Positions 1 through 48,660 of a stretch of 48,660 nt of DNA are shown here, one piece after another. Source of the DNA: Sedimenticola hydrogenitrophicus (GTDB lineage: Bacteria > Pseudomonadota > Gammaproteobacteria > Chromatiales > Chromatiaceae); the NCBI RefSeq assembly GCF_025175675.1, contig NZ_JANIOA010000032.1:1-48660 (forward strand). The letters run 5' to 3'. How positions within the stretch are numbered: the stretch's first letter is position 1; each line of letters opens with the position of its first letter. The notes below the pieces were generated by a model that saw only the letters and a program-made list of their open reading frames with translations, was not told the DNA's origin and made no database searches. The translations under genes were made by a program, and so were the position numbers.

Positions 1-1515
1 GTTCAAACTAATACAAAAGTAATCGAACGCTGCATTCTCATGACCACCGACCCTGGCGACCTTGTCCTCGATCCCACCTGCGGCTCCGGCACCACCGCCG
101 CCGTTGCCGAACAATGGGGCCGCCGCTGGATTACGGTTGATACCTCCCGCGTTGCCCTGGCATTGGCACGCGCCCGTATTATGGGCGCACGCTATCCCTT
201 CTACCTGCTGGCCGATTCCCGCGATGGCCAGCTCAAGGAAGCCGAGCTGACCCGCGGTGCACCCTCCAGCGCGCCAACCCGGGGCAATATCGCCCACGGT
301 TTTGTCTATGAACGGGTGCCCCATATCACCCTCAAGTCGATTGCCAACAATGCCGAGATTGATGTGATCTGGGAAAAATACCAGGACCTCCTTGAATCTC
401 TGCGTCAAAAACTGAATGACGAAGAGAATAAAAATTGGCAGGAGTGGGAAATTCCCCGCAGCGATGAAAAGCTCTCCATGGGTGGCAAGGTATTTCATGA
501 AAAATGGTGGCAACAGCGTATCGCCCGCCAGTAGGAAATCGACGCCTCCATCGCCGCCATGGCCGATAGCGAATACCTCTACGACAAACCCTACCAGGAT
601 AAAAAGAAAGTCCGTGTCGCTGGACCCTTTACCGTGGAAAGCCTGTCACCCCACCGGGTATTGGGCGTGGATGAAAACGATGAGTTGATCGACGGTATTG
701 GCGACGGCAAGGGTGATTACAGCGAGGAACGCGACTTCGTGCAGATGATCCTCGAAAACCTCAAAACCGCCGGGGTCCAGCAGGCCCACAAAACGGACAA
801 GATCAACTTCATCGCGCTCACCCCCTGGCCCGGCGACTTGATCTGCGCCGAGGGCCGCTATTTCGAAGGAGGAGAGGAAACCGGCATCGAGAAACGCGCA
901 GGCATCTTTATCGGCCCCGAATTCGGCACTGTCGCCCGTCCCGACCTGGTTTCCGCCGCCCGCGAAGCCGGTGATGCCGACTTCGACGTACTGGTCACCT
1001 GCGCCTTCAACTACGACGCACGCTCCTCCGACTTCGACAAGCTCGGACGCATCCCGGTACTCAAGGCCCGCATGAACGCCGACCTCCACATGGCCGACGA
1101 CCTCAAAAACACCGGCAAGGGTAACCTGTTCGTCATCTTCGGCGAACCGGATATCGACATTCTGGAAGCCGAAGGCGGCCAGGTGCAGGTCAAGGTCAAC
1201 GGTGTCGATGTATTTCACCCCAATACCGGTGAAGTCCGCTCCGATGGCGCCGAAGGCATTGCCTGCTGGTTTATCGACACAGACTACAACGAAGAATCCT
1301 TCTTCGTGCGCCACGCCTACTTCCTCGGTGCCAACGACCCCTACAAATCACTCAAGACCACGCTAAAAGCCGAAATCAACGCCGAAGCATGGGAAACCCT
1401 CAACAGCGACACTTCCCGTCCCTTCGATAAGCCCACATCGGGACGGATCGCAGTGAAGGTGATCAATCATTTGGGGGATGAAGTGATGAAGGTGTTTAGG
1501 ATGGAGCAAAAATGA
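1..1515 (+). pseudogene. DNA (adenine/cytosine-N4) methyltransferase, 3' part, interrupted by an in-frame TAG
   Basis: The reading frame is open from base 1, so the 5' part lies outside the window. The SAM-binding motif I DPTCGSGT is at bases 70-93, followed by a stretch typical of large site-specific DNA methyltransferases of restriction-modification systems (type III-like Mod proteins). The frame is cut by TAG at 532-534 and continues in the same frame, without frameshift, to TGA at 1513-1515. The downstream 318-aa piece (first ATG at 559, no convincing ribosome site) resembles the target-recognition/C-terminal part of the same protein. One base change (CAG or AAG to TAG) would explain it, so I read this as one broken gene. 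The stop overlaps the next start (ATGA), so the two were co-translated. The family is inferred from motifs; the exact R-M type is uncertain because the N-terminus and any Res subunit are not visible. Confidence 0.75.
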
Positions 1516-3587
1516 ATTTCCGCATCGCTGATACCTTCACCGACAGCCTCGACAAACTCACCGGAGATGAACAGAAGGCTGTCAAGACCACGGCCTTCGA
1601 CTTGCAGATCAATCCCGCTAATCCGGGTATGAGCTTCCACAAGCTGGACCAGGCACGGGACAAGAATTTCTGGTCGGTGCGGGTAAACAGCGATATCCGC
1701 CTGATTGTTCACAAGACGGCAGACAGCCTGCTGCTGTGTTATGTTGATCATCACGATAAGGCCTATCACTGGGCTGAAAGACGCAAGCTGGAAACCCATC
1801 CGAAAACTGGTGCCGCGCAGTTGGTGGTGATTCGCGAGACGGTTCAGGAAATCACAGTTCCCCTCTATGTGGGGGCCGAACAGGCCGCCATAACCAAACC
1901 GCGCCTGTTCGATAAAGTGGCTGAGGAAACCCTGCTCGGTTATGGAGTGCCCCAGGAATGGCTGGCTGATGTTCGGCTGGCTGACGAAGACAGCCTGCTG
2001 CAGTTGGCGGACCATCTGCCCAGCGAGGCGGCCGAAGCGCTGCTGGAACTGGCTACTGGTGGCACTCCGCTGATGCAGGAACCGCTGGCAGCGGGTGCCG
2101 ACCCCTTCGCGCACCCCGATGCACAACGCCGTTTCCGGGTGATGACCAATATAGAGGAACTGGAGCGCGCTCTTGAGTTCCCGTGGGAGAAATGGACGAT
2201 ATTCCTGCACCCGGCGCAGCGCCAGTGGGTGGAACAGGATTATGGCGGTCCCGCTCGGGTGTCCGGTTCCGCTGGTACCGGCAAAACCATCGTTGCCTTG
2301 CATCGGGCGGTATTCCTTGCCCGCAACAATCCTGATGCAAGGATATTGCTTGCCACTTTCTCTGATACCTTGGCCAATGCGTTGCGCACTAAACTACGCC
2401 GCCTGATCAGTAATGAGCCGAGATTGGGAGAGCGTCTGGAGGTGCACGCCATGAATGCCCTGGGCGAGCGCCTTTATGATTTGCAGTTTGGCTCGCCGAA
2501 ACTTGCCCCGCCGGCGTTGATCAAGCAGTTGCTTGCCGAGGCGGCGGACACCCATGAAAGTCGCAAGTTCAGTCAGCACTTTCTGTACACGGAATGGGAC
2601 GAGGTGGTTGATGCCTGGCAGCTGGCAAGCTGGGAGGCCTACCGAGATGTACGCCGCCTGGGTCGAAAGACCCGTCTGCCGGAAGCTCAGCGTACCTCGC
2701 TCTGGTCTGTCTTTGAGTCTGTTCGTACCGAACTGAGTGCCCGTGGTCTGGTCACCCGGGCAACGATGTTCAATCAGCTGGCCGCGCAGATTGCGCAGCG
2801 CAAACACCCGGTTTTCGAGTTCGCAGTGATTGACGAGGCCCAGGATGTCAGTGTCGCCCAGTTGCGCTTTCTCGCCGCCCTGGGGGGCGACAGGCCCAAC
2901 AGTCTGTTCTTTGCCGGTGATCTGGGACAGCGCATCTTTCAGCAGCCATTTTCCTGGAAGGCATTGGGGGTGGATATTCGCGGCCGGTCCCGCACATTAC
3001 ATATCAATTACCGTACCTCCCACCAGATCCGGCAGCAGGCTGACCGTCTGCTTGGGCCGGAGGTGTCCGATATTGATGGCAACACGGAGCAGCGGAGGGG
3101 GACTGTGTCGGTCTTTAACGGTCCGGCGCCGATGATTCAGGTGCTGGATGGGGAGCAGGCAGAGATCAACGCAGTGGCGGACTGGCTGGCGGAACGCCAG
3201 GGCGAAGGCATCATGCCTCACGAAATGGCTATCTTTGTTCGCTCAGGGGCAGAGATGGACCGGGCCCGCGATGCAGCCGATGGCGCCGGTATCTCCTTCA
3301 GGATTCTGGATGAGGGGTTGGAGACCGCCAATGGCCAGCTTTCTATCAGCACCATGCACCTGGCGAAGGGTCTGGAGTTCCGCGCCGTGGCGGTAATGGG
3401 CTGCGATGATGAAGTGATCCCCCTGCAAAGCCGCATCGAGACCGTTGCCGACGACAACGATTTGGAGGAAGTCTACAATACGGAGCGTCATCTGTTGTAC
3501 GTTGCCTGTACCCGCGCACGGGATTATTTGCTGGTAACCAGTGCTGGACCGTCTTCGGAATTTCTGGACGATTTGCGGATCCAGTGA
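1512..3587 (+). CDS. RelE-like domain fused to UvrD/REP-family SF1 helicase
   Basis: This is a 691-aa protein. Residues about 1-90 resemble a RelE/ParE toxin fold (FWSVRVNSDIRLIVHK, then a YVDHHDKAYHWAERR tail). The rest is a superfamily I helicase: Walker A GSAGTGKT at 252-259, Walker B VIDEAQD at 439-445, a GDLGQRIF motif, an INYRTS motif, STMHLAKGLEF at 613-623 and a C-terminal VACTRARDYLLV motif. It should be an ATP-driven 3'-5' DNA translocase or helicase; whether the RelE-like part cleaves RNA or only binds nucleic acid is unknown. The start is set by ATGA overlap with the methyltransferase stop and a GGAG about six bases upstream. The coupling suggests a role in DNA modification or defence. 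The frame is intact although its partner is broken. Confidence 0.85.
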   Translation: MNFRIADTFTDSLDKLTGDEQKAVKTTAFDLQINPANPGMSFHKLDQARDKNFWSVRVNSDIRLIVHKTADSLLLCYVDHHDKAYHWAERRKLETHPKTGAAQLVVIRETVQEITVPLYVGAEQAAITKPRLFDKVAEETLLGYGVPQEWLADVRLADEDSLLQLADHLPSEAAEALLELATGGTPLMQEPLAAGADPFAHPDAQRRFRVMTNIEELERALEFPWEKWTIFLHPAQRQWVEQDYGGPARVSGSAGTGKTIVALHRAVFLARNNPDARILLATFSDTLANALRTKLRRLISNEPRLGERLEVHAMNALGERLYDLQFGSPKLAPPALIKQLLAEAADTHESRKFSQHFLYTEWDEVVDAWQLASWEAYRDVRRLGRKTRLPEAQRTSLWSVFESVRTELSARGLVTRATMFNQLAAQIAQRKHPVFEFAVIDEAQDVSVAQLRFLAALGGDRPNSLFFAGDLGQRIFQQPFSWKALGVDIRGRSRTLHINYRTSHQIRQQADRLLGPEVSDIDGNTEQRRGTVSVFNGPAPMIQVLDGEQAEINAVADWLAERQGEGIMPHEMAIFVRSGAEMDRARDAADGAGISFRILDEGLETANGQLSISTMHLAKGLEFRAVAVMGCDDEVIPLQSRIETVADDNDLEEVYNTERHLLYVACTRARDYLLVTSAGPSSEFLDDLRIQ

Positions 3588-3679
3588 GGAACACCGCCTG
3601 TTGCAGCAGTGTTTCGCAGTTCGCGGCGGAGCCGCTGCTCTTGCCCAGACAGGCAGCCATGGCGGTCTGTACCAACGAA

Positions 3680-4603
3680 TTACAACTCCATATCCCAGCT
3701 CTCGCTGATGATCTCGGTGCCGAACGGTTTCTCCTGCCAGGCGCGGCTGCAGCTGAACCCCGCCTTGGTGTAGAGCTTGCGCGCCTGGGTCAGGTCGGCG
3801 CAGGTCCACAGGGTGATCCTCCGGTAACCCGCCTGGCGGCAGAAATCGACGCACTGCTCGATCAGGCGTCGGCCAAGTTGCAGGCCGCGGAAGCGCGGCT
3901 CCACCAGTAGGGCGCGCAACCGCGCCGTGGTCTCATCCTCCTTGACGGCGAAGATACTGCCGGCGAACTGCCCGTCCACCTCCGCCACCCAGCCGCGTTC
4001 GCGTTGCGGGTCATAGTTGCTGGCGAAGGCCGAGAGTACCTCCAGCACGGTGCGTTCGAAACTCTGGTCCCAACCGTATTCCATGGCGTAGAGCACGGCG
4101 TGGCGGTTGATGACGGTGCCCAGATCGCCCAGTTTCAGCGGGCGGATCAGGCTCGCGTGCCGGACATCGGACTCCAGCAAATGACGGATGCGCTCCATGG
4201 CGGTGATCAGTTCATCCTGCTGATCTGGTGACAGCGACTTGAGCAAATGCTGCATGCTTTCCCGCGCCAACCCATCCAGCGACTTCAGTTGGGCCTGACC
4301 ACGTGGTGTCAGGGTGAGCTGTTTGCGCCGCCGGTCGCCGGGGTCGGCGTCGCGCTGCAACAGCCCCCGCTCCAGCAGCTTGGCAAGTATCCGGCTCACA
4401 TAACCCGGATCCATGCGCAGATACTCCGCCAGGGTGGTGGCGGTGGTGCGGCTGTCCCGGGCCACCTCGAACAGCACGCGGATCTCCGGCAGGCTGTACG
4501 GTTCACCGAGAAAACATTCGTCGAGTATGCCGATTTGGCGGGTATAGAACCGGTTGAAGACCCGGATCCGGTCGATTCTGTCTGCTGCCTGGTCGCTGCT
4601 CAT
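3680..4603 (-). CDS. MarR-type regulator fused to GNAT acetyltransferase
   Basis: This 307-aa protein has an N-terminal MarR winged helix (about residues 25-140, with DPGYVSRILAKLLERGLL as recognition helix and DRRRKQLTLT as wing) and a C-terminal GNAT domain (about 150-307, with LLVEPRFRGLQLGRRLIEQC as the acetyl-CoA loop and LYTKAGF near the end). It should bind DNA as a dimer and acetylate a small molecule or protein; the substrate is not predictable. I chose the ATG at 4603 over the one at 4621 because a purine-rich stretch precedes it. It is convergent with the helicase gene. A palindrome in its own promoter (4649-4661) suggests autoregulation. Such two-domain proteins are a known family. 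Confidence 0.85.
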   Translation of the reverse strand: MSSDQAADRIDRIRVFNRFYTRQIGILDECFLGEPYSLPEIRVLFEVARDSRTTATTLAEYLRMDPGYVSRILAKLLERGLLQRDADPGDRRRKQLTLTPRGQAQLKSLDGLARESMQHLLKSLSPDQQDELITAMERIRHLLESDVRHASLIRPLKLGDLGTVINRHAVLYAMEYGWDQSFERTVLEVLSAFASNYDPQRERGWVAEVDGQFAGSIFAVKEDETTARLRALLVEPRFRGLQLGRRLIEQCVDFCRQAGYRRITLWTCADLTQARKLYTKAGFSCSRAWQEKPFGTEIISESWDMEL

Positions 4604-4629
4604 CGCCTGATCTCTCTGCATGTGTACAG

Positions 4630-4661
4630 GTAATATGCAACCAATTAGTTGACATAGTCAA
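4630..4661 (-). promoter_or_regulatory. Putative promoter and MarR operator
   Basis: TTGACATAGTCAA (4649-4661) is a dyad with TTGAC/GTCAA arms, a size and form typical of MarR operators. Read on the minus strand it supplies TTGACT as a -35 (4661-4656); CATATT at 4637-4632 could be the -10 with an 18-base spacer. A repressor bound here would block polymerase. The site is seen directly; its use as an autoregulatory operator is inferred. Confidence 0.5.
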
Positions 4662-4696
4662 ATAAAAATTCCCTGAATTCCCGGACACGTGAAAAT

Positions 4697-4762
4697 GGGT
4701 CGGAGTCGATCTGTGCACCGGAGTACGGGGCATGGCGTCGTACCCGGATCGACTCAGACCCC
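4697..4762. repeat. GGGGTCGGAGTC-family hairpin, copy A
   Basis: The left arm GGGTCGGAGTCGATC (4697-4711) pairs with GATCGACTCAGACCC (from 4747) with one mismatch; a GTACG/CGTAC pair lies within the loop. This is one of five clear copies in the window of a palindromic element with the same outer arm and different inner stems (see 31608, 34064, 35388, 45922). It sits upstream of the MarR-GNAT gene and downstream of the small membrane protein gene on the minus strand. Confidence 0.7.
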
Positions 4763-4801
4763 GGTTGGCGTTGCCGATTCAGTTGAAACCGAGCCGATCG
4801 A

Positions 4802-5191
4802 TCAGCGGGAAGCGAGCCGGCCGATCAGCGGGAAGCGGTATTCGTTTCCGGCCATCGCCTTGGCCAGACCCACGATACCCAGCAGCACCAGGGTCGAATG
4901 CACCGTGGTGAAATAGAGGATCAGCACCACCCAGGTGTTGGCGCTGCGGTAGCCCCCCAGCCAAAGGATCGCCAGGTTGGCGATCACCAGCAGAATGCCG
5001 CCGATGAGACTGGCGATAAAGGTCTGCTCCAGGTGACAGCGGGCCAGGGGCGGGGCGCTGTGGCGGTGTTTGAAATAGAGATAGGCGAGCCAGAGAAAAC
5101 AGACGCCGGGCAGCAGCAACAGGTTGGCCAGGAACAGCGCCTGCGCCATGATCGCCAATTGCATCCCGGGTTGTTCGTCTGTTTCGTTCAT
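4802..5191 (-). CDS. Small integral membrane protein, DUF4870-like
   Basis: This 129-aa protein has three predicted membrane helices (about residues 10-38, 55-80 and 85-115) and ends in a GNEYRFPLIGRL motif like the end of DUF4870 proteins. There is a short polar N-terminus and no signal peptide. The frame stays open further upstream, but the ATG at 5191 gives a compact protein that begins just before the first helix. No function is known for the family; a membrane-stress or accessory role would be speculation. It stands alone on the minus strand, divergent from the reductase gene. Confidence 0.65.
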   Translation of the reverse strand: MNETDEQPGMQLAIMAQALFLANLLLLPGVCFLWLAYLYFKHRHSAPPLARCHLEQTFIASLIGGILLVIANLAILWLGGYRSANTWVVLILYFTTVHSTLVLLGIVGLAKAMAGNEYRFPLIGRLASR

Positions 5192-5429
5192 GGCCTGAAA
5201 CCCTGTTTCGTTATTCTGCTTGTCTAGAGTGTAGCTATCGACATGATACGGGCAACGGCTTCGGCCGTCCCCTATCCCGCGCCTGTTCAACCAGGGGGCC
5301 AACCGGGTGTCGGAGTCAGGTCGCCCATCCGACTCGGTATAAAGCCCCGACCTTGCACGAGCCCTTAGGCTTACTATTTATGTGGGAGCTGCTATATTGC
5401 CTTGCACAGTGACTCAGGAGGGAAGCCGT

Positions 5430-6902
5430 ATGCCACAACTGTTATCACTTTCCCGGGCCGCGCGTCTCGCGGATGTCACGCGCGGCGAACTGCAGAAAAG
5501 AATCAGAAAAGAGCGGGTCAAGACCTTTGAAGGCGAGATCGCCGTCGAGGACCTGCTGGGCCTCTATCCCCATATCAACCTGGATGACGACCCGGTCCTG
5601 GAGCGGGTCCAACGCATCAAGAGCGAGGCGCGCCCCAAGACCCACTACAGCGACGGCTGGATGCCCGATCCGCAGGTCCTGATGCAGCGCCTGCACGAGT
5701 TTCAACACACCCTGGTACGGACCAAATCGGCCCTCAACACCTCCGAGGCCTTATTGGAAGAAGCCGTCAGCGATCTGCGAAACGCGCTGGAGAAACCGGA
5801 GGCGGTGTTGCGTGCGGCGATCAAGCAATGCATCGGCAAACTGGACGGCGCCAGGAGCCGACTGGACCGGGCAAGTGACGCCAAGGCGCGCCTGTTCGCC
5901 AAGGACGCCCTGTTGAAGATCGTTACCGCCAGCGTGCGACTGCAGCCGAGCGGCCATGAGTATTTTATCGAAGGCAACGACTCGATCCTGGAGGCGGGGC
6001 TCAAGGCCGGCCTCTATCTCGACTACGGCTGTACCAGCGGCAACTGTGGCGCCTGCAAGTGCAGGGTGGTTTCGGGCGCCGTGCGCCAACTGCGCCAGCA
6101 CGACTATGTCCTGAGTGCCAAGGAGCAAGCCGAAGGCTATATCCTGGCCTGTTCCAACACCGCGATCTCCGACCTGGTAATCGAGGCCAGCGAGGCCACG
6201 GTCAGCGACCGGTTGCCCCATCAGGTGATTCGTGCCGGGGTGCGCAAGGTGGAACGGGAGAGCCCCGAACTGGCGGTGCTGCATGTGCAGACACCGCGTA
6301 CCCAGTCGCTCCGCTTCAAGGCCGGACAGCGGGTCAGGGTGACCAGCGAAGAGGGCGTCAGTGACAGCCTCTACATCGCCAGTTGTCCCTGCGACGGCCG
6401 CAATCTGCTGTTCCTGGTCTTTTCCGGCATCGGTTCACCCCTGGAAGCAACGGTGTTCCAGGGTGGCCTGGCGGAACAGACCCTGCTGCTTGAAGGTCCG
6501 GATGGCGATTTCCTGCTGCATGAAGACTCCAGGCGCCCGGTACTGTTTGTCGCCAAAGGCGGCGGCCTGGCGCCGATCAAGAGCCTGGTGGAGCAGGCCA
6601 TCACCATCGATGATGCCGAAGAAATCTCGCTGATCCTGGTGGGCGGAAACCCGCCCGGCTCCTCCCTGGTACGACTCTGCCGCTCCTGGAATGACGCCCT
6701 GGACAACTTCCAGTACCGCAGCACCGAGGCATCCATCCCGGCCGATCAACTGGCGGGCCAGATCATCCAGGCCGTGGAAGAGAATCCGCGCACCGAGATC
6801 TACCTTGCCGGCCCCGACGCGTGGCTGAACAGCCTGCTAAGGGCCGCGGCAGACCAGGGTGTGGACCCCGGTGAATGGTCTGTGGAGCGGGTGGGTTATT
6901 GA
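5430..6902 (+). CDS. HTH/coiled-coil protein with plant-type 2Fe-2S and ferredoxin-NAD(P) reductase domains
   Basis: This 490-aa protein starts at an ATG preceded by AGGAGGGA. Residues about 5-45 look like a MerR/excisionase-type helix-turn-helix (SRAARLADVTRGELQKRIR). Residues about 80-165 are helical and coiled-coil-like. A plant-type ferredoxin domain follows, with ligands C201, C206, C209 and C241. The last 250 residues form a flavin/NAD(P) reductase module (an RV...SLYIAS flavin region and KGGGLAPIKSL for nucleotide binding). It should pass electrons between NAD(P)H, flavin and the 2Fe-2S centre, as in oxygenase reductases or CDP-glucoseen reductase. No oxygenase partner lies next to it. 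The HTH may link redox state to DNA or be only structural; similar fusions occur in other proteobacteria. Confidence 0.8.
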   Translation: MPQLLSLSRAARLADVTRGELQKRIRKERVKTFEGEIAVEDLLGLYPHINLDDDPVLERVQRIKSEARPKTHYSDGWMPDPQVLMQRLHEFQHTLVRTKSALNTSEALLEEAVSDLRNALEKPEAVLRAAIKQCIGKLDGARSRLDRASDAKARLFAKDALLKIVTASVRLQPSGHEYFIEGNDSILEAGLKAGLYLDYGCTSGNCGACKCRVVSGAVRQLRQHDYVLSAKEQAEGYILACSNTAISDLVIEASEATVSDRLPHQVIRAGVRKVERESPELAVLHVQTPRTQSLRFKAGQRVRVTSEEGVSDSLYIASCPCDGRNLLFLVFSGIGSPLEATVFQGGLAEQTLLLEGPDGDFLLHEDSRRPVLFVAKGGGLAPIKSLVEQAITIDDAEEISLILVGGNPPGSSLVRLCRSWNDALDNFQYRSTEASIPADQLAGQIIQAVEENPRTEIYLAGPDAWLNSLLRAAADQGVDPGEWSVERVGY

Positions 6903-7069
6903 TGGTTTTTCGGCCACAAAATTAAACGACAATCTGTAGCTACCATCCCGGCGCCATCCGCTGATGGCCTTGCGCATGCGGCACGACAGGCTATGATGGT
7001 GGCGCACGACAATAAACGGCGGTTAATCAAACGGTTATAACCACAAATTCAAAATGGGATTGAGCAGAC

Positions 7070-8032
7070 ATGGCGATATTGGATAATGAGAAGGAGGGTT
7101 TGTACAAGACGCTGCTGGAGTCGACCAAGGCCATCCCTTGGAAGCTCAACTGGGTCACCAAGGAGTTTGAGTATATCGGCCCACAGATTGAAAAACTGCT
7201 TGGATGGACACCCGAGAGCTGGGCGACCGCCCAGGAGTGGATCGACCGGATACATCCGGAGGACCGGGATGCGACGGCGAACCTGTGTATCTCCCAGTCA
7301 GAGCATGGTATCGACCACGAAGCGGACTACCGTGCGCTGACCGCGGACGGCGGTTATGTCTGGGTGCGTGATGTGGTGCACGTGCTACGCGAGAATGGCG
7401 TTACCACCGCGCTGGTTGGCTTCATTTTCGATATCTCCGAGCGCAAGAAGATGGAAGACGTGCTGCTGCGTCTGAACCGGCAACTGGAGGCGCTCTCTTT
7501 CCACGACGCGCTTACCGGCGTGGCCAACCGGCGTATGTACGACAAGACCATGGGGGCTGAGTGGGCTCGCGCGCATCGCAATCAGGAGCCCATGTCGCTG
7601 ATTGTCATCGATATCGACCACTTCAAGGAATACAACGATCGCTATGGGCACGTGATGGGCGATGAGTGTCTGGTGGAGGTGGCCACGGCACTGAGGGGCG
7701 TGAGCTCGCGCTCCACGGACCTTCTGGCCCGTTACGGCGGCGAGGAGTTTGTTCTCATGCTGCCAAACACCGATCGCCATGCCGCGCTGGAGCTGGCGGA
7801 AAGGTGCCGTGCCGTGGTTGCGGAGCTGCGGATCCCGCATGCCGCCTCCGGTGCCAGTGACGTGATCACCATTAGTGCCGGTTTAAGCACCATCGTACCC
7901 TCTGCTAACACGCACCCCGCATCGGTGTTCGATACGGCGGATAAAATGCTCTACCAGGCCAAGCAGAAAGGGCGCAACTGCGTGGTGTATGCCGGGCCGC
8001 GAGAGGCGTCGGTCGATACCGGGCCGCGTTAG
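7070..8032 (+). CDS. PAS-GGDEF diguanylate cyclase
   Basis: This 320-aa protein has no membrane segment. A PAS fold fills residues about 15-125, ending in the usual PAC-to-linker FIFDISERKKMED. A GGDEF domain follows (about 150-310) with the intact active site GGEEF at 223-227 and an RSTD allosteric c-di-GMP inhibitory site at 214-217, exactly five residues before it. It should make cyclic di-GMP from two GTP in the cytoplasm, controlled by whatever the PAS domain senses and by product feedback. It is monocistronic. The signal cannot be told from the sequence; no heme or flavin motif is obvious. Confidence 0.92.
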   Translation: MAILDNEKEGLYKTLLESTKAIPWKLNWVTKEFEYIGPQIEKLLGWTPESWATAQEWIDRIHPEDRDATANLCISQSEHGIDHEADYRALTADGGYVWVRDVVHVLRENGVTTALVGFIFDISERKKMEDVLLRLNRQLEALSFHDALTGVANRRMYDKTMGAEWARAHRNQEPMSLIVIDIDHFKEYNDRYGHVMGDECLVEVATALRGVSSRSTDLLARYGGEEFVLMLPNTDRHAALELAERCRAVVAELRIPHAASGASDVITISAGLSTIVPSANTHPASVFDTADKMLYQAKQKGRNCVVYAGPREASVDTGPR

Positions 8033-8229
8033 TCGGTTGGGGTTCGCCGGCGCACCGCAACGAGTTCACCCTTTCCCCACCCTGGCCTGATGAGGCCACG
8101 GTTCTATGTGTCCCCGATACGCCGCCGCCTCCGGAGGCCATGCCGCCCCTGAGCTATAATCTTGTTGTTACCTGTTGTGGGGTACGGAATGAAGGACATT
8201 CGTGGTAAGTCTACTTCTGAGGCAGGACG

Positions 8230-8892
8230 ATGACGAATGAGACAACGGTAAGATCGCGAATCCTGGATATTGCCATCATGTTGGCAGAGGCCAAGACATG
8301 GGAAGCGGTGCGGCTGCAGGAGGTGGCGAGCCGGGCCTCGCTCTCCCTGGAGGATATCCGGGCCGAATTCAGGGAAAAAGATGAACTGATCGATGCCTGG
8401 TTTGAGCGTGCCGACCGCGCCATGTTGACCGACGCCGCGACGCTGGCCCATCGGCGGCTGGCGCGTCACCAGCGCATGCACCGGGCGATCATGACCTGGC
8501 TTGGCGCGCTGGCCGGGCATCGCCGGGTGACCCGCCAGATGGTCCTGGGCAAACTTGAACCCGGGCATCTGCATCTGCAGATTCCCGCGCTGATGCGTAT
8601 CAGCCGTACCGTGCAGTGGATGCGCGAGGCAGCGGGGTACCAGGCCGTCTTTCCCCGGCGGGCGTTGGAGGAGACGGTGCATACCAGTATCTATCTCGCC
8701 ACCTTCTCCCACTGGATGTTCGATGATTCGCCGCGCTCTCAGCGAACGCATCGGTTTCTCCATCGGCAGTTGAAGCGGACCAACCCGGTCTTTAGTTGTG
8801 GTGCGACCCTGAGCGGGGTACACGGGGCTGGCTACCACCCCTCGCACGGCGCGCGCCGAGCGGAAGTGCAAGGTGACCGGCCGATCCATTGA
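8230..8892 (+). CDS. TetR-like transcriptional regulator
   Basis: This 220-aa protein has an N-terminal TetR-type helix-turn-helix (about residues 8-55, with WEAVRLQEVASRASLSLEDI followed by the F-EKDELIDAWFERAD pattern). The C-terminal half is helical and lacks a recognisable ligand domain; it shares features with the TetR-like/COQ9 group. The tail after about residue 190 is basic and of low complexity. The ATG follows a GAGG stretch. The hydrolase gene starts 39 bases downstream on the same strand, so they may be one transcript. Ligand and targets are unknown. Confidence 0.7.
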   Translation: MTNETTVRSRILDIAIMLAEAKTWEAVRLQEVASRASLSLEDIRAEFREKDELIDAWFERADRAMLTDAATLAHRRLARHQRMHRAIMTWLGALAGHRRVTRQMVLGKLEPGHLHLQIPALMRISRTVQWMREAAGYQAVFPRRALEETVHTSIYLATFSHWMFDDSPRSQRTHRFLHRQLKRTNPVFSCGATLSGVHGAGYHPSHGARRAEVQGDRPIH

Positions 8893-8931
8893 GTCCGGCT
8901 GGGGCGGTTTGCGGCCGCTCCCCGAGAGGCG

Positions 8932-9999
8932 ATGGATACCCTGACCCACTCGCTGTTTGGCGCCCTGGTGGTGCGCGCCGCCGATGGCCGGAAATCGGCA
9001 TGGGGCGGGATCGGTGCCCGACGGGCAACCCTGGGGGCCGCCGCCGCGGCCTTTCCCGATATCGATTACCTCACTTTCTGGATAGATCCGCTCAGCTTTC
9101 TCGCGGACTGGCACAGAGGTCCGACCCATTCGCTGCTGCTGGCGCCGCTGTGGGCCATTGCGCTTGGCTGGTCATGCGCCTGGTGGCTGCGTGACCGGGC
9201 CAACAGCCGTGGCTATATGGGCATCTGCCTGCTGGGGCTGCTCTCGCACATCGCTTCCGATCTTCTCACCAGCTATGGTACGCAGATCCTGGCGCCGTTG
9301 TCGGACTGGCGCACGGGGTTCGGGACCACCTTTGTCATCGACCCCTATTTCAGCGCGATCGTACTGGTGGGAGTGGTGGCTTCAATCGGTTTAGGCCGTT
9401 CGCTGGGTGCGCGTGCCGGCCTCGCGGTGCTGGCTCTCTATCTGGGTCTTCAGGTGTTGCTGCAGCAGCAGGCAAAGTCGATCGGAGAAACCTATGCCCG
9501 AGTCGAACGATTGGAGCAGGCGACCAGCCGTGCCGTGGCCCAGCCGCTGTCACCGTTCAACTGGTTGATTATCGTCAGCGAAGGGGAGCGCTATCATATC
9601 GCCCGGGTGAATCTTGCCGCTACGGGAGGTCAACCGCCAGGTGGCGCCTCGGGGTGGCTGGCGAGACTTTGGTCCGCCTACCAGGCGCCCCAGGCCCTGA
9701 ATTGGGAGAGGCAAAACCGCTTTGGTGAGCCCGACCGGGTGCGGGAACTGGTTCGGCCCGTATGGCAATCGAGCGGGTTTGCCGCGTTTCGACGCTTCAC
9801 CCGCTATCCCGCGCTGTACCGGATCGACCAGTTCGAAGGGGAGACCTGCGTCTGGTTCACCGATTTGCGTTATCGCCTGCCGGGGCTGATTCCGCCTTTT
9901 CGCTATGGAATGTGTGGCGCGGGCGGGATCGAACACTGGGGACTGTATCGGTTAAGGCGTTTTACCCTCGATGAGCGTCAGGCCCTGGAGAAACGCTGA
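8932..9999 (+). CDS. YdjM/DUF457-type inner-membrane metal-dependent hydrolase
   Basis: This 355-aa protein carries the family signatures in order: MDTLTHSLFGAL at the N-terminus, FPDIDYL, HRGPTHSLLLAP, then LLSHIASDLLTSYG. The conserved His and Asp residues are thought to bind metal. Four or more hydrophobic helices lie in residues 1-190 and a soluble C-terminal domain of about 160 residues follows. The E. coli relative YdjM is an SOS-induced membrane protein; no LexA box was noticed here. GAGAGG precedes the ATG. It probably shares a transcript with the TetR-like gene. The substrate is unknown. Confidence 0.8.
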   Translation: MDTLTHSLFGALVVRAADGRKSAWGGIGARRATLGAAAAAFPDIDYLTFWIDPLSFLADWHRGPTHSLLLAPLWAIALGWSCAWWLRDRANSRGYMGICLLGLLSHIASDLLTSYGTQILAPLSDWRTGFGTTFVIDPYFSAIVLVGVVASIGLGRSLGARAGLAVLALYLGLQVLLQQQAKSIGETYARVERLEQATSRAVAQPLSPFNWLIIVSEGERYHIARVNLAATGGQPPGGASGWLARLWSAYQAPQALNWERQNRFGEPDRVRELVRPVWQSSGFAAFRRFTRYPALYRIDQFEGETCVWFTDLRYRLPGLIPPFRYGMCGAGGIEHWGLYRLRRFTLDERQALEKR

Positions 10000-10025
10000 T
10001 GCATCCTGCCGCTTGCGCGCTAGTC

Positions 10026-10107
10026 CGTAGGTTGGGGTGAGGAACGAACCCCAACAGTGTAGCGGAAAGGAATTTAGTTGGGGTTCGCAGGCTCACCCCA
10101 ACCTACG
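10026..10107. repeat. Double inverted repeat, GTTGGGGTGAG family
   Basis: Perfect 16-base arms CGTAGGTTGGGGTGAG (10026-10041) and CTCACCCCAACCTACG (10092-10107) enclose a second nested pair CGAACCCCAAC (10045-10055)/GTTGGGGTTCG (10077-10087). The right half recurs almost unchanged at 31839-31870, and a variant with GATGCGG in place of GTTGGGG is at 30461-30560. It lies between two convergent genes and could also form a transcript-end hairpin in either direction. Confidence 0.8.
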
Positions 10108-10123
10108 AACTCCAGGCTAACCG

Positions 10124-11389
10124 TTATATTTTACTGACGATCAGCGCGGCGTTCACCCCGCCAAAGCCGAAACCGTTACACAGGGCGTGTCGCGTGGTTT
10201 GGGGGCGGGCAACGTTGGGTACGAAATCCAGGTCCTGCATCGCCTCGTCGCTGGCTTCCAGATTCAGGGTCGGGGGCAGCAGGTCGTGCATCACCGCCAG
10301 GGCCGAGAAGATGCTTTCGATGCCGCCCGCGGCACCCAGCAGATGACCGGTGGCCGATTTGGTGGAGGAGACCGGGGTCGTCGGCAGACTATCGCCGAAC
10401 ACGCTACGCAGGGAGGCCACCTCGGCATTGTCCCCCACCGGGGTGGAGGTGGCGTGGGCATTCACGTAATTGATGTCGCCGGGTGCGAGTCCGGCCATCC
10501 TCAGGGCGGCGCGCATGGCGGCGGCCGCGCCGGAGCCGTCCTCCGGTCCGGAGGTGATGTGATAGGCATCGGCGCTGGTACCGTATCCACTGAGTAGGGC
10601 CAGCGGCGTGGCGCCGCGTGCCTGGGCGTGTTCCAGGGTTTCGATCACCATCAGGCCCGATCCTTCGCCCATGACAAAACCGTTGCGCGCCCGGTCGAAC
10701 GGACGCGACGCCCTGGTCGGTGCCTCGCTTTCGGTGGAGAGGGCCTTGAGGGCATGGAAACCGGCCAGCGACAGCGGGTCGACGCACGCCTCGGCGCCCC
10801 CCACCAGGGCCACCTCCGCCTCGCCGCTGCGGAGTATGCGCATGCCGTCGCCAATGGCCTGGATACCCGCGGCACAGGCGGTCACGGGGCAGCCCAGGGG
10901 GCCTTTGAAGCCGTAGCGGATGGAGAGGTTGCCCGCGGCCATGTTGGCCAGGAAGGCCGGTACGGTAAACGGGGAGAGGCGCTTGTAGCCGCGCGTATCC
11001 AGGGTCTGCTGGGCCTGGGTGATGGTGGTGAAACCGCCGATGCCGGTGGCAATGATGGTGGCGGTCGCCTGCCGCTCGGCCTCGGTTTCGGGAAACCAGC
11101 CGGCCTGTTCCAGCGCCTGCTGGGCCGCCCCCAGGGCATAAATGGTGAACAGATCGAGCTTTTTGCGTTCTTTCTTCTCGATCAGCGGTTCGATGTCGAA
11201 GCCGGCTTCCGGGTCCTGCTCGATACCGGGTACCAGCCCCGCGATCTTGATCGGAAAATCTGTCGTATCAAAACGGTCTATCAGGCCAACGCCCGATTGG
11301 CCAGCGGTCAGGCGCTCCCATACCGGCTTGACGCCGCAACCCAGAGGGCTGATCATGCCCATCCCGGTGATGACGATCGGTGAACTCAT
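10124..11389 (-). CDS. fabF: Beta-ketoacyl-ACP synthase II (FabF-type)
   Basis: This 421-aa protein is of the normal FabF length. The condensing-enzyme triad is intact: nucleophile C172 in PVTACAAGIQ, H312 in NAHATSTPVGD and H349 in KSATGHLLGAAGG. The glycine-rich end NGFGFGGVNAA is present. It should condense malonyl-ACP with an acyl-ACP in fatty acid or related acyl-chain elongation. The ATG at 11389 follows a GGAG; the frame runs on upstream into a repeat, but that part does not look coding. It is not in a fabHDG-acpP cluster, so it is an extra or specialised synthase. A TetR regulator is divergently placed and may control it. Confidence 0.88.
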   Translation of the reverse strand: MSSPIVITGMGMISPLGCGVKPVWERLTAGQSGVGLIDRFDTTDFPIKIAGLVPGIEQDPEAGFDIEPLIEKKERKKLDLFTIYALGAAQQALEQAGWFPETEAERQATATIIATGIGGFTTITQAQQTLDTRGYKRLSPFTVPAFLANMAAGNLSIRYGFKGPLGCPVTACAAGIQAIGDGMRILRSGEAEVALVGGAEACVDPLSLAGFHALKALSTESEAPTRASRPFDRARNGFVMGEGSGLMVIETLEHAQARGATPLALLSGYGTSADAYHITSGPEDGSGAAAAMRAALRMAGLAPGDINYVNAHATSTPVGDNAEVASLRSVFGDSLPTTPVSSTKSATGHLLGAAGGIESIFSALAVMHDLLPPTLNLEASDEAMQDLDFVPNVARPQTTRHALCNGFGFGGVNAALIVSKI

Positions 11390-11412
11390 GGTTTCTCCAC
11401 AGCTTGAGTTAA

Positions 11413-11571
11413 GGGCTCGCGCAAAAATAAGTTTCGGTATTCGGTCGCAACTGGACCCCGCTGGCGGCGTTACGCTTTTTGGCAAGGGAACGGCCATTGC
11501 CTGCAAAGCGTGCCTTGCCAGCGTGGCCCAGTTACGCCCTCGGTACTGCGAAATTATTCTTGCGCGAACCC
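11413..11571. repeat. MITE-like 159-bp imperfect palindrome
   Basis: GGGCTCGCGCA at 11413 and TGCGCGAACCC ending at 11571 begin an inverted repeat that continues inward (ATAAGTTTCG against CGAAATTAT; CAACTGGACCCCGCTGGC against GCCAGCGTGGCCCAGTTA), so nearly the whole stretch could fold into one long hairpin. It has no coding frame of interest and lies in the divergent fabF/tetR space. The structure is seen directly; mobility is inferred from form only. Confidence 0.65.
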
Positions 11572-11647
11572 TGAGGATGAAACTCTAGCACCAGACAATA
11601 TATGATCAAGATAATATTTTGCCCACGCGGGGTGGTGAGGGAATCTC

Positions 11648-12310
11648 ATGTCTTATTCTGAAGATCACAAAGCAAAATCCAAGGACCGCATCCTGAAGTC
11701 CGCGACCGAACTGTTTTGCCGCTACGGTTTCGATAAGGTCTCCATCAGCCAGATCATGAAACTGGCAAAGCTGACCCATGGTGCTTTTTATGCCCATTTC
11801 GAATCGAAAGAGGCCCTCTACAACGCCTCGTTCCTGGAAACCCTCAAGGATAGCCGTGCTGCTCGACTGGTCAAGGGACCGTTGTCGCTCAAGCACTTAA
11901 CGGCCCTGGTTACCAGTTACTGGAACTTGCAGGAACTGAAGGAAAAAAGCAAGCCCGGCCCGGAAACGATCCTGTTTAACGAGATCGGCAACGAAAATGC
12001 CGAAGTCAAGAAACTGTTCGAAACTTCATACCACAACCTGAAAAAGATGCTGGAAACCCGCATCATGGCCTTGAGCCGGCTCAAGAAGCTGCCCTTCGAA
12101 CCGGATCGCGACACCATTGCCGAAAAATCCCGGGCCATCCTTGCATCGCTGGTGGGCGCAGTCGCCATCGCCAAGAGCATTCCCCACGAAGAGGAGCGGC
12201 GCGGCATCCTGGAGGCCACGCAAAAGCAGATCCTGATCATGCTCGGCGTGAATGAGAGCGAGCTGGACAGTGTGCTGGGTTCAGTGGCGCCGGATGTCTG
12301 GCAGCGTTGA
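11648..12310 (+). CDS. TetR/AcrR-family repressor
   Basis: This 220-aa protein has a clear TetR DNA-binding domain at residues about 12-60: RILKSATELFCRYGFDKVSI, then the recognition helix region LTHGAFYAHFESKEALYNA. The C-terminal helical domain should bind a small ligand, probably hydrophobic. It is divergent from fabF across 258 bases that contain the palindromic repeat. Family members next to acyl-chain genes often sense acyl compounds, so control of fabF is a fair inference. No operator dyad separate from the repeat was recognised. Confidence 0.85.
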   Translation: MSYSEDHKAKSKDRILKSATELFCRYGFDKVSISQIMKLAKLTHGAFYAHFESKEALYNASFLETLKDSRAARLVKGPLSLKHLTALVTSYWNLQELKEKSKPGPETILFNEIGNENAEVKKLFETSYHNLKKMLETRIMALSRLKKLPFEPDRDTIAEKSRAILASLVGAVAIAKSIPHEEERRGILEATQKQILIMLGVNESELDSVLGSVAPDVWQR

Positions 12311-12421
12311 GGCGCATAGATACCGATGTAGGGCCGGCCGCCACCGGCGGATGATCGGTGGTGATGCCCCACCACAAGGCGCAGGCTCCCAGCCGCTGAA
12401 TCCATTACTACAATCAGTATC

Positions 12422-13153
12422 ATGGCGCACGCGAACCTGACCCTGGATCTACGCAGCTACAGCAGTGAAACCCATGCCCATCAGCATGATTATCACCAGC
12501 TGGTGCTGCCCGTGACCGGCCGTCTTTCGATGCGGGTCGGCGGGCAGGAGGGGGCGGTCTCCGCACAACGGATCGCCGTGATCGCCGCCGGGCGGGAGCA
12601 TGGTTTTGCCGCTACCGATCTGAACTGTTTTGTGGTGGCTGATGTGCCTGAAGCCCTGGCACCCGAACTGGCACGCTTGCCGGCTTTTATTCCGCTCGAT
12701 AAAACCCTGTCGCAATATGTCGCCTTTCTGCACCTGAAACTCCAGCAAGGCCCGGGTAACCGGACCAGTGAGCGGCAGATGCTGTTGCTGTTGATCCAGC
12801 TGTTGCAGGAGCGTTACGGCGATGCCTTGCGGCTGGATCGCCGTATTGAGGCGGCCCGTGCCTATCTCGACCAGTATTCCGACCGACCCACCTCTCTCAC
12901 CCGGCTTGCGGCAGTGGCCAATCTCAGTACCCGCCAGCTCAGTGAACTGTTTCGGCGCCAGCTCGGTATGACCCCACAGCAGTATCTGCTGGAGAAGCGC
13001 ATGCAGCGGGCGTGGCAGCTGCTGGAAGCCGATGAACTGGACATCCAGCAGATCGCCGAGCGGGTGGGGTACGGCAGCCTGTCCGCCTTCAGCGACCGCT
13101 TCCGCAAGCACTTCGGCCACTCGCCACGCTATTTTCGCCGGATCGGCAAATAA
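12422..13153 (+). CDS. AraC-family regulator with cupin N-terminus
   Basis: This 243-aa protein has an N-terminal cupin-like sensor (about residues 15-80; HAHQHDYHQLVLPVTGRLSM). The C-terminal AraC domain has two helix-turn-helix motifs (about 145-243; TSLTRLAAVANLSTRQLSEL and DIQQIAERVGYGSLSAFSDRF) and ends with FGHSPRYFRR. A DMT-family exporter starts 81 bases after it on the same strand, a pairing often seen, and the regulator probably controls it. The inducer is unknown. Confidence 0.88.
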   Translation: MAHANLTLDLRSYSSETHAHQHDYHQLVLPVTGRLSMRVGGQEGAVSAQRIAVIAAGREHGFAATDLNCFVVADVPEALAPELARLPAFIPLDKTLSQYVAFLHLKLQQGPGNRTSERQMLLLLIQLLQERYGDALRLDRRIEAARAYLDQYSDRPTSLTRLAAVANLSTRQLSELFRRQLGMTPQQYLLEKRMQRAWQLLEADELDIQQIAERVGYGSLSAFSDRFRKHFGHSPRYFRRIGK

Positions 13154-13234
13154 TCCCACCACAGCGGCAAAGACCCGTGTTGCGCGGGCGCATAGACTCC
13201 CAATCACCAATATCGGTTGATTCCGGGAGGGGGT

Positions 13235-14116
13235 ATGTCCCCGCAGCATCGCGCCACCCTGATCGGCTCCGGCGCCATATTCCTCTGGGGCGCCCTGGCC
13301 CTGCTGACCCGCCTGACGGAGGGGCGCATACCGCCGTTTCAGATGATGGCGATGACCTTCTCATTGGCGTTCCTGCTGATGCTGGGCCGCTGGTGCCGCC
13401 AGGGCCATCTGGGGTTGCGCCACCTGCGCCAGCCGCCACTGGCCTGGCTGCTCGGTGTCGCTGGCTATTTCGGTTATCACTTCTGCTATTTTCTCGCCAT
13501 GCGCCTCGCACCCGCGGTTGAGGTGAGCCTGCTGGCCTATCTCTGGCCCCTGCTGATTGTGCTGCTCGCCGCACTCCTGCCCGGAGAGCGGTTCAAGCCA
13601 CACTATCTCGCCGGCGCCCTGCTGGCGCTTGCCGGTTGCTGGCTGCTGATTGGCAGCGGCGGGACAGGATTCAATCTGGCCTACCTAACCGGCTATCTCC
13701 TGGCGTTGGCCTGCGCCCTGATCTGGTCAGGCTACTCGGTCTTCAGCCGTCTGGTGAGGCAGGTATCCAGCGATGCCGTCGGCTGGTTCTGCGCGGCGAC
13801 CGCTGTGCTCGCGCTGCTGTTCCATCTGGCGTGGGAAACGACCGTCTGGCCGCAGGGTGGCGGTCAGTGGATCGGGCTGGTGGGATTGGGCCTGGGGCCG
13901 GTGGGGATCGCCTTCTTCGCCTGGGATCATGGCATCAAGCACGGCAATCTGCAGCTGCTCGGGGTGCTGGCCTATGCCGCGCCGCTGATCTCCACGCTGC
14001 TGTTGGTGATCGCCGGGGAGGCCTCGCCGAGCTGGACGCTGCTGCTGGCCTGCCTGGCCATCGTGGCCGGCTCGCTGATGGCCGGTCTCCGCCGCAGCCG
14101 CCCGGTTGCGGGCTAG
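13235..14116 (+). CDS. EamA/DMT-superfamily transporter
   Basis: This 293-aa membrane protein has about ten hydrophobic helices in two EamA halves (about residues 8-137 and 147-290), the usual layout of drug/metabolite exporters related to RhaT and YedA. The ATG at 13235 is preceded by GGGAGGGGG; a TTG 18 bases upstream is less likely. The substrate (amino acid, metabolite or drug) cannot be read from sequence. The AraC gene upstream probably regulates it. Its stop overlaps by four bases the stop of the convergent secreted-protein gene. Confidence 0.85.
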   Translation: MSPQHRATLIGSGAIFLWGALALLTRLTEGRIPPFQMMAMTFSLAFLLMLGRWCRQGHLGLRHLRQPPLAWLLGVAGYFGYHFCYFLAMRLAPAVEVSLLAYLWPLLIVLLAALLPGERFKPHYLAGALLALAGCWLLIGSGGTGFNLAYLTGYLLALACALIWSGYSVFSRLVRQVSSDAVGWFCAATAVLALLFHLAWETTVWPQGGGQWIGLVGLGLGPVGIAFFAWDHGIKHGNLQLLGVLAYAAPLISTLLLVIAGEASPSWTLLLACLAIVAGSLMAGLRRSRPVAG

Positions 14117-14799
14117 AAGGAGATTGCGATCGCCAGCATCACGTCATCGAAGCTCGATCCGCCAACAGCCGGCACCGCGTAGGCGAGTTGGCTCTCCCGC
14201 TGCTCCAGGTCGAATATCCGCTGGTTGAGCGCCGCAACGCTCACCTCCAGCGAGTTTCCATCGTTCACCGGATCGCCGAACCCCCCGACTGAGCCGGCGT
14301 TCTCCCGCCGATACCGGGCCAACTGCTCGTCCACCACGGCTCCCGCCGCCGCCATCGAGAAGTCCTCGCCCTTGCTGGTCGCCTCCTGCGCCATACGAAT
14401 GAACAGGTCGGTACCGCGTAGCGCCACTTCGGTGTTGAACAGCACCAGCCCATTGTCCAGAGAGCGGTCATCGAAGACGAGATAACCGAACGCCCCCGCT
14501 TCCAGGGTCTCCTCAATCACCGGTACGGCTGCACTGGCTATGGCGGCCTCGGCAAAATCGGGAGTCCGCGGCTCGGTCAGATCGTCCAGCTGGCGCTCCT
14601 GACTGTATTTGTCCTGGATATGGCGGTTGAGTGCGTGGAGTGACTGTTCGAGTACCTCGCCATTGAAGACCTGGGGCCCCAGCCAGCCATCTCCTGTCGC
14701 TTCGGCCAGTACCGGACTGTTCGGGGTGCTCAATGCGGCCGCGGTAAAGACAACACCGAATAGGACTCGATAGGCACTCGAAGTCGGTTGTATGTTCAC
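14113..14799 (-). CDS. Secreted protein of unknown function
   Basis: This 228-aa protein starts with GTG at 14799, placed after AAGGAGA at a good distance. The N-terminus is a signal peptide (hydrophobic RVLFGVVFTAAALS, probable cut near VLAEA about residue 32). The mature part is acidic and mainly helical, with a short C-terminal hydrophobic end (DVMLAIAISF). I recognise no domain. There are no cysteine clusters, repeats or lipobox. It stands alone on the minus strand; its TAG and the exporter's TAG overlap in CTAG at 14113-14116. It is probably periplasmic. Confidence 0.65.
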   Translation of the reverse strand: MNIQPTSSAYRVLFGVVFTAAALSTPNSPVLAEATGDGWLGPQVFNGEVLEQSLHALNRHIQDKYSQERQLDDLTEPRTPDFAEAAIASAAVPVIEETLEAGAFGYLVFDDRSLDNGLVLFNTEVALRGTDLFIRMAQEATSKGEDFSMAAAGAVVDEQLARYRRENAGSVGGFGDPVNDGNSLEVSVAALNQRIFDLEQRESQLAYAVPAVGGSSFDDVMLAIAISF

Positions 14800-15041
14800 G
14801 GCAGTCTCCTTGTTCGATAGTTTGTTCTGGTGATTGAATACTAGACTAAAACAGTGGGAATTAGGCGATGCTGATCGATTGCAGGGTAATCCGGGGCGAA
14901 TGGCCCCGCCAGTGTCGCGGTGTGACCGTCGCTTTTGCGCCCGATCATCCGTTCCACATCGGCTTGTCACACTCCCGCAATTATGATGTCATGCCGCCCA
15001 GATACCCGTGACACAGGGTCACGCTTTTCGGACGGAGAACC

Positions 15042-15329
15042 ATGGGCAGCGCTTACGTGATCGGCCACATCACCATCAGGGACAAAGCCAAGTGGGCGCA
15101 GTACCGCGATCGGGTACCGGCGACGCTGGAACCCTGGGGGGCGGAACTGGTGTTGCGCGGCCACCTGGCGGCGGTGCTGGGCGGCAGTCACGCCCATACC
15201 GATACGGTGGTGATCCGGTTTCCCGATCTGGAAGCAGTGAACGGCTGGCACGCTTCAGACGCTTACCAGGCACTTATTCCGCTGCGGCAGCAGGCCGCCG
15301 AGGTGGATCTGCTGGCCTGCGAGGGATAA
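15042..15329 (+). CDS. DUF1330 (YciI-like alpha/beta barrel) protein
   Basis: This 95-aa protein fits the DUF1330 family over its whole length: a start with AYVIGHITIRDKAKWAQYRD, a GAELVLRG strand, and VVIRFPDLEAVNGWHASDAYQAL near the end. Members are small dimeric ferredoxin-like folds with no established reaction. GGACGGAGA precedes the ATG. It is monocistronic, followed by a GC-rich dyad ACCGGCG/CGCCGGT (about 15330-15361) that has no T-run. Confidence 0.85.
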   Translation: MGSAYVIGHITIRDKAKWAQYRDRVPATLEPWGAELVLRGHLAAVLGGSHAHTDTVVIRFPDLEAVNGWHASDAYQALIPLRQQAAEVDLLACEG

Positions 15330-15388
15330 CCGGCGGGCGCGGGTGCCGGGCGCTTCGCCGGTCCGTACCTCATAGCGGCGGGTTCTCT

Positions 15389-15808
15389 TTATTGTGGACC
15401 TGCCGGGCGGGGTGGTTCCAGATAATAGCCCGACGGGATCGCTTGCAGCCGCGCGGTGTCGCGTAGGTAAAGGTAGACCCAGGCCGGCCGATAGGCACCG
15501 TCCGGCAGCAGTATTGGCCGGATCTCCCGCCGGTATTCGTGTGGTTGCGGCGACGCCACATCGCAAGCCTCGTACAGATCCAACCGCTTCAGCAGGGTCA
15601 GCGGATCGCGCATGGCGTAGAGTTCGCCGTGCACCCATTCGTCGGTTCGGTCGGATACGACGGCGCCCGGATAATCCTGCACGGCATAGAGCCGGCCCTG
15701 CAACCGGCCGGGCGAGACGAAGCTGCTCTGGCCGAGCAGGACCTGGTGCATCGGATGCCCGGCATCCCTGAGCAGGGTGCCGTAGACAAACAGCAGCTTA
15801 GTCGTCAT
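15389..15808 (-). CDS. Gamma-glutamylcyclotransferase-like (AIG2/GGCT) protein
   Basis: This 139-aa protein has the family start LLFVYGTLLRDAGHPM (the substrate loop YGTLL), GRLYAVQDYPGAV and then VHGELYAM and LDLYEA with the acidic residue expected in the active site. Members release 5-oxoproline from gamma-glutamyl amines or peptides, but the exact substrate is uncertain. Its ATG lies inside the end of the phosphoribulokinase gene (11-base overlap), so the two are translated from one message. Confidence 0.82.
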   Translation of the reverse strand: MTTKLLFVYGTLLRDAGHPMHQVLLGQSSFVSPGRLQGRLYAVQDYPGAVVSDRTDEWVHGELYAMRDPLTLLKRLDLYEACDVASPQPHEYRREIRPILLPDGAYRPAWVYLYLRDTARLQAIPSGYYLEPPRPAGPQ

Positions 15809-16712
15809 GCCGATCGCTCTTCTTCTTTTTCTTGACCCGGAGGGCGTTCTTGGAGTTTTTCACCAGGTCCTCGATGATCGGCGCCAGCAACACCTCCATG
15901 GCGAAGGTCATCTTGGTGCCGGGTATCACCAGGGTGTTGCGGCGCGAGATGAAGGAGTTTTCGATCATGTGCTTCATGTAGACCAGATCGATATTGTACT
16001 TCTTGATGATGCGCTTCTTCACCCGGATCACCACCAGACTCTCATCGGCCGTCGGCACCTCCCTGGAGATGAACGGGTTGGAGGTGTCCACCGTGGGGAT
16101 GCGCTGAAAATTGATGTCGGTGTGAGAGAACTGCGGGGTGATGTGCTCCACGTAGTCATCCATGCGGCGCTTGATCGCCTCGACAATGGATTCGGTGTCG
16201 TAGCCGCGGGTCTCGTTGTCGCGCTGGATCTTCTGTATCCACTCCAGATTGATGATCGGCACCACCCCGATCAGCAGGTCCACATACGGGCGCACCTCCG
16301 GCATGCCGCCGTGGAGTCCCTCATAGAGCAGCAGGTCGGTCTTATCCTTGGTCTCCACCCAGGGGGTGAAGGTGCCCGGTTTCATATCCCACTGCAGGGC
16401 CTCCTCCTCGTTATGCAGGTATTGACGGATCTTGCCCTGGCCAGTCTCCTTGTAGGTCTTGAACAGCAGCGCCAGCTCGTCCAGCAGATTCGCCTCGGGG
16501 CTGAAATGACTCAGGTTGCGTCCCTGCTGCTTGGCCAGCTTGGTGGCCTTTTTCATGTCGCTGCGGGTGTAGCGGTGGTAGGAGTCGCCCTCGATCATCA
16601 GCGACTGGATACCTTCACGATAGAAGATATGGCCAAAGGCGTCCCGTGCGGTACTGGTGCCGGCACCGGACGAGCCGGTCACGGCGACTATCGGAAATTC
16701 TCTCTTACCCAT
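15798..16712 (-). CDS. prkB: Phosphoribulokinase
   Basis: This 304-aa protein starts with the kinase P-loop AVTGSSGAGTST (GSSGAGTS at residues 13-20), followed by MIEGDSYHRYTR, LLYEGLHGG and the long C-terminal part of proteobacterial phosphoribulokinases. It should make ribulose-1,5-bisphosphate from ribulose-5-phosphate and ATP, the step before RuBisCO in the Calvin cycle. I chose the ATG at 16712 because MGKREFPIVAVTG matches the usual family start; a GTG at 16763 is possible. It is followed by the overlapping cyclotransferase-like gene. No cbb genes or CbbR are in the window. It is the main evidence for autotrophy here. Confidence 0.88.
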   Translation of the reverse strand: MGKREFPIVAVTGSSGAGTSTARDAFGHIFYREGIQSLMIEGDSYHRYTRSDMKKATKLAKQQGRNLSHFSPEANLLDELALLFKTYKETGQGKIRQYLHNEEEALQWDMKPGTFTPWVETKDKTDLLLYEGLHGGMPEVRPYVDLLIGVVPIINLEWIQKIQRDNETRGYDTESIVEAIKRRMDDYVEHITPQFSHTDINFQRIPTVDTSNPFISREVPTADESLVVIRVKKRIIKKYNIDLVYMKHMIENSFISRRNTLVIPGTKMTFAMEVLLAPIIEDLVKNSKNALRVKKKKKSDRHDD

Positions 16713-16800
16713 GGATGGTGGACTCTCGGCAATTCTGAACGACGAATGGACCGATTTTTGCACACTTTCGACTGGATTGCCCGGTCATTTGAAGGTTGAA

Positions 16801-17100
16801 GGTAACTACTCACCCGGTCTGTAAGTGATTGGCCTGCCTTGTTGGCCGATTTTGATGGCGCCTCGAATCCGGTCCCTTTTTCAGATTCAAGCCTGCCCTT
16901 GTTTGAGCGAAGCGAGTTTTGTCCACGGATGGACTTATGCCGCGGAGGCCATGAGGAGTGGTACAGGGATGTACCGTTTACGGAGCCGAGGATGCAATGG
17001 CCGGGAGCGGCTTGGGCAGGCGCTGAAAATGGGGCCGGATTCGAGGAGATAAGCCATCGTGTGAGGCCGGCAAGGTAGGCCAATTAGCCCGTGAGCAGTT
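16801..17100. repeat. Interspersed inverted-repeat element (long copy)
   Basis: This stretch is the reverse counterpart of 36781-36987. Both have GATTGGCCTGCCTTG near one end and the matching CAAGGYAGGCCAAT near the other, CCTCGAATCCGG and CCGGATTCGAGG inside, and GTTTGAGCGAAGCGAG in the middle. This copy carries about 108 bases (16917-17024) where the other has about 15. That insert holds a GGTACA-GGGA-TGTACC hairpin unit also found at 29661 and 46295. No coding is convincing here. With the upstream bases of prkB and the terminator region below, it fills the space between prkB and narI. Confidence 0.75.
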
Positions 17101-17136
17101 ACGGTTGAAGTTTGAAGGGCGAAGTTTGCAATTTTC

Positions 17137-17162
17137 AAAAAAAAGGGGGGGCAACGCCCCCC
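17137..17162 (-). terminator. Rho-independent terminator of the nar operon
   Basis: On the minus strand a seven-base GC stem with a three-base loop (plus-strand GGGGGGC/GCCCCCC, 17146-17162) is followed by eight T residues (the A-run at 17137-17144). It lies about 110 bases beyond the narI stop and points the right way. Confidence 0.9.
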
Positions 17163-17198
17163 TCCACAACCACTGCCGGTCCGGTTGGTCATCGAAGG

Positions 17199-17246
17199 CG
17201 CCTACCCACTGTTGCGTTTCAGCGCACGCTTGTGGGTGGGTAGGCG
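17199..17246. repeat. 11-bp inverted repeat downstream of narI
   Basis: CGCCTACCCAC (17199-17209) and GTGGGTAGGCG (17236-17246) are perfect arms around a 26-base loop. It lies between the narI stop and the terminator, has no T-run of its own and may protect the 3' end of the nar message. Its wording is related to the GGTGGAT repeats at 36749 and 47826. Confidence 0.6.
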
Positions 17247-17274
17247 TACCTCGACACCGGAAACTGCCTGACAC

Positions 17275-17970
17275 TCAGTTCATGCGGACCTTTTTCATCC
17301 GTACGATCTGGTAGGGGCGGCTGATGTAGCTCAGCGGTACGCTCCAGACATGGACCAGTCGGGTGAACGGGAACAGCAGGAACACGCTCATGCCGAAGAA
17401 CATGTGCAGCTTGAAGATGAAGTTCACATCCTGGATCAGGGCAGGGTTCACGCTCAGGGTGGCCACGCTCTTCACCCACTCGGTGAGGGCGATCATGGTG
17501 CTGGCATCGCCATGGGCGGCGTGCTCAAAGGAGACTACCGTGGTGCTCAGGCCCAGGGCAACGGTGGCCAGCAGCCAGCCGATGATGAAGGTGTCACGCT
17601 TGCGGCTGACCGCACGCACCCGCGGCTCGTTCAGGCGGCGCAACAGCAGCATGATGGCACCGATCAGACAGAGGCTGCCGAAGATCAGCCCCGCATAGAT
17701 GGCGATGTACTGGTGGGTGGCATCGGAGATGCCCGCCGCCAGGAACCAGCTGTGCGGGGTCAGCATGCCGACCAGGTGGCCGAAGAACACCGCCAGGATG
17801 CCCACGTGGAACAGGTTGCTGGCAAGCCGCATGTTCTTGCCGCTCAACAGCTGACTGGAATCGGCCTTCCAGGTGTACTGTTCACGATCGAAACGGAGCC
17901 AGCTTCCCAGCAGGAAGATGGTACCGGCGAGGTAGGGGTAGGCCCCAAAAAAGAAGTTATTCAGTGTCAT
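17275..17970 (-). CDS. narI: Nitrate reductase gamma subunit (cytochrome b)
   Basis: This 231-aa membrane protein has about five helices and the usual NarI start LNNFFFGAYPYLAGTIFLLGSWLRFD. Conserved histidines near VGILAVFFGHLVGML and in the FIFKLHMFFGMSVFLLFPFTRLVHVWS stretch are the expected ligands of the two b hemes. It anchors NarGH and takes electrons from quinol at the periplasmic side. GAGGAG precedes the ATG, 12 bases after narJ. It is the last gene of the operon. Confidence 0.95.
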   Translation of the reverse strand: MTLNNFFFGAYPYLAGTIFLLGSWLRFDREQYTWKADSSQLLSGKNMRLASNLFHVGILAVFFGHLVGMLTPHSWFLAAGISDATHQYIAIYAGLIFGSLCLIGAIMLLLRRLNEPRVRAVSRKRDTFIIGWLLATVALGLSTTVVSFEHAAHGDASTMIALTEWVKSVATLSVNPALIQDVNFIFKLHMFFGMSVFLLFPFTRLVHVWSVPLSYISRPYQIVRMKKVRMN

Positions 17971-17982
17971 TCAAAACGCTCC

Positions 17983-18498
17983 TCAGGCTGCTTGGGCCAG
18001 ATGTCCACGGTTTTCAACAATGCGAAGAATCCGCGCGTAGGGGCTCTCGGCCTTTTCCAGATTGTCGCCAATCACCTTCAATACCTTGGCGGCGTCGCCC
18101 AGGAAGACCCGCGCCTGCAGGTCGTCCAGGGTGGAGACATACTCCAGGATCAGCGGCAGGAAGTCGGGGATCTCCTTGCTCTCGACCTCCAGGCCGCTGG
18201 CCTTGTAGTACTCGGACAGGTCGATCAGCGCCGGACCGCGACCCCGGTCATCACCGAACAGGTGATGGGTGAGGTGCAGGTCGTGCTCCGGAACCATGTC
18301 GAAGGTCTGGACATATTTGCTCTGCAGACCGGTCAGGTCGTGCATGTTTATCCAGGAGATCAGATGGAGCAGATCTTCCTTCTCCTGTGGGCCAATGGCG
18401 TCATCCTGGTGGATGGCGTCGATGATCCCGGACAGGTTTTCCATCAGTTCGTCATCCGGATAATCGAGCAGCCGGGCCATGATGTTGTAGATAAGCAT
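17983..18498 (-). CDS. narJ: Nitrate reductase assembly chaperone
   Basis: This 171-aa protein is somewhat shorter than E. coli NarJ (about 236 aa). It is helical, with the TorD/NarJ family start ARLLDYPDDELMENL and the central LTHHLFGDDRGRGPALIDLSEYY. It should bind the NarG N-terminus and guide molybdenum cofactor insertion before membrane attachment; it is not part of the final enzyme. It lies between narH (16 bases) and narI (12 bases). Confidence 0.93.
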   Translation of the reverse strand: MLIYNIMARLLDYPDDELMENLSGIIDAIHQDDAIGPQEKEDLLHLISWINMHDLTGLQSKYVQTFDMVPEHDLHLTHHLFGDDRGRGPALIDLSEYYKASGLEVESKEIPDFLPLILEYVSTLDDLQARVFLGDAAKVLKVIGDNLEKAESPYARILRIVENRGHLAQAA

Positions 18499-18513
18499 CG
18501 TGATAATCTCCCG

Positions 18514-20079
18514 TTAAACGGTATCTTTTTTCCGCGGTTGCTGAATGCCCTGAGGGGTATAGGTGCGCTTGCGTGGCGCGGGGAACAGGGTGAACCCTTC
18601 GCCGCTACCACTGCCCTGAGAGCTGACGTTGCCGGCACTGAAACCGTTCTGCCCCTGGAAGGCGTAGGGATCTTCCTGCGCCAGCGCCTCGTTGGCGGTG
18701 GGGATCACGAAGCGGTCGTTGTAGTTGGCGATACCGAGCATCTGGTACATCTCGTCGGACTGCGCCTCGGTCAGACCGGCGGCTTCCAGGGCGGCGAGGT
18801 TGGTGGTGCCGTCCACGCTCTTGGAACGCTGGTTGCTGCGCATCGCCAGCAGACGGTTCAGGGCGCTGACGATCGGCTTCTCGTCGCCGGCGGTGAGCAG
18901 GTTGGCGAGATACTGTACCGGGAAGCGCAGTGCTTCGGCCTTGGGGATCACGCCGTCGGCCTCGGTCGGCAGGGTGCCCTGGTCGATCTGGCTCTGTACC
19001 GGCGACAGCGGCGGCACGTACCACATCATCGGCAGGGTGCGATATTCCGGATGCAGCGGGAAGGCGATCTTCCACTCGATGGCCATCTTATAGACCGGCG
19101 AACGCTTGGCCGCTTCCAGCCAGGTGTCAGGGATTCCCTGCTCCTGGGCCTGACGGATCACTTCCGGATCGTTCGGATCGAGGAAGATATCCATCTGCGA
19201 TTTGTACAGATCCTTTTCGCCGGCCACGGCGGCGGCATCGCTGATCTTGTCGGCGTCATACAGCACCACGCCCATGTAACGGATACGCCCGACACAGGAT
19301 TCCGCGCAGGCGGTCGGCATGCCCGACTCGATACGCGGATAGCAGAGGATACACTTCTCGGACTTGCCGGATTCCCAGTTGAAGTAGATCTTCTTGTACG
19401 GGCAGGCGCTGACGCACATGCGCCAGCCGCGGCAGCGGTCCTGATCGATCAGCACGGCACCGTCCTCGTCACGCTTGTAGATCGCGCCGGACGGGCAGCT
19501 CGCCACGCAGGCCGGATTCAGACAGTGGTTACACAGTCTCGGCAGATACATGTGGAAGGTCTTTTCGAACTCCTTGTAGATCTGCTTCTGGATACCCTTG
19601 AAGTTCTGATCCACCGAGCGCTTATCGAACTCGCCGGCCAGGTCGTCTTCCCAGTTCGGACCCCAGTGGATCTTCTCCATCCGCTCGCCGGTGATCTGGG
19701 AGAGCGGACGGGCGGTCGGCGCCGCCTCGGAGAGGGGCTTGTTCTGCAGCTTGGGGTAGTCGTAGTCGAACGGCTCGTAGTAGTCGTCGATCTCCGGCAT
19801 GTCGGGGTTGGCGAAGATGTTCAGCAGCTTGCTGATGCGGCCGCCGGCCTTCAGCTCCAGCTGGCCGTTCTCTTTCTTCCAGCCGCCTTTCCACTTCTCC
19901 TGGTTCTCCCACTCCTTGGGGAAGCCGATGCCGGGCTTGGATTCGACGTTGTTGAACCAGGCGTACTCGACACCCTTACGGTTGGTCCAGATGTTCTTGC
20001 AGGTCACAGAACAGGTGTGGCAACCGATGCACTTGTCCAGGTTCAGGACCATTGCGATTTGTGCACGTATATTCATCAT
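18514..20079 (-). CDS. narH: Nitrate reductase beta subunit (iron-sulfur)
   Basis: This 521-aa protein is of the usual NarH length. All four cysteine groups are present: CIGCHTCSVTC near residue 17, CNHCLNPACVASCP, CRGWRMCVSACP (Trp in place of one Cys, marking the 3Fe-4S centre) and the late CILCYP...CAESC. It carries electrons from the NarI hemes to NarG in the cytoplasm. GAGGAA precedes the tandem ATGs. It sits between narG (66-base gap) and narJ. Confidence 0.96.
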   Translation of the reverse strand: MMNIRAQIAMVLNLDKCIGCHTCSVTCKNIWTNRKGVEYAWFNNVESKPGIGFPKEWENQEKWKGGWKKENGQLELKAGGRISKLLNIFANPDMPEIDDYYEPFDYDYPKLQNKPLSEAAPTARPLSQITGERMEKIHWGPNWEDDLAGEFDKRSVDQNFKGIQKQIYKEFEKTFHMYLPRLCNHCLNPACVASCPSGAIYKRDEDGAVLIDQDRCRGWRMCVSACPYKKIYFNWESGKSEKCILCYPRIESGMPTACAESCVGRIRYMGVVLYDADKISDAAAVAGEKDLYKSQMDIFLDPNDPEVIRQAQEQGIPDTWLEAAKRSPVYKMAIEWKIAFPLHPEYRTLPMMWYVPPLSPVQSQIDQGTLPTEADGVIPKAEALRFPVQYLANLLTAGDEKPIVSALNRLLAMRSNQRSKSVDGTTNLAALEAAGLTEAQSDEMYQMLGIANYNDRFVIPTANEALAQEDPYAFQGQNGFSAGNVSSQGSGSGEGFTLFPAPRKRTYTPQGIQQPRKKDTV

Positions 20080-20145
20080 TTATTCCTCAATATTCTTTCC
20101 ACCGGGTGCAGGGTGTCGCCACCCTGCACGTTGCGATTCACAGAC

Positions 20146-23100
20146 TCAGTTGTTGATTCCCTCGGGATTCAGTTGAGCCTCGCGTTCCGGTGTCAGATCA
20201 CCTTCCATCCAGTTCACGTCGGCATCTTCGATCTTGTGCACGATGACGTTCTCGTCGCGCTGGCTGCCCACGGTCCCGTAGTAGTTGAAGGCGTAGGAGA
20301 GTTGTGCGTAACCGCCGATCATGTTGGTCGGCTTCATGATTACCTTGGTCACACTGTTGAGAATGCCGCCGCGTTTACCGGTGGTGTTGGAACCCGGTAC
20401 GTTGACGTTCTTCTCCTGGGCGTGATACATGATCGCCATGCCCTTGGGTACGCGCTGGCTGACCACGACGCGGGCCACGGTGGCGCCGTTGGCATTGACC
20501 GCCTCGACCCAGTCGTTGTCCCGGATGCCGATGCTCCTGGCCTCGTCCTCGTTCAGCCAGAAGTAGGGGCCGCCGCGGAACAGCGTCAGCATGCGCAGGT
20601 TGTCCTGGTAGGAGGAGTGGATACCCCACTTGGAGTGCGGGGTGATCCAGTTCAGGGTCAGGGTCTTCTTGCCTTCCAGCTTCTTCGCCAGCTCTTTCGG
20701 CAGGTTCTTGTGCGCACCCAGGTCCTGTGGCGGACGGAAGCAGCAGAGACCTTCGCCGAAGTCCAGCATCCACTCGTGATCGAGATAGAACGAGGCACGT
20801 CCGGTCAGGGTACGGAACGGGATGTGCTCATGGATGTTGGTGTAACAGGCGTTGTAGCTCACCTCTTCGGACTCGATGCCGGACCAGGTCGGCGCGGTAA
20901 TGATCTTGCGCGGCTGGGCGACGATGTCGTGATAGCGGATCTTCTCCTCGTGACGGCCTTCATAGAGATGTTTGTGGCTGATGCCGGTCTTCTTGGAGAG
21001 GGCGGACCAGGATTTGTGGGCCACCTCGCCGTTGGTCTCCGGCGCCATGTGCAGCACCGTGTCACACACCTGCACATCCTCCAGCAGTGACGGACGGCCC
21101 TTGGAGATACCCTCCTCGGTGATCACCCCGTTCAGCTCCTTCAGCTGATCGATTTCCATATCGGTGTTCCAGTCGATACCCTTGATGTTGTTGCCCAGCT
21201 TGTTCATCAGCGGGCCGACCGAGGTGTACTTCTTGTAGGTGTTGGGATAATCGCGCTCGACCACCTTGAACAGCGGGGCGGTCTTGCCCGGGATCAGATC
21301 ACACTCGCCGCGTTTCCAGTCCTTGACCTCGCCATAGGGCTGGGCCAGGGCCTGCGGGGAGTCGTGCTGCATCGGCAGGGCGACCACGTCCTTTACGGTG
21401 CCCAGGTGCTTCTCGGCGATCTCGGAGAACTTCTTGGCGATCTTCATGAAGATCTGCCAGTCCGACTTGGACTCGAATGCCGGATCGACCGCCTTGCCCA
21501 GCGGATGCACGAACGGGTGCATGTCGGTGGTATTCAGGTCGGCCTTCTCGTACCAGGTGGCGGTCGGCAGGATGATGTCCGAGTAGGCACCGGTGGAGTT
21601 GAGGCGGAAGTTGATGTCCACCATCAGATCCAGCTTGCCGACCGGCGCCTTCTCGCGCCACTTGATCTCCTTGCAGCTGGCGCCTTCGGTGCCCTCCTGC
21701 ATCACGCCGTTCTGCGCGCCCAGCAGGTGCTTGAGGAAGTATTCGTGGCCCTTGGCGGAACAGCCGATCAGGTTGGCGCGCCAGACGAACAGGTTGCGCG
21801 GATGGTTCTCCTCGGCATCGATATCCTCGATCGAGAAGGCCATGTCGCCGCTCTTCAACTGCTCTGCCATATATTTGGACACGCCGGCCTCGTCGGTGGC
21901 GCCGGCCGCTTCCGCTGCCTTGACGATGTCCAACGGGTTCTTGTTGAAGTGCGGCGATGAGGGCAGCCAGCCGAGACGCTGGGAGACGACGTTGTAATCA
22001 CCGATCTGGTAACCGCGATACTTGGCGGTGGCGGTGGAGCCGAGAATGTTGTCGGCCTCGACCTTCTCATAGCGCCACTGGTCGGTATGGAAATACCAGT
22101 AGGTGGTGCTGTTCATGTGACGCGGCGGACGGTGCCAGTCGAGGGCGAACGCGATCGGAGCCCAGCCGGCCTGCGGACGCAGTTTCTCCTGACCCACATA
22201 GTGCGCCCAGCCGCCACCGGACTGACCCACGCAGCCGCAGATGTGCAGTATGTTCATGATACTGCGGTAGCCCAGGTCGTTGTGGTACCAGTGGTTGATG
22301 GCGGCACCCATGATGACCATGGATTTACCCCGGGTCTTGGAGGCGTTCTCGGCGAACTCGCGGCCGGTGCGGATCAGGTCGGCGGTCTTGATGCCGGTGA
22401 CCTTGGAGCCCCAGGCCGGGGTGTAGGGTACGGTCGCGTCCTCGTAGGAGGTGGCCAGGTTGTCGCCCAGGCCGCGGTCGATACCGTACTGGGAGACCAT
22501 CAGGTCGAACACGGAGGTGACGAACACTTCCTCACCGGAGGCCAGCTTCAGCTTGCGCACCGGGATGTTGCGCAGCAGGGTGTCATCCTCGCCTTCGGTG
22601 AAGTGGGGGAAGGCCACGCTGACCACGTCGTCACGGCTGTTGATGCAGGTGAGCTCGGCCTCAATGTCCGCCTGATCGGCGGCGTTCTTCGGCAACAGGT
22701 TCCATTTGCCTTCCTCGCCCCAGCGGAATCCGACCGAGCCGTTGGGCACCACATAGGCCTTGCTGACCTCGTCATAGACCACCGTCTTCCACTCGGGATT
22801 GTTGGACTCGCCCATGTTGTTGTCGAAATCGGTGGCGCGCAGGAAACGACCGGAGACATAACGGTCGCCGTCCTTGCGCAACATCACCTGCATCGGCATG
22901 TCGGTATAGGTGCGCACATACTCGCTGAAGTAGGGGTCCTGCTTCTTGATGTGGAATTCGTTCAGCGCCACATGGCCCATGGCCATGAAGGCGGCGGAGT
23001 CGGTGCCCTGTTTTACCGGCATCCAGAGATCGGCGAACTTGACGAACTCGGCGTAGTCCGGGGCCATGGAGACCACCTTGGTACCGTTGTAACGGGACTC

Positions 23101-23907
23101 GATGGCGAAGTGGGCGTCCGGAGTCCGGGTCATCGGCAGGTTGGCGCCGCAGATGATGATGTACTTGGAGTTGTACCAGTCGGCCGCTTCCGGCACGTCG
23201 GTCTGCTCGCCCCACACCTGGGGAGAGGCGGCGGGGAGATCGCAGTACCAGTCATAGAAGGAGCCGCAGGCGCCGCCGATCAGCGACAGATAGCGGGAGC
23301 CGGCCGCGTAGCTGATCATGGACATGGCGGGGATGGGCGAGAAACCGTAGATGCGGTCCGGGCCCCACTTCTTGATGGTGTAGACGTTGGCCGCGGCGAT
23401 GATCTCGGTCAGCTCTTCCCAGTTGGAACGGACGAAGCCACCCAGGCCACGCACGGCGGTGTAGCTCTTGCGTTTGGCGGGGTCCTGCTGGATCGCTTCC
23501 CAGGCTTCCACCGGGTCCTTGCCGCTCTTGCGCTCGTTGCGGTAGAGATCGATCAGACGGCCACGCACCAGCGGATACTTGATGCGGTGCGGGCTGTACA
23601 GATACCAGGAGAAGGAGGCACCGCGCTGACAGCCACGGGGTTCGTGGTTGGGCAGGTCGGGACGGGTCTCCGGGTAATCGGTCTGCTGCATCTCATAGGC
23701 AACCAGACCATTCTTGACAAAGATTTTCCATGAACAACCACCGGTACAGTTCACGCCATGGGTGGAGCGGACCACCTTGTCGTGGCGCCAGCGGTTGCGA
23801 TAGGTATCTTCCCACTGACGATCCTCGTTAGTCACTATACCGTGGCCCTTGGAGAAGGTCCCCTGGACCTTCTTGAAAAACCGCAGGCGGTCAAGAAAGT
23901 GGCTCAT
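20146..23907 (-). CDS. narG: Nitrate reductase alpha subunit (molybdenum)
   Basis: This 1253-aa protein is of the usual NarG length. The FS0 4Fe-4S ligands are H50, C54, C58 and C93, with the histidine typical of NarG. SHFLDRLRFF at the start matches the family's NarJ-binding end. Molybdenum-bisPGD regions follow throughout. It reduces nitrate to nitrite on the cytoplasmic side, with quinol electrons from NarHI. AGAGGAGAT precedes the ATG. Length, cysteine pattern and neighbours separate it from periplasmic NapA and from formate dehydrogenases. Confidence 0.97.
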   Translation of the reverse strand: MSHFLDRLRFFKKVQGTFSKGHGIVTNEDRQWEDTYRNRWRHDKVVRSTHGVNCTGGCSWKIFVKNGLVAYEMQQTDYPETRPDLPNHEPRGCQRGASFSWYLYSPHRIKYPLVRGRLIDLYRNERKSGKDPVEAWEAIQQDPAKRKSYTAVRGLGGFVRSNWEELTEIIAAANVYTIKKWGPDRIYGFSPIPAMSMISYAAGSRYLSLIGGACGSFYDWYCDLPAASPQVWGEQTDVPEAADWYNSKYIIICGANLPMTRTPDAHFAIESRYNGTKVVSMAPDYAEFVKFADLWMPVKQGTDSAAFMAMGHVALNEFHIKKQDPYFSEYVRTYTDMPMQVMLRKDGDRYVSGRFLRATDFDNNMGESNNPEWKTVVYDEVSKAYVVPNGSVGFRWGEEGKWNLLPKNAADQADIEAELTCINSRDDVVSVAFPHFTEGEDDTLLRNIPVRKLKLASGEEVFVTSVFDLMVSQYGIDRGLGDNLATSYEDATVPYTPAWGSKVTGIKTADLIRTGREFAENASKTRGKSMVIMGAAINHWYHNDLGYRSIMNILHICGCVGQSGGGWAHYVGQEKLRPQAGWAPIAFALDWHRPPRHMNSTTYWYFHTDQWRYEKVEADNILGSTATAKYRGYQIGDYNVVSQRLGWLPSSPHFNKNPLDIVKAAEAAGATDEAGVSKYMAEQLKSGDMAFSIEDIDAEENHPRNLFVWRANLIGCSAKGHEYFLKHLLGAQNGVMQEGTEGASCKEIKWREKAPVGKLDLMVDINFRLNSTGAYSDIILPTATWYEKADLNTTDMHPFVHPLGKAVDPAFESKSDWQIFMKIAKKFSEIAEKHLGTVKDVVALPMQHDSPQALAQPYGEVKDWKRGECDLIPGKTAPLFKVVERDYPNTYKKYTSVGPLMNKLGNNIKGIDWNTDMEIDQLKELNGVITEEGISKGRPSLLEDVQVCDTVLHMAPETNGEVAHKSWSALSKKTGISHKHLYEGRHEEKIRYHDIVAQPRKIITAPTWSGIESEEVSYNACYTNIHEHIPFRTLTGRASFYLDHEWMLDFGEGLCCFRPPQDLGAHKNLPKELAKKLEGKKTLTLNWITPHSKWGIHSSYQDNLRMLTLFRGGPYFWLNEDEARSIGIRDNDWVEAVNANGATVARVVVSQRVPKGMAIMYHAQEKNVNVPGSNTTGKRGGILNSVTKVIMKPTNMIGGYAQLSYAFNYYGTVGSQRDENVIVHKIEDADVNWMEGDLTPEREAQLNPEGINN

Positions 23908-23967
23908 TGTGTATCTCCTCTAAGCATGTTTTTCACAACGTGCTATTAAACAAAACAGTGTTAAGTT

Positions 23968-24036
23968 GGAGCAGGCCCTGGTTGGGGGGTAAGTATCCGC
24001 ATGAGCAAAGCACGTGTGGATAAGCGGGCCTGCTCC
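23968..24036. repeat. Hairpin between narK2 and narG
   Basis: GGAGCAGGCCC (23968-23978) and GGGCCTGCTCC (24026-24036) are perfect 11-base arms around a 47-base loop, in the 162-base gap between narK2 and narG. There is no T-run, so it is more likely an mRNA processing or stability structure than a terminator. Confidence 0.6.
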
Positions 24037-24069
24037 AGACCCTTTTAACTCGGGTGATCAGCCGCCGGA

Positions 24070-25674
24070 TCAGGGGTTGTCGTACTCCCGTTTCGGGCCC
24101 AGGTAGTACCACCAGTTGATGACCAGGCAGACCAGGTAGAAGATGGCGAAGCCATACAGGGCGTACTCGGGGGTGGCGGCCTTGATCTGCTCACCAAACA
24201 ACTGCGGGATCAGGAAGGCGCCGTAGGCGGCGACCGCCGAAGTCCAACCCAGTACGGGTCCGGTCTGTTCCTTGTTGAACACCATGGCGATGGTGCGGAA
24301 GGTGGAACCGTTACCGATGCCGGTGGCGGCAAACAGGATCAAAAACAGCACCAGGAAGGGAATGAAGAAATCTTCCGGGGTGGCCGAGGCATAGGCGGCC
24401 TGCAGGTAGTAGGCGACGCCAAAGGCGCTGCCAATCATTACAATGGATACCCACTGGGTCACCTTGGCTCCGCCCATCTTATCGGCAATCCAGCCGCCGA
24501 CGGGACGCAAAAGGGCGCCGATAAAGGGTCCCATCCAGGCGTACATCAGCGCGGAGGGACCGTTGGCATTGACCGTGTCATGGGTCAGCACGCCATTCAC
24601 CATCAGATGCTGATAACCGAATACCACCTTGATCGCCAGGGCGAAACCGGCGGAGTAGCCGATGAAACTGCCGAAGGTCATGGTGTAGATGACACTCATG
24701 ATCCAGGTGTGCTTGTTGCTGAAGATCTTGAACTGACGCTGCAGATTCGGCTTGATGTCGCCGGGGATCAGCTTCATCAACATCACGGTACCGAACAGGA
24801 TACCGGCGATCACCGGCCACTTGACCCAGCCCGGCGCACCCAGTCCGGTCGGTGCCGGCAGGATGATATAGAGACCGATGGCGGCGGTGAGGAAACCGAT
24901 CAGCAGCATGCCGGTAATCTTGCCCATGGCGCCCAACGGAGAGCCGATGTGCGGAGAGACATGCTCGGTACGGATGTTGTGCATGCCGAACCAGCCGGCA
25001 AAGGCAAGCGGGATCAGCAGCAACAGCCAGACATAACCGCCGTTGTGGATATAGCTCTCGGTACCGGCCGGAATCTTGCCGATCAGGGTGCCGGAGGTGT
25101 TCTCCAGGATCATCGGTTCACCGCCGAAGATACCGAAGGTCATCACCAGCGGGATCAGGATCTGCATGGTGGTGACGCCGAAGTTACCCAAGCCCGCGTT
25201 CAGACCCAGCGCCAGACCCTGCTGGCGTTTGGGAAAGAAGAAGCTGATGTTGGACATGGAGGAGGCGAAGTTGCCGCCGCCGAAGCCGGAGAGGAAGGCC
25301 AGGGCCTGGAAGATCCACAGCGGGGTGTCCTTGTCCTGCAAGGCGATGCCGGCACCGATGGCCGGTAGCATCAACAAGGCCGTGGTAAAGAAGATGGTGT
25401 TACGGCCACCGGCGATACGGATGAAGAAGCTGCTGGGTATGCGCAGCGTGGCACCGGTCAGGCCGGCGATGGCGGCCAGGGTGAACAGCTCCGATTTGGC
25501 GAACGGGAAGCCGAGGTTGAGCATCTGCACGGTGATGATGCCCCAGTACAGCCAGACGGCGAAGCCGCACAGCAGGCTGGGGATCGAGATCCAGAGGTTG
25601 CGGTTGGCAACCCGCTTGCCCTCCGACTCCCAGAACTGGGAGTCTTCCACATCCCATTTTTGTAAATCAGCCAT
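24070..25674 (-). CDS. narK2: Nitrate/nitrite transporter, NarK2/NarU type
   Basis: This 534-aa MFS protein has 12 predicted helices and a larger soluble loop between the early helices, as in the nitrate/nitrite antiporter branch. The nitrate signature is visible as GFGGGNFASSMSNISFFFPK and GLGNFGVTTMQ. It should exchange cytoplasmic nitrite for nitrate. It is second in the operon, after narK1, a pairing known from Pseudomonas and Paracoccus. The soluble N-terminus (about 25 residues, LQKWDVEDSQFWESEGKRVANRN) is usual for the type. Confidence 0.92.
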   Translation of the reverse strand: MADLQKWDVEDSQFWESEGKRVANRNLWISIPSLLCGFAVWLYWGIITVQMLNLGFPFAKSELFTLAAIAGLTGATLRIPSSFFIRIAGGRNTIFFTTALLMLPAIGAGIALQDKDTPLWIFQALAFLSGFGGGNFASSMSNISFFFPKRQQGLALGLNAGLGNFGVTTMQILIPLVMTFGIFGGEPMILENTSGTLIGKIPAGTESYIHNGGYVWLLLLIPLAFAGWFGMHNIRTEHVSPHIGSPLGAMGKITGMLLIGFLTAAIGLYIILPAPTGLGAPGWVKWPVIAGILFGTVMLMKLIPGDIKPNLQRQFKIFSNKHTWIMSVIYTMTFGSFIGYSAGFALAIKVVFGYQHLMVNGVLTHDTVNANGPSALMYAWMGPFIGALLRPVGGWIADKMGGAKVTQWVSIVMIGSAFGVAYYLQAAYASATPEDFFIPFLVLFLILFAATGIGNGSTFRTIAMVFNKEQTGPVLGWTSAVAAYGAFLIPQLFGEQIKAATPEYALYGFAIFYLVCLVINWWYYLGPKREYDNP

Positions 25675-25734
25675 AATTGCCTCTCTATATTTGATTGTTA
25701 CTGCTTCAATCGTGGTGTTTTTTCACTCTTGTCA

Positions 25735-27174
25735 CTACTCAAGCGTATCCACAGCGGCCGCCTTCAGCTGACGCATGCGTATGTCGTCCGCCTCCAGCCT
25801 CGCGCGTTGTTTCGATTCGGAATACCTGGCGAACAGCTCTTCCAGCAGGTGCGCCTGTTCAACCGCGGCCTTGGCGGCGGCGTACTCTTCCGGGCATTCG
25901 TGGGATTTCACATACTCATCCACCGCATGTCCCTTGGCGATCTCCATGTCCTGTTCCTGATGCTCCCTGGCGAAGGTGTAATGCATCCAAATTAGGGAGA
26001 CGCAGGTGGCGCCGTAGAGCAGCATGAAGACGGTGGAGTTGACCCCGGTGATATCCTTCATGGCGCCGAACATGATGGGTAGCAGGAAGCCGCCCATACC
26101 GCCGGCCAGGCCGACGATGCCGGAGATGACGCCGATGTTCTCGGGATACTCGTCGGAGAGAAACTTGAACACCGACGCCTTGCCGAAGCCCCAGGCGATA
26201 CCGACGATGAACAGCAGGCTGGTGAACACCCAGACGTTCAGGCCGAGATCGTAGGTGACCGGGCCGTTGAGGGTCTTGATGGTGACCGCGGTCTGCGGAT
26301 AGGACATGATGAACAGGCAGACCCAGGAGATCCACATCACCCACCAGGTCACCTTGTAGGCGCCGTACTTGTCGGAGAACCAGCCGCCGAGGGCGCGGAT
26401 CACCCCGGAGGGGAGCACGAAAATGGCGGCCAGCAGGGCGGCGGTGGTCAGATCGAACCCATACTCGTTAATGTAATACTTGGTCATCCACAGGGAGAGG
26501 CCGACGAAGCCGCCGAAGACCAGGGAGTAGTACTGGCAGTATTTCCATACTCTGGGGTCTTTCAGCGCGGCCAGCTGCTCTTTTATGGTGATGGTTTTGG
26601 AGACCTTGTGGTCGGGGTCCTCGTAAGTGAACATCCAGAACAGGATCACCACCACGCCCATGGCGACGGCGTAGACCTTGGGTACCATGGTCCAGCCGTA
26701 GGCGACCACCAGGGAGGGGGCGACGAACTTGGTCAGCGCCGCGCCGGCGTTGCCGGCGCCGAAGATACCCATGGCGAAGCCCTGCTTCTCCTTGGTGAAC
26801 CAGCGGGCGGTGTAGGCGATACCCACCGAGAAGGAGGCGCCGGCGACACCGACAAACAGGCCCAGCACCAGGAATTGCCAATACTGAGTGGCGTTGCCGA
26901 TGAACCAGAGCGGGAGGATCGTGGCGCACATCAGGATGAAGTAGACGATGCGGCCGCCGAACCGGTCGGTGAGCATGCCCACCGGCAGACGCACCAGGGA
27001 ACCGGTCAGAATGGGCGTGGCGATCAGCAGGCCGAATTGGGTGTCGTTCAGGGTGAGCAGCTGTTTGATCGGGATGCCGATGATGGAGAACATTACCCAG
27101 ACCGCGAAGCAGGCGGTAAAGGCGATGGTATTCATGCTCAGTACGGATATTGCTTTTCTTTGCTGACTTGCCAT
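25735..27174 (-). CDS. narK1: Nitrate transporter, NarK1 type
   Basis: This 479-aa MFS protein has 12 helices and the nitrate signature GIFGAGNAGAALTKF; the family is proposed to act as a nitrate/proton symporter that starts nitrate uptake. The ATG at 27174 (MASQQRKAISVLSMNT) fits homologue starts; the frame is open 48 bases further up. It has an unusual charged, probably helical C-terminal tail of about 60 residues (about 420-479, rich in Glu, Ala and Arg) beyond the last helix. It is the first gene of the nar operon and faces narX. Confidence 0.9.
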   Translation of the reverse strand: MASQQRKAISVLSMNTIAFTACFAVWVMFSIIGIPIKQLLTLNDTQFGLLIATPILTGSLVRLPVGMLTDRFGGRIVYFILMCATILPLWFIGNATQYWQFLVLGLFVGVAGASFSVGIAYTARWFTKEKQGFAMGIFGAGNAGAALTKFVAPSLVVAYGWTMVPKVYAVAMGVVVILFWMFTYEDPDHKVSKTITIKEQLAALKDPRVWKYCQYYSLVFGGFVGLSLWMTKYYINEYGFDLTTAALLAAIFVLPSGVIRALGGWFSDKYGAYKVTWWVMWISWVCLFIMSYPQTAVTIKTLNGPVTYDLGLNVWVFTSLLFIVGIAWGFGKASVFKFLSDEYPENIGVISGIVGLAGGMGGFLLPIMFGAMKDITGVNSTVFMLLYGATCVSLIWMHYTFAREHQEQDMEIAKGHAVDEYVKSHECPEEYAAAKAAVEQAHLLEELFARYSESKQRARLEADDIRMRQLKAAAVDTLE

Positions 27175-27219
27175 GTTCTCAATACCTGTAACTACTAAAG
27201 TTATCTGGGGAAAACAGTC

Positions 27220-27233
27220 CACTCCGCGGAGTG
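27220..27233. promoter_or_regulatory. Perfect palindrome near narK1 start
   Basis: CACTCCGCGGAGTG is a perfect 14-base dyad 46 bases upstream of the narK1 ATG. Size and place suit an operator. It does not match NarL or FNR consensus, so the protein is unknown. Confidence 0.5.
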
Positions 27234-27299
27234 TGGGTGCAGTCTATACCCATAAAATAGTTGTGGAAGTGGGGGTAAACGTCGTCCCGTCGCTGGGAA

Positions 27300-27315
27300 T
27301 ACCACCAAAGTGGTA
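27300..27315. promoter_or_regulatory. NarL/NarP-type 7-2-7 site
   Basis: TACCACC-AA-AGTGGTA has two facing heptamers two bases apart, the known 7-2-7 layout bound by NarL and NarP dimers. It departs from the E. coli TACYYMT heptamer mainly at position 5 (A). Confidence 0.6.
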
Positions 27316-27322
27316 GAGGGGT

Positions 27323-27339
27323 ATGGACTAGAAGTCCAT
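27323..27339. promoter_or_regulatory. ATGGACT-AGA-AGTCCAT dyad
   Basis: Perfect seven-base arms with a three-base spacer lie just after a reverse NarL-like heptamer. It is probably an operator for a dimeric regulator, identity unknown. Confidence 0.45.
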
Positions 27340-27463
27340 GTAAATAAAGGGAAAAATAACCCCCCGACGGGTGGTGGTCGGAGGGATACAAACCCTGCGG
27401 AGTTTAAGGTGGTACTGCTAAAGACCTTGCCTCTACCACCCCTGCTCAGGATAAGATCCCCGC

Positions 27464-29446
27464 ATGGCACCACGCTTCAAAAATTCCATAGTCCTGCGCA
27501 TGGGGCTCTCCATGGGATCCATCATCCTGCTCGGTTTTCTGACCATGCTGGGGTCGATCATCATCGAGGAGAAGACCCAGGGTCACGCGGCGGCAGTCAA
27601 TCAGGCCGGCAGCCTGCGCATGCAGTCCTATCGCATCGCCACCCGGCTGGTCTACCAGTCCGGTATCGATACCGAGACCTACTGGAAGCTGACCAACCAA
27701 CTGGTCCAGGAGTTCGAGGAGCGGCTGCGCAGCCCCCGCCTGATCGGTATTATGCCATCCGATCCAAATCATCGATTGACCAAGGCCTACAACCGGATCA
27801 ACCAACAGTGGCACCGCAAGATCAAACCGGTGCTGACGGTGTACGTGGGCCTGATGGCGCCGGACAAGAGCCGGCTAATTCCCGATTACGAGGCGGACGA
27901 TCCCCTGTTCGTCGCCACCCAGCAGAACATACGCAAGCGCTATGTCTCCATCGTCGACCGTTTTGTCGACGATATCGATAACCTGGTCCGGCTGCTGGAA
28001 GAGGGGACCGAGTCCAACATCCAGTGGTTGCGGATCATTCAGCTCAACTCCCTGTTTCTGACCCTGGCGGCGGTGTTCTACACCATGTTTCTGGTGCAGG
28101 CGGCGGTGTTGCCGCCGTTGCGTGACCTGCTGCGTTTTGCCCAGCATGCGCGGCGCGGTGATTTCACGGTGCGGGTCAAACACGAGCAGGGTGACGAGCT
28201 GGGCCAGCTGGGTAGCGCCTTCAACGGCATGGCGGACGACCTGTCCAAGATGTATGCCGATCTGGAGAAACGGGTGCGGGAAAAGACCGTCGATCTGGAA
28301 CGCAGCAACCGCTCGCTGGAGCTGCTGTACAAGACCACCCGCCGCCTCAGCGACACCCATATATCACCACAGATGTACGAAGAGCTGCTCAAGGATATCG
28401 AAAAGGTGGTCGGTTTCGGGCCGGGTAATATCTGTCTGGCCAAATCGATGGGCGGCGAGGTGTTCACCCTGGCATCCAGCAACCTGTCGGGGGCGACCGT
28501 CTGCAACAAGGAGGAGTGCCTGGCCTGCATGAACCAGCAGGGGACCCAGATCAAGGAGTGGCGTGAGTCCGACCTGACGGCGCGGCGGGTGTTGTCGATC
28601 CCGATTCGGGATCAGGATGAGCAGCATGGTATCCTGTTCATCGCCATCCCCGAGGGCACCCTGCTCAAGGTGTGGCAGAAGCAGCTGCTGGAGGCGGTGG
28701 CGGATCACATCGGCGCGGCCATCGGCGTGGCCTATCGCACCACCTACAACCGGCGGCTGGCGCTCTACGAGGAGCGGGGGGTGATCGCCCGTGAGCTGCA
28801 TGACTCCCTGGCCCAGTCGCTCTCCTATCTGAAGATCCAGGTGAGTCGCCTGGACATGGCGTTGAAGCAGTCCCGTGACGAACAGACCATCCAGGGCGTG
28901 GTGCAGGAGATTCGCGAGGGCCTGAGCAGTGCTTACCGGCAGCTGCGCGAGCTGCTGACCACCTTCCGCCTGAAGGTGGATGGCCGGGGCCTGCGCCAGG
29001 CGCTGGAGGATACGGTTGATGAGTTCAATGGCCGCGGCGATATCGATATCCGGCTCGATTGCAATCTGCAGGGGCTGCAGCTGAGTGAGAACCAGGAGAT
29101 CCATGTGCTGCAGGTGATACGCGAGGCGCTCTCCAACGTGATCAGCCACTCCGGCGCCACGGCGGCACAGGTGACTTTGACGGGCGGGGAGGATGAGCCG
29201 ATCCGGGTGAGCGTGGTGGATGACGGCCATGGTATCCCGGACTCACCCGAGCGCTCCCGCCATTACGGCCTGGCGATTATGGACGAACGTGTTCGCAGCC
29301 TGGACGGAACGCTGACCATCGAGCCGTTGCCGGAGCATGGCACCCGGGTGGTATTCGAATTCATGGCCTCAAAGAAGGGCCATGAGGCACTAGAAAGTCA
29401 GCCAGGGTCGGATAGCGTTTATATAGCCGCGAATGAACGCGAATAA
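27464..29446 (+). CDS. narX: Nitrate/nitrite sensor histidine kinase
   Basis: This 660-aa protein has helix 1 at about residues 13-34, then the nitrate-binding P box at about 42-58 (AAAVNQAGSLRMQSYRIA, very close to E. coli NarX), a periplasmic helical sensor, helix 2 at about 190-213, HAMP, a central module with a cysteine cluster (CNKEECLACM), HisKA_3 with phosphorylated H446 in RELHDSLAQSL, and an HATPase end with DDGHGIPD. It should phosphorylate NarL when nitrate or nitrite binds. Its last residues (YIAANERE and stop) are encoded inside a repeat element that begins near 29423. It is divergent from narK1. Confidence 0.95.
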   Translation: MAPRFKNSIVLRMGLSMGSIILLGFLTMLGSIIIEEKTQGHAAAVNQAGSLRMQSYRIATRLVYQSGIDTETYWKLTNQLVQEFEERLRSPRLIGIMPSDPNHRLTKAYNRINQQWHRKIKPVLTVYVGLMAPDKSRLIPDYEADDPLFVATQQNIRKRYVSIVDRFVDDIDNLVRLLEEGTESNIQWLRIIQLNSLFLTLAAVFYTMFLVQAAVLPPLRDLLRFAQHARRGDFTVRVKHEQGDELGQLGSAFNGMADDLSKMYADLEKRVREKTVDLERSNRSLELLYKTTRRLSDTHISPQMYEELLKDIEKVVGFGPGNICLAKSMGGEVFTLASSNLSGATVCNKEECLACMNQQGTQIKEWRESDLTARRVLSIPIRDQDEQHGILFIAIPEGTLLKVWQKQLLEAVADHIGAAIGVAYRTTYNRRLALYEERGVIARELHDSLAQSLSYLKIQVSRLDMALKQSRDEQTIQGVVQEIREGLSSAYRQLRELLTTFRLKVDGRGLRQALEDTVDEFNGRGDIDIRLDCNLQGLQLSENQEIHVLQVIREALSNVISHSGATAAQVTLTGGEDEPIRVSVVDDGHGIPDSPERSRHYGLAIMDERVRSLDGTLTIEPLPEHGTRVVFEFMASKKGHEALESQPGSDSVYIAANERE

Positions 29447-29758
29447 ACACAAATGGGAGTATTACACAATTGTTCTGAATTCGCGGCGGAGGACAAACGT
29501 GTAATGCTCCCAGTAGGATGCTGGTGAGCTTGCGAACCGCATCATTCGCGGTACGGCTTGATGCGGGTCATGCCTCCACCGGAATCCTGCCAGGGGCATT
29601 GTGGTATGTAGGCGTAAGCATTGGATTTCAAATGGTTTATTCGCGTTAATTTGCGTTTATTCCATCCTTAGGTCCGTAAGCGGTGCATCCTTGCACCACT
29701 CTTCGCGGCTGAATTTTTTCAGATGATGGTTGAGTTAGATGGGTAACCAGGTAGAGTT
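29423..29758. repeat. Composite inverted-repeat element before narL
   Basis: The left end TAGCCGCGAATGAACGCGAA overlaps the narX stop. The right part (29661-29710) contains ATTCCATCCTTAGGTCCGTA and a GGTGCA-TCCT-TGCACC hairpin, then ATGG-TGAG-TGGGTAA-CAGG running to the narL ATG. The same left end, right end and tail occur at 46146-46391 before folC. Within it, 29512-29545 is a unit of the GATGCGGTGAG repeat family. It fills the 312-base narX-narL gap; no gene was seen. Confidence 0.75.
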
Positions 29759-30412
29759 ATGAATAAGGCGATGCCGATTTCAATCATGATTATTGACGAT
29801 CATCCGCTGTTCCGCAAAGGGCTGGCGGATCTGATCGGTATGGACCCGGAGCTGTGTCTGGTGGCCGAGGCCTCGTCGGGGGAGGAGGGGCTGGCCCGGG
29901 CGCTGGAACTTAAACCGGAGCTGATTCTGCTCGACCTCAACATGAAGGGGATGGATGGTCTGCAGACCCTAAAGGCGCTGAAGCAGACCGATCTGGAGAG
30001 CTATGTGGTGATGCTGACCGTCTCCAACAGCGAGAGTGATGTCACGGCGGCACTGCGTCTGGGGGCCGATGGCTATCTGTTGAAGGACATGGAGCCGGAG
30101 AATGTCCTGGAGCAGATCCAGATCGCCGCCTCCGGCCGGCTGGCGATCACCGACAGCCTGACCGAACTGCTGGCCCGGGCGCTGCGCGAGGATGCCCGGC
30201 CCCGCTCCCCCAGCGAGGCGGGCCTGACCCCGCGGGAAGAGGAGATCCTGGACCTGATCGCCACCGGCATGAGCAACAAGCAGATCGCCCGGGAACTGGA
30301 TATCGCCGAGGGCACCATCAAGGTGCACGTCAAACACCTGTTGAAAAAACTCAATCTGCGCACCCGGCTGGAAGCGGCGGTCTGGTGTACCAAGAACAGC
30401 CCGGCGGGGTGA
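29759..30412 (+). CDS. narL: Nitrate/nitrite response regulator
   Basis: This 217-aa protein has a receiver domain (about residues 8-125, acidic pocket IIDDH, phosphorylated D59 in ILLDLNM, switch Thr in MLTVS, Lys in YLLKDM) and a C-terminal LuxR/NarL helix-turn-helix (about 150-210; LTPREEEILDLIATGMSNKQ, then GTIKVHVKHLLKKL). NarX should phosphorylate it and it should bind the narK1/narX region. It is separated from narX by a 312-base repeat, so it may have its own promoter; the sequence up to its start codon is repeat-derived. Confidence 0.95.
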   Translation: MNKAMPISIMIIDDHPLFRKGLADLIGMDPELCLVAEASSGEEGLARALELKPELILLDLNMKGMDGLQTLKALKQTDLESYVVMLTVSNSESDVTAALRLGADGYLLKDMEPENVLEQIQIAASGRLAITDSLTELLARALREDARPRSPSEAGLTPREEEILDLIATGMSNKQIARELDIAEGTIKVHVKHLLKKLNLRTRLEAAVWCTKNSPAG

Positions 30413-30460
30413 AGAAGTTTGAAGTTTGAAGGGTGAACTGACGCAATTCTGATTTTGGTC

Positions 30461-30560
30461 TTCAGATCGTAGGATGCGGTGAGTGAAGCGAACCGCATCA
30501 GGACACTGGCGCCGTTTTCAGTGGGGGTTGGTGCGGTTCGCAAGCTCACCGGCACTCTAC
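30461..30560. repeat. Inverted repeat, GATGCGGTGAG variant
   Basis: GTAGGATGCGGTGAG (30469-30483) faces CTCACCGGCACTCTAC (30545-30560), with nested GCGAACCGCATC and GGTGCGGTTCGC inside; a TTCAGAT/ATCTGAA pair lies outside. The layout matches 10026-10107 with a changed stem. It lies between narL and the LysR gene, as does a GAAGTTTGAAGGGTGAA repeat at 30419 that recurs inverted near 30700. Confidence 0.7.
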
Positions 30561-30695
30561 ATCTGAAAGGGAGTGACCCGCCCGACGTTTGGCACTGAAC
30601 CGGTACTGGGAGTAAAACGGCTCGTCAATGCCGAGCGCCCACATTCAGGATTGCTTCGTGAAGGGTAAAATCGTGCATTTCTTTTCTTTCATACT

Positions 30696-31583
30696 TCAAA
30701 CTTCACCCTTCAAACTTTCCAGACAGGCCTCCACCATCGCCCGGGCGGCATTCGATATTGAACGGTTGGTGTGGGTCACCGCCCCCAGGGTGCGGCTCAG
30801 CCGCGGTTCCGCGATATCCAGCACCTTCAGATCGGGGTCATGGGTCATGCTCTCCGGCAGCAGGCTCCAGCCGAGGCCGATGGAGACCATCATCTTCAGG
30901 GTCTCGAAATAGTTGGTGGCCATGCCGACCTTCAGACTGAGCCCGAGCGGCCGCAAGGCCCGTTCCAGGATGCCCCGGGTGTAGGTGCCCTCGGCCACCA
31001 GCACCGCCTGATACTCGACCAGGTCAGCCAATGAAACCAGCGGCCGGGCGGCCAGGGGATGCTCTTTCGCTACCACGAAGAGCAGCGGATCGTGCCAGAT
31101 GGGCTGGGTGGTCAGGTTGGTGATCGGCTCCGTGGGCAGGGTGACGATGGCCAGCTCCAGATCGCCCTGCAGCACCGCACCACAGGCCGTCTCCGAATCC
31201 ATGAAGCGGATATCCAGCTGGACTTCGGGGTAGCGCCGGCTGTAGCGTTTGAGCGCCGGCGGCAGGCGCCGCAGGCCGATATGATGGCTGGTGCCCATGA
31301 TCAGCCGGCCGCCCACCTCGCCGGCGAGATTGGCAATGCTGCGACGGATGTCCTCCAGCTCGTAGATCATCCGCCGGGCCCGGGGCAGCAACTGCCGGCC
31401 CGCCTCGGTCAGGCTGATCTTGCGGCTGATGCGGTCGAACAGGCGGGTGTTCAGCTCTGATTCCAGGGAGGCCACCCGTTTGCTGACGGCCGGCTGTGTC
31501 AGGTGCAATTGTTCAGCAGCGTGGGAAAAGGAGGTGCTCTCCGCCACCGCCAGAAAGGCCTTTAACGCATTAATATCCATCAT
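30696..31583 (-). CDS. LysR-family regulator divergent from leuCDB
   Basis: This 295-aa protein has the standard LysR start MMDINALKAFLAVAESTSFS, a helix-turn-helix AAEQLHLTQPAVSKRVASLE (about residues 17-40) and a two-lobed effector domain (about 90-290). The start is one of two adjacent ATGs at 31583/31580, after AGGAT. The frame continues upstream into repeats but that part is not family-like. It is divergent from leuC, an arrangement shared with Pseudomonas, so control of leucine genes is likely; the effector is not known. Confidence 0.88.
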   Translation of the reverse strand: MMDINALKAFLAVAESTSFSHAAEQLHLTQPAVSKRVASLESELNTRLFDRISRKISLTEAGRQLLPRARRMIYELEDIRRSIANLAGEVGGRLIMGTSHHIGLRRLPPALKRYSRRYPEVQLDIRFMDSETACGAVLQGDLELAIVTLPTEPITNLTTQPIWHDPLLFVVAKEHPLAARPLVSLADLVEYQAVLVAEGTYTRGILERALRPLGLSLKVGMATNYFETLKMMVSIGLGWSLLPESMTHDPDLKVLDIAEPRLSRTLGAVTHTNRSISNAARAMVEACLESLKGEV

Positions 31584-31607
31584 AGTATCCTGCGGGTTGT
31601 GTTCGCA

Positions 31608-31676
31608 GGGGTCGGAGTCAAGCCGCGCAATCATTGGAGAAATGGCGCCAGTTATTGGCGGCTTGACTCCGACCCC
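31608..31676. repeat. GGGGTCGGAGTC-family hairpin, copy C
   Basis: The arms GGGGTCGGAGTCAAGCCGC (31608-31626) and its exact complement (31658-31676) give a 19-base perfect stem with a 31-base loop. The inner stem AAGCCGC differs from the AGGCCGC of copy E with the opposite arm changed to match. Confidence 0.85.
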
Positions 31677-31690
31677 GATCCATAAAAACT

Positions 31691-31830
31691 TCATTTCAAC
31701 CGCTAAGGACGCAAAGAGCGCGAAGGAAAACAACGGCTTGTATTCTCCAGAACCTCGACCTGCGGGTTGGACCGAAAATGAAGATAAGCCATTGTATCTC
31801 TTTGCGTACTTGGCGTTCTTCGCGGTTGGA
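31691..31830. repeat. MITE-like element, AACCGCTAAGGACGC family, copy 1
   Basis: About 140 bases starting TTCAACCGCTAAGGACGCAA and ending TTGGCGTTCTTCGCGGTTG form imperfect terminal inverted repeats. Related full-length copies are at 41210-41350 (reverse) and 47680-47812. A GTTGGGGTTCG unit follows at 31839-31870. No open frame is convincing. Confidence 0.75.
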
Positions 31831-31838
31831 TCGAGTCC

Positions 31839-31870
31839 GTTGGGGTTCGCAGGCTCACCCCAACCTACGG
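31839..31870. repeat. GTTGGGGTTCG repeat unit
   Basis: A 32-base palindromic unit GTTGGGG...CCCCAAC followed by CTACGG is almost identical to 10077-10107. It lies between the MITE-like element and the leuC promoter region. Confidence 0.7.
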
Positions 31871-31885
31871 GCTCCAGCCCCGGCC

Positions 31886-31907
31886 TAAAGAATAATATAT
31901 TCCTTTA
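31886..31907. promoter_or_regulatory. AT-rich dyad upstream of leuC, possible LysR site
   Basis: TAAAGAATA and TATTCCTTTA face each other across three bases in a short AT-rich patch (about 31880-31955) before leuC. This suits the T-rich interrupted dyads bound by LysR proteins, and the LysR gene is divergent. Binding is inferred only. Confidence 0.35.
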
Positions 31908-31992
31908 AAGAATTATAAACATAAAAAAGATGAATTTGTTTTATATTTAATCGGGGTTTATCCTTTCGGTTCCATTCACAGGTGGCAGAACG

Positions 31993-33396
31993 ATGAGCGC
32001 AAAAACACTCTACGACAAGATTTGGCAGGAGCATGTGGTGCGGACCGACGCGGACGGTACCACGCTCCTTTATATAGACCGGCAGCTGGTGCATGAGGTG
32101 ACCTCGCCCCAGGCCTTCGAGGGCCTGCGGCTGGCCGGGCGCAAGCCCTGGCGCACCAGTGCCACCATCGCAACCCCCGACCACAACGTGCCGACCCTGG
32201 GCCGGGCCCAGGGTATTGAAGATCCGATCGCCCGTCTCCAGGTGGAGACCCTGGATCGCAACTGCGAGGAGTTCGGTATCACCGAATTCGGCATGTCCGA
32301 TGTACGTCAGGGCGTGGTGCATGTGATGGGCGCGGAGCAGGCGCTGATCCTGCCCGGCATGACCGTGGTCTGCGGTGACTCCCACACCGCCACCCACGGC
32401 GCCTTCGGCGCCCTGGCGTTCGGTATCGGCACCTCCGAGGTGGAGCATGTGCTGGCGACCCAGACCCTGATCCAGAAGAAATCCAAGTCGATGCTGGTGA
32501 GCGTCGACGGCCAGGTCGGTCCCGGCGTCACCGCCAAGGATATCGTACTCAAGATCATCGGTGTCCTGGGCACCGCCGGCGGCACCGGCTACGTGATCGA
32601 ATTCGGTGGCGAGGCGATCCGCGCCCTGAGCATGGAAGGGCGACTGACGGTCTGCAATATGGCCATCGAGGCGGGCGCCCGCGCCGGCTTCGTGGCGGTG
32701 GATGACACCACCCTCGACTACCTCAAGGGCCGCCCCTATGCGCCGAAGGGCGAGCAGTGGGCGCAGGCCGAGGCCGCCTGGCGCGGACTGCAATCCGATG
32801 CGGGGGCGGAATTCGACGCCGTGGTGCGTATCGATGCCGCGGCAATACAGCCCCAGGTGACCTGGGGTACCTCGCCGGAGATGGTGCTGCCGGTGGACGG
32901 CATCGTGCCCGATCCGGACCAGGAAAAAGATCCCACCAAGGCCGACGGCATGCGCCGCGCCTTGCAGTACATGGGGCTGGAAGCCGGCACCCCGCTGGTG
33001 GAGATCCGCCCGGACCATGTGTTTATCGGCTCCTGCACCAACGGCCGCATCGAGGACCTGCGGGCCGCGGCCGAGGTGGCCAGGGGCCGCAAGGTGGCGC
33101 CCAATATCGTGCAGGCGCTGGTGGTCCCGGGCACCGGCCTGGTCAAGCAGCAGGCGGAAGCCGAGGGCCTGGACAAGATCTTCATCGAGGCCGGTTTTGA
33201 ATGGCGCGAGCCCGGCTGTTCCATGTGCCTGGCGATGAATGCCGACCGGCTCAAGCCGGGTGAGCGCTGCGCCTCCACCTCGAACCGCAACTTCGAGGGG
33301 CGCCAGGGGCAGGGCGGACGCACCCACCTGGTGAGTCCGGCCATGGCGGCCGCGGCAGCCGTGATGGGCCATTTTGTTGATGTGAGGGGGCTCTGA
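31993..33396 (+). CDS. leuC: 3-isopropylmalate dehydratase large subunit
   Basis: This 467-aa aconitase-family protein is full length. The 4Fe-4S ligands are in [14 protein letters not shown] and CSMCLAMN near the end; [30 protein letters not shown] is the family signature. With LeuD it isomerises 2-isopropylmalate to 3-isopropylmalate in leucine synthesis. Its TGA shares one base with the leuD ATG (TGATG), so translation is coupled. GGTGG precedes the ATG. Confidence 0.97.
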
Positions 33397-34040
33397 TGGA
33401 AGCTTTTAATATTTTTACCGGTGTGGTGGCCCCGCTGGACCGCTCCAATGTGGATACCGACGCCATCATTCCCAAGCAGTTTCTCAAATCGATCAAGCGT
33501 ACCGGCTTCGGCCCCTATCTGTTCGACGAGTGGCGCTACCTGGATCACGGCGAGCCCGATATGGACTGCACTCATCGGCCGTTGAATGTATCTTTCGTGC
33601 TCAATGACGCCCGTTACGCCGGCGCCCAGGTGCTGTTGGCACGGGACAACTTCGGCTGCGGCTCGTCCCGGGAGCACGCCCCCTGGGCGCTGGCCGATTA
33701 CGGCTTCAGGGTGATCCTGGCACCCAGCTTCGCCGATATCTTTTTCAACAACTGCTTCAAGAACGGTATCCTGCCGATCCGCCTGAGCGCCAGCCAGATC
33801 GACGGCCTGTTCGCCAAGGCGACCGGGGACGAAGCGCTGAGGATTACCGTGGACCTGCAGGCCCAGACCCTGACCATGTCCGATGGTGAGGAAATCGGCT
33901 TCGAGGTGGACGAGTTCCGCAAGCAGTGCCTGCTGGAGGGACTGGACGATATCGGTCTGACCCTGCGCCACAGCGACGAGATCGCCGCCTTCGAGCAGCA
34001 GCGGCGGTCAAAGGCGCCATGGATCTTTGGCGACGGCTGA
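33396..34040 (+). CDS. leuD: 3-isopropylmalate dehydratase small subunit
   Basis: This 214-aa swivel-domain protein is of the expected length. It shows [21 protein letters not shown] and the substrate loop [16 protein letters not shown]. It completes the active site of LeuC. It is coupled to leuC by a one-base overlap; a repeat hairpin follows 23 bases after the stop and separates it from leuB. Confidence 0.97.
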
Positions 34041-34063
34041 TCAAGGCGACTAACCATGACGGG

Positions 34064-34093
34064 GTCGGAGTCGGTAATTCGGCTCCGACCCGA
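34064..34093. repeat. GGGGTCGGAGTC-family hairpin, short copy D
   Basis: GGGTCGGAGTC (34064-34074) faces GGCTCCGACCC (34083-34093) with one mismatch and an eight-base loop, 23 bases after the leuD stop. It is the shortest copy of the family and has no T-run. Confidence 0.7.
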
Positions 34094-34095
34094 AT

Positions 34096-34236
34096 GCTAC
34101 ATTACTTAAGGCGAATTGCAGGATTTTTGCCATCCCGGCGCAGGCCGGGATCCAGGCTGCTGAATGGTGGCGGTATTTCTGGATTCCGGCCTGCGCCGGA
34201 ATGACGATGGTTCATGGCGTAAGTAAGTGCCATTCG
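34096..34236. repeat. CCGGCGCAGGCCGG repeat inside a longer inverted repeat
   Basis: CCCGGCGCAGGCCGGGATCCAG (about 34134-34155) faces CTGGATTCCGGCCTGCGCCGG (about 34181-34201), a very common proteobacterial palindromic repeat. It is framed by ACTTAAGGCGAATTGCAGGA on the left and GCGTAAGTAAGTGCCATT on the right; the last 35 bases of the window (from 48626) begin another copy of the frame. It fills most of the leuD-leuB gap. Confidence 0.75.
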
Positions 34237-34280
34237 GCGCCCCCTGTTAATAGAAAAACTTTCGACAAGGTTGAACAACA

Positions 34281-35363
34281 ATGAGCAAAAACATTCTGGT
34301 ACTGCCGGGTGACGGCATCGGTCAGGAGATCGTCGCCGAGGCGGTCAAGGTGCTGGCCTGCCTGCGTGACGATTACGGACTGGATATCGACATGGATGAG
34401 GCGCTGATCGGCGGTGCCGCTTACGATGCGGCGGGTCATCCGTTGCCCGAGGCGACCCTGAACCTGGCGAAAGAGGCCGACGCGGTGCTGCTGGGCGCGG
34501 TGGGCGGGCCCAAGTGGGAGCCGCTGGACATCTCGGTGCGTCCGGAGAAGGGGTTGCTGGGAATCCGCAAGGAGCTGGGGCTGTTCGCCAACCTGCGTCC
34601 CGCCATCCTCTATCCGCAACTGGCGGATGCCTCCACCCTGCGCCCGGAAGTGGTCTTCGGCCTGGATATCATGATCGTGCGCGAGCTGACCGGCGGTATC
34701 TACTTCGGCCAGCCGCGCGGGGTACGGGTGCTGGAGAACGGCGAGAAGGAGGGCTTCAACACCCTGGTCTACCGTGAGTCCGAGGTGGACCGTATCGTCC
34801 GCGTGGCCATGGACATCGCCATGAAGCGCAACAAGCGGGTCTGCTCGGTGGACAAGGCCAATGTGCTGGAGTGTACCGAGATGTGGCGCGAGGTGGCGAT
34901 CAGGGTCGGCGCCGACTATCCCGAGGTGGAGCTGTCCCACATGTACGTGGACAATGCGGCCATGCAGCTGGTGCGGGCGCCGAAACAGTTCGATGTAATG
35001 GTGACGACCAACATGTTTGGCGATATCCTCTCCGATTGCGCCTCCATGCTGACCGGTTCCATCGGCATGCTCCCCTCCGCCTCGCTGGACGAGCACGGCA
35101 AGGGCATGTACGAGCCGATCCACGGCTCGGCGCCGGACATCGCCGGGCAGGGTGTGGCCAATCCGCTGGCGACCATCCTCTCGGTGGCCATGATGCTGCG
35201 CTACTCGCTGGACGAGGACGCCATGGCGGAGCGGGTCGAGCGGGCGGTGAACGCGACCCTGGATCAGGGATTGCGCACCCCGGATATCTACTCCGAGGGT
35301 ACGCAGAAGGTGGGTACCGAGGCGATGGGCGACGCGGTGGTAGCCGCATTGCGTGAAGGCTAG
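34281..35363 (+). CDS. leuB: 3-isopropylmalate dehydrogenase
   Basis: This 360-aa protein is of the usual length, with [18 protein letters not shown] at the start, substrate residues in [16 protein letters not shown] and the metal/NAD region [25 protein letters not shown]. It oxidises and decarboxylates 3-isopropylmalate with NAD+. It follows leuD after a 240-base gap filled with repeats, so it may be on the same or a separate message. A long repeat hairpin starts 25 bases after its stop. Confidence 0.97.
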
Positions 35364-35387
35364 CTGACACGCGGTTTATCATGCCAA

Positions 35388-35456
35388 GGGGTCGGAGTCA
35401 GGCCGCCCCTGCCGGTTGGTCTTGCCTGCCGGATCGCGCGGCCTGACTCCGACCCC
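35388..35456. repeat. GGGGTCGGAGTC-family hairpin, copy E
   Basis: Arms GGGGTCGGAGTCAGGCCGC (35388-35406) and its exact complement (35438-35456) give a 19-base perfect stem, one base longer if the flanking A-T pair is counted. It lies between leuB and asd. It could slow or end transcription, but no T-run follows. Confidence 0.85.
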
Positions 35457-35519
35457 TCCCCAGGACGGGTTGGCGTGCGGTTATTGACGATTTTTGTATC
35501 TCATATATAGGTGAAAGCA

Positions 35520-36635
35520 ATGAAACGGGTAGGTTTTGTCGGCTGGCGTGGCATGGTGGGCTCGGTCCTGATGGAGCGGATGCTTGCGGAAAAAGACTTC
35601 GATCTGATCGACGAGCCGGTCTTCTTCACCACTTCGCAGGTGGGACAGGAGGGGCCCGACATCGGCAAGCCGATACCCGCGCTCAAGGATGCCACCCGCA
35701 TCGATGAACTGAAGGCGATGGATGCCATCGTCTCCTGTCAAGGCGGTGACTACACCAAGCAGGTGTACAAGGACCTGCGCGGCGCCGGTTGGGACGGTTA
35801 CTGGATCGATGCCGCCTCCGCCCTGCGCATGGAGCAGAACAGCGTGATTATCCTCGATCCGATCAATATGGACGTGATCCAGGGCGCCCTGGCCTCCGGG
35901 GTGAAGGACTTCATCGGCGGCAACTGCACCGTCAGCCTGATGCTGATGGCCCTGGGCGGTCTGTTCAACCGGGATCAGGTGGAGTGGGCGACGGCCATGA
36001 CCTACCAGGCGGCCTCCGGCGCCGGCGCCAAGAACATGCGCGAGCTGCTGAGCCAGATGGGCGCGGCGCATGCCTCGGTAGCGGGATTGCTGGCCGATCC
36101 GGCCTCGGCCATTCTGGACATCGATCGGGACGTGGCGACCGCCATGCGCAGCGAGGCGTTTCCCACCGACAACTTCGGGGTGCCGCTGGCCGGCAGCCTG
36201 ATCCCCTGGATCGATACCCAGTTGCCCAACGGTCAGAGCCGCGAAGAGTGGAAGGGCGGGGCCGAGACCAACAAGATCCTCGGGCGTGAGGCCAACCCGG
36301 TGCCGATCGACGGACTCTGTGTGCGCATCGGCGCCATGCGTTGCCATAGCCAGGCTCTGACCATCAAGTTAAGGCAGAAGCTGCCGATGGATGAGATCGA
36401 GGGTATGCTGGCGGAGGCCAATGACTGGGTCAAGGTGATCCCGAACGACCGGGAGCGCACCGTCCGCGAGCTGACTCCGGCCGTGGTGACCGGGACCCTG
36501 GACGTACCGGTGGGTCGTCTGCGGAAACTGGCCATGGGTGAGGACTACCTCTCGGCATTCACAGTGGGGGATCAGTTACTCTGGGGGGCGGCGGAACCGC
36601 TGCGCCGCATGTTGCGCATCCTGCTCCAGGACTGA
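35520..36635 (+). CDS. asd: Aspartate-semialdehyde dehydrogenase, Gram-negative type
   Basis: This 371-aa protein closely matches E. coli Asd in start ([20 protein letters not shown]) and length. Catalytic C136 is in [10 protein letters not shown] and the base H276 is in GAMRCHSQ. It reduces aspartyl phosphate to the semialdehyde with NADPH, leading to lysine, diaminopimelate, methionine and threonine. The ATG at 35520 is set by AGGTG upstream; a GTG nine bases earlier is less likely. An intrinsic terminator follows 20 bases after the stop. A second asd gene lies 436 bases downstream. Confidence 0.96.
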
Positions 36636-36655
36636 ACGGTAAACGGTAACAGACC

Positions 36656-36704
36656 GGGAGTTGGCCCAGCGGCATCGACAGGCCGCTGGGTCAGCTCCCT
36701 TTTT
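36656..36704 (+). terminator. Rho-independent terminator after asd
   Basis: GGGAGTTGGCCCAGCGGC and GCCGCTGGGTCAGCTCCC form an 18-base stem with few mismatches and an eight-base loop, followed by TTTTT at 36700-36704. Confidence 0.92.
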
Positions 36705-36748
36705 GTTGTGGCGGGTCTAGTACTGCTTCAATTTGATAAGGTACATTT

Positions 36749-36780
36749 GTAGGGTGGATAAGCCAGTAGGCGCATCCACC
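36749..36780. repeat. GGTGGAT palindromic repeat
   Basis: This 32-base unit beginning GTAGGGTGGATAAGCC and ending GCGCATCCACC contains a GGTGGAT/ATCCACC dyad. The same unit is inverted at 47826-47857 with one base changed, and a diverged copy is at 46029-46060. Confidence 0.75.
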
Positions 36781-36987
36781 AATGTTCACGGGATGATTGG
36801 CCTGCCTTGCCGGCCTCACACGATGGCTTGCCTCCTCGAATCCGGCCCCTTTTTCACTGCCAGCCCCAACTCGCTTCGCTCAAACAAGGGCAGGTTTGAA
36901 TTTGGAAAAGGGGCCGAATTCGAGGCGCCACCAAGATCGGCCAACAAGGCAGGCCAATCACTTGCAGGCCGGGTGAATAGTTACCTA
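36781..36987. repeat. Interspersed inverted-repeat element (short copy)
   Basis: This is the reverse-orientation relative of 16801-17100 without its roughly 100-base insert. The ends GATTGGCCTGCCTTG and CAAGGCAGGCCAATC face each other, with CTCGAATCCGGCCCC and GGGGCCGAATTCGAG inside, so the whole 207 bases could fold on itself. With the terminator and the GGTGGAT unit it fills the asd-asd2 gap. Confidence 0.75.
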
Positions 36988-37071
36988 ACATGTTGAATTT
37001 TAATTTATATATTTGATACAGTTTGGCCCGGTTCCCGGTTCCCGGTTAACTTTATTTGTGGGTGAGTGTTG

Positions 37072-38097
37072 ATGACGGATGAAAAAATGGATATCGCGGT
37101 CGTGGGCGCGACCGGGATCGTGGGCGAGACGATGCTCACGATTCTGGAGGAGCGCCGGTTTCCCGTGGGCAAGGTCCACGCACTGGCCAGTCAGCGCTCA
37201 GTCGGTAAGCGGGTTCCGTTCGGGAAGAAGCATCTGGTGGTGCGGGATCTGACCGGGTTCGATTTCACCCAGGTCAGGATCGCCCTGTTTACTGCCGGCG
37301 CGGCGGTCTCCGCCGAATTTGTCCCGAAAGCGGTGGAAGCGGGTTGTATCTGCATCGATAATACTTCACAGTTCCGTTATGAATCCGATATTCCCCTAGT
37401 GGTGCCGGAGGTCAATCCGGAACGGATCGCCGATTACCGGCAGCGCGGTATCATCGCCAATCCAAACTGTTCTACAATCCAGCTGATGGTGGCCCTGAAG
37501 CCGATACATGCCGCGGTAGGTATCGAGCGCATCAATGTCTGTACCTACCAGTCCGTTTCCGGTGCCGGGCGCCGGGCGATCGAAGAGCTGGCGGGACAGA
37601 CGGCGCGACTGCTCAATGGTCAGTCGATAAAGCCGCAAGTCTTTGCCAAGCAGATCGCCTTCAATGTGCTGCCCCAGATCGACGAATCCATGGAAAACGG
37701 CTATACCCGTGAAGAGATGAAGATGGTGTGGGAGACGCGCAAGATTCTGGGTGACGAATCGCTACGGGTCAATCCAACGGCGGTGCGGGTGCCGGTGTTT
37801 TTCGGTCACGCCGCCGCGGTACATATCGAAACCGGGGAGAAGATCAGTGCGCAGGCGGCGCGGGACCTGCTGCTGAATTCACCCGGTATTGAGCTGCTGG
37901 ATGAGTCGAGCGATGGCGGATACCCCACTCCGGTGACGGATTCCGTCGGGCACGACGGCGTCTTTGTCGGACGTGTTCGTGAAGATATTTCGCATCCGCG
38001 TGGGCTCAATTTGTGGATTGTGTCTGATAATGTGAGAAAGGGTGCGGCACTTAACACTATTCAGATTGCTGAAATTTTGGAAAAAGACTATTTGTAA
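37072..38097 (+). CDS. Second aspartate-semialdehyde dehydrogenase (asd2/Usg-type branch)
   Basis: This 341-aa protein belongs to the other ASADH branch (start MDIAVVGATGIVGETMLTIL). The nucleophile C133 is kept in NPNCSTIQLMV and a conserved basic region VRVPVFFGHAAAVHIE follows, so it may be active rather than a cysteine-less Usg protein. The ATG at 37072 has GGTGAG in front; the one at 37087 is possible. The gene lies between asd and fimV, the place of the Usg-like gene in Pseudomonas. It differs strongly in sequence from the first asd product, so it is not a recent duplicate. The role beside asd is unknown. Confidence 0.88.
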   Translation: MTDEKMDIAVVGATGIVGETMLTILEERRFPVGKVHALASQRSVGKRVPFGKKHLVVRDLTGFDFTQVRIALFTAGAAVSAEFVPKAVEAGCICIDNTSQFRYESDIPLVVPEVNPERIADYRQRGIIANPNCSTIQLMVALKPIHAAVGIERINVCTYQSVSGAGRRAIEELAGQTARLLNGQSIKPQVFAKQIAFNVLPQIDESMENGYTREEMKMVWETRKILGDESLRVNPTAVRVPVFFGHAAAVHIETGEKISAQAARDLLLNSPGIELLDESSDGGYPTPVTDSVGHDGVFVGRVREDISHPRGLNLWIVSDNVRKGAALNTIQIAEILEKDYL

Positions 38098-38198
38098 GCT
38101 ATAGTTAGGCCACAATTATTAAGTGTATTCTATGATTTGGGTATTTGCCGGGTTAAGCTGCCCGATATTTCGCGGCAGCGGGGATGGAAGGGGGAGAC

Positions 38199-41129
38199 AT
38201 GGTTCGTAAATTATCCTTGGCTATTGCCTTGGTGATGGGGATATCACCGCTCAGCGGCTACGCGGTCGGACTGGGGGATATCCACCTCAACTCCGCATTG
38301 AATCAGTATTTTGATGCGGAGATCGACCTGTTGTCGGTCGATCAGGATGAGATCGTCGATATCAAGGTGAATCTGGCCAGTCCAGAGGCGTTTCGCCGCT
38401 CCGGAGTAGATCGTCCGTTCATCCTCAGCAAGCTGCGCTTCACGGCAGAGGAGACGGCGGACGGCAAGAGCGTCATCCGCGTCTCCAGTCGCGATCCGAT
38501 CCGCGAACCTTTTCTCAATTTTCTCATTGAGGTGAACTGGCCGAAAGGCAGACTGTTGCGGGAGTATACCGTTCTGCTGGATCCGCCGGTCACCCTGGAA
38601 CGCCGCCCTGCAGCGGTGCAGCCGCCGCCGATGCAGCGGGCTCCGGAAAGTCGGATGGCCCCGGCCCCGCGGGCACCCGCCGGCCGCTCGGCCGTTGCCC
38701 CCTCCGATGTCACCTGGGCCGGTAGTCCCGCAGTCGACGAATATGGCCCGACTCAACGCAACGATACCCTGTGGGGTATTGCCAGCCAGGTGCGGACCGA
38801 AGGCGCCAGCATGGTGCAGATGATGATCGCCCTGCAGCGCGCCAACCCACAGGCGTTCATCAATCAGAATATCAACAACCTCAAGGTGGGGCAGGTCCTG
38901 CGTATTCCCAAGGCCGATGAGGTACGGGAGCTGAGTCGACGTGAGGCGTCGATCGCCTATCGTGAGCAATTGCAGGATTGGCAGGCCGACAGCCAGCCCA
39001 GCGAAATGGTCGTGGAAGGCGGTGCTGCCGATCAGCCGATGGGCATGGAACAGCCGGCCGAGGCCGCACCCGCAGCCGAGCTGAAGATCGCCTCCGCACG
39101 ACCCAGTGGGGAGGGGGAGGCCGGCGCCAATGGAGACGCTGGTGAAGGCGCTGCCGAGGGAGCCGGGCTGGACCAGCTGAAACAGGACCTGATCGCCTCC
39201 GAGGAGGCCAAGGAGGCGGCGCTGCAGGAGGCTGAGGCGGTGCGTTCCCGGGTGGAGGACCTGGAGTCCCAGCTTGAAGACCTGCAGCGTCTGCTGAGTC
39301 TGAAAAACGAACAATTGTCACGGCTGCAGGCCGGGGTCGCGGGGAGTACCGACACCCCTGAAGAGCCCCCCGTGGTCAGTGAAAGCGCGGACGGCGCAGC
39401 CGATGGCGCACCGGTGATGGCCGAGCCGGAGCCGGAGAGCGCGGCACCTGCCGAGGGTGAGGTGGCGGAAGCCGATCAGCCGCCGGTCATGGAAGAGGAG
39501 CCAGCCGACACGGTCGTACCCGGAGGCGCTCCGCTTGCCGGCGGGGATGAGCCCTCTCCGGTGATGGAAGAGGAGACCCCGGAACCAGAGGTGACCAGTC
39601 AGGCGCCTGTGACCGAGCCGCAACCGCAACCGGAACCGGCGACACAGCCGGCCCCCTCGCCGACACCCGCCGAGCCCGCCGAGGAAGACGGACTGCTGGC
39701 GATGATCGGCCAGGATACCACCCTGCTGGGTGTGGCGGTGGCCGGTATCGTGGTCCTGCTGGCACTGCTCTGGGTGGCTATCAGCCGCCGCCGTTCCCAT
39801 AGTGCGGACTTCCAGGAGAGTATCCTGATCAGTACCATCGATGAGAGCGACTCCGAGCAGGTGATGGATGAGATCGGCCAGGAATCGACATCGCATTCGA
39901 CCGAGGAGACCTCATTCCTGAGCGACTTCTCGCCCAGCGATATCGATGCCTTGCAGGATGAGACCGGTGAGGTGGACCCGCTGGCGGAGGCGGACGTCTA
40001 TATCGCCTACGGACGCTACCAGCAGGCGGAGGAGCTGATTCGTCAGGCGATGGACAAGTTCCCGGAGCGGACGGAACTGAAGTACAAGCTGTTCGAGATC
40101 CTCTATGCGACCAAGGATAAGGACGCCTTTGTCGCCCTGGCCGAAAGCGCATCGGCGGAAGGTCTGGATCAAAGGGATCCGGCAGCCTGGGGCAAAGTGA
40201 TCGTCATGGGAGCCCAATTGGCCGCCGGTCACGCCCTGTTTGAGGGGGCTGCACACTCATCTCCGGACGATGACGAATTGAGTTCGCTGGAGGATGAGCT
40301 CGGCCTGGATAACGAACTCGATTTGGACCTGGACTCCACCTCGGTCGATCTGGCGGACCGGGAGGACGAGCTGGAGTCTGTTGCTGCCCTGAATCTGGAT
40401 GAAAGTTCCGAATTCTCAACCCTGGATGACCTGGCCGATCTGAGTATGGACAGCGAACTGCTCAAGGCCAATCTGGATGAAATCAGCACGGATCTGGGCT
40501 TCGAGCCGGAAGGCGAGGAGCTGACACCGGCCGTGGAGGAGGATGCGGAGATACTCTCCCTCGACGAAGGCGAAGAGGACCTCTCCCTGGATGCCGATAC
40601 CGATCTCAATCTGGTGGCGGACAGTGACACGGTGGATGAGCATACCGCGGATGGCGATCTGACCCTGAGCGACCTGGATATGGAAGGCTTGCTGGACGAG
40701 GAGAGTGCCTTCGCCATCGAGGATCCGCTGGAGAGCGCGGAAATGGATGACCTGCGGCTGGATGCCGAGTCGGAGGCCGAGCAACTGGGTGACGCGGTAC
40801 TCGATTTCAGCGACTCGCTGTCGCTGGAAGGGACCGATTCGCAGATGTACGATTCGCTCGAGCTGGGCCCGGAGGATGACGAGAAGCCCCTGGAGCTGGA
40901 TGAGTCCTTTTCCCTGGATGATCTGGACCAGGAGGACGAAGGCGATGTTCAGCTTGAGGGAGAAGCGGGCGACCTCACCGATGAGATCAATACCAAGCTG
41001 GACCTGGCCCGCGCCTATGTCGATATGGAGGACGCCGATGGCGCCCGAAGTATCCTCGACGAGGTGGTCAAAGAGGGCAACGAAGGGCAGCAGGCAGAGG
41101 CGCGGAAGCTGCTGGATCAGCTCTCCTGA
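38199..41129 (+). CDS. fimV: FimV: LysM/TPR pole and type IV pilus organising protein
   Basis: This 976-aa protein starts at the ATG after GGGGGAG. It has a signal peptide (LSLAIALVMGISPLSGYA), the FimV N-terminal domain beginning GLGDIHLNSALNQYFDAEIDLLS, a peptidoglycan-binding LysM at about 185-232 (TLWGIASQVRTEG...VGQVLRIP), a coiled coil at about 325-381, a Pro/Glu-rich linker, one membrane helix at about 508-528, and a very acidic cytoplasmic part with TPR-like and the C-terminal FimV motif (DLARAYVDMEDADGARSILDEV). It should link cell wall and cytoplasm at the pole for pilus assembly or signalling. It is followed by a strong terminator. Confidence 0.95.
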   Translation: MVRKLSLAIALVMGISPLSGYAVGLGDIHLNSALNQYFDAEIDLLSVDQDEIVDIKVNLASPEAFRRSGVDRPFILSKLRFTAEETADGKSVIRVSSRDPIREPFLNFLIEVNWPKGRLLREYTVLLDPPVTLERRPAAVQPPPMQRAPESRMAPAPRAPAGRSAVAPSDVTWAGSPAVDEYGPTQRNDTLWGIASQVRTEGASMVQMMIALQRANPQAFINQNINNLKVGQVLRIPKADEVRELSRREASIAYREQLQDWQADSQPSEMVVEGGAADQPMGMEQPAEAAPAAELKIASARPSGEGEAGANGDAGEGAAEGAGLDQLKQDLIASEEAKEAALQEAEAVRSRVEDLESQLEDLQRLLSLKNEQLSRLQAGVAGSTDTPEEPPVVSESADGAADGAPVMAEPEPESAAPAEGEVAEADQPPVMEEEPADTVVPGGAPLAGGDEPSPVMEEETPEPEVTSQAPVTEPQPQPEPATQPAPSPTPAEPAEEDGLLAMIGQDTTLLGVAVAGIVVLLALLWVAISRRRSHSADFQESILISTIDESDSEQVMDEIGQESTSHSTEETSFLSDFSPSDIDALQDETGEVDPLAEADVYIAYGRYQQAEELIRQAMDKFPERTELKYKLFEILYATKDKDAFVALAESASAEGLDQRDPAAWGKVIVMGAQLAAGHALFEGAAHSSPDDDELSSLEDELGLDNELDLDLDSTSVDLADREDELESVAALNLDESSEFSTLDDLADLSMDSELLKANLDEISTDLGFEPEGEELTPAVEEDAEILSLDEGEEDLSLDADTDLNLVADSDTVDEHTADGDLTLSDLDMEGLLDEESAFAIEDPLESAEMDDLRLDAESEAEQLGDAVLDFSDSLSLEGTDSQMYDSLELGPEDDEKPLELDESFSLDDLDQEDEGDVQLEGEAGDLTDEINTKLDLARAYVDMEDADGARSILDEVVKEGNEGQQAEARKLLDQLS

Positions 41130-41149
41130 CAGCTTTCAGTAGTAACAGA

Positions 41150-41184
41150 CGGAAGGCGCACCCCGGTGCGCCTTCCGCTGTTTT
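41150..41184 (+). terminator. Rho-independent terminator after fimV
   Basis: CGGAAGGCGCACC (41150-41162) pairs perfectly with GGTGCGCCTTCCG (41165-41177), followed by CTGTTTT. It starts 21 bases after the fimV stop. Confidence 0.88.
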
Positions 41185-41209
41185 GGCTTCCGGATCAACC
41201 TGAATTCCT

Positions 41210-41350
41210 GGATTCAACCGCGAAGAACGTAAAGTGCGCATAGAGATACAATGGCTTGTCTTCATGTTCGGTCCAGCCCGGTAGATGGAGGGTCGAGAGA
41301 ATTCAAGTCGTTGTTTTACTTTGTGTTCTTAGCGGATAGGATGAAGTTTT
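41210..41350. repeat. MITE-like element, AACCGCTAAGGACGC family, copy 2 (reverse)
   Basis: Starting GATTCAACCGCGAAGAACG and ending TTGTGTTCTTAGCGGATAGG, it aligns over its full length with the reverse complement of 31691-31830, including the inner GATACAATGGCTT and TTCGGTCCA. It lies between the fimV terminator and truA. Confidence 0.7.
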
Positions 41351-41390
41351 TAGGATCAATCCTTCCATGACCATCAGGAGCAGAGGCTGA

Positions 41391-42167
41391 ATGCGTTTGG
41401 CGATGGGTATCGAGTACGACGGCTCCGCATTTCACGGGTGGCAGTTACAAAAATCCGGTGTGCGCACGGTGCAGCTGCTGCTGGAGGCGGCGCTGGGGAA
41501 GGTGGCGGCCCATCCGGTGCGTACCCATTGTGCCGGCAGGACCGATACCGGGGTACATGGCGAGGGGCAGGTGATCCATTTTGATACGCCTGCGCTGCGC
41601 CCGCTACGGGGTTGGCTGCTGGGGACCAACGTCAACCTGCCCGATGATGTGAATGTCAACTGGGTGCGCGAAGTGCCGGAGTCGTTCCATGCGCGGTTTT
41701 CCGCCATCAGCCGCAGTTACCGCTACGTCATACTGAATCGCCCCACCCGGTCGGCCATCTGGCGCCATCGCGCGGTGTGGATCCACCAGACGCTGGATGA
41801 GCAACGCATGCAGGCGGCGGCCACGTACCTGATGGGCACCCACGACTTCTCCTCCTATCGGGCGGTCGGCTGTCAGGCCAAGAGTCCGGTCAGAACCATC
41901 AGCCGGCTGGCGGTGCGTCGGGAGGATGACCGGGTGGTGATCGAGGTGACGGCCAATGCCTTTCTGCATCACATGGTGCGCAATATCGCCGGCGTGCTGA
42001 TCAGCATCGGCAAGGGCGAACAGCCGGTGACCTGGTGTCGGGATGTGCTGGAGTTCAGGGATCGCACCCTGGGCGGTGTCACCGCCCCGCCGGAGGGGCT
42101 CTATCTGGTTCATGTGGGTTATCCCGATGAATTCGTTGCGCCTGCTGCTGTGGCTATTCAGGAGTGA
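41391..42167 (+). CDS. truA: tRNA pseudouridine(38-40) synthase
   Basis: This 258-aa protein has the family's catalytic motif AGRTDTGVHGEGQVIHF with Asp52, and RSYRYVI and FLHHMVRNIAGVLI later. It converts U38-U40 in the tRNA anticodon arm to pseudouridine. It is the first gene after the fimV terminator; trpF starts 99 bases later, and the truA-trpF order is the usual one. Confidence 0.95.
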   Translation: MRLAMGIEYDGSAFHGWQLQKSGVRTVQLLLEAALGKVAAHPVRTHCAGRTDTGVHGEGQVIHFDTPALRPLRGWLLGTNVNLPDDVNVNWVREVPESFHARFSAISRSYRYVILNRPTRSAIWRHRAVWIHQTLDEQRMQAAATYLMGTHDFSSYRAVGCQAKSPVRTISRLAVRREDDRVVIEVTANAFLHHMVRNIAGVLISIGKGEQPVTWCRDVLEFRDRTLGGVTAPPEGLYLVHVGYPDEFVAPAAVAIQE

Positions 42168-42266
42168 CGGTGGGACTGGAAAGGGCAACTTTTTTCACTG
42201 CTTTCCGCCCGGATGCGGGGTAAAATCTTCCGCAATCAGGCACTATCCTGTATCGTTATCTGTTCT

Positions 42267-42899
42267 ATGAGAACCCGGGTCAAAATTTGTGGTATTACGC
42301 GTCCTGAAGATGCCATGGCCGCAGTCAGGGCCGGTGCGGATGCCATCGGTCTGGTCTTCTATCCGCCCAGCCCACGCGCGGTAACGGTGTCCCGGGCGGC
42401 GCAGATCATCCGCGAGCTGCCTCCCTTTGTCACCACCGTCGGACTGTTTGTGAATGCCACTGCCGAAGCGGTGGCGGGGGTGCTGGAGAGCGTACCGCTG
42501 GATCTGTTGCAGTTTCATGGAGATGAGACCGCGGCGGCCTGCGAAGGCCATGGCCGCCCTTATATCAAGGCCCTGCGGATGCGTCCGGAAGTGGATCTGC
42601 CCGCCCTGGACAGGCAGTATCGGAGCGCGGCGGGCCTGTTGCTCGACAGCTATCAGCCGGGCAAGCCCGGTGGTACGGGTGCCACCTTCGATTGGGCGCG
42701 GATACCCGAGCCGATGCGGGCCCGGATCATTCTGGCGGGCGGTCTGACCCCGGACAATGTCGCGGCCGCCATTGAACGGATCGGCCCCTATGCCGTCGAC
42801 GTGAGTGGTGGCGTGGAGCAGGAGAAAGGTATCAAGGATGAAGAGAAAATCAGGGCATTCATGCGAGGAGTAGAGCGTGCCAACCGAACAACCGATTGA
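42267..42899 (+). CDS. trpF: Phosphoribosylanthranilate isomerase
   Basis: This 210-aa TIM-barrel protein has the catalytic Cys in [12 protein letters not shown], then [24 protein letters not shown] (catalytic Asp) and [10 protein letters not shown]. It isomerises PRA to CdRP in tryptophan synthesis. The ATG at 42267 gives the conserved [10 protein letters not shown] start; no strong ribosome site is visible. Its end overlaps the trpB start by 23 bases. Confidence 0.96.
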
Positions 42900-44094
42900 T
42901 TTCACCCACATGCCGGACGCCCGCGGGCATTTTGGCCCCTATGGCGGCCTGTTCGTCTCCGAGACGCTGATGGAGCCGCTGCAGGAGCTGCGTGATGCCT
43001 ATGAAAAATACCTGCAGGACGCCGACTTCCTGGCCGAGCTGGACGCCGATCTGGCCAACTACGTGGGACGGCCCTCGCCGGTCTATTTTGCCGAGCGGCT
43101 GAGCCGCGAGAACGGCGGGGCGCGGATCTACCTGAAACGCGAGGATCTCAACCATACCGGCGCGCACAAGGTGAACAACACCATCGGTCAGGCGCTGCTG
43201 GCCAAGCGCATGGGCAAGCGCCGCATCATCGCCGAGACCGGCGCCGGTCAGCATGGCGTGGCCACCGCCACGGTCGCCGCCCGGCTGGGACTGGAGTGCG
43301 TGGTCTACATGGGGGAGGTGGATATCGCCCGCCAGGAGGCCAACGTCTACCGCATGAAGCTGCTGGGTGCCCGGGTCGAGTCGGTGTCATCCGGCTCCAA
43401 GACCCTCAAGGACGCACTGAACGAGGCGATGCGTGACTGGGTGACCCATATCGACAACACCTTCTACATCATCGGCACGGTCGCCGGTCCCCACCCCTAT
43501 CCCGCCATGGTGCGGGATTTCCAGGCCGTGATCGGCCGGGAGGCCCGGGTGCAGATGCAGCAGCAGACCGGCGCGCTCCCCGATGCCTTGGTCGCCTGCG
43601 TCGGCGGCGGCTCCAATGCCATCGGCCTGTTCCACCCCTTCCTGAATGATGCGTCGGTCGCCATGTATGGCGTCGAGGCCGCCGGTGACGGGCTCGATTC
43701 GGGGCGCCACGCCGCACCGCTGTGTGCCGGTAGCCCCGGTGTGCTGCACGGCAACCGCACCTATCTGATGGAGGATCCGAACGGCCAGATCATCGAGACC
43801 CACTCCATTTCGGCCGGACTGGACTACCCGGGGGTCGGCCCCGAACACGCCTGGCTGAAGGACGTGGGACGCGTCAGCTACGTGGCCATCACCGACGATG
43901 AGGCGCTGACCGCATTCCATACCTTGACCCGGGTCGAGGGGATTATTCCGGCGCTGGAGTCGAGCCATGCCATCGCCTATGCCCTGAAGCTGGCCCGGGA
44001 GATGGGTGAGCAACAGACCATTCTGGTCAATCTCTCCGGCCGGGGTGACAAGGACATGCACACCGTGGCGGCACGGGATGGATTAAAGATATGA
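42877..44094 (+). CDS. trpB: Tryptophan synthase beta chain
   Basis: This 405-aa protein starts with GTG after AGGAG. The PLP lysine is K98 in [30 protein letters not shown] and the phosphate-binding GGGSNAIG are present. It joins indole and serine to give tryptophan. It overlaps trpF (23 bases) and trpA (ATGA), so trpFBA is one translationally coupled unit. Confidence 0.97.
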
Positions 44095-44897
44095 GCAGGA
44101 TCAGCGATCGTTTCAAACAGCTTGAAGAGCGGGGGCGGGTGGCGCTGATTCCATTCGTGACCGCGGGCGATCCCGGACCTGCTGTGACGGTGCCGCTGAT
44201 GCACGCCATGGTGGAGGCCGGTGCCGATATTATCGAACTGGGGGTGCCGTTTTCCGATCCGATGGCGGACGGGCCGGTGATCCAGCGTGCCAGTGAGCGC
44301 GCCCTGGAACAGGGTGTCTGCCTGCGGGATGTGCTGGGCATGGTGCGGAAATTCCGCGAACGCGATGAGGCCACGCCGGTGGTGCTGATGGGCTATCTCA
44401 ATCCCATCGAAGTGATGGGCTACGAGGCGTTTGCCCTGGCCGCCGCCGAGGCCGGTGTCGACGGCGTGCTGACGGTGGACTTGCCGCCGGAAGAGGCGGA
44501 CGATCTGCTCTCTTCCCTGCGGCCGCGGGATATCGATCCGATCTTCCTGATGGCGCCGACCACCACGGATGAGCGCATGCAGCACATCTGCGATACCGCC
44601 AGTGGATTTGTCTATTATGTGTCGGTGAAAGGGATCACCGGTGCCGGCCATCTGGCGGTGGGCGATGTCGCCGCCAAGACCGCGCAGATCCGCAAACACA
44701 CCCGCCTGCCGGTAGGCGTCGGTTTTGGCATCAAGGACGCCAACACCGCCCAGGCCGTGGCCCAGGTGGCGGATGCGGTGATCGTCGGCAGCGTCCTGGT
44801 GCAACGGATCGAGGAGCTGCGCGAAACACCGGATGAGATCGCCCCGGCCATCGCCATGATCCTCTCCTCCATGCGCCAGGCGATTGATTTGATATGA
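44091..44897 (+). CDS. trpA: Tryptophan synthase alpha chain
   Basis: This 268-aa TIM-barrel protein has catalytic E49 and D60 exactly at the E. coli positions ([16 protein letters not shown]). It splits indole-3-glycerol phosphate and channels indole to TrpB. It overlaps trpB by ATGA. A perfect 10-base hairpin follows the stop. Confidence 0.97.
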
Positions 44898-44901
44898 TGC
44901 C

Positions 44902-44927
44902 GACGGCTGCCGACACGGGCAGCCGTC
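44902..44927 (+). terminator. Hairpin between trpA and accD (terminator- or attenuator-like)
   Basis: GACGGCTGCC and GGCAGCCGTC form a perfect 10-base stem with a six-base loop, five bases after the trpA stop. No T-run follows, so partial read-through into accD is likely. Confidence 0.5.
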
Positions 44928-44961
44928 CGCCAGGATTAAAGAGAAAAAACGGGATTTAACC

Positions 44962-45864
44962 ATGAGTTGGTTTGAAAAATTGATGCCGAGCCGTATCCGC
45001 ACGGAAGGCGGCAACAAGCGGGGCGTTCCGGAGGGGCTCTGGACCAAGTGCCCCGGTTGTGGGGCAGTCCTCTATCGCGCCGAGATGGAGCGCAACCTGG
45101 ATGTCTGCCCCAAGTGCAGCCACCATAACCGGATCGGTGCGCGCAAGCGCCTGGCGGCATTCCTCGATGCGGATTCCGGGCGGGAACTGGCCGCCGATCT
45201 GTCGCCCACCGATCCGCTCAAGTTCAAGGACAGTAAAAAGTACAAGGATCGCATCACCCAGGCGCAGAAGTCGTCGGGGGAGAAGGATGCGCTGATCGTC
45301 ATGCAGGGCACCCTGAAGGGGCTGAACGTGGTTTCGGCGGCCTTTGAGTTCAGCTTCATGGGCGGTTCCATGGGCTCCGTGGTGGGTGAAAAATTCGTCC
45401 GGGGGGTGAACGTGTGCCTGGAGCAGCGCATCCCCTTCATCTGTTTCTCGGCCAGTGGCGGCGCGCGTATGCAGGAGTCGCTGTTCTCCCTGATGCAGAT
45501 GGCCAAAACCAGTGCCGCACTGCAGAAGATGCGCCAACAGGGCGTCCCCTATGTCTCGGTGATGACCGACCCCACTACCGGCGGCGTCTCCGCCAGCTTC
45601 GCCATGCTGGGCGATCTGAATGTGGCCGAGCCCAACGCCCTCATCGGCTTCGCCGGTCCCCGGGTGATTGAACAGACCGTACGCGAAACCCTGCCCGAGG
45701 GGTTCCAGCGCAGCGAGTTCCTGCTGGAGCACGGCACCCTGGATATGATCATCGATCGGCGCGAGATGCGCGACAAGCTGGCCGACCTGCTGAGTATCCT
45801 GACCCATCAGCCCAAACCGGCCGCCGCGGGCGGAGTCGAAATCCCTGTTATTACGGAGGAGTAG
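44962..45864 (+). CDS. accD: Acetyl-CoA carboxylase carboxyltransferase beta subunit
   Basis: This 300-aa protein has the zinc ribbon C30-C33-C49-C52 at the N-terminus and the crotonase-fold carboxyltransferase region with [19 protein letters not shown] and [15 protein letters not shown]. With AccA it moves the carboxyl group from biotin to acetyl-CoA. It follows trpA by 64 bases. It usually stands before folC, as here, but a 527-base repeat-filled gap separates the two. Confidence 0.97.
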
Positions 45865-45921
45865 ACGGCGCGGATTTAGCAGCACCGTAGGCTGTGGTTG
45901 GCAAGTACATCGGGTTACATC

Positions 45922-45996
45922 GGGGTCGGAGTCAAATTTGATCAAGGAAATGTGGCAGATCATACTACAATGTCCATCAAATTTGACTCCGACCCC
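45922..45996. repeat. GGGGTCGGAGTC-family hairpin, copy F (longest stem)
   Basis: Twenty-one bases from 45922 (GGGGTCGGAGTC, then AAATTTGAT) are exactly complementary to 45976-45996, with a 33-base loop. The outer arm equals copies C and E, while the inner nine bases are entirely different yet fully paired. It lies 57 bases after accD. Confidence 0.88.
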
Positions 45997-46028
45997 TGCC
46001 ATGCCTGTACCACTCCTCACCAGTCCAC

Positions 46029-46060
46029 GGTGGATACGCTGTCGCTTATCCACCCAACCT
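46029..46060. repeat. Diverged GGTGGAT palindromic repeat
   Basis: GGTGGATACGC...GCTTATCCACCCAACCTA is a diverged copy of the unit at 36749 and 47826. It belongs to the 527-base gap between accD and folC, which also holds copy F of the hairpin family and the composite element; no gene was seen in that gap. Confidence 0.6.
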
Positions 46061-46145
46061 ATACTCCGATCCCAATCGGTCTAGAGACAGACACCCCTAT
46101 GCGTTTCCTGATTACCCATCAAACTCAGCTGTGTTGAGGAAAATA

Positions 46146-46391
46146 TTAGCCGCAAATGAACACGAATAATGTCATTTCGTAAACATCTTATCCGCTGGTT
46201 TGGGGAGTACCGATCATTTTCGGGCATGAGTCGGTCCCGATTAAATCCTAAGCGGTTGGTTATCTTTATCACTATTTGCGTGTATTCTCGTTCATTCCAT
46301 CCTTAGGTCCGTAAACGGTGCATCCTTGCACCACTCCTCGCGGCTTAAATAAACGGTATTCGACCATGGCTGAGTATTGTGGGTAATCAGG
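46146..46391. repeat. Composite inverted-repeat element before folC
   Basis: It begins TTAGCCGCAAATGAACACGAA and ends with ATTCCATCCTTAGGTCCGTA, the GGTGCA-TCCT-TGCACC hairpin (about 46318-46333) and ATGGCTGAG...GTGGGTAATCAGG directly against the folC ATG. The two ends and tail match 29423-29758 before narL; the middles differ. The ACCAGG/ATCAGG end is 7 bases from the narL ATG but touches the folC ATG. Confidence 0.7.
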
Positions 46392-47666
46392 ATGCGTTTT
46401 GACAACCTCGATGACTGGCTGAACTGGCAGAGCACGCTGTACCCGAGAGAGATCGAGCTTGGTCTGGCGCGGGTCAACGCGGTCTGGCGGCGACTCCACC
46501 CGGCGCCGCTCGGCTGCAAGGTGATCACGGTGGCCGGGACCAACGGCAAGGGCTCCTGTGTCGCCTTTCTGGAGACGATGCTGCGCGCCGCCGGCTATCG
46601 CGTCGGGTGCTACACCTCGCCCCATCTGGTGCGTTATAACGAGCGCATCGTGATCGATGGCGAGCCGCAAGCCGACCGGGTTATCTGTGAGGCGTTTGAG
46701 CGCGTCGACCGGGCGCGTGGCGACACCCTGCTGACCTATTTTGAATTCGGCACCCTGGCGGCGCTGGATCTGTTTGCCGCCGCCGCACTGGATGTGGTGG
46801 TGCTTGAGGTGGGCCTGGGGGGACGGCTGGACGCGGTCAATATCATCGATCCCGATGTCGCCCTGATCACCACCGTGGATATCGATCACACCGACTGGCT
46901 GGGCCAGACCCGGGAGCAGATCGGGCGGGAGAAGGCCGGTATCATGCGCCCGGGCCGGCCGGTGGTCTATGCCGGCAGCGACATGCCGGCCTCGATCGGG
47001 GCGGCGGCGGAGCGGCTGGGCGCCCGGCTGCTGCGGGCCGGCGAGGATTACCAGTGGCGCCGCCAGGAGCAGGGGTGGGAGTGGCTGCAGGCGGAACACC
47101 CGCGACATTCGCTGCCGCTGCCCAATATGCGCGGCGCCTTCCAGTTGCAGAACGCCGCGGCCGCGCTGATGGCGCTGGAACTGTTGCGCGACGAACTGCC
47201 GCTGGATCAGCGCGCGGTACGCTTCGGACTGCAGGAGGCGCAACTGCCGGGACGTTTCCAGGTGCTCGGCCGCGATCCCCAGGTGATCCTGGACGTGGCC
47301 CATAATGCCCAGGCGGCGCGGGCGCTGTCGGATAATCTCGGCGACATGTTCTGTCACGGCCGGACCCTCGCCGTATTCTCCATGCTGGCGGACAAGGCGA
47401 TCGATCAGGTGGTGAAGATCATGGCCCCGCGGATCGATGCGTGGTATCTGTTTCAGATCGACGCCGGCCGCGCAGCACCCATCGCGCAGCTGGAACAGGT
47501 ACTCGGGGAGCAGGGGATCGAGGCGTCCCGGCGGCACCGCTTCGACGATGTCGCCGCCGCCTTTGCGGCCGCCCGCGCCGCTGCCGGGGAGGGGGATCGG
47601 ATCGTGGTATTCGGCTCATTCTATGCGGTCTGCGACGTGGCGAAGCTGGCTGAGCACTGGGGGTGA
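46392..47666 (+). CDS. folC: Dihydrofolate synthase/folylpolyglutamate synthase
   Basis: This 424-aa Mur-ligase-family protein has the P-loop VAGTNGKGSC (49-56), TSPHLVRYNERI, the EVGLGGRLDAVN motif and DVAHNAQAARAL. It adds glutamate to dihydropteroate and to folates. The ATG at 46392 gives the usual MRFDNLDDWLNWQ start; an in-frame GTG lies 15 bases earlier. The AGG just before the ATG is too close to act as a normal ribosome site, and the sequence up to the start is repeat-derived. Confidence 0.95.
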   Translation: MRFDNLDDWLNWQSTLYPREIELGLARVNAVWRRLHPAPLGCKVITVAGTNGKGSCVAFLETMLRAAGYRVGCYTSPHLVRYNERIVIDGEPQADRVICEAFERVDRARGDTLLTYFEFGTLAALDLFAAAALDVVVLEVGLGGRLDAVNIIDPDVALITTVDIDHTDWLGQTREQIGREKAGIMRPGRPVVYAGSDMPASIGAAAERLGARLLRAGEDYQWRRQEQGWEWLQAEHPRHSLPLPNMRGAFQLQNAAAALMALELLRDELPLDQRAVRFGLQEAQLPGRFQVLGRDPQVILDVAHNAQAARALSDNLGDMFCHGRTLAVFSMLADKAIDQVVKIMAPRIDAWYLFQIDAGRAAPIAQLEQVLGEQGIEASRRHRFDDVAAAFAAARAAAGEGDRIVVFGSFYAVCDVAKLAEHWG

Positions 47667-47679
47667 CCAGGAAATCTTA

Positions 47680-47812
47680 TTTCAATCGCCAAATACGCAA
47701 AGAAAACGAGTAAAAACAACTACTAGAATTATCTTTGGCCTTCGCCTGCCGGGTTGGTCCGGACATGCAGGCAAGCCATTGTATCTGTTTGCGTACCTTG
47801 CTGTTGAATCGA
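47680..47812. repeat. MITE-like element, AACCGCTAAGGACGC family, copy 3
   Basis: The ends TTCAATCGCCAAATACGCAA and TTTGCGTACCTTGCTGTTGAA, with inner CAAGCCATTGTATCT, align with 31691-31830 in the same orientation, more diverged. It lies between folC and the SPOR gene. Confidence 0.65.
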
Positions 47813-47825
47813 GGTATTTAGCAGT

Positions 47826-47857
47826 GGTGGATGCGCCTACCGGCTTATCCACCCTAC
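47826..47857. repeat. GGTGGAT palindromic repeat (inverted copy)
   Basis: This 32-base unit is the reverse complement of 36749-36780 with one difference. With the MITE-like element it fills most of the 329-base gap between folC and the SPOR gene. Confidence 0.75.
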
Positions 47858-47995
47858 GAAACTTGGCGAGAGCAAAGACCTGTACATCGGCGCAGGCCGC
47901 ACTGGAGGCGACATTTCGCCAGACGGGTCTGGAATGGCGGCGGCAACCATCCCTATAATGGGGGCAACCTCGAAATCGGCAAAAAGGTGTACGAC

Positions 47996-48622
47996 GTGGA
48001 TGAAGGATTGAAAAAAAGGTTGGTCGGGGCGACGGTGCTGGTGTCGCTGGTGGTGATCTTCGTGCCGATGCTGCTGGAGGACGAGCCGGTGATCGAGACC
48101 GGCATCTACAAGACCAATATCCCACCCAAGCCCGAGCGCGACTTCTCCTCCCGGGTGATCCCTTCCGAGGGTGAGCAGCTTGCCATCCCGCCGGCCTCGC
48201 ACCGACCGCAGATCGTGCCGCTGAAGCCGCCGCCGACCCCGACGGTAGCGGAGAAAACCGCGCCTTCCGCCCCGGCCGATAGCCCCGAACAGGCGGAAAC
48301 CCAGTCGCCGGCCGTTGCGCCGCCGGCTGTTGAGCCACCGGTCGCCGAGCCGCCCGTCGTTGAGCCGCGGGTCGGCCTGACCGCCTGGGTGATTCAGGTC
48401 GGCAGCTTCTCCAGCCGGGAGAATGCCGAGAAGCTGGTGCAGCAGATCCGCGAGATGAAATACGCCGCGTTCATGGAACAGGCGGATGTGGACGGCAAGA
48501 CCGTCTATCGGGTCAAGGTCGGGCCGGAGGTCGATCGTAAACTGGCCGACAAGATGCTGGTCAGTCTGAACAAGGACCTCAAGCCGTTGAATCTAAAGGG
48601 CACGGTGAGATCCTATCCCTGA
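47996..48622 (+). CDS. dedD: SPOR-domain cell-division protein (DedD-like)
   Basis: This 208-aa protein has a short cytoplasmic start (DEGLKKRLVGA), one membrane helix at about residues 11-27 (TVLVSLVVIFVPMLL), a Pro-rich periplasmic linker (about 65-125) and a C-terminal SPOR domain (about 128-205; AWVIQVGSFSSRENAEKLVQQI, TVYRVKVGPEVDRKLADKM). It should bind denuded peptidoglycan at the septum. I chose the GTG at 47996 after AAGGTG because the protein then begins like other family members; GTG at 47987 is possible. The position after folC is that of dedD in Pseudomonas, where cvpA and purF follow. Confidence 0.87.
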   Translation: MDEGLKKRLVGATVLVSLVVIFVPMLLEDEPVIETGIYKTNIPPKPERDFSSRVIPSEGEQLAIPPASHRPQIVPLKPPPTPTVAEKTAPSAPADSPEQAETQSPAVAPPAVEPPVAEPPVVEPRVGLTAWVIQVGSFSSRENAEKLVQQIREMKYAAFMEQADVDGKTVYRVKVGPEVDRKLADKMLVSLNKDLKPLNLKGTVRSYP

Positions 48623-48625
48623 GTT

Positions 48626-48660
48626 GAATGGCACTTATTTAAGGCGAATTACAGGATTTT
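48626..48660. repeat. Start of another ACTTAAGGCGAATT repeat, cut by the window end
   Basis: GGCACTTATTTAAGGCGAAT and the following CAGGATTTT match the left end of the element at 34096-34236. The remainder lies outside the window. Confidence 0.6.

Follow-up and report, generated by a model that had tools for sequence, protein, structure and literature searches.

The window analyzed here is a 48,660-nucleotide stretch that makes up contig 59 of the draft genome of Sedimenticola hydrogenitrophicus (4.71 Mb in 132 contigs; referred to here as G000). It contains a set of hairpin elements with a common outer arm, GGGGTCGGAGTC (Table 1). A search for 12-mer matches to this arm, allowing at most one mismatch, returned 11 hits in the window versus 0.48 expected. 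The initial annotation described five clear elements that share the arm. All five are real, although the one placed at 34064-34093 sits at 34061-34091, and only three are perfect hairpins of 69 to 75 nucleotides; the others are a short form and a decayed doublet. For the three perfect copies, the reported stem length of 19 to 21 bases agrees with our measurements (19, 19, and 21 bp).

Table 1. Hairpin elements and isolated arm located in the 48,660-nucleotide window
Feature	Position	Strand	Description
Decayed doublet	4696-4762		TGGGTCGGAGTCGATC...GATCGACTCAGACCCC; inner stem GATC
Single sister-type arm GGTGTCGGAGTC	5306-5317	+	From arm match search of the window
Hairpin doublet, 69 nt	31608-31676		Perfect 19-bp stem; inner stem AAGCCGC
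Short form	34061-34091		Arms of 12 to 13 nt with one arm mismatch; loop of ∼6 nt
Hairpin doublet, 69 nt	35388-35456		Perfect 19-bp stem; inner stem AGGCCGC
Hairpin doublet, 75 nt	45922-45996		Outer arm GGGGTCGGAGTC; inner stem AAATTTGAT; perfect 21-bp stem; 33-nt loop

The hairpin at 35388 lies between listed open reading frames (ORFs). Those at 31608 and 45922 each overlap an ORF of the mechanical list, yet the former is upstream of a conserved start and the latter follows an ORF of 300 amino acids. The loop of hairpin 31608-31676 also occurs in a copy on contig 78 (L162_1551), and hairpin 45922-45996 shares its loop cluster with a copy on contig 80 (L163_5568).

The window holds other repeats as well. 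A 150-bp repeat forms an inverted pair (31677-31835 and 41208-41357; 78% alike) and directly adjoins hairpin 31608. A repeat of ∼200 bp at 36748-36999 has tens of copies in G000 and in the genus relative G006, 86 to 93% alike among the matches listed. A 288-bp repeat at 46105-46392 has an identical copy on contig 86 and further copies, with 80% similarity, on contigs 43 and 55, the contig 43 copy lying ∼150 bp from another doublet.

Copy number, arm types, and distribution

The pattern GGGGTCGGAGTC-N20..50-GACTCCGACCCC retrieved 70 doublets from G000, while the reversed-pattern control retrieved none; the 75-nucleotide copy of the window is outside the length range of this count. Sixty-eight of the 70 GGGG copies were fetched, and the cluster analysis described below used 69 GGGG copies, including the 75-nucleotide one. 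The exact pattern occurs 22 times in G006 and is present in 6 of the 38 genomes searched (G000 included), all six from one genus. Public species genomes yielded at least 103 doublet stretches, mostly from Gammaproteobacteria, with others from entries annotated as Betaproteobacteria, Acidobacteria, or Actinomycetota.

A sister family, GGTGTCGGAGTC...GACTCCGACACC, carries a paired arm change (GGTG/CACC) and numbers 33 doublets in G000 and 7 in G006; by arm-pattern search, it is absent from the other seven genomes of the genus. An unbiased search of these nine genomes for mixed GGGG/GGTG arms gave none. When one substitution per arm was allowed in the fetched stretches, 108 doublets were found, in which 33 departures were two-sided, every one of them at pair 3, and 8 were unpaired; since these stretches had been picked for matched-arm doublets, mixed-arm counts inside them are biased. 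The outer arm, too, thus exists as two matched types. Two such types without intermediates are a behavior that we have not seen described. Doublets may also be arrayed ∼100 to 150 bp apart with interiors of two types (L057, 5342-5902; L113, 3677-4346).

Presence and absence were compared at syntenic loci. At the place corresponding to hairpin 45922, G006 has no doublet and a single degenerate arm, GACTCCGACCCA. The 35388 doublet is likewise absent from its syntenic locus in G006, where neighboring intergenic bases are missing too, and at the place syntenic to 31608 the five other genus genomes aligned have other sequence. None of seven loci compared with relatives (31608, 35388, and 45922 in the window; 4277 and 11628 in L135; 11321 and 1532 in L156) showed a clean empty site, the spacer differing more widely in each case; a joined-flank search likewise gave 43 spanning matches and no clean empty site. 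The plainest case is L156_1532, which lies between two conserved genes in G000 and G006 and is missing from the shorter version of the same spacer in G002. L135 2411-2573 and L156 5572-5737 belong to one repeat family of ∼165 bp, which is present dozens of times in G006.

RAYT genes and their terminal repeats

Five matches to PF01797 (Y1 transposase) were found in G000, on contigs 54, 75, 83, 99, and 100. None is on contig 59, which bears out the remark in the initial annotation that the window has no RAYT gene. A link to RAYTs had nevertheless been proposed there, along with a search for a RAYT or Y1 transposase flanked by the same arms. Run here, this search recovered RAYTs with the same or sister arms as TIRs or directly adjacent, both in G000 and in other genomes (the exact arm in Zobellella taiwanensis, sister arms elsewhere), but no RAYT with exact GGGGTCGGAGTC ends was found in assembled G000. 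For the sister GGTG type, a same-genome RAYT flanked by the same sequence does occur. The two longest RAYT frames in G000, L016 and L017, are located at the ends of contigs, carrying GGGGTCAGACTC or lying next to GGTGTCGGAGTC; RAYT17, at L017, is near GGTG doublets, and its adjacent arm matches them 31/32 (score of 30; highest of 300 shuffles, 19). The RAYT17 reading frame also contains, in its 3′ part, a single GGGGTCGGAGTC arm (L017 1343-1354).

In the Sedimenticola MAG CSMAG_2797 (L278), a RAYT gene stands between GGGGTCAGACTCGATTGAT repeats. A nearby doublet matches the left end of this element at 48 of 51 bases (score of 45; highest of 300 shuffles, 20) and then continues into the right arm. 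By its looks, the doublet may be an internally shortened RAYT element. In all, 21 RAYT loci were examined, of which 16 had a reading frame by our filter; 11 of these 16 had an inverted repeat of ≥11 bp around the frame, a tally that has no chance control. Inverted repeats with the arm or a sister arm were found at five RAYTs, all of them PF01797 proteins: GGGGTCGGAGTCA, the exact arm bounding the Z. taiwanensis gene (L279), GGGGTCAGACTCGATTGAT at L278, GGGGTCAGACTCGAT at L244, GGGGTCGGTGTCATTTA at L283, and GGGGTCAGAGTCAAATTAA at L284. Beside the RAYT of L283, a row of single arms, GGGGTCGGTGTC, the same as the ends of that RAYT, extends over 715-1157.

The association between RAYTs and arms is not general among doublet-bearing genomes. 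Although PF01797 matches were obtained in 18 of 20 other such genomes, the doublet-rich J047 and 134-614, both MAGs, gave none. Among 30 loci listed from doublet-bearing genomes, 8 had an arm-like sequence and 2 an exact arm, one of the latter being L270. The Y1 gene of L270 lies between exact arms (PF01797, 141.7 bits) and was rejected as a cognate, as it looks like part of an IS200-type element inside a doublet. This element, which we take to be of IS200 type by likeness, occupies 1337-2056 of L270, directly after GGGGTCGGAGTCAA.

Two groups in the literature resemble the RAYTs found here: the TIRtrons or TIRYT elements of Di Nocera 2013 (PMC3733652) and TnpAY1 subclass 2.1 (PMC6006769). The former are RAYT genes with long TIRs starting with GGGG, whose TIR copies also occur as dimers and clusters (PMC3733652). 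In keeping with a Y1/HUH gene, PF01797 was detected in all seven RAYT proteins scanned, while for NF047646, L017 scored above and L279 below the cutoff. TIRs are shared with dispersed doublets as well, with the same arms at L278 and L279 and sister-arm TIRs at L244, L283, and L284. The elements depart from the TIRYT description in the TIR consensus, which is GGGGWSAS in PMC3733652 and GGGGTCGG here, and in the ∼100 doublets in one genome. Of the TIR starts, GGGGTCGG differs from the published motif at position 7, and GGGGTCAG, from the relatives, fits it. No second Pfam domain, and hence no C-terminal helix-turn-helix, was detected at an E value of ≤0.1 in seven proteins, a scan that a weak domain could escape. 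In PMC6006769, TnpAY1 subclass 2.1 genes are reported to lack REP-like sequences nearby. The RAYTs found here fit both TIRYT and TnpAY1 subclass 2.1.

Orientation of flanks and interiors

The flanks outside the arms are asymmetric, with a consensus of GAA before the GGGG of the left arm and TGTGG after the CCCC of the right arm; on the two sides, the first four positions are ∼42 to 76% conserved. For both arm types, a two-sided flank model scored above all 15 shuffles, which were run with fewer restarts than the real data. In G006 and 134-614, flank asymmetry was not above 20 shuffles, again run with fewer restarts. In the three larger groups of G000, 41 copies could be oriented with confidence, and loop and flanks agree in orientation in 30 of them (24.8 expected at random; P = 0.0145), these copies being related to one another. 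The coupling is pronounced in J047 (12/13) and Dive96 (9/10 grouped copies) and weaker in A3 (10/15), 134-614 (7/10), G006 (11/16), and 131-447 (13/20, with tandem arrays). This coupling suggests strand-specific insertion, the outcome expected of a strand-specific transposase. Among the exceptions are L314 and L307, which have identical loops in opposite directions between the same 8-nucleotide flanks. Two copies on one contig, L314_1502 and L315_1479, have a diverged left flank in common but differ in the right flank, as though a duplication had ended at the hairpin.

We compared 17 orthologous loci between G000 and G006. This set includes two manually added pairs and an L150 partner shortened by six bases. 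Three copies were excluded: L014_1501, which shares its G006 partner with L014_1763; L139_777, which is a different element; and L308_1796, which is neighboring and nonhomologous. At 2 of the 17 loci, the interior is reversed between the same flanks, and one of these cases is fairly clear. Between L008 (G000) and L182 (G006), flank conservation reaches to within 2 bases of the arms, and the interior of one copy is the reverse complement of the other; the differences immediately next to the arms amount to three bases, two on the left and one on the right. The second case, L014_1763 and L186, is a probable reversal. Reversed interiors are also seen in a minority of paralogues. Among the literature matches listed, we found no description of interior reversal in REPs, and interiors that turn round are a behavior we have not seen described for REP-like hairpins.

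Such reversed interiors could instead reflect fresh insertion of, or conversion by, a copy in the opposite orientation rather than inversion in place. We regard this as possible but doubtful. A symmetric-ended insertion could go either way, random orientation having been rejected in G000 only at the P value given above; at L014_1763/L186, another copy, L166_1774, scores 50 versus 47 for the orthologue; and at L008/L182, a G006 paralogue reaches 51. At that locus, however, the orthologue is the best match to L182 among all 267 copies collected, with a score of 57, and both flanks extend to within 2 bases of the arm. Loop and flank orientation are, moreover, coupled in J047 and Dive96. For template switching between inverted repeats, flipping of the spacer and homogenization of the arms have been reported (PMC8604942, PMC8794818). 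Arm homogenization and loop inversion would be common to that process and to the hairpins studied here; in the excerpted sources, such maintenance is described for rRNA, microRNA, and yeast genes and not for a mobile hairpin family (PMC8794818, PMC8604942).

An extension of this idea, which we entertain only tentatively, is that the hairpins are invertible units. Their interiors would flip often enough that 11 of the 41 orientable G000 copies, about a quarter, lie reversed relative to their flanks. Replication copying of one arm onto the other would both flip the loop and rebuild the inner stem, so that a structure free of any fixed sequence would be maintained jointly by a mutational process and by selection for transposition.

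Pairing of the inner stem and the proposed mechanism

A perfect stem of 18 to 19 bp is present in 51 of the 69 GGGG copies, regardless of sequence. Pairs 13 to 18 are Watson-Crick in 91 to 100% of these copies and pair 19 in 70%, while from pair 20 onward, pairing is mostly near or below the level between arms of different copies. An apparent enforced mismatch at pair 20 (0.14 versus 0.27 in the 69 copies) was discarded, as it was not significant in loop clusters (7 versus 10.8 expected in 42 clusters). These clusters were obtained by grouping 102 doublets of both arm types by loop similarity in either orientation and retaining one copy per cluster; they are not a phylogeny, and residual relatedness is possible. 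At pairs 15 to 19, 177 of 210 pairs in the 42 clusters are Watson-Crick, compared with a mean of 107 (standard deviation, 6.3) when arms were re-dealt by permutation. Since the maximum of 5,000 permutations was 136, the paired change is not due to chance.

The covariation of inner stems proposed in the initial annotation therefore extends genome-wide, and the possibility raised there that most inner stems would be unpaired was not borne out. Its view of the changing inner stem as the unusual part is weakened by the excerpted text of PMC3116915, which in 2011 already described compensatory changes affecting the two sides of REPIN hairpins; covariation is therefore not new.

The tempo of change was followed across increasing divergence. 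Pairs 1 to 19 at the 17 orthologous loci contain 8 one-sided changes and no two-sided ones, and the same 8 and 0 were counted in 25 paralogue pairs with a loop identity of ≥0.9. At 0.8 to 0.9 (38 pairs), there were 31 one-sided and 11 two-sided changes, at least 10 of the 11 being the same C-G/T-A change at pair 16. The 140 pairs at 0.7 to 0.8 gave 63 one-sided, 99 two-sided Watson-Crick, and 8 two-sided unpaired changes, and the 416 pairs below 0.7 gave 224, 907, and 49, respectively. Paralogue pairs share copies and are thus nonindependent, and perfect outer arms had been a selection criterion for most copies. The counts depict one-sided change first and compensation later. The initial annotation had suggested that structure is kept by selection or that the inner stem is rebuilt. 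This was right in outline; replacement in one step was not seen, as close copies and orthologues differ on one side only. Nor was fast repair of resident copies observed; selection for folding during amplification and slow repair would both fit.

Mutation bias alone is an unlikely source of these patterns. Under this reading, quasi-palindrome repair, through template switching between imperfect arms, would maintain arm similarity and invert the loop without any selection for folding. Loop reversal at orthologous loci does correspond to the reported footprint of template switching (PMC8794818, PMC8604942). The orthologues and the closest paralogues, however, show one-sided changes only, so arm repair is not fast; repair acting alone should lengthen the stem, yet pairing drops after pair 19; and both the copy number and the homology to RAYT elements are left unexplained.

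A function as RNA elements (terminators or message stabilizers), with covariation arising from selection on RNA, is less probable still, for despite stable folds, the frequent transcription presumed for REPs (PMC3733652), and T-runs after 15 of 123 copies outside G000 and G006 (e.g., CAJQOV, 4/4; MGR_bin175, 3/5), as well as beside the Zobellella RAYT, T-runs follow only 1 of 110 copies in G000 and 0 of 34 in G006, G-T and A-C mismatches in oriented stems are equally frequent (16 and 17), Rfam gave no match in the window, and presence is patchy (6 of 38 genomes, including G000 itself). The equal mismatch counts also give no sign of which strand folds. T-runs follow the hairpin at L279 563-597, as well as at L051, L033, and L063, and hairpins of Zobellella and some other genomes may thus also serve as terminators.

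We consider it likely that the hairpins are nonautonomous mobile elements resembling REPINs, descended from RAYT-type HUH/Y1 transposases with TIRs (TIRYT, TnpAY1 subclass 2.1) and mobilized by them. They would combine a fixed foot, a paired but drifting inner stem, a free loop, and an occasional reversal of the interior in place. The 12-nucleotide foot would be fixed because the transposase recognizes it. In the next 6 to 9 pairs, the sequence would drift because pairing alone is required for the single strand to fold; one-sided changes would arise first and be compensated in the course of many amplification rounds. The loop would be free of constraint, and the interior would occasionally turn round in place, most likely through replication template switching between the arms.

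In kind, such a family is ordinary. REPINs were described by Bertels and Rainey in 2011 as REP doublets that form hairpins (PMC3116915), and the doublets studied here share with them two inverted, conserved short ends ∼70 nucleotides apart, a variable spacer with compensatory changes, many copies, and a link to RAYTs (PMC3116915). They differ in their ends, GGGGTCGGAGTC, in most stems stopping at 18 to 19 bp, and in the absence of a GTAG-type tag: no GT[AG]G is present at the 5′ foot, where arms start with GGGG or GGTG and the 5′ flank consensus is GAA or CA. In-place reversal of the interior, proposed here, is not mentioned for REPINs in the excerpted text of PMC3116915. Occurrences of the arm motif itself in literature excerpts were judged unrelated.

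What is new is the group. REPIN-like hairpins would be extended to TIR-flanked RAYTs, for which one survey reported no REP-like sequences, and one doublet corresponds to a left RAYT element end attached to a right arm. The contrast between one-sided changes in orthologues and two-sided changes in distant copies may offer a general way to separate selection during amplification from replication repair in hairpin stems, and in-place reversal is a directly testable prediction.
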